Below are positions 1 to 38,602 of a stretch of DNA of 38,602 nt, in pieces; within the stretch, counting starts at the first letter, position 1, and every line of letters begins with the position of its first letter. The position numbers and the translations under genes were made by a program. The stretch is from contig JACQHB010000008.1 in the NCBI GenBank assembly GCA_016199215.1, forward strand, positions 1-38,602, written 5' to 3'. The DNA comes from Candidatus Doudnabacteria bacterium. GTDB taxonomy: Bacteria; Patescibacteriota; Doudnabacteria; UBA920; O2-02-FULL-48-8. Under the pieces are notes generated by a model. That model was not told the DNA's origin, ran no database searches, and saw nothing but the letters and a program-made list of their open reading frames with translations.

Positions 1-56
1 CTTGCCTGCCAAAAACTTATCCAGCCGTTCTTTTTTATCAGCAGTAAATTTAAGCA

Positions 57-716
57 TTATCGACTATCGATTAAATCCTTAATAACCTGAAAAGCTCTCT
101 CAATCATCAGATCTTCAAAAATTAAAGTTAGTTCATTTGAAACCGAAATCACTTCAATAAAATTGATATTTTCCCAAGCCAAAGCTTTAAGCACAGGGTA
201 ATAAACTCCTGGCAAATGAGCTGTCGGTTCAGCGAACCTGATAACAATAGCTGAAAGGTTGTCTATTTTTTGATTTACATCTTTGCTTGGTATCAATTTC
301 CCGACTTCTCGCGCAATATTGTTGCTGACAATTAAAGTCGTCTCAAATAACCCTTGGGACAAATTAAAAAATTTATCCTGCTTTTGCCTGGAATTGATCA
401 ATCTATGAACTTGCTTTTGAAGATCGAAAGATCGATTGGAATTATTGAATAGAAATTCAATTAAATTTGATTGAATCGTAAAACTACTAATTTTAGGAAA
501 TTTTCTGTTTATAGCAGTCTTATTCAATCTCAGACTCAATCGATGCAGGGCCATGACTATTGCGCCTATAGATGCCTTCTTTAAATTTACCTTCTCGATC
601 CGGGGCTTGAGTCCTTTGGCCAAAGCCGACATGTTAACAATGCCACGAATTAGACCTTCTTCGATTAGAGGCTCTTTTTTTATCTCTTCTTCAATTAATT
701 GGCTGATTGTTCTCAT
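57..716 (-). CDS. ACT-domain-like (aspartate-kinase-like regulatory) protein, putative
   Basis: 219-aa ORF; C-terminal half (LSAIVIRFAEPTAHLPGVYYPVLKALAWENINFIEVISVSNELTLIFED) resembles an ACT domain. Confidence 0.55.
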   Translation of the reverse strand: MRTISQLIEEEIKKEPLIEEGLIRGIVNMSALAKGLKPRIEKVNLKKASIGAIVMALHRLSLRLNKTAINRKFPKISSFTIQSNLIEFLFNNSNRSFDLQKQVHRLINSRQKQDKFFNLSQGLFETTLIVSNNIAREVGKLIPSKDVNQKIDNLSAIVIRFAEPTAHLPGVYYPVLKALAWENINFIEVISVSNELTLIFEDLMIERAFQVIKDLIDSR

Positions 717-817
717 TTGTTATAAATATAACATTTTGTTATTTTTTTGTAAAAACCATCATGAAAATAGACTCTACAACAGTCCTCCCCTAACCTGCAA
801 ATACAAGGAGGAAATTT

Positions 818-1129
818 ATGATTCAACCCATCTACTGTCTGCTTGAGGGACTCGAACAAACTTTGAGGATCAGGTCACGCGATGGCAAGACGTTCTTGAT
901 TGTCGGTGTTTATTGGAGAACAAAAAGCAGCGGGTATTACAAGGTCGATGAAGGAGGAAACACCATGTCAGACATCAGCGAACAGGAGGCCGAACACCAG
1001 CTGATAAATGCTGCAGAGCTTGCAATTTGCCGCAGCCGGTTTCCACTCAAAGAGCAAGGGGAAACCGTCCAACTTGATCAGCTCAAGAATCGCGCCCTTC
1101 TGCATTGTCTTGGACGCCTAGGATGGTAG
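818..1129 (+). CDS. hypothetical protein with possible dual translation starts (ATG 818 and in-frame ATG 965)
   Basis: AAGGAGG 6 nt before ATG818; second AAGGAGG 7 nt before in-frame ATG965; terminator immediately downstream; higher GC than flanks. Confidence 0.65.
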   Translation: MIQPIYCLLEGLEQTLRIRSRDGKTFLIVGVYWRTKSSGYYKVDEGGNTMSDISEQEAEHQLINAAELAICRSRFPLKEQGETVQLDQLKNRALLHCLGRLGW

Positions 1130-1151
1130 TTCGCCAGTCATCCGAGCACCA

Positions 1152-1185
1152 GAGGGTAAGTTCTCGGACTTACCCTCGATTTTTT
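1152..1185 (+). terminator. intrinsic terminator of the 818-1129 gene
   Basis: GAGGGTAAG-TTCTCGGA-CTTACCCTC followed by GATTTTTT; perfect 9-bp stem. Confidence 0.85.
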
Positions 1186-1877
1186 AAAAGATCCGGCCGT
1201 CGTTTTTTTGTCCTCGTAAGCGCTTCGGTCTTCCTCCACTCCGATACTTTCCCGTGGTTGCCGGAAAGTAAAATTTTGGGCACTTTTTTGCCCCTAAAAT
1301 TTTCGGGCCGGGTATATTGCGGATATTCTAAAAGACCTGCCTGTCCGGTAGGCAGGTTCTCTGAGAAGCTCTCATTGACGGTTGATTCAAACTTCCCCAC
1401 CACACCCGGTACCAATCTGGCGACCGTATCTAAAACTGCCATAGCCGGAATTTCTCCACCTGTTAACACAAAATCACCCAAGGAAATTTCCTCGTCAACC
1501 AAGTCGCGAATGCGCTCATCGAAGCCTTCGTAGCGCCCGCAAATCAGTATTAAGGTTTTGTATTGGATTAATCTTTGGGCTATTTTTTGATTGAATGGTT
1601 TCCCTTGTGGGGTCAACAAAATAATTTTTGAATTTTGATTTTTGAATTTTGATTTTATGGTTTTCAGTGCCTTTGCCATAATATCTACTCTGAAAACCAT
1701 TCCAACTCCCCCTCCATATGGCCGATCATCCACGCTGTTGTGCGCGCCTTCCCCCCAATCGCGCAAATTTTTAAGTTCGATCTTTATTAATTTTTTTGCA
1801 AGCGCGCGCTTAATCAAGCTTATGTTGAAATAAGATTGAAAGGCTTCTGGAAACAAAGTAAGTATAATAAATCTCAT
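1170..1877 (-). CDS. trmD: tRNA (guanine-N1)-methyltransferase
   Basis: MRFIILTLFPEAF, GGGVGMV, LLTPQGKPFNQ, CGRYEGFDERIRDL, EISLGDFVLTGGEIPAM, LLEYPQYTRP motifs. Confidence 0.95.
   Translation of the reverse strand: MRFIILTLFPEAFQSYFNISLIKRALAKKLIKIELKNLRDWGEGAHNSVDDRPYGGGVGMVFRVDIMAKALKTIKSKFKNQNSKIILLTPQGKPFNQKIAQRLIQYKTLILICGRYEGFDERIRDLVDEEISLGDFVLTGGEIPAMAVLDTVARLVPGVVGKFESTVNESFSENLPTGQAGLLEYPQYTRPENFRGKKVPKILLSGNHGKVSEWRKTEALTRTKKRRPDLLKNRG
1335..1357. repeat. short palindromic repeat inside trmD (encodes NLPTGQAG)
   Basis: ACCTGCC-TGTCCGGTA-GGCAGGT near-perfect palindrome. Confidence 0.7.
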
Positions 1878-1879
1878 AT

Positions 1880-1942
1880 AGATATTAGATACTAGATATT
1901 AGATATTAGTCAAACCTATCCAATATCGAATATCCAACTATC
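1880..1942. repeat. AT-rich inverted repeat, GATATTAG type
   Basis: AGATATTAGATACTAGATATTAGATATTAG ... CCAATATCGAATATCCAACTATC; left arm 28/30 identical to 6802-6831. Confidence 0.7.
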
Positions 1943-1971
1943 AAAAAATCCCGCTGTCGCGGGATTTTTTT
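1943..1971 (-). terminator. intrinsic terminator after the rpsP-KH operon
   Basis: AAAAAATCCCGC-TGTC-GCGGGATTTTTTT. Confidence 0.85.
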
Positions 1972-2290
1972 ATAGTTTAAACTCGTCGATGTCAGAGGCT
2001 AATTCTTTTTCCGAAGTAGCTTCTCGGTTCTTGCGGAACCCTTCCGGCTCGTAAATCTTCAAATTCACGCGGGATTTGCGCTTGGCTCCGACCACTCGAA
2101 GCAAAGTTCGGATGGACTTGGCGGTTTGTCCCTGCCGGCCGATCACCTGACCCATGTCTTCTTGGTGAAGGTGAAGGGTAATCAGCACTCCCATCTCATC
2201 AACCGTGCGCTCTGTTTTGACATCTTCTGGATGGTCAACCAAAGCTCTCACGACATATTCAACAAACTCTTGGTCTTGTTCTTGTGCCAT
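1970..2290 (-). CDS. khpA: KH-domain RNA-binding protein (KhpA-like)
   Basis: VIGRQGQTAKSIRTLLRVVGAK KH motif; located next to rpsP and trmD. Confidence 0.8.
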   Translation of the reverse strand: MAQEQDQEFVEYVVRALVDHPEDVKTERTVDEMGVLITLHLHQEDMGQVIGRQGQTAKSIRTLLRVVGAKRKSRVNLKIYEPEGFRKNREATSEKELASDIDEFKL

Positions 2291-2421
2291 GTTGGTAAAT
2301 TAAAATTCTGTAAAGAACTGACTTGAGGCGGTCGACCTTGGTATACTGCCTGCGCATCAGAATTAAAGACATTATAACAAAACAAGCGCTTTTGTCAAAG
2401 CGCTTGAGCCGCGTCTTCTTA

Positions 2422-2778
2422 TTAAGAAGCTGTCGGGGTTGGGGAGGGTTCGGTTTTCGCTTCCGCGGAAGCCGCGGGAGCGGGAGAGGCTTGGGCTGGC
2501 TCATCCTTTTTCTTTGGTTTCCAAGCCTTAACTTTCTTGCTTGTAATAAATTGCTTGTCCACGAAAAGATTGTGGACTGTGGGAGAGAGTTGAATGTTTT
2601 TGGCAAGCCAGAACTTCAGCCGGTCTTGGTCTTTGATCCCGAAATCTTTGCTCCTGGGATTGTAATGGCCCAGGACTTCCAGGAATTTCTTGGAAGCGGA
2701 CCGATGCGCTTCTGCCAAAACAATCCGGAAGGTCGGACGATTTTTAGTGCCTGTTCGTTGTAATCGAATGGTTAGCAT
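2422..2778 (-). CDS. rpsP: 30S ribosomal protein S16
   Basis: MLTIRLQRTGTKNRPTFRIVLAEAHRSASKKFLEVLGHYNP. Confidence 0.95.
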   Translation of the reverse strand: MLTIRLQRTGTKNRPTFRIVLAEAHRSASKKFLEVLGHYNPRSKDFGIKDQDRLKFWLAKNIQLSPTVHNLFVDKQFITSKKVKAWKPKKKDEPAQASPAPAASAEAKTEPSPTPTAS

Positions 2779-2812
2779 GACTTGAAAAGTATAACAAAAA
2801 ACTGATTCCGGG

Positions 2813-3445
2813 TCAACCCCGTCTTCCGGCAGGCAGGCGGCTTCTAAAGTGCCTTCTGATCCACCAAATGATTACGATGACGATGACAATAACAATGACC
2901 GCGTCAAATTTCCTGAAGTAGCTTTCAAGTAAAGTCCAATTTTGTCCCAATTTCACTCCTAACCAGGCCAAAAAAAACGACCAAATCAGAGAGCCGGCAA
3001 AAGTGTAGAAAACAAACGGCAAAAATTTGACCTTGCCAATCCCTGCAGGAATCGAAATAAAAGTCCGGACAACCGGCAGAACGCGGCCAATAAACGAGGA
3101 GAGACTACCGAATTTTTTGAAAAACTTTTCAGTCAGCTCTAAATCGTGTTGGCTGATCAAGACAAATCTTCCGTATTTAATGATCAAAGGCCGTCCTCCA
3201 TAATAGCCTAAAGCATAAGTAATCACAGAACCAACTACAGACCCGACTGCCCCAGCCAAACCCAAACCCCACAGATTGAATCTTCCGCTTTCAATCAAAA
3301 AACCGCTGAATGGCATAATAATTTCCGAAGGCAAAGGAATGGCGGCTGATTCAACAGCCATGAGCAAGGCAACGCCAACGTAGCCAAGTTGATCGATGGT
3401 TGAGGTTATGAAGTTAGTGACGGCGAGAATAAGATCAGTGAACAT
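2813..3445 (-). CDS. DedA family membrane protein
   Basis: ESAAIPLPSEIIMPFSGFL, GRVLPVVRTFISIPAGIGKV. Confidence 0.92.
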   Translation of the reverse strand: MFTDLILAVTNFITSTIDQLGYVGVALLMAVESAAIPLPSEIIMPFSGFLIESGRFNLWGLGLAGAVGSVVGSVITYALGYYGGRPLIIKYGRFVLISQHDLELTEKFFKKFGSLSSFIGRVLPVVRTFISIPAGIGKVKFLPFVFYTFAGSLIWSFFLAWLGVKLGQNWTLLESYFRKFDAVIVIVIVIVIIWWIRRHFRSRLPAGRRG

Positions 3446-3450
3446 GTTAG

Positions 3451-3548
3451 AAATTCAAAATCCAAAATTCAGAGCACAAATATATTTTAAATTTAAATAT
3501 TTAATTATTAAACCTTATTTGGATTTTGTGCTTTGAGCTTTGTGTTTT
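3451..3548. repeat. AT-rich inverted repeat, TTTGAATTTTG type, without an ORF
   Basis: Left arm AAATTCAAAATCCAAAATTCAGAGCACAAATA is 30/32 identical to the left arm at 20731-20762; right arm 3513-3548. Confidence 0.75.
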
Positions 3549-6003
3549 ATTCGGCTATTTCTTCTGCCTTTTCAAGTTTAACTGATAATATCTTGGAAAT
3601 GCCATCTTCGCCCATTGTCACCCCATACAATGTATGGCCCTGGCGCATGGTTTCCCGGTTGTGGGTGATGGTAATAAACTGAGTTTGGTTGACGAGGGTG
3701 CCTAAAATTTTGGCAAACCGGATTGAATTGGCTTCATCAAGCGCGGCATCCACCTCGTCCAAAACCACGAACGGCGAAGGGTAAGACGCGAGCATACTGC
3801 AAAGCAGGGCAATCGCGGTTAGCGCCCGCTCTCCTCCTGAAAGAGCGGCGATGGTTGCTAATTTTTTTCCGGGCGGTGTTGCCCGAATCTCAATTCCGAT
3901 AATTTCCTTGGAGCTTTTACTGGCTTCTTGGCTGCTTGTTTCTTCTTCCAGGATTTCCTGCTCCGCTTCAGTCCGCACCACCTCTTCCCGCAGCAAACTC
4001 ATTGTTGCCCGGCCTCCATTGAACAAGATTCGAAAAAATTCTGAAAATTTACCTGAAATTTTATCAAAAGCTTGGTCAAACTGTTTTTTGATAATCTCAT
4101 CCAGGTCGGAAATTATCGCTGTCAGATCCGCAACGCCCTTTTCCAAGTCCGATGCCTGGGAAGTTAAGTATTCAAAGCGCTCGGCTGTTTCCCGATATTC
4201 ATTGAGTGTTGTCTCATCGATGCCGCCGGCTAATTCGAGCTGGTGTTTTAACTTTTCAATCTTGCTGGTAAGCTCCGGGTCTGTCTGAAGTTTCTTGCAA
4301 TTTGCAAGCTCTGCCGCTTTTTGGCCCAAAGCTTCGGAAGCCTCCTTCATCAGGCCGTCTTTGAGGGTGCTGAACCTGGTTTCCTGAATTAAAATCTGGT
4401 TCTGCTCCTCTTTCAGTTTGGCTAAAGCCACGGTCTTTTCCCGGAACTTTTTTTCTTCCTCGGCCAAAAACGATCGCTTGTTCCGGTCTTCCAATTTCAC
4501 TTTTGCCAAAGAGGCCCGCAGGTCCTCTACCTGCCTGTTTAATTGAGTCAGATTATTATTTAACTCCTGCTCTCGTTTAAAAAGTTCATTTTTAAATTCT
4601 TCCGGATTGCTCTTAAGGAGGCTTTTGATTTGGTTAAGCTTGGCATTAGCCGACTCAAGCTGTTCGGAATAAGCCTGCTTCAGTACCTTGCCCTCAACCA
4701 TCCTAAGCTCTAACCGATGCAGCTGCTCCCTGGCTTCGGCTGGAGCCGGGAATGAATTAGTCCTGCTGACAAAATTTGAAACCAATTGCCGGAGCCTGTT
4801 TTTGACAAGATCAAGATTATCGACTTGCAGACTATCCAAAATCTGATTGAACTCGGACGCAAACTTTTCAAAATCCGGCCGTGATCGGCTGTTTGCCTGC
4901 TCACGTAAACTGTTTAGAGACTCCTCGTCTTTTTTGTACTCCACAGTCAATTTCTTAAGCTTGGCGGATAAGACGTCAACTTGCCGTTCCAAATCCAATT
5001 TTTCCGCGTTCAGGCTTTTCTGGTCGATGTTTCCCGGAACCAAATCCGCCTTGATCTTGCCTCTGATTTCCGCCAGGTCTTCCTGCAGTTTATATTTTCT
5101 TGCTTCCAGTCCGTCAATTTGATTGGATAATTCATAAAGGTAAGCGCCAGACTCCCTGCTTTGCCGCTCTTCAATCTCCAAATTTTTCTGGAACTGCTCG
5201 ATTGCTTGCGTGATTTCCGCCACTTCCCGCTTTTTAATGGACAAGCCCTTTCCGATTGAGAGCAGTTCGTTTTCCAATTCAAAAAGTTTACTGCCAAAAA
5301 ATTCAAGATTAAGGCTTGCCAATTCAGAGGCAACGGCTTCCCGCTCCTCCATGCGCTTGGCCTGACGCTTCAAGGATCTAAGCCTGGGCTCAATTTCGGA
5401 AATCAAAGCCGAGACCTGACTTAAATTTTCCCTGGTCTGCTCAAGCCGCCGCAGGGTCTTGTCCCTCTTCATATAATAAGGCTTGACTCCCGCGGCCTCC
5501 TCGACCAGTCCTTTAATTTCAGCAGGGCCGGCCAAAATCAATTGATCGATAGTTCCCTGGCCAATGACAGCGTAATTAGAGGCGCCAAACCCCGACTTTA
5601 GCAGAGCTTCAACAATATCGAAAAGGCGGCTTTTCTGGTTGTTCACCAAATATTCAGACTCCCCGTCGCGGAACAATCGGCGCCGGATTTCCACTTCCGA
5701 ATATTCAAACGGCAATTTCCGGTCTTTGTTGTCGAAAGTCAACGCCACCTCGGCCATAGAAAGCCTGGTTTTCTTGTCAGAGCCCGCGAAAATCACGTCT
5801 TCCGATTTCTTCCCGCGCAAAAGCTTAAGCGACTGCTCCCCGGTAACCCACCTGATCGCGTCCGCGATATTTGATTTGCCGGAACCATTGGGTCCGACAA
5901 TTGCAGTCAAACCCGGCTCGAAATCCAGGATGGTTTTGTGGGCAAAAGATTTGAATCCGTGCAGTTCTAGCCTTTTAAGATACATAGGAAATTCAAAATG
6001 CAA
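3547..6003 (-). CDS. smc: SMC-family chromosome segregation ATPase, short form (818 aa)
   Basis: Walker A GPNGSGKSNIADAI; signature LSGGERALTAIALL; Walker B PFVVLDEVDAALDEAN; long coiled coil. Confidence 0.9.
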   Translation of the reverse strand: MHFEFPMYLKRLELHGFKSFAHKTILDFEPGLTAIVGPNGSGKSNIADAIRWVTGEQSLKLLRGKKSEDVIFAGSDKKTRLSMAEVALTFDNKDRKLPFEYSEVEIRRRLFRDGESEYLVNNQKSRLFDIVEALLKSGFGASNYAVIGQGTIDQLILAGPAEIKGLVEEAAGVKPYYMKRDKTLRRLEQTRENLSQVSALISEIEPRLRSLKRQAKRMEEREAVASELASLNLEFFGSKLFELENELLSIGKGLSIKKREVAEITQAIEQFQKNLEIEERQSRESGAYLYELSNQIDGLEARKYKLQEDLAEIRGKIKADLVPGNIDQKSLNAEKLDLERQVDVLSAKLKKLTVEYKKDEESLNSLREQANSRSRPDFEKFASEFNQILDSLQVDNLDLVKNRLRQLVSNFVSRTNSFPAPAEAREQLHRLELRMVEGKVLKQAYSEQLESANAKLNQIKSLLKSNPEEFKNELFKREQELNNNLTQLNRQVEDLRASLAKVKLEDRNKRSFLAEEEKKFREKTVALAKLKEEQNQILIQETRFSTLKDGLMKEASEALGQKAAELANCKKLQTDPELTSKIEKLKHQLELAGGIDETTLNEYRETAERFEYLTSQASDLEKGVADLTAIISDLDEIIKKQFDQAFDKISGKFSEFFRILFNGGRATMSLLREEVVRTEAEQEILEEETSSQEASKSSKEIIGIEIRATPPGKKLATIAALSGGERALTAIALLCSMLASYPSPFVVLDEVDAALDEANSIRFAKILGTLVNQTQFITITHNRETMRQGHTLYGVTMGEDGISKILSVKLEKAEEIAE

Positions 6004-6100
6004 AAGTCAAAATACAAAATGACAAATCAAAATTAAAAATTATTCTCTTTGCATTTTTAATTACACCTTGATTTTTGATCTTTGATTTTTGATTTCTCAT
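5996..6100. repeat. AT-rich inverted repeat region between smc and rnc
   Basis: TCAAAATTAAAAAT ... ATTTTTAATTACACCTTGATTTTTG arms around TATTCTCTTTGC. Confidence 0.55.
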
Positions 6101-6103
6101 AGG

Positions 6104-6787
6104 TTAAAAGTCTGAAATTTCAAGGCCATTTTTCGCGGCCGCCACTTCGGCCTCTTGTTTGGAAGGCCCCACGCCCTTGGCAATCTGTTTCTGGTTGATA
6201 AACACCCCAACCTCAAAATTTTTGTTATGGTCTGGCCCCCATTCGCCCAAGACTATGTAGTGCGGGGTCACGCCCAATTTTTCCTGAGCCAATTCCTGAA
6301 ACTTGCTCTTCGGATCCAGGACCTCTCCTTCTTCAACAATCGATTGGAGCTTCCCAATAATATTTGCCGTGATAAAGGTTTTTGAGGTTTCAAATCCGGA
6401 ATCCAGGTAAATTGCGCCGATTAAGGCTTCCAGGGCGTTTGCCAAAATCACCTGCCTGGCTCGCCCGATATCTTTTGATTCCCCTTTTGAAAGCAGGATG
6501 TGCTCCTCCAGCCCCAGACTGTTTGCGACATCAGAAAGCATTTTGTAATTAACCAAGGCGGAGCGGAAATTAGTCAGCTCGCCTTCCGGGTTTGGATAAT
6601 TGCGGTAAAGATATTCCGTGGTGATCAATTCCAAAACCGCGTCTCCCAAAAACTCTAATCGTTCGTTGTGCGGCAGAGGCCATTTGCGGTTTTCATTCAG
6701 GTATGACCGGTGGGTCAACGCGCTTTTGAGCAAATCTTTGTCTTTGAATTTTATATTGATTTTGTTTTCTAGCTTTTCTAAATCCAT
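6104..6787 (-). CDS. rnc: ribonuclease III
   Basis: NERLEFLGDAVLELITTEYLY, EALIGAIYLDSGF, C-terminal dsRBD. Confidence 0.95.
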   Translation of the reverse strand: MDLEKLENKINIKFKDKDLLKSALTHRSYLNENRKWPLPHNERLEFLGDAVLELITTEYLYRNYPNPEGELTNFRSALVNYKMLSDVANSLGLEEHILLSKGESKDIGRARQVILANALEALIGAIYLDSGFETSKTFITANIIGKLQSIVEEGEVLDPKSKFQELAQEKLGVTPHYIVLGEWGPDHNKNFEVGVFINQKQIAKGVGPSKQEAEVAAAKNGLEISDF

Positions 6788-6801
6788 TGTTTTCTTCTTT
6801 C

Positions 6802-6877
6802 AGATATTGGATACTGGATATTAGATATTAGCGATCATCACTCACCAATAGCCAATATCAAATATCTAATATCAATA
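6802..6877. repeat. AT-rich inverted repeat, GATATTAG type
   Basis: AGATATTGGATACTGGATATTAGATATTAG ... CCAATATCAAATATCTAATATC. Confidence 0.7.
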
Positions 6878-6884
6878 ATTATTC

Positions 6885-6959
6885 TGGTGGGCGGTAGAGG
6901 ATTCGAACCTCTGACCCTTTCTACGTCAAAGAAATGCTCTACCACTGAGCTAACCGCCC
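6885..6959 (-). tRNA. tRNA-Val (GAC), CCA encoded
   Basis: GGGCGGTTAGCTCAGTGGTAGAGC...TTTCT TTGACGT AGAAA...AGAGGTTCGAATCCTCT ACCGCCCACCA. Confidence 0.93.
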
Positions 6960-6961
6960 CT

Positions 6962-7609
6962 TTAAGATGCTACTTCTGGCAAAATGGCTGCTTGCTCCTC
7001 TTCTAATTTTAGCGGTTTCACTAACTCTTGAAAAGCCAAAACCCAGCAAATTTGAGTAAAAACCAAGGGCAGGGATGCCAGAAGCAAAAAAAACAAGGCC
7101 ACGAAAGCCATCCCTATACTACCATAAAACTGGAAAAAAACAACCGCGGCGATGGCGGGAAAAAGCGCGCTTATTAAAAATAAAATGATACTGAGGATAA
7201 TCAGAATTGGCCAATGTTTGGCCCACAAAGTAAGGGCTGACGAAAAACTGTCAGGGGCTTTCATATCATGCAAGACCACAAACAACAGGCTTAATTCCAG
7301 GAGCGAGGAAACAAAAACAAAGACCGGAACAAATGCCACGACAGACCAAATATAAACCAGCCATAAAAAAATTGCCGCAAAAAAAGCAAGCAGTGTTATT
7401 CGGCCAACAAAGAAACTTCCAGCCTTAAACGATTTGGCAAAATCCGTTTCCCGCTTATCGATCAGCGCGGCAATCGCAGCAACCAAGCCTGGCTTGGCCC
7501 AAGGATAAACAACAACAGAAAACAACAACAGGCCGTAGGGCCACAAAAACCGGTTGGTCTGGGTAAGTCCTAAGGCCTGCCTGAAAATTTTTGAAAAAGG
7601 AAACGGCAT
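6962..7609 (-). CDS. multi-pass membrane protein, function unknown
   Basis: 215-aa hydrophobic ORF with several TM segments. Confidence 0.6.
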   Translation of the reverse strand: MPFPFSKIFRQALGLTQTNRFLWPYGLLLFSVVVYPWAKPGLVAAIAALIDKRETDFAKSFKAGSFFVGRITLLAFFAAIFLWLVYIWSVVAFVPVFVFVSSLLELSLLFVVLHDMKAPDSFSSALTLWAKHWPILIILSIILFLISALFPAIAAVVFFQFYGSIGMAFVALFFLLLASLPLVFTQICWVLAFQELVKPLKLEEEQAAILPEVAS

Positions 7610-7742
7610 CCAGTAGTAGAAAATTGATTAATGATTTATCCAGCGCTTTGCAGAATACATCACAGCTTGCTGCAAAAAAATGGTTATTTTTATTATTAGC
7701 CGGGTAATAATCTAATTTGTAAACAAATATCAATTTTCACTA

Positions 7743-9635
7743 CTATGCGGAAGCTTGGGATAGTCCTTTGCCTGCCAGAATCTGGGATTCTTTGTTGATT
7801 AACTTGTGTTTTGGCAAAATGTCCAAAACCATGGACTCAAACTCATCCCTCTCAATAGTTTCCACCTCTATCAAACGGTGAGCGATTTTGTCCAGATATT
7901 TGCGATATTTTTTAAGCACCTCAACGGAAGTTTTATAAGCCCGGTCTATGAATCCCGAAACTTCTTCGTCGATCTTGGCCGCGACTTTTTCAGAATAATT
8001 CTTCTGTTCAGCAATTTCCCTCCCCAAAAAAATCATTTCATGAGTTTCGCCAAAGGTCATTGGACCCAAATTTTCCGACATACCGTAAGCGGTCACCAGT
8101 TTGCGCGCCAAATTGGTCGCGATTTTAAGATCATTGGACGCCCCGGTGGTCAGTTCGTTGAAGATCATTTTCTCCGTGGCATACCCGCCGAGAGAAACAG
8201 CCAGCTCCGCCAAAAATTCGGACTTCGAATGAAGATTCCGATCTTCGGTCGGAAGCTTCATGGTATAACCAGCGGCTCTGCCGCGGGAAACAATCGAGAC
8301 TTTATGCACCGGGTCAGCATGCGGCATAACCGAAGCCACCAGCGCGTGCCCTGCTTCATGCCAAGCCGCGATTTCTTTTTCCTGTTTGGAAAGCAGGTGG
8401 CTTTTCCGCTCAGGACCAAGCATAACTTTCTCAATGGCGGCAATCAGGTCAAGCTGGCCGATTTTGTGCTGGTTTTTGCGCGCGGCAAGAATCGCTCCCT
8501 CGTTCATCAAATTGGAAATGTCAGCGCCAGAAAAACCCGGAGTTCGTTCCGCGATGCTGCGAAGATTTACTTCACCTGCCAGGGGCTTGCCTTTGGCATG
8601 AACCTTTAAAATAGCTTCGCGGTCAGCAATATCAGGCAAATCAAGAATCACCTGGCGGTCAAACCTGCCAGGGCGAAGCAGAGCCGGATCCAGGACATCA
8701 GGCCTGTTGGTGGCAGCGATCACAATCACATTGGTCTCGGATTCAAATCCATCCATTTCAACTAAAATCTGGTTTAATGTCTGCTCGCGCTCATCATGCG
8801 ATCCGCCCAAACCAGCGCCGCGCTGGCGGCCGACCGCGTCGATTTCATCAATAAAGACAATGCAAGGCGCGTTTCTTTTTGCCCGCTTAAACAAATCCCG
8901 GACGCGGGACGCGCCAACGCCGACAAACATTTCCACAAATTCAGACCCGGAGATATGGAAAAACGGAACATTAGCTTCCCCGGCAATGGCCCGGGCAACC
9001 AAAGTCTTGCCCACTCCAGGAGGGCCCAGGAGCAATACGCCTCTTGGAATACGCGCGCCCAAAGAGAAAAACTTTTGCGGGAAGCGCAAAAATTCGACAA
9101 TCTCCTTCAATTCTTCTTTTGCCTCTTTCACTCCGGCCACGTCAGAAAAAGTAATCCGTTTTCTGCGGTCTGACTGTTCAAGAAGCTTCGCGCCTGATTG
9201 GCCAAACGACATTGCCCGATTGTTTGAACCGGCAACCTGGCGCATAAGAAACCATATAAATCCGGCAATCAAAATAAATGGGATCAAAAATGGAAGGATG
9301 GTTGAAATAATAAACGAAGAAGATCCTCCGCCCTTGACATCAATCTGGATCTCTTGAATTTTGGTTGAATCAACTCCGTAATTTTTCAAAGTTTCGGAAA
9401 AAGCGACTTCTTCTTCCTTGCTGGAAAATTGTTTGCCGCCGTCTTTAAGATATGCGGTTAATGAATCGCCGGAAATCTCAATCTTGCTGATCTGACCGGC
9501 GTTGGCTTCGTCCGCGATTTGGGAAATCGGAACCGTGGGGATATCTTTATCTGATGTATTAAAAAAACTGAAAGCAGCCGCTACCAAAATAAAGATGGCG
9601 AAAATAATGAGTATATTCTTGAAAAGTTTATTCAT
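7743..9635 (-). CDS. ftsH: ATP-dependent zinc metalloprotease FtsH
   Basis: [38 protein letters not shown]; likely start MNKLFKN (ORF open to 9674). Confidence 0.96.
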
Positions 9636-9675
9636 AGACTTACAAATTTTAAATGATTTTGCCCTTTCTGTCAAT

Positions 9676-9760
9676 TGGTGGCCAGGGAGGGATTCGAACC
9701 CTCAATCCTTTCGGAACGTGATCCTAAGTCACGCGCGTATGCCAGTTCCGCCACCTGGCC
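9676..9760 (-). tRNA. tRNA-Leu (TAG), CCA encoded
   Basis: Long variable arm; anticodon loop CTTAGGA; GAGGGTTCGAATCCCTC; terminal ACCA. Confidence 0.93.
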
Positions 9761-9786
9761 CCCGGAACTGTATTATAAACTAAGTC

Positions 9787-9815
9787 TTGACAAAAAGGCA
9801 AAAATCTGCTATCAT
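9787..9815 (+). promoter_or_regulatory. sigma70-type promoter for the GC-rich five-gene unit
   Basis: TTGACA - 17 nt - TATCAT. Confidence 0.75.
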
Positions 9816-9837
9816 TGACGGTCACAATTGTCTATAA

Positions 9838-10014
9838 TTTCAATCCCTTAAACCTAAGTCTTTAACCTTACTTTAAAGATTAGAAACTTGGGCTTAACCG
9901 GCAACCGCCGGAAGAGACTAAGGACGTTAGGAAGCTCCTGGCGTCTGATCTTTGAAAACTCAAATTTACAAGAAGAACAAAGTGTTCTCTTTTTGCCGCA
10001 CGAGGAGGTGCTGC
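9838..10014 (+). promoter_or_regulatory. long structured 5' leader with boxA-like element and attenuator-like hairpin
   Basis: CCGGCAACCGCCGG hairpin; TGATCTTTGAAAACT (9946-9960) resembles rrn boxA; AGAACA-AAG-TGTTCT followed by CTTTTT at 9974-9994. Confidence 0.45.
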
Positions 10015-11904
10015 ATGGCGGAAGGTGTTATCAAGTCGCTTCTCGAAAGGTTCGGATTCATCAAGCCCAGAGATGGGACTGATGACGTTCACTTCCGCCG
10101 TGATCAAGCGCCCCGCGATTGCCGCGAGGGAGATCACGTGGAGTACGACCCGGAAGACGGTCCGAAAGGGCCGCGAGTCCGGGGCAACATTCGGATCATC
10201 CAGCGCTCCCAGCGCCAAGGTGGTCAACAACAACAAGGGCAACAAGGCCAGCACGACCAGCGGAACCTGCACGTGCAGTGGGTGCCGGGAGAACCGGAAC
10301 TGCGGGAATACGACGGCGCACAGCCGACGGATCCCAAAGCGGTTCTCCTGCGAGTTCCTATGACAGTAATTCTCCGCGAGGGGAACCGCTTCAAGCAGGG
10401 AGCCAAAATCCGGCTCAAGGTCTGGGCTAGCGATGTTACCCAGCCCCTGCCGGAACCAGAAACCACTGACAAAGGTGAAGCCTACTTCGTGGCGTTCCTT
10501 TCGGAAACCGCCACGGACGCCGACTTCGCCGCCTTCGTGCACATAGCAAACCAGCTGGTCGCCACGTCGTCGTTCCATTGGCGGCTTGACGAACACCAGG
10601 TCAAACCGAGGGTCAAGATCGCCCGCCACATCAAAGTCAAGGCGGTTGGCACTGACGGCGACTGGACCTTGGTCCGCATCTACACCGCCACCTCAAAGGA
10701 GGCGGATGCGGATGGGATTAAGTCCGGGGTCATCGTCGGTTCAGTTCGCGAAGTCGAGGTCGAAGGCGTTGGTACCAAGGGAAGTCAAGTCAAGATCGAA
10801 ACCGAGACCAATGGGTACGTGACCAAGAAAGTGCGCTTCACCAAGCCTCACAAGGGCGAGGTGGCGTTTGCGCTTGAGCACGACCTGGCGACCGAGGATT
10901 CATTAGAGATCGAGACCAAGGAAGCCGAAGTCAAGACCGTTCGCCACATCCGCGCCCGGAATATCGGGACGGATAGCACTTGGACATCAGTGCGCGTCAT
11001 TCTGCAAGTCGCGGACAAGCCCGAAGCTGAAAAGCTGGAGGCCGATATCCGCGCCGAATCAGACGACGCCATTGAGATCGAAAGTGTCAGCGGGGGCGGG
11101 AACTCGATCAAAGTCAAGATCGACGGCGGCGAGAAGATCATCCGGGTCAAGCGCGCTTCAGTCGGTAAGGCTGAGGTTACGTTTCGCCTGGACAGCAATA
11201 CCGCGGTCGAAAGCGATCCGATCAAAATCGAGACTAAGGCGGCCGAGACCAAACAGGTGCGTTACATCCGCGCCCAAAAAATCGGGACGGATAGCACCTG
11301 GACCACGATTCGCATACTCACGCTCACGTCAAATAAGCCTAATAGCGAAATGCTGGAAGGCGATGTGCTGGCGGAATGTGGGTCCGAAATCGAGGTGGAA
11401 GGTGCGGCGACCAAGGGTCACTCGGTGGGAGTCAAAATCGACAACGGGTCCAAACTGGTCCGGATCAAGCTTGCGAAAGCCGGCAAGGCGGACGTAATCT
11501 TCCGGTCCAAAGAGGACATCCGAGTCGAGAGCGAGCCCGTTGAGATCGAGACCAAAGCGGCCAAGACCTGCAAGAGGATCAAGGCTGAATTGGTTCTCGG
11601 ACGCCCCGGGTCCCGCAACACGCTCAAGGTCGAAACCTTTGCCGAAGTCGGCGACAACGCTGACAAAATTTCGGCCGGGGTCGAGATCGAGAGCGCTGAC
11701 GAAATCGTAGTCGAAGTCGACGGCACGGAGCATCGTGGCAAGCTGGTTCGTTTCAGCACCGACACCACCGGTACGAAAGTGGTGAAGATTGTCTTCGTGG
11801 CTCCGGTTCATTCCGGCCACGTCAATCTGTTCTCCTCGCTGAATCGGTCAGTCGCTGCTACGAACGTTTTCGTCCGTCATCCGGCAACCGAATCGCGGCC
11901 CTAA
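10015..11904 (+). CDS. cold-shock-domain protein with C-terminal tandem repeats
   Basis: GAGGAGG SD before ATG10015; N-terminal CSD (GVIKSLLERFGFIKP...DDVHFRRDQ...GDHVEYDPEDGPKGPRVRGNI), Gln-rich linker, then ~106-aa repeats. Confidence 0.8.
   Translation: MAEGVIKSLLERFGFIKPRDGTDDVHFRRDQAPRDCREGDHVEYDPEDGPKGPRVRGNIRIIQRSQRQGGQQQQGQQGQHDQRNLHVQWVPGEPELREYDGAQPTDPKAVLLRVPMTVILREGNRFKQGAKIRLKVWASDVTQPLPEPETTDKGEAYFVAFLSETATDADFAAFVHIANQLVATSSFHWRLDEHQVKPRVKIARHIKVKAVGTDGDWTLVRIYTATSKEADADGIKSGVIVGSVREVEVEGVGTKGSQVKIETETNGYVTKKVRFTKPHKGEVAFALEHDLATEDSLEIETKEAEVKTVRHIRARNIGTDSTWTSVRVILQVADKPEAEKLEADIRAESDDAIEIESVSGGGNSIKVKIDGGEKIIRVKRASVGKAEVTFRLDSNTAVESDPIKIETKAAETKQVRYIRAQKIGTDSTWTTIRILTLTSNKPNSEMLEGDVLAECGSEIEVEGAATKGHSVGVKIDNGSKLVRIKLAKAGKADVIFRSKEDIRVESEPVEIETKAAKTCKRIKAELVLGRPGSRNTLKVETFAEVGDNADKISAGVEIESADEIVVEVDGTEHRGKLVRFSTDTTGTKVVKIVFVAPVHSGHVNLFSSLNRSVAATNVFVRHPATESRP
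10624..11880 (+). repeat. four tandem ~106-aa (318-bp) repeat modules within the CSD protein
   Basis: RHIKVKAVGTDGDWT / RHIRARNIGTDSTWT / RYIRAQKIGTDSTWT / KRIKAELVLGRPGS begin near 10624, 10942, 11260 and 11570. Confidence 0.8.
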
Positions 11905-11927
11905 AGCCGCACAACGAGGAGAACAAC

Positions 11928-12521
11928 ATGCCATTCTGGCAATCAGTCGTGGCGGCACTAGAGTGGATCCATAAAGTGATCGGCCCTCTGGCAGACATGG
12001 CGGACCTGCACCGCCTGTTTGAAAACGCGGGGAACGCTATCAAAAAGCTCCCCCTTGACATGCAGGCCAAGGTCCGCAAGGGCGACGCGTTCCGGGAGTT
12101 CCGGGACGCGATGTCCGAGCTGGAACTCCACGAGAGGGAGGCAGTCCGCGAGCTTCTTGCGCGACTGCGGACCGACCAGGCCAAGCAAGAGCACTTCATC
12201 CTCAAGGCCGCGGCGCAAGGAGGCCTGGACAATCCGGAAGGAAGCAAAAAGTTCCTGAAGGATCTGGCCACCATGTCCACGGACGAGGCGCTCCTGTACC
12301 TTGAGGACGTCGATGCTACGCAGCCGTCGGTCACGCTGACCGCGGCCAAAAACAGCGTCACCAAAACCGCTGAGGTGCTAGGCGACGCGGCAAAGGCAGT
12401 CGGTAGTGCGATTAAGAAGGGCGAAGCGGCCGTCTCGGCCGACATCGACAACAGCGGATTGAGCAAGATACTGGACAATTCGATTGCCGACCTCGAGAAG
12501 AAACTCGGCATCAAGCCGTAA
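11928..12521 (+). CDS. hypothetical helical protein
   Basis: GAGGAG SD; 197-aa ORF in same GC-rich unit. Confidence 0.75.
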   Translation: MPFWQSVVAALEWIHKVIGPLADMADLHRLFENAGNAIKKLPLDMQAKVRKGDAFREFRDAMSELELHEREAVRELLARLRTDQAKQEHFILKAAAQGGLDNPEGSKKFLKDLATMSTDEALLYLEDVDATQPSVTLTAAKNSVTKTAEVLGDAAKAVGSAIKKGEAAVSADIDNSGLSKILDNSIADLEKKLGIKP

Positions 12522-12534
12522 CCAGGAGAAGACA

Positions 12535-13506
12535 ATGGCATACATTGCGATATTGTTCGCGTCGTCGCTCGTTCTCCTGATTGGCGGCATTCGTCGCTAC
12601 GTACTTCGGGCTCTCTACTGGAGCTTGCTCCGCGTGCTCCTACTGTATCAGCAGATCACTGGCAGGGCACCAGCTCCATGGATTACTCGAGTCGTTACCT
12701 GGATACGCAACGCAGCAAGTGCAGCCACCGGCCCGATCGTGAGTTTTCTGCGATGGCTGGGGGTGACCCTAGCTGCGGTAGTGATCATCAACATCGTAGC
12801 CATCGGCTATGGCAACGGCTGGGTCCTTTGGGTTGAAGCAGTGGTTTTGGGAACCATCTGCTACATCTTCTTCTCCATCTCCCGGTTGTGGGACGGCAAG
12901 GCATTCGCCATACCGACTCTCGTGTTTTACGGTATGGCGGTGCTTGGCCTTCTGTTCCCCGACTGGGTGCGGGTCAACCCGCGGCTCTTTGTCATCGGAA
13001 CGCTCTTGATTCCGATGATTAAAGTGGCTACGGTGTTGATCAACCAACGCTGGATCAAGGCAGTGGCAGTCACGAGTCTCGTGATCATTGCGGTAGTCGC
13101 CGGAGCCTACGTTGCCTACCAGCAGGTGGGCTACGTCCAGCTGAAGGCAGGGCGCACAGCGTTTGTCAACAACACGATCAAGGCCCAGGCTAACGCCGAA
13201 TGGGAAGTCCATCCAGAGGCCGAGCGCAAGCTTAGCCAGACGGTTCGCAGCGCGCAACAGACGCTGCTTGCCGAGATGGACAAGGACAACCCCGACCCGA
13301 ACGTCGCGGCCAAACAGTTTATCAAGCTCAATGGGCAGAAGCGAGTAATGGGGGTGATGCACAGCATCAGCCCTGCTCCGGAAGCTCCAAGGGCTAGAAG
13401 GTCGATCGGGCTCAACGAGGAGGCCAAACCGGCGATCATTGCCGGCCTGATTTTCGCCGCACTGGCCGCCGCGTTAATCTTCAAATCGCGAAAAACCGCA
13501 AGCTAG
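12535..13506 (+). CDS. hypothetical multi-pass membrane protein
   Basis: CAGGAG SD before ATG12535; several N-terminal TM helices, soluble segment, C-terminal TM (AIIAGLIFAALAAALIF) and basic tail. Confidence 0.75.
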   Translation: MAYIAILFASSLVLLIGGIRRYVLRALYWSLLRVLLLYQQITGRAPAPWITRVVTWIRNAASAATGPIVSFLRWLGVTLAAVVIINIVAIGYGNGWVLWVEAVVLGTICYIFFSISRLWDGKAFAIPTLVFYGMAVLGLLFPDWVRVNPRLFVIGTLLIPMIKVATVLINQRWIKAVAVTSLVIIAVVAGAYVAYQQVGYVQLKAGRTAFVNNTIKAQANAEWEVHPEAERKLSQTVRSAQQTLLAEMDKDNPDPNVAAKQFIKLNGQKRVMGVMHSISPAPEAPRARRSIGLNEEAKPAIIAGLIFAALAAALIFKSRKTAS

Positions 13507-13519
13507 CGAGGAGGACTTC

Positions 13520-14359
13520 ATGAACACTGTCGTAAAGGCTATCGTGATCTCTTCGCTGGCGCTTGCGGGATTCCTGGTCTTTGTGTGGTATGGGATTCCA
13601 GCGATGCTGCCGGCAGCCGAAGCCTCAATCCGTACCATCAACCGCGCCGCAGACGACCACGAGAGAATCAAGGCGTCTGGTGCCGAACAAAAACTTGCGG
13701 AGTACGTAGGCGGCGATGATCAAACATTCGGTGATCGGCTCAAGCAGGTTGGATCAGAGGCAGGTGCCCGACGTCTGATTCGCCATGCGGCATTGGGTCG
13801 CGGCTATGCGCTGCTTCCACGGCTTGCCCCCAAGCCAATCCTCACCGAGGCAAACAAATGGGTGAGTTTCAACATCCCGGTCGGGGAACCGATCGACGTC
13901 GCTGTCTGGGGAAAATTCTGCCACGGCTATGAGGATTGCCGTGATCCGGACGGCAAGCCGTCCCTCCCCCTGCCAGGACGTTATGAGGGGATGAAGACTG
14001 TCCTTGAGTGGGAAGCACAGGCAACTCCAGTTCCGGAACGGTACGACCCAACTCTCATACCAGCCAACTTCCGGGAACTGGTTGGAGTTGAGTCTAAGCC
14101 GATCCCCGGACAATACGGCGAAGCGCTGGGCCGGCTGTGTGACGCTGTATTCTGCGGGCCCGGATTCCCCATCAGGTTCCAAGCCCAGATTCTGCCCCCA
14201 AGCGACGGCCGCAAAACTTTCCTGGAATTCTCCAGGAACGGGTTCGTAGCCTATATGTTCGGAGGCTACGACCCGACAGTGGACACGGCCGACGGGAAAT
14301 TTATGTTCAGGGTGATCTTCCCCAACGGGACGATCATCGAACCATCATCATCAAATTAG
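13520..14359 (+). CDS. hypothetical membrane-anchored protein
   Basis: GAGGAGG SD; N-terminal TM/signal anchor then ~250-aa domain. Confidence 0.75.
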   Translation: MNTVVKAIVISSLALAGFLVFVWYGIPAMLPAAEASIRTINRAADDHERIKASGAEQKLAEYVGGDDQTFGDRLKQVGSEAGARRLIRHAALGRGYALLPRLAPKPILTEANKWVSFNIPVGEPIDVAVWGKFCHGYEDCRDPDGKPSLPLPGRYEGMKTVLEWEAQATPVPERYDPTLIPANFRELVGVESKPIPGQYGEALGRLCDAVFCGPGFPIRFQAQILPPSDGRKTFLEFSRNGFVAYMFGGYDPTVDTADGKFMFRVIFPNGTIIEPSSSN

Positions 14360-14372
14360 TAGAGGAGGAACA

Positions 14373-14465
14373 AGGGTCCAGGATTAACGTATGCGGTCTT
14401 GGACAGACGACAAGGGTGCTTGCACACACGCAGCGCCCTTTTGTCTTGCCCAAAGCCTTGACCCT
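14373..14465 (+). terminator. structured 3' element / likely terminator of the four-gene unit
   Basis: Outer stem AGGGTCCAGG/CCTTGACCCT (1 mismatch) enclosing GACAAGGGTGC...GCGCCCTTTTGTC. Confidence 0.5.
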
Positions 14466-14472
14466 GCAATAC

Positions 14473-14596
14473 AACATCGATGCTTTTGCTTTTGAAATGG
14501 TTTTTATTAATTAACTTTTATTAAATAACCTGCGTTTAAAAATTACAGAAAATTATTTCTTTTCGCAAAAGCAACCAAAAACCATTTATCGATGTT
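14473..14596. repeat. interrupted inverted repeat, MITE-like
   Basis: AACATCGAT(13 nt)AAATGGTTTTT ... AAAAACCATTTATCGATGTT with AT-rich interior. Confidence 0.45.
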
Positions 14597-14607
14597 GATA
14601 TACAGGG

Positions 14608-14636
14608 TTGACAAATTGCCTAATTTTTGCTATACT
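14608..14636 (+). promoter_or_regulatory. sigma70-type promoter of the STN-domain gene
   Basis: TTGACA - 17 nt - TATACT. Confidence 0.85.
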
Positions 14637-14674
14637 TAGCTGTTTCTTAACTACCTTTTCGAGTGTAGCGAGAA

Positions 14675-14696
14675 ATCTCGGTGTTAACACAGAGAT
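14675..14696. promoter_or_regulatory. dyad-symmetric element in the leader (operator or hairpin)
   Basis: ATCTC-G-GTGTTAACAC-A-GAGAT. Confidence 0.5.
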
Positions 14697-14758
14697 CTCT
14701 CACTTCGTTCGAGATGGAATCCAAACCAGATCGCAACAACGCCAAGGAGGCATAAGTC

Positions 14759-15844
14759 ATGAAGCGAAACACTATCGTTTTCGCAACGCTCGCGTTCCTC
14801 ACGATCGCCGTCGTCGTGTCCGCTCAAGGTGTCTTCAGCACCGAGGTCGGACCGCTGACCTACGATCAGCCTACCAAGGTCGGCAAGATCATCGATGATC
14901 TGTCGCAGCAGTTTGGATTCGGCGTGCGCGTCGAGGGCGTGCCTCCGGTGGATCGGACCTACACGGGAACGATCCCGAAAATGTCGCTGGCGAAAGCCAT
15001 CGACATCCTCATGGAGACCGTCAATTCCACGGCGAGTATGTCCAACAACCTGCTGGTCATCTACGCCCCCGGCCTCAAGCCGCCAGTGGAAGAGTTGGCT
15101 CAACAGCCAGCGAGATCCGCAATCACTGCGGATTCAGATGATGCCCGGGTGGAAGAAATCAAGCGCCGATACAGTCAGACCGCCGGGCAAGATCTGCCTG
15201 TGGACCTACAGAACCAGATGTCGACCGAGCTGTACCGCGCCGAACAGGCTCGGCTGCAGACTGCGGTTGCAGTGACTCCGCAGCAGGCAAGGGTCGGGCA
15301 AGACCTCCCTGTTGATGTCCAAAATGTGCTTGGTCGAGCCTACTACACAGGCATGTCCGGTGGCTTCTACGATCCCTACGGCTACTACTTCTTGGCGTTT
15401 GACCGCTGCGTGGCAAACCCCCGCCACCGCGACTGCCGTATGGGGAAACTCAAACTCAACGGCGAGGGAGCTCACTTCCTCAGTGAGTTCCTGCGCGTAT
15501 CCTTCGGGGGCGACGGCCTGCTGTCAAAGGTAGACATCTACGTCCAACCGATCTTCCCTGACGGAACCGAGGGCCCCGTCGACAACCTGGGACCGGCCAG
15601 CAAGCGCAACAACATATTCAATAAGGCCCTTCGCCTCCCCGTCGGACGGTATCGTGTAAGGTTCGTGCTCGTCGAACGCAATCTCCTGCTCTATGATGAT
15701 ACCACCCAGGTCTGGTCAGAGTGGGACACGAAAGGTGAACCAACCATTCTGCAAGTGGATAGCAACCACTTCAAGAACGCCCCTTTCCTCGTCGCCGTGG
15801 AAAGGGATCTGCAGAGCAAGAAGGCGGCAAAGGTGCTGAGGTAA
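14759..15844 (+). CDS. secreted protein with secretin/TonB short N-terminal (STN)-like domain
   Basis: AAGGAGG SD; signal peptide; VGKIIDDLSQQFGFGVRVEGVPPVDRTYTGTIPKMSLAKAIDILMETVNSTASMSNNLLVIYA. Confidence 0.7.
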   Translation: MKRNTIVFATLAFLTIAVVVSAQGVFSTEVGPLTYDQPTKVGKIIDDLSQQFGFGVRVEGVPPVDRTYTGTIPKMSLAKAIDILMETVNSTASMSNNLLVIYAPGLKPPVEELAQQPARSAITADSDDARVEEIKRRYSQTAGQDLPVDLQNQMSTELYRAEQARLQTAVAVTPQQARVGQDLPVDVQNVLGRAYYTGMSGGFYDPYGYYFLAFDRCVANPRHRDCRMGKLKLNGEGAHFLSEFLRVSFGGDGLLSKVDIYVQPIFPDGTEGPVDNLGPASKRNNIFNKALRLPVGRYRVRFVLVERNLLLYDDTTQVWSEWDTKGEPTILQVDSNHFKNAPFLVAVERDLQSKKAAKVLR

Positions 15845-15882
15845 TATCGAGCATCAGGCAGCGCTTCATGATGGTAAATACA

Positions 15883-15903
15883 ACTCCGACGCGAGGTCGG
15901 AGT
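15883..15903 (+). other. hairpin upstream of the terminator
   Basis: ACTCCGAC-GCGAG-GTCGGAGT. Confidence 0.6.
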
Positions 15904-15912
15904 ACAAAACGA

Positions 15913-15958
15913 AAAGCCACGCTTTGGACTCATCATCCAAGCGCGGCTCTTTGTTTTA
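15913..15958 (+). terminator. intrinsic terminator of the STN-domain gene
   Basis: AAAGCCACGCTTTGGA-CTCATCA-TCCAAGCGCGGCTCTTTGTTTT. Confidence 0.75.
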
Positions 15959-15963
15959 TTGAG

Positions 15964-16338
15964 TTAAACGTTTTGGACCCAACCCTGTCGACCAAGCGCG
16001 TTCATTATTACGATTATAATCACGTATGACAGGATAATGATAATAAGACCGACAATTGCGTTTATTATTGCCTTTTTCCCGGCTTCAGCGGCTTCCTGAT
16101 TTCCAGCGGAAGTAATATAGCGGAATCCGCCGTAGATTAAATACGCCACTGCCAAGATCCCTACAATAGCTAAAGCTATATTTATTATTTTGGTTACCCA
16201 ACCAGTGGCTGTATCTTGATTACTGCCTGGTAGTCCGGTTGGTTGATTTGGGTAATTTAACCCGGGTGTTGCCGCAAACGCGGTCAGAGCAAAAGCAAGC
16301 ACAACAATACAACCAATGAAAATTTGCAATTTTTTCAT
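15964..16338 (-). CDS. VirB2/TrbC-like pilin-family membrane protein
   Basis: Signal peptide plus YGGFRYITSAGNQEAAEAGKKAIINAIVGLIIIILSYVI. Confidence 0.75.
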   Translation of the reverse strand: MKKLQIFIGCIVVLAFALTAFAATPGLNYPNQPTGLPGSNQDTATGWVTKIINIALAIVGILAVAYLIYGGFRYITSAGNQEAAEAGKKAIINAIVGLIIIILSYVIIIVIMNALGRQGWVQNV

Positions 16339-16355
16339 TTTTTACAAATCCTTTC

Positions 16356-16736
16356 TTATACTCCCTGTCCAGTCAAAGCGTTGGAGATTACTCTTACAAT
16401 CACGAATGAAAGAATGATCACCACTATACCTATAATTGAGTTGAGGATGATCTTCTTTGCCTTTTCCGCTGTTTCTTCATTGCCCGCGGAAGTGATATAG
16501 CGGAACCCGCCGATGATCAGGAACAGCACAGCGATCAATCCGGCTATAGCCAAAGCAATGTTGATAATCTTAAGGATGAACCCGGAAGCGGTAGAATCTT
16601 GCGTGGTGTTACCGGGAAGACCGGTTCCGCCGGAATTCGGCGGTTGGAATTGCGCCCCTGCAACTAAAGGCAGGGCGACAACAAGCATAATTACCGCCAA
16701 AGTAACAATGTGCCCTTTTTTTGCTAATTTATTCAT
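16356..16736 (-). CDS. VirB2/TrbC-like pilin-family membrane protein
   Basis: IGGFRYITSAGNEETAEKAKKIILNSIIGIVVIILSFVIV. Confidence 0.75.
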   Translation of the reverse strand: MNKLAKKGHIVTLAVIMLVVALPLVAGAQFQPPNSGGTGLPGNTTQDSTASGFILKIINIALAIAGLIAVLFLIIGGFRYITSAGNEETAEKAKKIILNSIIGIVVIILSFVIVRVISNALTGQGV

Positions 16737-16773
16737 ATTTTTTACTCCTTACTTTTTGTTTCCCTTTTTGCAA

Positions 16774-16790
16774 GGAACGTCTGACGTTCC
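16774..16790. repeat. short odd palindrome
   Basis: GGAACGTC-T-GACGTTCC. Confidence 0.6.
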
Positions 16791-16804
16791 CAAGGGTCGA
16801 CCTT

Positions 16805-17188
16805 TTAAACGCTGCCCTTTAAGGCATTAATTATGACAACTATTACGATATAGGAAAGAATAACTATAATCAATCCCATTATAGCATGCGTCATTGTTCT
16901 TTTTCCAGATTCAGCTTGTTCTTGATCGCCCTGCGAGGTCAAATACTTAACTGCGCCATAAATCAAGAGGGCTAAGGATAATGTTGAAACAATGCCGACA
17001 CCCATCTCTATCAAAAAATGCAAAAGTCCTGAAAAGTTATTCCTAGCATCGCCCAAATCAACAAAATAACTTGGAGCGGGATTGCAGACAGTTGGGTCGC
17101 TTTCGCTGTAGTTGCAGTCTACGGCGAAAGCTGTCTGTAAGAAGAAAGCCCCGAATAAAAGAAGCACAAGAAAACAAAGTTTATTCAT
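16805..17188 (-). CDS. VirB2/TrbC-like pilin-family membrane protein
   Basis: LIYGAVKYLTSQGDQEQAESGKRTMTHAIMGLIIVILSYIVIV. Confidence 0.75.
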   Translation of the reverse strand: MNKLCFLVLLLFGAFFLQTAFAVDCNYSESDPTVCNPAPSYFVDLGDARNNFSGLLHFLIEMGVGIVSTLSLALLIYGAVKYLTSQGDQEQAESGKRTMTHAIMGLIIVILSYIVIVVIINALKGSV

Positions 17189-17194
17189 ATTTTT

Positions 17195-17860
17195 TTATTT
17201 TGGTTGTCCTACGAAAGTTGCAGTCGCCCGCACAAGAACAAACGCCAAAGCTATTACCAGCAGGCCCACTATCGCCCACTGCAAAGTCTCCTTTGCGCTA
17301 GTGGCTTGTTCTTGATCTCCCCTGGCAGTTACGTACTTAAAACCTCCGAACACAATCATTCCCATCGCTATCAAGCTGGCAACTTCCAAAAATCCGGTTA
17401 ACATTCCAAGCAACAAATCCAAGAAAGAATTATATCTTACAGGATTCCAGACAAACTGTCCCCAGCCATAATTATCGGTTGCTGAAGGCCCTTCCCTTCG
17501 AACTCCTATATAATTAGCGGTTGCAGCGATCAAAACAAAAACTAATAGTGATAATGCAAACCCTAAAATCGACCATTTCAATGATTCTCGCGCCTTAGTC
17601 AGATCTTCAGCATGGCCTTGAGAAATGACCATCCTGAAGCCGCTGAACACCACCATTATTATCGCTGTTAAACCAAAAAAAGTAGAAAAAACCACTATTA
17701 ACCGTTCTACAAAAGTAGGCAGGCTATTACCGGAAATATTCTGTAACGGGTTGCAGAGTTGGTTGCTGTTGGGATCAGCCGGGCAAATCTCCGCAGCAGA
17801 AACATAAAAGATTGGAAGGAGCAGCAAAAATATTAAAATCAGATACTTCAATTGCGTCAT
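17195..17860 (-). CDS. pilin-like membrane protein with duplicated module
   Basis: Two copies of the pattern: FSGFRMVISQGHAEDLTKARESLKWSILGFALSLLVFVL and FGGFKYVTARGDQEQATSAKETLQWAIVGLLVIALAFVL. Confidence 0.75.
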   Translation of the reverse strand: MTQLKYLILIFLLLLPIFYVSAAEICPADPNSNQLCNPLQNISGNSLPTFVERLIVVFSTFFGLTAIIMVVFSGFRMVISQGHAEDLTKARESLKWSILGFALSLLVFVLIAATANYIGVRREGPSATDNYGWGQFVWNPVRYNSFLDLLLGMLTGFLEVASLIAMGMIVFGGFKYVTARGDQEQATSAKETLQWAIVGLLVIALAFVLVRATATFVGQPK

Positions 17861-18255
17861 CTGGGTAAAAGATCAAACGCATCAAATAAAGCGCCTGTAC
17901 GGGGCATCCCGCTGCCGCTGACAAGAGAAACAATCAGGTTTAAAAGCAGAAAAGCAGTCATTACCAGAAAAAAACCGATGATGGCGTTGGAGAGAGTGGA
18001 CTTGGCTTCGTTTATTTTTTCTGAATTTCCCCCCGCAGTAACCATCCCCCATGCCGACCACAGAAGAAAAAGAGTAGCTACCAACCAAGCCCAACTCAAC
18101 AAAAAGTTGATTATTCGGGCAACCGTATTTATAAGGATGGGGAGAGTGCAGGGATCCTGGCTCTGTCCTCCACAAGGTACAATCGCCGCGCGAGTAAAAT
18201 CAGCGTAGAACAACATTAAAATTACAGCTGTTACAATTTTGTTTTTTGCTTTCAT
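17857..18255 (-). CDS. VirB2/TrbC-like pilin-family membrane protein
   Basis: WSAWGMVTAGGNSEKINEAKSTLSNAIIGFFLVMTAFLLL. Confidence 0.7.
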   Translation of the reverse strand: MKAKNKIVTAVILMLFYADFTRAAIVPCGGQSQDPCTLPILINTVARIINFLLSWAWLVATLFLLWSAWGMVTAGGNSEKINEAKSTLSNAIIGFFLVMTAFLLLNLIVSLVSGSGMPRTGALFDAFDLLPR

Positions 18256-18304
18256 TCTAATCTTTTGTCCTAAGTACTATAACATAATAAGCCCTAACAT
18301 TCCA

Positions 18305-19612
18305 CTATTTTTGCAGGATTAAATTAACTTGCGCCACGGCGTTCCGCACCGCCTCCTCCGGACGGAACGAGCGCAGAACCACGTCATCAATCATTTTTAA
18401 GAAAATGCCTTCATACAGCGAAGCGTCTTTTTTGTAAACCGACTTGGCGGTTAAGGCTGACTCGGCAAAAACCCCTAAATTTTCATCGCTAATCTGCTCG
18501 GAAATAATATCGCGGCGGGCCGAGGGCAAACTGTGCTTGCTGTAATATTTCTTCTGGCTTTCTTTGCCAGACAAAAACGCCAAAAAATTCCACGCCTCGT
18601 CCGCGTTCGGCGAAAGTTTGTAAACCGCCTCGCCCCAGTAGTTGGCAAAGTTGACTTTATCCCCCAGTTCGGTGGTCTGCGGAACCGGGGCGATTGCGAA
18701 ATTCAGGTTGGGAGAGCGATTCTCAATCGTCGGCTTCATGTAATAATACGACAGCATCATGGCAAGCTTCCCTTGGGCAAACGAGTCCACGCTGAAATCA
18801 GTCTTGGCATTCCAGGTATAAGTTTTTTTGGCCGGGTCAGAAAATTGGGTATAAAATTCCAAAGCCTTGGCTCCAGGATTAAAACTTTCGGTTGAGCCTT
18901 GATCAAAAATGCTTTGGTCAAAAGTGGCCATGTTCAGACTGTCTGAATAAAATTTGGTTCCGTTTTGGAGCATGAGCAAAGTCAGGATGTCCACGGCCCG
19001 GTTAACGTTGCTTGAGGCGCCAAAAGCCACCCCGGATTTGGAGAAGGTTCCTGGTTTTGATTGGACCGTAATTTTTTGCACATCATCTATAAGCTGCGGC
19101 CAGGTCTTGGGCGGCTGAGCGATCCCAGCGGAGCCCAAAATATCCTTGTTGTAATAAAGCGCCAAGGTGTCGATGGAAAGCGGAATGGCATAAACCCTGC
19201 CGTCTTTAACAAAATCCGAGCTTACCACATCCACATAAGTATCCATAAAAGCCCTCTGCCCAATCAACTTGTCAGGCGCGGGGGCCATTTTTTCTATGTG
19301 TTTGGCAAGCCAGTCATTGTGGATGGTAAAAATATCAGGCCCCTTTCCCGAGGCAATGGCATTCAACAACTCCTGCTCATAATCATTGATGTCTTTTTTG
19401 ACATACTTGATCCTGACATTCTTATGGGCGGACTGGTAATCACCAATCAATTCCGACAAGTTTTCCGGATCTTCGAAAGTCTTCCACCAAGTAAGCTCCA
19501 CTTCTTTGTTCGCTACTTTTTTAGGGCCGCCGCTAAAAGCAAAGGCCGCCCCCAAAATAATTATCAGGAACAAAATCGCCCCGCCTATAATATAGTATTT
19601 TTTGTTTTCCAT
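18305..19612 (-). CDS. ABC transporter extracellular (sugar) solute-binding protein
   Basis: N-terminal TM; VELTWWKTFEDPENLSELIGDYQ, GPDIFTIHNDWL, YAIPLSIDTLALYYNKD. Confidence 0.88.
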   Translation of the reverse strand: MENKKYYIIGGAILFLIIILGAAFAFSGGPKKVANKEVELTWWKTFEDPENLSELIGDYQSAHKNVRIKYVKKDINDYEQELLNAIASGKGPDIFTIHNDWLAKHIEKMAPAPDKLIGQRAFMDTYVDVVSSDFVKDGRVYAIPLSIDTLALYYNKDILGSAGIAQPPKTWPQLIDDVQKITVQSKPGTFSKSGVAFGASSNVNRAVDILTLLMLQNGTKFYSDSLNMATFDQSIFDQGSTESFNPGAKALEFYTQFSDPAKKTYTWNAKTDFSVDSFAQGKLAMMLSYYYMKPTIENRSPNLNFAIAPVPQTTELGDKVNFANYWGEAVYKLSPNADEAWNFLAFLSGKESQKKYYSKHSLPSARRDIISEQISDENLGVFAESALTAKSVYKKDASLYEGIFLKMIDDVVLRSFRPEEAVRNAVAQVNLILQK

Positions 19613-19677
19613 TTTAATTTCAGAAAAGCCAGGCTTTAACCTGGCTTTATTCTACAATAAATCTGCTTTTTTTTCAA

Positions 19678-20556
19678 CTAAATCTCCAGATCATTCAAAA
19701 ACTTGGCAAAATCGGATTTTAGGTCTTCATGCTTGAGCCCGAACTCGACCACGGCTTTCAGATATTCCAGCTTGTTCCCGCAATCGTAATACCGGGCATT
19801 TTTAATCAGAACCGTATAAACATCCCGCTGGCTGATAAGTCGGTCGATTGCTTCCGGCAACCAGATTTCGCCGCCTTTGCCAGGAGGCAAGTTTTCCAAA
19901 ATTTGAAAAATATCAGGTGTCAGCAGATAACTGCTATGGGTAGCGAAATGGGAGGGAGCCTTGTCTTTCCCCGGCTTTTCTACAATCCGATTAATCTTGT
20001 AAACATCATCTTTTATTTTGGAAACGTCTGCGATGGCATAACGGTCAAGGCCGGCATCATTAACATTGATACCCGCAATCACCGGCCCACCATAAGCATT
20101 ATGCGTTTCGATCAATTGTAAAATAGCTGACGGCTCCGAATAAATGAACTCGTCCCCCCACATGACGATGAAGGGCTCGTCGCCAATCAGGTCTTTGGCC
20201 ACCAGGACAGCGTGACCGTTTCCAAGAGGCTCTTTTTGGCGAACAAATACAAAGTTGGCCAAATCGGAAATTTTTTTTATTTCAGCCAGTTCGTCCTGTT
20301 TATGGGATTGCTCCAAACGGGCCTCCAGCTCAAAATGCCTGTCAAAATGATCTTCAATCGCGCGCTTATGCCAACCAGTAACAATAATAATCTGTTCGAT
20401 GCCGGCATTAACTGCCTGCTCCACAACGTATTGGATAATCGGCTTATCGACTATAGGCAGCATTTCTTTGGGCTGGGCTTTTGTCGCGGGCAAAAACCTG
20501 GTTCCAAACCCGGCCGCGGGGATTATAGCTTTGCGAACTTTCTTTGAATTGATCAT
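19678..20556 (-). CDS. galU: UTP--glucose-1-phosphate uridylyltransferase
   Basis: KAIIPAAGFGTRFLPATKAQPKEMLPIVDKPIIQYVVEQAV; likely start ATG at 20556. Confidence 0.93.
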   Translation of the reverse strand: MINSKKVRKAIIPAAGFGTRFLPATKAQPKEMLPIVDKPIIQYVVEQAVNAGIEQIIIVTGWHKRAIEDHFDRHFELEARLEQSHKQDELAEIKKISDLANFVFVRQKEPLGNGHAVLVAKDLIGDEPFIVMWGDEFIYSEPSAILQLIETHNAYGGPVIAGINVNDAGLDRYAIADVSKIKDDVYKINRIVEKPGKDKAPSHFATHSSYLLTPDIFQILENLPPGKGGEIWLPEAIDRLISQRDVYTVLIKNARYYDCGNKLEYLKAVVEFGLKHEDLKSDFAKFLNDLEI

Positions 20557-20622
20557 AGCCAACGCATTATAGCTGTGGAAAAAACCTGTAGTCAATAATG
20601 ATTCCTTAACAATTAAAGCTAT

Positions 20623-20651
20623 TTGACATAAGGTGAACGATCGTTTACCAT
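20623..20651 (+). promoter_or_regulatory. promoter with LexA-box-like operator
   Basis: TTGACA - 17 nt - TACCAT; spacer and -10 overlap GGTGAACGATCGTTTACC (20632-20649). Confidence 0.6.
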
Positions 20652-20672
20652 TAGTCTTACGGAAGATAAAAA

Positions 20673-20720
20673 CGGAGAAGCTGGTGTTAGTTCTACCGCC
20701 AACCGACCCTAGCTTCTCCG
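20673..20720 (+). other. leader stem-loop between the promoter and the four-helix-bundle gene
   Basis: CGGAGAAGCT ... AGCTTCTCCG, perfect 10-bp stem. Confidence 0.6.
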
Positions 20721-20730
20721 ACCCTTCCCA

Positions 20731-21169
20731 AAATTCAAAATCCAAAGTTCAAAGCACAAATAAATGGATAAATCTCAAGATAAAATATATAATCTCGAGG
20801 ATAGAACTCTGAATTTTGCTAAATCAATTAGAGATTTGATAAAATTAGTTCCTAAAAATTTAACTAATATTGAATATTGCAAACAACTAGCTAGATCTTC
20901 AGCTTCTATCGGCGCTAACTATATGGAAGCCAATGAATCAATAAGCAAGAAAGATTTGAGAATGGAAATAGGATTCTCTCGCAAAGAAGCAAAAGAAAGC
21001 AAATACTGGCTTGAACTATTAGATTCCGAAGAAGAAAATCAGATAAGATTATCCCTCCTGAAAGAAGCACTCGAATTAACAAAAATCTTTAGTGCGATTC
21101 AAAGAAAAATTAAAATTTAGTATTAAAATTTAAATCTTATTTGGAATTTGAATTTTGAACTTTGAAATT
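20731..21169 (+). mobile_element. candidate element: inverted AT-rich arms bracketing a four-helix-bundle gene
   Basis: Left arm 20731-20762, right arm 21136-21169; about 80% inverted match by hand alignment. Confidence 0.45.
20764..21120 (+). CDS. four-helix-bundle protein (S23/IVS-protein family)
   Basis: DLIKLVPKNLTNIEYCKQLARSSASIGANYMEANESISKKDLRMEIGFSRKEAKESKYWLELL. Confidence 0.88.
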   Translation: MDKSQDKIYNLEDRTLNFAKSIRDLIKLVPKNLTNIEYCKQLARSSASIGANYMEANESISKKDLRMEIGFSRKEAKESKYWLELLDSEEENQIRLSLLKEALELTKIFSAIQRKIKI

Positions 21170-21784
21170 ATGAACGAACTGACTCCCAAACAACGAAGGC
21201 TTCTCGATCTCCTGACTGACCAAATCCGATCAAACGGCTTGCCGCCCAGTATTTCTGAAATTGCCGCAAGTCTTCGGATCAAATCAAAAAATGCCGTAGC
21301 CAAATTGCTAAAAACCTTGGAAGAAAAAGGTTGCATCAAAAGGTCAGGCAAAGCTCGGGGAATCGAAGTTTTAGATCCAGAAGGAGAACCGATTAGCCGA
21401 GGACTAATCAGCGTGCCCTTGATTGGCCGGATTACGGCAGGGCTTCCAATGCTCGCCGAAGAACAAATCGAAGACTGGCTAAACCTCCCGACTAGTCTGA
21501 TCCGCAGCCGCAAAGATATTTTTCTGCTTAAGGTCCAGGGAATGAGCATGAAAGACGCCGGTATTTTAGACGGTGATTTGGTAATAGTAAAACAGCAGAA
21601 AATTGCCGATGTCAACGATATTGTGGTGGCACTGCTGGAAGATGAAGCAACAGTAAAACGGCTGGTAAAAAGAGACAACCGTTTTTTTCTTAAAGCCGAA
21701 AACAAAGAATATCCCAATATTTACCCTGAGCATGAATGGTCGATCCAGGGGAAGGTAATCGGAGTCATTAGGAGAATGGAGTAA
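21170..21784 (+). CDS. lexA: LexA repressor
   Basis: LTPKQRRLLDLLTDQIRSNGLPPSISEIAASL; VPLIGRITAGLPMLAEE; VQGMSMKDAGILDGDLV. Confidence 0.95.
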   Translation: MNELTPKQRRLLDLLTDQIRSNGLPPSISEIAASLRIKSKNAVAKLLKTLEEKGCIKRSGKARGIEVLDPEGEPISRGLISVPLIGRITAGLPMLAEEQIEDWLNLPTSLIRSRKDIFLLKVQGMSMKDAGILDGDLVIVKQQKIADVNDIVVALLEDEATVKRLVKRDNRFFLKAENKEYPNIYPEHEWSIQGKVIGVIRRME

Positions 21785-21785
21785 T

Positions 21786-21968
21786 ATGAGTGAATTTGAG
21801 AAACAAAAAATAACAATTGTCGAACAACTCCAAGGCTTGTGCGCCCACTGCACAAACCGGATCGATCACAATTGTAAAGTTCGGGCAATTGCCCGCGAAG
21901 TCCGGCAGCTAAACGGAGTCCCGCTGATCGTAAACGACAGATTTAATGGTTTAATCTTTGTTAATTAG
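21786..21968 (+). CDS. small Cys-containing protein downstream of lexA
   Basis: 60 aa; CAHCTNRIDHNCKV; starts 2 nt after the lexA stop. Confidence 0.65.
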   Translation: MSEFEKQKITIVEQLQGLCAHCTNRIDHNCKVRAIAREVRQLNGVPLIVNDRFNGLIFVN

Positions 21969-21980
21969 AAGGACAAAATT

Positions 21981-22214
21981 ATGGACGGATTCGCGCCTAC
22001 TCTCTTTTCCTCTAGAGCCCAACTGGGACGTCGAACTTATTTCTTCGACGTGAAGTCTGCGAAAAATGCCAAGCCCTTTCTGAAAATCACTCAATCAGAA
22101 ATCAATGGCGAGGAAAAAAAGAAAAACTATCTCAACGTCTTTGATTCAGAAATTCCGAATTTCGCTCAAGCGTTGAACGAAGCGGTTGATTTCATCAGTC
22201 AATCTGCGAAATAA
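21981..22214 (+). CDS. PUR-alpha-like DUF3276-family nucleic-acid-binding protein
   Basis: GRRTYFFDVKSAKNAKPFLKITQSEINGEEKKKNYLNVFDSEIPNFAQALNEAVDFI. Confidence 0.7.
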   Translation: MDGFAPTLFSSRAQLGRRTYFFDVKSAKNAKPFLKITQSEINGEEKKKNYLNVFDSEIPNFAQALNEAVDFISQSAK

Positions 22215-22216
22215 AA

Positions 22217-22253
22217 AAAGAGGCCCTTATAAGAATTCGTAAGAGGCCTCTTT
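22217..22253 (+). terminator. intrinsic terminator of the lexA operon
   Basis: AAAGAGGCC...GGCCTCTTT. Confidence 0.7.
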
Positions 22254-22707
22254 CAAAAATTAAAAATTAAAGTTAAAAATGCAAAATTATAAAGATTTCC
22301 ATAGGCAAGATGGCCCAAAATTAAAAATTGCTATTAAACAAAGAGGTTACAATTTTTCTTTAAATATTATTAAATTTATTGATACTCTAAACAAACAAAA
22401 TTTTACTGTTTCGGTAATAATAAAACAATTGCTACGAAGCGCAACAAGCATCGGGGCAAACATAATTGAGGGACAAGCTGCAAGTTCAAGAAAAGACTTT
22501 ATTAGTTTTCTAAATTATGCTTTAAAATCAGCAAATGAAACAAGATTCTGGCTTTCTCTATTAAAAGATTCTAATAAAACTGCTCCTGATCGCACAAATC
22601 CGCTTATTCAAGAAACTATTGAGCTTGCTAACATTCTCGCCGCAAGCTTATTGACATTGAGGGACAAAAAATAATTTTTAATTTTTACTTTTTAATTTTA
22701 ATCTTCT
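22254..22707 (+). mobile_element. second candidate element: AT-rich inverted arms bracketing a four-helix-bundle gene
   Basis: CAAAAATTAAAAATTAAAGTTAAAAATGCAAAATTAT ... ATAATTTTTAATTTTTACTTTTTAATTTTAATC. Confidence 0.4.
22279..22674 (+). CDS. four-helix-bundle protein (S23/IVS-protein family)
   Basis: IKQLLRSATSIGANIIEGQAASSRKDFISFLNYALKSANETRFWLSLL. Confidence 0.88.
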   Translation: MQNYKDFHRQDGPKLKIAIKQRGYNFSLNIIKFIDTLNKQNFTVSVIIKQLLRSATSIGANIIEGQAASSRKDFISFLNYALKSANETRFWLSLLKDSNKTAPDRTNPLIQETIELANILAASLLTLRDKK

Positions 22708-22710
22708 CAC

Positions 22711-24231
22711 ATGACAGCAAAAGTTTATTCAGCGGCAATTGTCGGAATCGATGCCGCGCCAATCGAAGTCGAAGTAGATATCTCCTCGGGGTTGCCCGCA
22801 ACAATCGTAGTAGGTCTTCCGGACGCCGCGGTCCAGGAAGCACGGGAACGGGTGAAATCAGCAATCAAAAACTCCGATGGAATTTATCCAAGGTCACGTG
22901 TCTCCATTAATTTGGCCCCGGCCGACCTCCCAAAGAATGGCACGCACTACGATCTGCCCATTGCCATCGCCATCCTCCTTAACTCCGGACAAATATTCTT
23001 TGATCCGAAAGAAAAATTATTTCTAGGTGAACTAGCCCTGGACGGAAACGTCCGACCTGTGCCTGGCATATTGCCCGTAATTTTGATGGCGAAAGAAAAA
23101 GGTTTTAAAACTGTTTTCATCCCAAAAGACAATGCCAAAGAAGCCGCTCTCGTTTCCGGCCTTAAGATTATTCCTATTAAAAACCTCCATCAACTGATCG
23201 GGTACCTGCAGAACCTGATCAAAATTACCCCGCTTCAGTCGACCAACTGGGACTCTGTTTTAAAATCGCCAGAATCAATTTTCGACCTGAAATTAATTAA
23301 AGGGCAGGAGTTCGCAAAACGGGCTTTGGAGATCGCGGCTGCTGGCGGGCATAACATTCTTCTTTCCGGGCCTCCGGGCACCGGCAAGACTTTACTGGCA
23401 AAAGCCCTGCCCTCGATTCTCCCAAAATTAACCGTGGATGAAGTTTTGGAAATCACAAAAATTTATAGCGTTGCGGGTCTTCTAAATTTAACCAAAACTT
23501 TGGTTACCGAACGGCCATTCAGGAATCCCCATCACAGCTCATCCGCCGTTGCCTTGGTTGGAGGAGGGTCTCATCCAAAACCTGGGGAAATTTCCCTGTC
23601 CCACCGAGGAGTCCTCTTTCTGGACGAATTTCCAGAATTTTCGCGGAACGTTTTGGAAAACCTAAGGCAGCCGCTGGAAGACGGCGTGGTAACGGTGGCA
23701 AGAGCTTTGCAAACGGTTTCTTTTCCAGCGCAGTTTACCTTGGTCGCCGCCCAGAACCCCTGTCCCTGCGGATATTTTTCTGACCCGACAAAATCCTGCA
23801 TCTGTTCCCCCAGCCAGATCATGAAATACCATAAAAAAATCTCAGGGCCGATGTTAGACCGGATTGATTTGCATGTGGAGGTTGGACGAATTGAATACGA
23901 AAAACTTTCTTCAGACTCTTGCGCCGAGCCGTCAAGTGATGTCCAAACCCGGGTGCAAAAGGCCAGGGATATCCAAACAAGAAGATTCAAAAGCAACCCA
24001 GGGGTAAAAAATAATTCAGAAATGACTATCAGGGAAATCAGAGATTTTTGCAAACTTGGGGAAGCGGAGCAGAATCTCATGAAAAGCCTGGTGATGAAGA
24101 TGTATTTATCGGCTCGATCTTACCATCGGATACTAAAGCTTGGGCGAACCATAGCTGATTTGGAAGGCTCTGATGACATCGAAACAAAACATTTATCCGA
24201 AGCCTTCCAATACCGCCCCAAAGTCGAGTAA
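22711..24231 (+). CDS. comM: YifB/ComM-family Mg-chelatase-like AAA ATPase
   Basis: VGLPDAAVQEARERVKSAIKNSG-like N-terminus, GPPGTGKTLLAKALPSILP, RPFRNPHHSSS, AAQNPCPCGY. Confidence 0.94.
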   Translation: MTAKVYSAAIVGIDAAPIEVEVDISSGLPATIVVGLPDAAVQEARERVKSAIKNSDGIYPRSRVSINLAPADLPKNGTHYDLPIAIAILLNSGQIFFDPKEKLFLGELALDGNVRPVPGILPVILMAKEKGFKTVFIPKDNAKEAALVSGLKIIPIKNLHQLIGYLQNLIKITPLQSTNWDSVLKSPESIFDLKLIKGQEFAKRALEIAAAGGHNILLSGPPGTGKTLLAKALPSILPKLTVDEVLEITKIYSVAGLLNLTKTLVTERPFRNPHHSSSAVALVGGGSHPKPGEISLSHRGVLFLDEFPEFSRNVLENLRQPLEDGVVTVARALQTVSFPAQFTLVAAQNPCPCGYFSDPTKSCICSPSQIMKYHKKISGPMLDRIDLHVEVGRIEYEKLSSDSCAEPSSDVQTRVQKARDIQTRRFKSNPGVKNNSEMTIREIRDFCKLGEAEQNLMKSLVMKMYLSARSYHRILKLGRTIADLEGSDDIETKHLSEAFQYRPKVE

Positions 24232-24247
24232 CCCAACCCTGGCTGCT

Positions 24248-25330
24248 CTACGCGGAAGTTTTGAGAGCTTGTTCATTTTTGTGACGTTCTATGGCTAACT
24301 GGATTAGGCGATCAATCAAATCCGAATAACTTATTCCGGAGGCCTCCCAAAGTTTTGGGAACATGCTGATTTTAGTAAAACCGGGAATAGTGTTTACCTC
24401 ATTCACCAAAGCTTCGCCGTTCGGCTTTAGGAAAAAATCCACGCGAGACATCCCTTCAAGTTCCAGAGTTTTGAATGTTCTTATTGCCAGCTCTTGGATC
24501 AGTTTTACTTCCTGTTCGCCCAACTTCGCCGGGATTTCCAAAGCAGCTCCATTTTCATCAATGTATTTAGCTTCGTAGGAATAAAATTCGTGATGAGGGA
24601 TAACCTCACCAGGAATCGAGGCCATTGGATTCTCATTGCCCAAAACCGCGCACTCAATTTCACGGCCTTCCACAGACTCCTCGATCAAAATCTTATTATC
24701 AAACTGAAAAGCAACGTCAACGGCTCTTTTCAGCTCATCTTCATTTTTAGCTTTGCTGATACCAACGGAAGACCCTAGATTGGCGGGTTTCACAAACAAC
24801 GGCAAGCCTAGCGTCCTGATCACTGCTGAAAAATTAATGTTGTCTTCTTTCCTATATACTGAAAACTCCGCAATAGGAATTCCCCCGTCCCGCATCAATC
24901 TTTTGGCTACATCTTTATCCATAGCTACGGCTGATCCTAAAACTGAAGGCCCGACAAAGGGAATATCCAACAATTTAAGCAAACCCTGCATGGTACCATC
25001 TTCCCCATAAGTTCCGTGTAGAACCGGGAAAACTACATCAATGTTTGCATCAGCCTTAGAAGATACCACCATCAGTCGATTCTCTTGGCCTGGAGTAACT
25101 GCCAAATCTTGATTCGATTTATTTAAAGCAATAAGCCTAGGATCAGAGGAATTCAATAAAAAATCGGCATTGTCCTGCAAATGCCAACCCCCGTGTTTAT
25201 CAATTCCAATCAAGACGGGTTCGTACTTATTTTTATCCAAAGCCTCAATTATATTTTTCGCCGATTGCAAAGATACCTCGTGCTCAGCTGACCTCCCGCC
25301 AAAAATTATTCCAACACGAATTTTAGTCAT
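24248..25330 (-). CDS. ddl: D-alanine--D-alanine ligase
   Basis: GGRSAEHEVSLQSA, VLHGTYGEDGTMQGLL, LGSSVGISKAKN, NEVNTIPGFT. Confidence 0.96.
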   Translation of the reverse strand: MTKIRVGIIFGGRSAEHEVSLQSAKNIIEALDKNKYEPVLIGIDKHGGWHLQDNADFLLNSSDPRLIALNKSNQDLAVTPGQENRLMVVSSKADANIDVVFPVLHGTYGEDGTMQGLLKLLDIPFVGPSVLGSAVAMDKDVAKRLMRDGGIPIAEFSVYRKEDNINFSAVIRTLGLPLFVKPANLGSSVGISKAKNEDELKRAVDVAFQFDNKILIEESVEGREIECAVLGNENPMASIPGEVIPHHEFYSYEAKYIDENGAALEIPAKLGEQEVKLIQELAIRTFKTLELEGMSRVDFFLKPNGEALVNEVNTIPGFTKISMFPKLWEASGISYSDLIDRLIQLAIERHKNEQALKTSA

Positions 25331-25344
25331 AAGTGTTTAACGAA

Positions 25345-25437
25345 GCCCTCCTTCGCTAAAGCTTCGGAGGACACTGCTCCGCTCCCAATGCAAGAGTCTG
25401 CTTGCACTGCGAAGCTCCGTTAGGAGCGAAGCAGTGG
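25345..25437. repeat. nested hairpin repeat abutting tRNA-Ile
   Basis: CTCCTTCGCTAAAGCTTCGGAGG; CACTGCTCCGCTCC...GGAGCGAAGCAGTG; GCAAGAGTCTGCTTGC. Confidence 0.6.
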
Positions 25438-25511
25438 TGGGCATGCCTGGACTCGAACCAGGAACCCTCTGTGTATAAGACAGATGCTCTAACCAGTTGA
25501 GCTACATGCCC
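25435..25511 (-). tRNA. tRNA-Ile (TAT), CCA encoded
   Basis: GGGCATGTAGCTCAACTGGTTAGAGC; TCTGT CTTATAC ACAGA; CCTGGTTCGAGTCCAGG; CATGCCCACCA. Confidence 0.88.
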
Positions 25512-25598
25512 TCATCAATTCAGTTTATTTATTATATTCTCTCCAGCTTATTTTTTCAACGCCAGAAGGGTAGCTCCCAACCACAAGGCTAAATAAAA

Positions 25599-25615
25599 AA
25601 GCGTTAATAACGCTT
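25599..25615 (-). terminator. intrinsic terminator downstream of the small KGG-like ORF
   Basis: AAGCGTT-ATT-AACGCTTTTTTATTT on the minus strand. Confidence 0.65.
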
Positions 25616-25685
25616 ATATTATAGCCTGATCTATCACACCCCCCAAAACAGGCGGTTTATTCACCACCTGGCTTGGGATGAGTTT

Positions 25686-25787
25686 TTAACGGTTTCCAGT
25701 CTTTTTCCTTGCTCTCCCGCCCTTTCTGCCTGCGGCCGCGTGCCCAGCCGGGTCTCCATGCCAGCCTCGTCCTTGTCCTCTAGCCAT
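25686..25787 (-). CDS. small basic KGG/stress-protein-like ORF (33 aa), absent from the supplied ORF track
   Basis: MARGQGRGWHGDPAGHAAAGRKGGRARKKTGNR; GGAAGGGGGTGG upstream of ATG. Confidence 0.6.
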   Translation of the reverse strand: MARGQGRGWHGDPAGHAAAGRKGGRARKKTGNR

Positions 25788-25871
25788 ATATCCACCCCCT
25801 TCCATCAATTAATGCACCAATACTAACTAAGAAGGGTAATTCTTGCTATCCATGTTAAGTCCAATTTTGCA

Positions 25872-26288
25872 TTAATTATGCTTGTTTTTTTGTTCTTTGT
25901 CCCGAAGCAATTGTTTACAAAACGACAAAAAGAAAAGACCAATGATAATCGCAACGTCAGCAAAATTAAAAGTGAAGCCCATTCCTAAATCTATGAAGTC
26001 TCGAACGTATCCCAGGGATATTCTATCTAAAACATTCGAAAACGCTCCTGAACCGACCAACACCAAACCAATGTAATTTTCTTGCTTTTTTTTAAAACAA
26101 AAATAATAAATTATAAATACAGCGATACCGATAACAACAGCGTTTATACCCGGATTAAAATTCAAGCCAAAAGGGAGGCCGTAATTTTTTGCTTGATGGA
26201 AATGAATGGAACCAACAAAAAAATCACGAGTTCCAAAAAAAGTTTTCGTGATTTGATCCAAAAGTAAGATTGCGATCCCCGCAATCAT
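25872..26288 (-). CDS. lspA: lipoprotein signal peptidase (signal peptidase II)
   Basis: LLLDQITKTFF, AKNYGLPFG, GAFSNVLDRISLGYVRDFID, FNFADVAIIIG. Confidence 0.88.
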   Translation of the reverse strand: MIAGIAILLLDQITKTFFGTRDFFVGSIHFHQAKNYGLPFGLNFNPGINAVVIGIAVFIIYYFCFKKKQENYIGLVLVGSGAFSNVLDRISLGYVRDFIDLGMGFTFNFADVAIIIGLFFLSFCKQLLRDKEQKNKHN

Positions 26289-26295
26289 AATAATT

Positions 26296-26670
26296 TTATT
26301 TCGAGTGCTTTATGCACAAATCAGCTTCAGGCAGGGCTTGCAAGCGAGCCTCTTCAATTTCGTCTCCCATCAAACATTTTCCATAAGTTCCCTGCTGAAT
26401 CCGTTTGAGCGCGGCCTCAACTTTATTCAATTTCTCTTCGAGGTCGCGGGTTATTCCCAAGCTGGCCTCATATCCGGAAACTTCCAAGGCGTTCTCGCCT
26501 TCTTCGTCTCCGATTTCTTGGAATTGAGGTTTATACTCCCCAGGAAATTCCTTGGAGCCATCAAGCTTCCCCTCTTGGGCTAAAAGTTTCCGCAATCGAG
26601 TTACCTCTTGCTCAAGCTTCTTTTTATTTTCCTCAATAAACTTCACCCCGTTAGAAATTACATCGGGCAT
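26296..26670 (-). CDS. TraR/DksA-like protein
   Basis: LEEKLNKVEAALKRIQQGTYGKCLMGDEIEEARLQALPEADLCIKH. Confidence 0.8.
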   Translation of the reverse strand: MPDVISNGVKFIEENKKKLEQEVTRLRKLLAQEGKLDGSKEFPGEYKPQFQEIGDEEGENALEVSGYEASLGITRDLEEKLNKVEAALKRIQQGTYGKCLMGDEIEEARLQALPEADLCIKHSK

Positions 26671-26734
26671 ATTTTATAGAATTAAAAAATACTTTATTTT
26701 CAACTCCCGCTAAATAAATTGTTTCTAACGGGGT
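26645..26734. repeat. inverted repeat ACCCCGTTAGAAA ... TTTCTAACGGGGT
   Basis: Perfect 13-bp arms at 26645-26657 and 26722-26734. Confidence 0.75.
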
Positions 26735-26774
26735 TCATAAGACTATTATATAGAAAACCATATTTTTCAGCAAA

Positions 26775-27203
26775 CAAAAAAAGCCTCGTAGGCTCTGGCG
26801 TTTGTGGATGCCAGAGCGGACAGTCCGCTCATATAAAATAAATAATGTAGCGCGTCCGCCCTGGTGGGCGGCCTCTACGGCAGCTCATCTCCGCTTACAG
26901 GTTTTAGAGTTTAAATTGATCTAAGCTCTAAAACCTGAAGCAGAGGTGAACATAACCATGTGTAGAAACCGTAAAACTTATATATCTAGTCAATTTATAA
27001 GCGAAGTTCTTCACTGTTCTTTTGGTCTTATTAGACCTAACAAGCTTTTTATTTTATGTTTGTTTTATTTTGAGACAAACGTTTTTTTGTTTTTGTTTTT
27101 CAAACAGCTGGACTAGAACAGCTATGACGAATAGTGGAGAACGAAGGAAGAACACGTTTTTACTCTCCCGTCTTTCTCCGCTAGAGGTATTTTTCAAAGT
27201 TCT
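26775..27203 (-). ncRNA. unidentified structured RNA (~430 nt) downstream of recA
   Basis: Consensus promoter at 27210-27238; no convincing ORF; several strong hairpins; terminates at GCCTACGAGGCTTTTTTT. Confidence 0.6.
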
Positions 27204-27209
27204 GATGCT

Positions 27210-27238
27210 AGTATAGCAGATTTTCTAAACGTTGTCAA
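27210..27238 (-). promoter_or_regulatory. sigma70-type promoter of the ncRNA
   Basis: TTGACA - 17 nt - TATACT on the minus strand. Confidence 0.85.
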
Positions 27239-27257
27239 TGATTTGAGCGAAAAAAAC

Positions 27258-27285
27258 AAAATCCCAAGCGAATGCTTGGGATTTT
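27258..27285 (-). terminator. recA intrinsic terminator
   Basis: AAAATCCCAAGC-GAAT-GCTTGGGATTTT (symmetric; runs of T on both sides). Confidence 0.85.
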
Positions 27286-27290
27286 TATGT

Positions 27291-28328
27291 TTATTCGGGG
27301 GATTTTTGCGCCAATTCCGTTTCTTTTGCCTTCTTTCGGATTGTTTTTTCCACTTCTAAGGCAACTTTTGGGTTGTCTTTAAGAAAATTCTTGGAATTTT
27401 CTCTGCCGACCCCCAGTTTCAGGTCTCCAAAACTAAAAGTATTGCCGGTTTTGGAGATAACTTGATAAATAACCCCGGTATCTAACAAATCTCCTAGGTA
27501 AGATATGCCGCCTTCGTGAAACATAATGTCAAATTCTGTCGTTTTGAAAGGCGCGGCAACTTTATTTTTTACAATTTTGGCCTTCACTCTATTTCCAATG
27601 ATCGCATCGCCCTGCTTGATCTGCGCCAGTCTGCGGATTTCAATCCTAACTGAACAATAAAACTTTAATGCCTGGCCTCCGGTTGTTGTTTCTGGATTGC
27701 CGAACATAACTCCAATCTTCATCCTGATCTGGTTTATAAAAATTACGGTAGACTTTGACTTTGAAATAATTCCCGTCAGCTTGCGCAGCGCCTGACTCAT
27801 TAATCGAGCGTGCAACCCCATGTGCGAATCCCCCATCTCGCCTTCTAGTTCGGCTCTTGGAGTAAGCGCCGCTACTGAGTCAACCACAATTATATCCACG
27901 GAGTTGGATCTGACTAAAGCCTCCACGATATCCAAAGCTTGTTCGCCGCTGTCCGGTTGAGAAATCAGGAGTTTGTCTATTTTCACCCCGACTGCTTTTG
28001 CCCGCTCCGGATCCATTGCGTGTTCAGCGTCAACAAACGCCGCGACTCCGCCGAACTTCTGAACTTCCGCCATCATGTGCATGGCTAAGGTTGTCTTGCC
28101 GGATGCTTCAGGCCCAAAAATTTCAATTATCCTTCCTTTCGGAATTCCGCCAACCCCCAAAGCCAAATCCAAAGAAATTGACCCAGTGGGAATTACTTCC
28201 ACGTTCATGGCCTTGGCTTTCTGCAATGTCATTATCGATCCCTCCCCAAACTTGTCACGGATGCTCGCCAAGGTCTGTTCTAAATTTTCTCCGCCTGTTT
28301 TTGCCGCCGCCAAGTTATTTTTTGCCAT
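27291..28328 (-). CDS. recA: recombinase RecA
   Basis: [53 protein letters not shown]. Confidence 0.97.
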
Positions 28329-28384
28329 ATTTTTTGCTCCTTACAATCAGTATAATCGAATAAAAACTTCTTGCCTAGTTTTCT

Positions 28385-29323
28385 TTACTGGACAAGGGTA
28401 GACGAAAATTCCACGTTCCGCACAACTTCTCCAGCTCTCCCAAGCTTTCCCAAATCCTTGCCGTTATAAATTACTGAAGTGGAACCCGCGTTTGCGGAGG
28501 TCAGCAAGACTTCTTCCTTTGCTGACACTGTTTTGGAAGACCCGGGCAGCATTGTTCCCCGCTGAACCACCACACCGTCAACCTCCAAATAAATCCAGGA
28601 GCTTTCCGGCCCTACCTGTATTGTCACATTAACCGGCAAGTTTTGGACAGAAGCCGCGGTCTGCGAAACATCGGCATTGATCGTTCGGATTATTTTATTT
28701 TCTTTCCCAAATTTATTTTTGGCTCTAATTTCAATAATATTTAAGCCATTGCTTAAGATTAGGTTTTCATTAAAAACCCCGTTCTTGTCAGTCAGGACAG
28801 ATTGGCTATTGATGGTGACATCCGCTCCGATTTCAGCCCGGCCTGCGACGACGAGGCTGTTTCCGGAAACTGTCCCATCTGAAGCCGGATCGTTTAGTTC
28901 CAAAAGCGGCGGAGCAAGCACTGATCTAACTTGGGAACCGACATAAACCAGAGCGGACAGGCCGATAATTACTGAGGTTGCAATCACTATTGTCGTCGGG
29001 GTTAAAGAAATCGGCAATTTTGCCGATTTTATTTTTGTTTGAATTTTTGGTTCGAATCCGTGCTCTTTCTCAAACTGTTCGATCAAAACCTCTTCTTTGA
29101 TGTGATAGAGGTCAGCCAGGCTCTTAAGAAATCCCTTGATGTACACTTCTACGGGCAACCGCTTATAATCGCCTTTCTCCAAGGCCTCCAAATAATTTGT
29201 TTTAATTTGAGTAAGCATGCTGACTGTTTTTATATCCAAATTCAATTTAGTCCGAACCTGGGTAAGGTATTCGCCAAGAGTGGCTATATGGACTGCTTTA
29301 GTTTTAAAAAGCAAATTACTCAT
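28385..29323 (-). CDS. RodZ-like helix-turn-helix membrane protein
   Basis: LGEYLTQVRTKLNLDIKTVSMLTQIKTNYLEALEKGDYKRLPVEVYIKGFLKSLADLY, TM, DUF4115-like C-terminus; start inferred at MSNLLF. Confidence 0.82.
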   Translation of the reverse strand: MSNLLFKTKAVHIATLGEYLTQVRTKLNLDIKTVSMLTQIKTNYLEALEKGDYKRLPVEVYIKGFLKSLADLYHIKEEVLIEQFEKEHGFEPKIQTKIKSAKLPISLTPTTIVIATSVIIGLSALVYVGSQVRSVLAPPLLELNDPASDGTVSGNSLVVAGRAEIGADVTINSQSVLTDKNGVFNENLILSNGLNIIEIRAKNKFGKENKIIRTINADVSQTAASVQNLPVNVTIQVGPESSWIYLEVDGVVVQRGTMLPGSSKTVSAKEEVLLTSANAGSTSVIYNGKDLGKLGRAGEVVRNVEFSSTLVQ

Positions 29324-31469
29324 TGAGGTTCTCCTCGTCCTCCTGGCTGGACATTCCGTAAACTTCTCTGGGTTTTGCTCCTTCACCCGGGCCAACAATA
29401 CCTTTATCTTCCAGGATATCCAAAAGCCGCGCCGCCCTGGCATATCCGATCCTTAAACGCCTTTGGAGCAAAGAACTGGAAGCTTTCCCAGCAGCCCTCA
29501 CCACTCCAATTGCGTCGTTGACCAGATCGTCTTCATCATCGAATTGGTCATCAAATCCTCCAACGCTTGTGTTCCGATTCGGTTTTTCCAAAATCTCCTC
29601 GTTATAAACCACTTCGTCGCTCTGTTTTCGAATAAAATCCGTTACGCGCTTAATTTCTTTTTCCGTAACGTAGGCGCCTTGCACTCTCTTAGGTTTGGGT
29701 AATTCCGCGGTAATATATAACATATCTCCGGAACCTAGCAGTTTTTCAGCTCCGCTAATATCAAGAATAGTCCGGGAATCCACCTGGCTTGCCACGGCAA
29801 AAGCGATTCGGGCAGTTATGTTCGCCTTGATCAAACCCGTAATTACGTCCACGGACGGACGTTGAGTTGCCACAACCAAATGGATCCCTACCGCTCTGGC
29901 CATTTGAGCAAGCCGGACAATCGTTGCCTCAACCTCATTTTGAGCCAGGCTCATAAGATCAGCCAACTCATCAACTACGACGATAATATAAGGAAGCCTA
30001 ATCAAAGCAGCCTGATTATATTCCGCGATGTTCCGCTTATGGACTTCTGATAAAAGCTTATATCTGCGGTCCATTTCCGCCACGGTCCACTTCAACGCGT
30101 TAACCGCCTTCTGATGATCAGTAATTACCGGGGTTAAAAGATGGGGCAGCCCATTATACAAAGACAGCTCAACGCGTTTTGGGTCGATCACAATCAACTT
30201 TATTTCCGATGGGGTTGCGCGGTATAAAAAACTAATCAGCAAAGAATTAATGCAAACTGATTTGCCGGTTCCAGTAGCGCCAGCGATCAACAAATGCGGC
30301 ATTCGGGACAGATCCGAAATCATAGGGTGTCCGGCAACATCACGGCCAAGCGTAAACGTCAATTTAGACGGATGCTCATTAAAGATATTGCTGCCAATAA
30401 TTTCTCTGATTCGGACGTTCGCGGAAGACTTGTTTGGAATTTCAACGCCAACCAAAGCCTTGCCCGGGATCGGCAGCTCCATCCTGATTGAATGAGCGGC
30501 CAAAGCCAAGGCCAGATCATTCTGCAGCGCCGCGATTTGAGAAAGCTTCACCCCGACTGCCGGCCGAAGCGTATATTGGGTTACGGTTGGGCCGACGTTG
30601 ACCTCCCCCATCTCAACTTCGATTCCAAAATCGTTCAGGGTTTTTTGGATTATCGCGACATTGGCTTCGATATTGCCAGAATCAACCCTGGTTTTTGATT
30701 CATCCAAAAGGTCCAAAGAAGGAAATTTCCAATCTTTATCTTCAACCTTGGCGATTTGCAGCTTTTTGCTGGACGGCTTCAGTTCCGGAAAATTATTGAT
30801 AACAGGTTCAAGCGGGTCGCGAGTAACCGCCTTGTTTAACTCACTGATGGGTTCCCGGCTAAATCCTTCAGGAACCCCGCTGTTTATCCTCAAGGAATTA
30901 TTTTTTCTGGCCAGTTCTTTCGGTTTTCTCCGGAACAAATCAAGAATGGAAAAATTAAAAGTTACGATAAATGAGATCAAAATTCCGGCAATCATCACTA
31001 CTAGAGTCGCGGCAAAACCCATGACATGCATCAGCGGATAAGAAATTAACAGGCCCAAATATCCCCCGCCAGTTCCCTGCTGAACCATGTCGAAAGCCGT
31101 ATTTAAGTCTTTCCGAATTACCAAAAGGTGCAGGAAATTTGTAAGGGAAAGCATCAAAAGAACGCCGCCAACATAAGCATGCGTGGAAACAGTGTTTTTT
31201 TCTTCATCCTTTGGCTGGCGCAACAGCGCCGCGGCAACCAAAAGGAAAATCGCGGGTACGCCGAAAGCCATCCAGCCAAAAGCCAAGCGTAAAATTTTAT
31301 TCAGGATAGTCCCAAAAGAACCCGCGGAACCAATTAAGCCTAAAATTATCAAAACCGCCAATACGCAAAAAAGAACCACGGCTACGCCCCTGCGGGCATC
31401 AGTTTTTAAGTTAAGCTGTGGTCTCTTAAAATTCGCGTCCCAATCTTGGTCTTGATTTTTTTTTGCCAT
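29316..31469 (-). CDS. ftsK: DNA translocase FtsK/SpoIIIE
   Basis: N-terminal TMs, HLLIAGATGTGKSVCINSLL, C-terminal gamma domain (SSSLLQRRLRIGYARAARLLDILEDKGIVGP). Confidence 0.96.
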   Translation of the reverse strand: MAKKNQDQDWDANFKRPQLNLKTDARRGVAVVLFCVLAVLIILGLIGSAGSFGTILNKILRLAFGWMAFGVPAIFLLVAAALLRQPKDEEKNTVSTHAYVGGVLLMLSLTNFLHLLVIRKDLNTAFDMVQQGTGGGYLGLLISYPLMHVMGFAATLVVMIAGILISFIVTFNFSILDLFRRKPKELARKNNSLRINSGVPEGFSREPISELNKAVTRDPLEPVINNFPELKPSSKKLQIAKVEDKDWKFPSLDLLDESKTRVDSGNIEANVAIIQKTLNDFGIEVEMGEVNVGPTVTQYTLRPAVGVKLSQIAALQNDLALALAAHSIRMELPIPGKALVGVEIPNKSSANVRIREIIGSNIFNEHPSKLTFTLGRDVAGHPMISDLSRMPHLLIAGATGTGKSVCINSLLISFLYRATPSEIKLIVIDPKRVELSLYNGLPHLLTPVITDHQKAVNALKWTVAEMDRRYKLLSEVHKRNIAEYNQAALIRLPYIIVVVDELADLMSLAQNEVEATIVRLAQMARAVGIHLVVATQRPSVDVITGLIKANITARIAFAVASQVDSRTILDISGAEKLLGSGDMLYITAELPKPKRVQGAYVTEKEIKRVTDFIRKQSDEVVYNEEILEKPNRNTSVGGFDDQFDDEDDLVNDAIGVVRAAGKASSSLLQRRLRIGYARAARLLDILEDKGIVGPGEGAKPREVYGMSSQEDEENLNE

Positions 31470-31515
31470 GCCAGTAGTGAAAATTTGATGTCTGTGGCGT
31501 CATTCTACCATATTC

Positions 31516-32472
31516 TCACACGATCTTCCAAACATCATTATCCCGAACTAGTTTCCCTTTAACCTTGAACCCGGAAGCTAATTTATGGCCGCCGCCGCCA
31601 AGTGTTTTGGCGATTTTTGAAACATCGACGCCCTTATGATTTTCTGACCTCAAGCTTCCTTTTACCACATCGCCATCCTGACGAAGCAATAAAGCGAATT
31701 TGGCCTGGGGAATATTGTTAAGCATTTCAACAAAACCTTCCAAATCGTCAGCCGAAGCATCGGCATTTTTGAAGTCTTCTTCTGAAAGTACCGCGAAAAC
31801 CATTTTCTTTTCCGGGTCAAACCTGGTGTTCTCAAGCCCCTTGGCCCAAGCTCTGACCGTGGCTGGCTTCCGCTTGGCCATAGTGCTTTGCGCGATTTTT
31901 TCGATCCTGGCCCCCTTCTTCATCAAAGCAGCGGCGGTTTCTAACGCCCGCGCGGAAGTATTGGCATGCTTAAACCCGCCCGTATCAGTAAAGATTCCAG
32001 TCAGCAAGCATGTGGCGATTGACTTATCAATATCAACTTCTTCAAACTTAAAAAAATTGTAAACTAATTCCGCTACCGCGGCGCTATCCGGATCTACAAC
32101 ATTGACCAGACCAAAATTGGAATTATCCGGATGATGATCAAAATTAATAATGGGGCAGGAAATCGCGGTCAATTCATCAAACCCTGTCCGATTAAGTTGG
32201 TTACAGCCAAAAGTTATAACCAGGTCATAATTCTTATCTTCAAATCGCGCGGAAACATCCTCAGTCCCGGGCAGAAAATAGAGATTCTCCGGCACCCCTC
32301 CAATAATCCCGATGGTTAATTGCTTGCCTAGCCTGGCCAGGACAAATTTAACCGCGAGCAAACTTCCCAAATCATCGCCATCAGTTCCCTCGTGAGTCGT
32401 CAAAAAAATATTCTTTGATTTTTTTATCAAATCCCAGGCTTTTTGGAAATTCAATTTAATGCTCCGGCTCAT
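31516..32472 (-). CDS. DHH-family phosphoesterase (NrnA-like)
   Basis: HEGTDGDDLGSLLAV, NFDHHPDNSNFG, GGGGHKLASGF. Confidence 0.92.
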   Translation of the reverse strand: MSRSIKLNFQKAWDLIKKSKNIFLTTHEGTDGDDLGSLLAVKFVLARLGKQLTIGIIGGVPENLYFLPGTEDVSARFEDKNYDLVITFGCNQLNRTGFDELTAISCPIINFDHHPDNSNFGLVNVVDPDSAAVAELVYNFFKFEEVDIDKSIATCLLTGIFTDTGGFKHANTSARALETAAALMKKGARIEKIAQSTMAKRKPATVRAWAKGLENTRFDPEKKMVFAVLSEEDFKNADASADDLEGFVEMLNNIPQAKFALLLRQDGDVVKGSLRSENHKGVDVSKIAKTLGGGGHKLASGFKVKGKLVRDNDVWKIV

Positions 32473-32797
32473 CTTCTTTGGTTTCTCTTAAAAGTTTATT
32501 AATATGGGAAGCATATTCTTCCGACTTATCAATCACAAAGCTTATTCTCGGCACTATTCTCATCTTGAGTTTACGAATCAATTCCCCCTGCATTTCATAA
32601 ATATGTTCTTGCAGGATTTCAAGAATCCGTTTTTCATCCTTATTATCCAGCACCGTAATCCCAATTTTCCCAAGTTTCAAATCCGGCGTAACTTCAACTT
32701 TGCTAATTGTAGTCAGCGCGGGAAGCTCCAACTTTGCGATCATCTGCCCGAGCTCCTGTTGAATTAAGCTTGCGACTTGGTCAGTCCTCCGGCTCAT
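32456..32797 (-). CDS. rbfA: ribosome-binding factor A
   Basis: SRRTDQVASLIQQELGQMI, RIVPRISFVIDKSEEYASHINKLL; between infB and DHH gene. Confidence 0.88.
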   Translation of the reverse strand: MSRRTDQVASLIQQELGQMIAKLELPALTTISKVEVTPDLKLGKIGITVLDNKDEKRILEILQEHIYEMQGELIRKLKMRIVPRISFVIDKSEEYASHINKLLRETKEDEPEH

Positions 32798-32798
32798 G

Positions 32799-34718
32799 TC
32801 AAAGCGTCCTCTTTTTAATGCTTTCTTCAAACAGCCGCAGAATATCCCCGTCCGAAATCTTAACGTCGGTCTTAATACTGACTCCGAATTCGAATCCCTG
32901 AAGCACTTCCTTGACTTTTGCCTTATTTTGCTGCAGTTCAAGAATTTGCCCCCGACCCAAAATCTGGTCTAAACGCTTAATTTCAACAAGCGCCGAATCT
33001 TTTATCTTGCCTTCGATAACAGATCCGCCGACAATCATCCGGTCTTTTTCGCTCCGAAACACGGCCAAAATTTTTGCCGATCCAATCTCGGTCCTGACCA
33101 CTTCCGGAGTCATCATATCGACAATTTGCTTGGTTAAATCTTCCACCAATTCATAAATAATGTCATAAAGACTGATGCTGACCTGTTTTGTTTGAGCAAG
33201 CTTAACAGCTTGCGGATTCAATTTGGTATGAAATCCGAGGATTGTTGCTTTTGCCGCCTGAGCCCGCAAAATATCATTTTCATTTATTTCCCCTACCCCT
33301 TCCTCAATAATATTCAATTTCACTTCCGCGTTCTTGAGTTTGTTCAATGCCTCATTGATTGCCTCAAGACTGCCGGCAACATCAACTTTAATAATCAAAT
33401 TCAGGTCTTTGCCCTCCAAACGAAGTTTCCCCACCGCCCGCATCCGTTTTGCCCGTTCTGATTTAAGGACTTGGGTTGCTTGGGTTTTTGCCTGGTCTAA
33501 ATCCTGATAAGTCTTTAAGGTGTCCCCCGCATCAGGAACCTCTGAAAGTCCAGTTATCTGGACTGGAGTTGCGGGGCCCGCGGTCTTTATCTTGTTTCCT
33601 TTCGCGTCAATCATAACCCTAATTTTGCCATAAGCCCTGCCAACCGCGATTTGGTCCGAAAGGTTGAGGGTTCCGTTTTGAATCAATACAGTGGCCACAG
33701 GGCCCAAAGTCTTTGAGACATTTGATTCAATCACTGTTGCCAGGGTTTGTCCTTTGGGGTTTGCTACCAGATCCAGGACTTCGGCCTGCAATAGGATGAG
33801 ATCAAGCAGCTCTTCGACTCCAAGGCCAGTTGTTGCCGAGATTTTGGCTATCGGAACTTTCCCTCCCCATTCTTCAATCAAAACACCGTATTCAGAAAGC
33901 TCGCGTTTAATCCTTTCGACATTAGCGTCTGGTTTGTCGATTTTATTAATCGCAATTATCAAAGGAGTTTCCGTAATCTTGGCTCGATTGATCACTTCAA
34001 TGGTTTGGGGTTTCACGCCGTCATCAGCGGCCACAACCAAAACTATGATATCAGTAACGTTTGCACCCCTTGCCCGCATCGCCGCAAATGCTTCATGGCC
34101 AGGAGTATCAAGGAAAGTTATAAGTTTTCCATTTTTATTCACCTGATACGCGCCAATATGTTGAGTGATCCTGCCGGCTTCCGTCTCAACAACTTTGGTT
34201 TTCCTAATCGTATCCAAAAGCGTAGTTTTTCCATGATCCACATGGCCCATAATCGCAACTACAGGAGGACGGGCAACAAAATCTGCGGGAGCTTGGGCAA
34301 GCTCTCCGCTTATTACTTCCTCCACATACCCCAACCCCAGTCTTAAACCTGTTTGGGGAGTTTCGGACACATTAAAGCCAAGATCAGCGGCCACAATCGC
34401 GGCCGTGTCATAATCGATCTCTTCATTAATCGTTGCCATCACTCCGTTTTGGATCAGCTGCTTAATCACCGTGGTTACATCAAGTCCCAATGTTTGGGCC
34501 AATTCCTTCACGGTAAGAACCTTTGGCAGAGAGATATCCTTATTTTTTACCGCCTGCTCTGTCTTTGGTTTTTGGCTGAAGGCCGCCAGGACCTGCTTGG
34601 CAATTTGGTTATCAATTTTATTTGCTCTGGGGCTAATCCTAAAACCCGCGGCATTCATCTTAAACCGCAGTTGCGAAACAGGAATATTGAGTTGTCGGGA
34701 AAGACTGGAAATATCCAT
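32799..34718 (-). CDS. infB: translation initiation factor IF-2
   Basis: RPPVVAIMGHVDHGKTTLLDTIR, FLDTPGHEAF, AINKIDKPDAN. Confidence 0.97.
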   Translation of the reverse strand: MDISSLSRQLNIPVSQLRFKMNAAGFRISPRANKIDNQIAKQVLAAFSQKPKTEQAVKNKDISLPKVLTVKELAQTLGLDVTTVIKQLIQNGVMATINEEIDYDTAAIVAADLGFNVSETPQTGLRLGLGYVEEVISGELAQAPADFVARPPVVAIMGHVDHGKTTLLDTIRKTKVVETEAGRITQHIGAYQVNKNGKLITFLDTPGHEAFAAMRARGANVTDIIVLVVAADDGVKPQTIEVINRAKITETPLIIAINKIDKPDANVERIKRELSEYGVLIEEWGGKVPIAKISATTGLGVEELLDLILLQAEVLDLVANPKGQTLATVIESNVSKTLGPVATVLIQNGTLNLSDQIAVGRAYGKIRVMIDAKGNKIKTAGPATPVQITGLSEVPDAGDTLKTYQDLDQAKTQATQVLKSERAKRMRAVGKLRLEGKDLNLIIKVDVAGSLEAINEALNKLKNAEVKLNIIEEGVGEINENDILRAQAAKATILGFHTKLNPQAVKLAQTKQVSISLYDIIYELVEDLTKQIVDMMTPEVVRTEIGSAKILAVFRSEKDRMIVGGSVIEGKIKDSALVEIKRLDQILGRGQILELQQNKAKVKEVLQGFEFGVSIKTDVKISDGDILRLFEESIKKRTL

Positions 34719-34775
34719 TGGAGCACTTTCTTAATGACAAACTATTATGACAAAAATCCGAAGAAGAATCAAGGA

Positions 34776-35537
34776 TCACTTTTTCCCGGGCTCACTCGAC
34801 TGCTCCCACATATACCAGAACCATTTGCGATAACTTTCCGCTAAATCTTTGCTATGTAGAATAAAAAATACCGTATCATCAGAAATTTTTCCAATCGTCA
34901 ACCCTGTATATGTAATTACGTAATCCCCAAAGATATGAAGTAACGAATTTGTTGAATAATCTTTGGGCAAATATCGATATTCAAGCTTTGCTGGAAAACT
35001 TTCTGCAAAGCCGGGTTTTTGAATCTTCATCTCATAATCAAACAGCTGGTGGAATCTCAGGCTTTTTTTATTTGCTTCTTTAAAAAAAGCAATCCTTGAA
35101 CTCTCTAAACGAGGATCAAACCATCCTCCTTTTGCCCCTACAACATAAGCATCTTTTCCAATCCGAAGCATATCCCTCCAAATATTTTTTTGTCCTTCTA
35201 GACCCCTATAAATAAACGCTTCTTCTCGGGCCAGTCGTTGTCCGAATTTTTTCTTAAGCGCCGGCAATATCTCTTGAAGTTGGTTTTGCTTTTCTCCCAA
35301 AAGCTCGACGAGCTTATCAGGATCCACGGCATTATACCGATTTTCCTTCGACGAAATTATCTCAAAACACAATCCTTTATCAATTAGTCTTGCGATGGCA
35401 TCATAAGCGTTTCGGCGATGGATTTTTGCATTTATGGCAACCTGAGTTATCGAAGACTCCCCATGTTCCACCAGGGATTCATAAATTTTGCCTTCATTTG
35501 GGCTTAGACCCAAGCTTTCATAAACCGCTTGATTCAT
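34776..35537 (-). CDS. TrmB-family-like helix-turn-helix transcriptional regulator
   Basis: YESLGLSPNEGKIYESLVEHGESSITQVAINAKIHRRNAYDAIARLIDKGL. Confidence 0.75.
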   Translation of the reverse strand: MNQAVYESLGLSPNEGKIYESLVEHGESSITQVAINAKIHRRNAYDAIARLIDKGLCFEIISSKENRYNAVDPDKLVELLGEKQNQLQEILPALKKKFGQRLAREEAFIYRGLEGQKNIWRDMLRIGKDAYVVGAKGGWFDPRLESSRIAFFKEANKKSLRFHQLFDYEMKIQKPGFAESFPAKLEYRYLPKDYSTNSLLHIFGDYVITYTGLTIGKISDDTVFFILHSKDLAESYRKWFWYMWEQSSEPGKK

Positions 35538-35567
35538 TGTGGTGTTGATTACTACCCTATGGTGGTC

Positions 35568-35596
35568 TTGGCCACTCTTAATCCATAATATATGCT
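35568..35596 (+). promoter_or_regulatory. putative promoter of the 35639 gene
   Basis: TTGGCC - 17 nt - TATGCT. Confidence 0.4.
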
Positions 35597-35638
35597 TCTT
35601 GGCTAACAGTCAACCCGACTGTTGCTAAAGGAGGAATT

Positions 35639-36262
35639 ATGAAATCAATTGTCATAGCAATAGTCGCGGTTTTGTCCCCTAGCCTCATCGCGGCGCAGGA
35701 TTTCGACCCGCAAGTCCGTCTGCTCATGCACCATCATATCGTTGAGCCCACACACAAGTTCGGGGTCGCGACCTGGACCATCGTGCCTGACCTCACTGAC
35801 CGCAACCTAACTAGTCCCAATCAAAAACGCCTGCTGTTTGTGGCTGGTCTGCTGGTCCGCTACAACACGACCAATGACTACAACTGGCTCGAGATTATGC
35901 CAGGGGTCATGCTGGAAACCAACCCGGCCACGCGGGTAACCAAAACCCATCCCCTGCTTAACACCAGAGTATATCTTAAATGGCCAAAGGTCGATTTGTA
36001 TCTGGAGAACCACGTCTGGGATGATCGCCTGATATTCAGCGCTTTCGCTACTAGGCCATTCAAAATTGGGCAGTTAACCGGCCGCTTCGGAGGTGAAAGC
36101 GAAGCAATCGTTGGGCTTAAACCAGAAGTGGCAGATGTTTTCCTGATTGGACCCCGGCTAAGTCTACGCCTTAAACCATCCTGGCTGAACATAGCCAACG
36201 CGGTGTACCTGAACCAAGATGCAGAGTTGATTTGGCGGACCTACATCAAAATCGGCAAATAA
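35639..36262 (+). CDS. secreted beta-strand-rich protein of unknown function
   Basis: AAAGGAGG SD; signal peptide MKSIVIAIVAVLSPSLIAAQ; alternating amphipathic strands. Confidence 0.65.
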   Translation: MKSIVIAIVAVLSPSLIAAQDFDPQVRLLMHHHIVEPTHKFGVATWTIVPDLTDRNLTSPNQKRLLFVAGLLVRYNTTNDYNWLEIMPGVMLETNPATRVTKTHPLLNTRVYLKWPKVDLYLENHVWDDRLIFSAFATRPFKIGQLTGRFGGESEAIVGLKPEVADVFLIGPRLSLRLKPSWLNIANAVYLNQDAELIWRTYIKIGK

Positions 36263-36321
36263 TGAAGGATCAGGGGACCTGGAGCATGTCCTATAACCAA
36301 AACTGCTCCTTTTCCTTTTGC

Positions 36322-36354
36322 AGCAAAAAATCCGGCTTTACCGGATTTTTTGCT
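36322..36354. terminator. bidirectional intrinsic terminator between convergent genes
   Basis: AGCAAAAAATCCGG-CTTTA-CCGGATTTTTTGCT. Confidence 0.85.
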
Positions 36355-36376
36355 CTCTCGAGGTCTTAAACTTTTA

Positions 36377-36847
36377 TCAAACTCTGCTGCCAACTTTAAC
36401 CTTCTTGGCCTTGGCCTTGGCTGCTTTTGGCAGAATCACGGTCAATATCCCGTCCTTCAAATCAGCGGAGACATTCTCTATATCTACGTCCACTGGCAAA
36501 ACCACGGATCGGCTGAAACTTCCCCAATAACACTCCTGGTAAAAATAATCCGAAGCCTCTGCGTCAAAGTCCCTCTTCCGCTCACCCCGAATGGTGACCA
36601 TGTCATTGGCGATCGTGACATCAATGTCTTCCGGCTTTACTCCCGCTATAGTTGACTTGATGATCACGTTATCTTTCGTCTGATACATATCGATGGTCAA
36701 TTGTCCTTCGTATTCCGAAAGCCAATCTTCCGAATTCTGGGCTTGGTTAACGACTTCGTCTTGTTCCGTTTCTTCATCCTCCTCAACCTTTTGTTCAACC
36801 GCTTGCGTCCCCATTAACTTGTTGATTAAATTCTTGTCTTTAGCCAT
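36377..36847 (-). CDS. Hsp20/alpha-crystallin small heat-shock protein
   Basis: IKSTIAGVKPEDIDVTIANDMVTIRGERKRDFDAEASDYFYQECYWGSFSRSVVLPVDVD, DGILTVILPKA. Confidence 0.92.
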   Translation of the reverse strand: MAKDKNLINKLMGTQAVEQKVEEDEETEQDEVVNQAQNSEDWLSEYEGQLTIDMYQTKDNVIIKSTIAGVKPEDIDVTIANDMVTIRGERKRDFDAEASDYFYQECYWGSFSRSVVLPVDVDIENVSADLKDGILTVILPKAAKAKAKKVKVGSRV

Positions 36848-36900
36848 ATATTTATAAGTTATCGTATTTAGATAGTAAGGGAATAAGTTTCTAGTGTCAA

Positions 36901-36964
36901 CCCCGTTTAGAAGTAAGGCGCAAAGCGCCTGCCGATGCGTTTTTGCATCGGACTTCTAACGGGG
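36901..36964. repeat. three-stem (cloverleaf-like) repeat of the CCCCGTTAGAAGT family
   Basis: CCCCGTTTAGAAGT / ACTTCTAACGGGG enclosing AGGCGC-AAA-GCGCCT and CCGATGC-GTTTTT-GCATCGG. Confidence 0.8.
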
Positions 36965-38119
36965 TCAAGCAAGGGTTTCCTGGTAATTTTTAACCTGTAT
37001 TTCTGCCTCTTGCGGGGTTACGACTGACAGCGCTTGCTCTAAATTTATGCTCGATTTTGGTTTAACAATCGCCTCGTAAGCTTTTTCAAAATTATATTTT
37101 TTTCCGGAGAGAATCTGCTCCGTGATAAACGCGGCTTCCGCTTTATTTCTGGCAAACTCCACCACCCCATTCTCTAAAAGGAATTCCAAATTTTTGGTCT
37201 CATGCCCAGGCCGGGCGTCTGTGATAATTATCGGCAACTTTTTTACTATCGCCTCGACCATTGTTGGCCCGCCGGTTTTTCCCAGCAGAACGCTTGCGGC
37301 GCTCATCAAAATTTCCATGTTGTTCACGTAACCAAGAATCTTTACCGGATGGTTGCTTGGCGGAGAAATTTTTTCCAATTCTTCCTTGAGCCGCTGGTTA
37401 GTCCCGCAAACCACGACAACTTGAAAAGACTTTTGGCTCCTTAGCAGGCGCAGAAATATTTCTTTCGTCTGCATCCGCACCAAGGCGCCGCTGGTCAGAA
37501 GCACCATAGGCATCGTGGTCAGGAGGTTTAATTGTCTTAATGCCTCCTCTTTCTGGCTGGGTCTTAAAAATTTTTCCGAAACCATTGCCCCTGTTACCGC
37601 TATCTTTGAATATGGAATTCCCAATTCCCTTAATTCTTCGGCTTGCTTGGCAATGTTGCACAAATAAAGATCGGTTCCACCGTATAGCCAAAACCTATGC
37701 AGATGGTAATCAGAAAAGGCCACGACCAGCTTCCCGACATAAAGTTTTTTTGATTTCAGATGGCTAACCACGGCGCTGGGAATGGTCTCCGTCGAGATTA
37801 TGATTGCCGGCTGGAGTTTCCTTAAGACAGCCAACAATTTTTGGGATTTTATGGAAAAGAAAATTTCCCTAAACGGAAGCAGGCAGCCGATAACGATTTT
37901 TGAGTTATACAAAAAACCCCAAAGCCCGGAGATATGCTCAAGGATAACAGAATACGTTTTTTTCCCGGCCGTAAACATTGGCCCTGATTCCAATTCTTCA
38001 AAATCAAGAATCACGGGGTCATAGATTTGGCTCTTTTTTAATTCCTCGGCTATGTTTAGCGCCGTGATTTTGATTCCATGGCCGACTGACGTATGTAAAA
38101 TTAAAACTTTTATTTTCAT
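36965..38119 (-). CDS. MGDG-synthase/MurG-like glycosyltransferase
   Basis: LHTSVGHGIKITALNIAEEL, LGKTGGPTMVEAIVKKLPIIITDARPGHETKNLEFL. Confidence 0.85.
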   Translation of the reverse strand: MKIKVLILHTSVGHGIKITALNIAEELKKSQIYDPVILDFEELESGPMFTAGKKTYSVILEHISGLWGFLYNSKIVIGCLLPFREIFFSIKSQKLLAVLRKLQPAIIISTETIPSAVVSHLKSKKLYVGKLVVAFSDYHLHRFWLYGGTDLYLCNIAKQAEELRELGIPYSKIAVTGAMVSEKFLRPSQKEEALRQLNLLTTMPMVLLTSGALVRMQTKEIFLRLLRSQKSFQVVVVCGTNQRLKEELEKISPPSNHPVKILGYVNNMEILMSAASVLLGKTGGPTMVEAIVKKLPIIITDARPGHETKNLEFLLENGVVEFARNKAEAAFITEQILSGKKYNFEKAYEAIVKPKSSINLEQALSVVTPQEAEIQVKNYQETLA

Positions 38120-38125
38120 AATTTT

Positions 38126-38215
38126 TGGCGGAAGCGGTGAGATTCGAACTCACGAAGGGCGTAAACCCTTACGGCTTTTCGAGAGCCGCGCCTTCAACCA
38201 CTCGGCCACGCTTCC
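38126..38215 (-). tRNA. tRNA-Ser (CGA), CCA encoded
   Basis: GGAAGCGTGGCCGAGTGGTTGAAGGC; CGGCT CTCGAAA AGCCG; GTGAGTTCGAATCTCAC; CGCTTCCGCCA. Confidence 0.93.
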
Positions 38216-38462
38216 GTTCCTGGTTAATTATGTCTCGATAATTAAGCAATCTGCGTCCTTCAGTCGTCTTTAAAAACATTTCCCTGCGCAAAGCGTCACT
38301 TTTCAACAAATATGCTTCGTAACCTAAAAGTTTCACAGGTCGAAAATTTCTAGTGGATTCGACCTTCCCTAACTCATGCTCCTTTACTCTCACATCAATA
38401 TTAGCACATGAACCTTTATAAATATCAGTATTACTCAACAATAGAAAGTAAACATAATACAT
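38169..38462 (-). CDS. GIY-YIG nuclease-family protein
   Basis: MYYVYFLLLSNTDIYKGSCANIDVRVKEHELGKVESTRNFRPVKLLGYEAY; C-terminus GRVVEGAALEKP reads into the tRNA-Ser gene. Confidence 0.82.
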   Translation of the reverse strand: MYYVYFLLLSNTDIYKGSCANIDVRVKEHELGKVESTRNFRPVKLLGYEAYLLKSDALRREMFLKTTEGRRLLNYRDIINQERKRGRVVEGAALEKP

Positions 38463-38482
38463 ACTTTTGTTTTTAGCGGGAG

Positions 38483-38526
38483 GATTCGCCCGGTCATCCG
38501 ACCGGGCGTCAGGTCGAATGACCTGA
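38483..38526. repeat. two adjacent hairpins interrupting a tRNA-Ser copy
   Basis: CGCCCGGTC-ATCC-GACCGGGCG and TCAGGTC-GAAT-GACCTGA. Confidence 0.75.
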
Positions 38527-38597
38527 CGAACTCACGAAGGGCGTAAACCCTTACGGCTTTTCGAGAGCCGCGCCTTCAACCACTCGGCCACGCTTCC
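38527..38597 (-). pseudogene. truncated second copy of tRNA-Ser (CGA)
   Basis: 71 nt identical to 38145-38215; identity stops in the T-loop. Confidence 0.85.
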
Positions 38598-38602
38598 TAT
38601 AC

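Follow-up and report, generated by a model that had tools for sequence, protein, structure and literature searches.

A GC-rich five-gene cassette at a fixed chromosomal site beside a T4SS pilin array in Candidatus Doudnabacteria

Patescibacteria are tiny bacteria that presumably grow on the cells of other microbes. In a genome of Candidatus Doudnabacteria, five plus-strand genes of unusual composition lie between a T4SS pilin array and tRNA-Leu/ftsH, which raises the question of whether they are a foreign insertion or a resident locus, and of what they might do there. They occupy positions 10015-15844 of the window, the whole stretch of 38,602 nucleotides that was analyzed, and both flanks are encoded on the other strand. 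On one side, an FtsH-like protease gene (7743..9674, minus strand) and tRNA-Leu(tag) (9676..9760, minus strand), whose 5′ end faces the cassette, form the conserved border of the site. On the other side the cassette adjoins an array of VirB2-like T4SS pilin genes (15964..18255, minus strand; six matches to PF18895 in the window), followed by the gene for a solute-binding-like protein (SBP; 18305..19612, minus strand), which is present in 47 of the 50 genomes of the order and served as an anchor. The location, GC content and opposite strand agree with a preliminary description of a five-gene GC-rich unit between tRNA-Leu and the pilin array, and its statement that the five genes include no integrase or transposase also holds.

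Two transcription units and their products

The cassette consists of two short units oriented opposite to the pilin array, each with its own promoter and terminator. The unit 1 promoter (9787..9815, plus strand; TTGACA-17-TATCAT, extended -10 TGC) and the unit 2 promoter (14608..14636, plus strand; TTGACA-17-TATACT, extended -10) each match 11 of the 12 consensus bases, and both, already proposed in the preliminary description, have counterparts in relatives. Near-consensus promoters occur at the same place as that of unit 1 in G004, G007, G009, G011, G012, G013 and G015, a 42 nt region being 88% identical to that of G012, and one precedes the STN-like gene in 11/11 family genomes. The terminators that had been claimed correspond to hairpins at 14416..14455 (plus strand; -20 kcal/mol, z -5.0) and 15907..15961 (plus strand; -21.4 kcal/mol, z -5.7), both of which fold far better than shuffled sequences; a terminator scan gave no more hits than in shuffled sequence. 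Between the units lies an AT-rich hairpin element (14458..14609, no strand assigned) that has other copies in the genome, is found in relatives and shows 13 pairs with both-sided changes across 5 copies. No Rfam RNA was found in the leaders at the gathering threshold.

Gene 1 (10015..11904, plus strand; 629 aa) starts at ATG 10015 and not at TTG 9952. The "CSD-repeat protein" of the preliminary description is correct in part: a cold-shock-like domain (CSD) is present (E 1.8e-5; 24.9 bits, below the gathering cut-off of 27), but at the N-terminus only, and the internal repeats beyond it look Ig-like. Among its relatives the N-terminus is either a CSD, as in G001, G007, G010 and G023, or basic and RG/K-rich. 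Gene 2 (11928..12521, plus strand) encodes a soluble, probably helical protein of 197 aa with 45% identity to the same-position gene of G010; neither gene 1 nor gene 2 has a secretion signal. Gene 3 (12535..13506, plus strand) encodes a polytopic membrane protein of 323 aa with about seven predicted TM segments, one of them C-terminal, and has no Pfam family match. We considered gene 3 as a VirB6 and rejected this, since neither it nor its relatives match the TrbL/VirB6 profile and the TrbL of this genome sits at C5:21158-21697. The product of gene 4 (13520..14359, plus strand; 279 aa) has an N-terminal membrane anchor and a C-terminal domain that is probably extracellular and carries the recurring pattern ALIGR-C....PF-IG-...-NG-...GGY. 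We take this motif to resemble that of LecA/PA-IL-type lectins, which makes the domain a candidate lectin-like lead; a search reached the LecA-like PllA weakly, at E 0.52, and the AlphaFold model, built from 9 sequences, was poor.

Gene 5 (14759..15844, plus strand), the only gene of unit 2, encodes 361 aa with a predicted signal peptide, an STN/N0-type domain at about 30-105, a linker and a C-terminal beta domain. In the structure model, residues 30-105 adopt an STN/N0 fold: this part has a pLDDT of about 70-83, and in Foldseek it matched N0 domains at probabilities of 0.99-1.00 (lowest E-value 1.7e-3), the hits comprising secretin N0 domains, DotD and PupR/FecR signalling domains. A secretin channel domain was looked for in gene 5 and none was found. 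Across the cassette proteins, the models were poor outside this N0 domain.

Composition, conservation and exchange at the site

The genome as a whole has a GC content of 0.45. Over 10-14 kb the value is 0.56-0.60, over 14.5-16 kb it is 0.52-0.58, and the unit falls at about the 99th percentile among 1-kb windows. The five genes have GC of 0.574-0.598 and GC3 of 0.63-0.77, compared with gene averages of about 45% and 49% in the genome. The CTC fraction of Leu codons is 0.29 in the unit versus 0.07 in ribosomal-protein and core genes, and the TTC fraction of Phe codons is 0.81 versus 0.33 and 0.30, respectively. The atypical composition that had been asserted is thus borne out, and the strong Shine-Dalgarno (SD) sites reported with it do precede all five genes. 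Because the ribosomal-protein genes lack the codon usage of the unit, high expression was rejected as its cause. That the unit belongs to a wider set of unusual units also held: SD sites precede 91-100% of genes with GC of at least 0.54 versus 6-21% of those with GC below 0.51. The units at 818 and 35639, which had been grouped with it, share the strong SD, but their GC is only 0.497 and 0.516, which makes them weaker cases. These data describe a two-class gene organization, an AT-richer core with few SDs and GC-rich genes with strong SDs, the latter class perhaps being maintained through continual exchange in a gene pool of patescibacteria.

Such sharp differences from core and ribosomal-protein genes in GC, codon usage and SD strength, next to a tRNA, are what a recent genomic island from a GC-rich donor would show, and this was the leading idea of the preliminary description. 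Related genomes argue otherwise. Every family genome whose interval is intact, 11 in all, has an oppositely oriented GC-rich cassette at exactly this site, and a twelfth has part of one, cut by a contig end; site and gene types are common to the family and not patchy. The order pilins, cassette, tRNA-Leu(tag), FtsH is kept in every one of these intact intervals, and the usual make-up is a cytoplasmic CSD/Ig-like protein, a helical protein, a multi-TM protein, an anchored-secreted protein and an STN/N0 protein. The GC offset of the cassette from the core of its host is seen in 12/12 family genomes (+0.131 +/- 0.028), and cassette GC tracks core GC (r 0.62, P 0.03; for GC3, r 0.72, P 0.008). Furthermore, it is the 5′ end of the tRNA that abuts the unit, which has no integrase and no bounding direct repeats of att type. 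On the basis of synteny and GC tracking we therefore reject a recent island, which we consider very improbable. Naive GC-based island finders would flag the cassette as a recent transfer, yet the offset holds at a conserved site across genera. A chimeric join is likewise excluded, since all family relatives with the interval unbroken show this frame and both junctions are found in independent assemblies. The refuting conditions set in the preliminary description, a chimeric join or relatives with the genes scattered, were checked in this way and came out in its favor.

Beyond the family, a cassette is present at the site in G015, G016, G019 and G023, related families included, and absent from it in G029, G033, G040, G044, G045 and G046; full and empty sites alike are framed by tRNA-Leu(tag) and usually tRNA-Val(gac). 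The only same-genus genome (n=1) lacks the anchor gene and is hence uninformative on occupancy. Cassettes also adjoin pilin arrays in Uhrbacteria, Kuenenbacteria and Moranbacteria, with other genes in the first and last of these. The five genes thus represent one allele, the local one, of a cassette that keeps a fixed position in the chromosome, with looser versions beyond the family.

From one genus to another the cassette proteins can hardly be aligned, and some positions have no more than place and gene type in common; frame, gene types, promoters and GC offset persist despite this divergence. The nearest relatives of the cassette studied here (G000) are in G010 for genes 1-3, G011 for gene 4 and G009 for gene 5. 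Similarly, genes 2 and 3 of G011 have their nearest relatives (80 and 92 bits) in G015, which belongs to a different family, although the SBP of G011 is far closer to G004 (608 versus 422 bits). These conflicting relationships within single cassettes indicate that cassette alleles have been exchanged. Of the horizontal acquisition originally suggested, transfer therefore stands, mainly as allele exchange at a fixed site, and a one-off foreign insertion does not.

A possible envelope module of the T4SS pilus

Three of the five products are membrane or secreted proteins; as first proposed, the genes are an unusual, separately transcribed set that is probably envelope-linked. The genes for a VirB4-like ATPase, a PrgI/VirB3-like protein and TrbL/VirB6 lie on another contig (C5 for the VirB4-like and TrbL/VirB6 genes), so the cassette would be an accessory. 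Its association with the T4SS is positional; the cassette proteins gave no match to T4SS families. S. epibionticum cannot grow as an epibiont without its T4SS and pilins (PMC10633639; excerpts of PMC12102498). According to excerpts of the latter survey, which looked at genes around virB4, patescibacterial pilin arrays are hypervariable and a PrgB-type adhesin was not found.

We favor, at a probability of about 0.5, an undescribed, reshuffled envelope module that works together with the pilus of the T4SS and may take part in host contact. We infer that its products would form an envelope-associated accessory complex, in which the cytoplasmic nucleic-acid-binding-like protein and the helical protein would sit beneath the polytopic membrane protein, with the anchored extracellular domain of gene 4 and the secreted N0/STN protein of gene 5 standing outside. 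Such a complex could tune or recognize contact with partner cells, and fast divergence and allele exchange would fit selection from changing partners or phages. Counting against this reading, the tie to the T4SS is one of position, genes 1 and 2 carry no secretion signal, homology from genus to genus is weak, the pilin arrays of several relatives lack such a cassette, and the kinase, VWA and phosphatase-like genes added to the cassettes of G001 and G010 suggest intracellular signalling.

Alternatively, the cassette could be an intracellular signalling or stress/defence module, related to TerY-P contexts, that stands beside the pilins by chance. G010 and G001 carry a kinase, a VWA protein, Zn-ribbon proteins and a PP2C-like phosphatase (E-values in G010 of 1.1e-17, 1.7e-13 and 3.5e-4 for kinase, VWA and phosphatase), the N-terminus of gene 1 is CSD-like, and defence loci typically turn over quickly. 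We judge this unlikely, as the kinase set occurs in only 2 of 12 family genomes, most products are membrane or secreted proteins, and genes 2-5 have no defence-family match, gene 1 having only the CSD profile (E 0.009). Nor do we give much credence to a neutral landing site, where unrelated surface genes pile up between two convergent conserved blocks with no tie to the pilus. G002, G004 and G007 do have small AT-rich genes inserted in the gap that separates the units, and the site is empty in several relatives; however, gene order, types and orientation recur, promoters are conserved, and cassettes adjoin the pilin array even in lineages in which a different gene follows it. A weak PHROG baseplate-hub match in the N0 region of gene 5 (3.2e-5) could point to a virus or plasmid remnant, but N0/STN folds are common to secretion systems and baseplates, gene 3 has no match in phage records and gene 4 none in plasmid records, and the position is fixed. 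Such a remnant is the least credible origin.

A bolder form of the envelope module is possible but doubtful: the cassette would encode the layer through which the T4SS pilus of patescibacteria contacts the host, and lineages would re-tool host range by exchange at the fixed site. Equally tentatively, it would supply adhesin or periplasmic-bridge functions missed by PrgB/VirB8 searches while promoters and GC-rich coding style are kept. With its constant place next to the pilins throughout one family, its membrane or secreted products and its turnover by exchange, the cassette offers a shortlist of candidate genes for partner recognition, for which the essential T4SS pili of one tested system (PMC10633639) and the adhesins not found in the excerpted survey (PMC12102498) are the context.

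Comparison with known systems

The locus resembles the patescibacterial T4SS with VirB2 arrays (PMC10633639; excerpts of PMC12102498) in its organism group and in the PF18895 array that adjoins the cassette; it differs in having a cassette on the far side of that array, which the excerpts of PMC12102498 do not mention. Residues 30-105 of gene 5 fold in the model like secretin N0/STN, Dot/Icm DotD and FecR/PupR signalling domains, but gene 5 has nothing that corresponds to a secretin channel, a TonB receptor or a sigma regulator and carries a different beta domain. The TerY-P triad consists of VWA, PP2C and protein kinase; genes for a kinase, a VWA protein and a PP2C-like protein accompany the cassettes of G001 and G010, whereas this set is absent from the cassette of the window and no Ter proteins were found. 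Variable surface loci at fixed sites include capsule, pilin and tail-fibre loci. The cassette shares with them a fixed position, conserved flanks, divergent exchanged alleles and membrane and secreted products; unlike them, it has no recognizable capsule, fimbrial or phage genes, and it shows a constant GC offset and conserved promoters.

Composition and signals of the cassette

The five plus-strand cassette genes (10015-11904, 11928-12521, 12535-13506, 13520-14359 and 14759-15844) have a GC content of 0.574-0.598 and third-position GC (GC3) of 0.63-0.77; genes of the draft genome (G000; 520,915 bases, 79% complete, GC 45.1%), of which the window is contig C6, average 0.454 and 0.49. The visibly higher GC noted in the preliminary description is thus borne out, as are its strong Shine-Dalgarno sites (SDs), promoters and terminators: SDs precede all five genes, promoters at 9787 and 14608 each have 11 of 12 consensus matches, and hairpins at ~14416-14455 and ~15907-15961 give fold z-scores of -5.0 and -5.7 relative to shuffles. 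Because a generic terminator scan returned a count not above that of shuffled sequence, the terminator call is based on these two folds.

Across the whole genome, SDs of at least five matches precede 6-21% of genes with GC <0.51 and 91-100% of those with GC of at least 0.54, a contrast whose sharpness is due in part to our simple gene caller, which favours SDs in picking starts; the GC-rich, SD-strong class comprises ~40 genes. The pattern is weaker in a 400-kb sample of the relative G010 (80% at GC of at least 0.56 versus 10-19% below 0.53). Ribosomal-protein genes show core-like codon usage (CTC, 0.07 versus 0.29 in the cassette; TTC, 0.33 versus 0.81), so cassette usage is not accounted for by high expression alone.

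An AT-rich hairpin element of ~150 nt with covarying arms (ACCCxGTAATACAACwTCGATGCTTTTGC ... TTATCGAwGTTGATATACxGGGT) lies at 14458-14609, its 3′ end adjoining the promoter -35. Further copies occur at C1:1336-1482 and C5:10207-10355 of G000 and, in relatives, at L054:13861-14012 and L058:3779-3921; both-sided changes were found at 13 pairs across the five copies, with no Rfam match at the gathering threshold. A partial copy on C8 (~63.9 kb) is immediately 5′ of a TTGACA promoter. Elsewhere in the genome, five GC-rich orphan genes (C3:20980, C4:46471, C4:47482, C8:33843 and C12:22545) have a common near-identical palindromic promoter (TTGACAATTTTGTCAAAAAGGAGTATAAT-like), which suggests one regulon, and a cluster of still higher GC (0.54-0.66; C8:76830-81412) includes, as identified by eye from sequence, an AAA ATPase resembling MoxR together with a CoxE-like VWA protein.

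A fixed site in relatives

The site was located in relatives through a solute-binding-like protein (SBP) gene (18305-19612, minus strand) carried by 47 of 50 genomes within the order. The survey, at one genome per species and with genes called by our own simple caller, reached up to ~18 kb downstream of SBP in 20 relatives, plus G009 and G010. GC-rich, SD-strong cassettes in opposite orientation occupy the interval from the PF18895 pilin array to tRNA-Leu(tag)/FtsH in G000, G001, G003, G004 and G007-G013, all in the family; in G002 the cassette is present as far as the contig end, and the same-genus genome G006 is without the region. In other families it is present in G015, G016, G019 and G023 and absent from G029, G033, G040, G044, G045 and G046, where pilins are followed by tRNA-Leu and FtsH with no cassette. 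Occupied and empty sites alike are bordered by tRNA-Leu(tag) and, usually, tRNA-Val(gac). Among 80 further loci, cassettes of different genes follow pilin arrays in Uhrbacteria, Kuenenbacteria and Moranbacteria, the GC offset not being seen in every case.

The usual order from the far end is a gene with a cold-shock domain (CSD) or RG/K-rich start plus Ig-like part, a helical, a multi-TM and an anchored-secreted gene, then an STN-like gene with its own promoter and signal peptide; G008 and G013 have three-gene cassettes, and those of G001 and G010 hold additional kinase, VWA and PP2C-like genes. A near-consensus promoter precedes the STN-like gene in 11 of 11 family genomes, in most with an extended -10 (TGCTA), and the first cassette gene in most of the 11, so that regulation is more conserved than the products.

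At L054, L056 and L081, small AT-rich genes are inserted between the two units, in the gap separating the STN-like gene from the next cassette gene: a GIY-YIG-like insert in G002 and, judged by eye, small toxin-antitoxin-like pairs in G004 and G007. The gap is an apparent insertion hot spot. Between cassette and tRNA-Leu, G011, G004 and G012 (L057, L056 and L060) carry a GC-rich opposite-strand gene of 467-537 aa with a DEHG motif, the G011 copy of which matched no defence family.

The GC offset and probable exchange of alleles

Cassette GC exceeds that of flanking core genes by 0.131 +/- 0.028, positively in all 12 family genomes, and tracks it (r 0.62, P 0.03; GC3 r 0.72, P 0.008; kinship not corrected for). 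Across 33 loci the correlation is 0.71, likewise uncorrected for kinship, with the offset positive in 30. A persistent, core-tracking offset is predicted by a maintained class or by steady exchange within related genomes, not by a one-off foreign donor.

In alignments made here, identity between genera is 56-63% for SBP and 12-31% for cassette proteins. The nearest relatives of the G000 cassette are G010 for genes 1-3, G011 for gene 4 and G009 for gene 5. Genes 2 and 3 of G011 are nearest G015, a member of another family, even though SBP groups G011 with G004 (608 versus 422 bits); in G004, the nearest relative of gene 1 is G012 and that of the STN gene is G002. The best reading of such conflicts within one cassette is that alleles are exchanged at a fixed site; it is based on nearest-relative scores, which are low, and part of the pattern could be produced by unequal rates.

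A secreted 207-aa protein encoded at 35639-36262 is 70% identical in both G006 and G011, more than the 58-59% identity of SBP to G011, and in G011 its gene lies about as far from the pilin locus as it does here; this may be a further gene that is conserved in position or exchanged.

Products and secretion context

The N0/STN domain of gene 5 is well modelled (pLDDT ~70-83) and lies near secretin N0 domains, DotD of the Legionella type IV secretion system (T4SS) and FecR-type domains, with modest E-values (best 1.7e-3). Gene 4 encodes a membrane-anchored protein that carries a recurrent ALIGR-C...PF-IG...NG...GGY pattern, which offers no more than a lead towards a lectin-like fold. The CSD proposed for gene 1 stands as a CSD-like start scoring under the Pfam cut-off, and genes 2 and 3 matched no family in profile searches.

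G000 also encodes a VirB4-like ATPase (C5:27315-28229), adjoined by what we read as a PrgI/VirB3-like gene, and TrbL/VirB6 (C5:21158-21697). T4SS pilins are essential in S. epibionticum (PMC10633639). Another study describes such T4SS as widespread, with hypervariable pilin arrays, few VirB8 homologues and no PrgB adhesins found (PMC12102498). The cassette could supply the missing contact or envelope parts of the T4SS.
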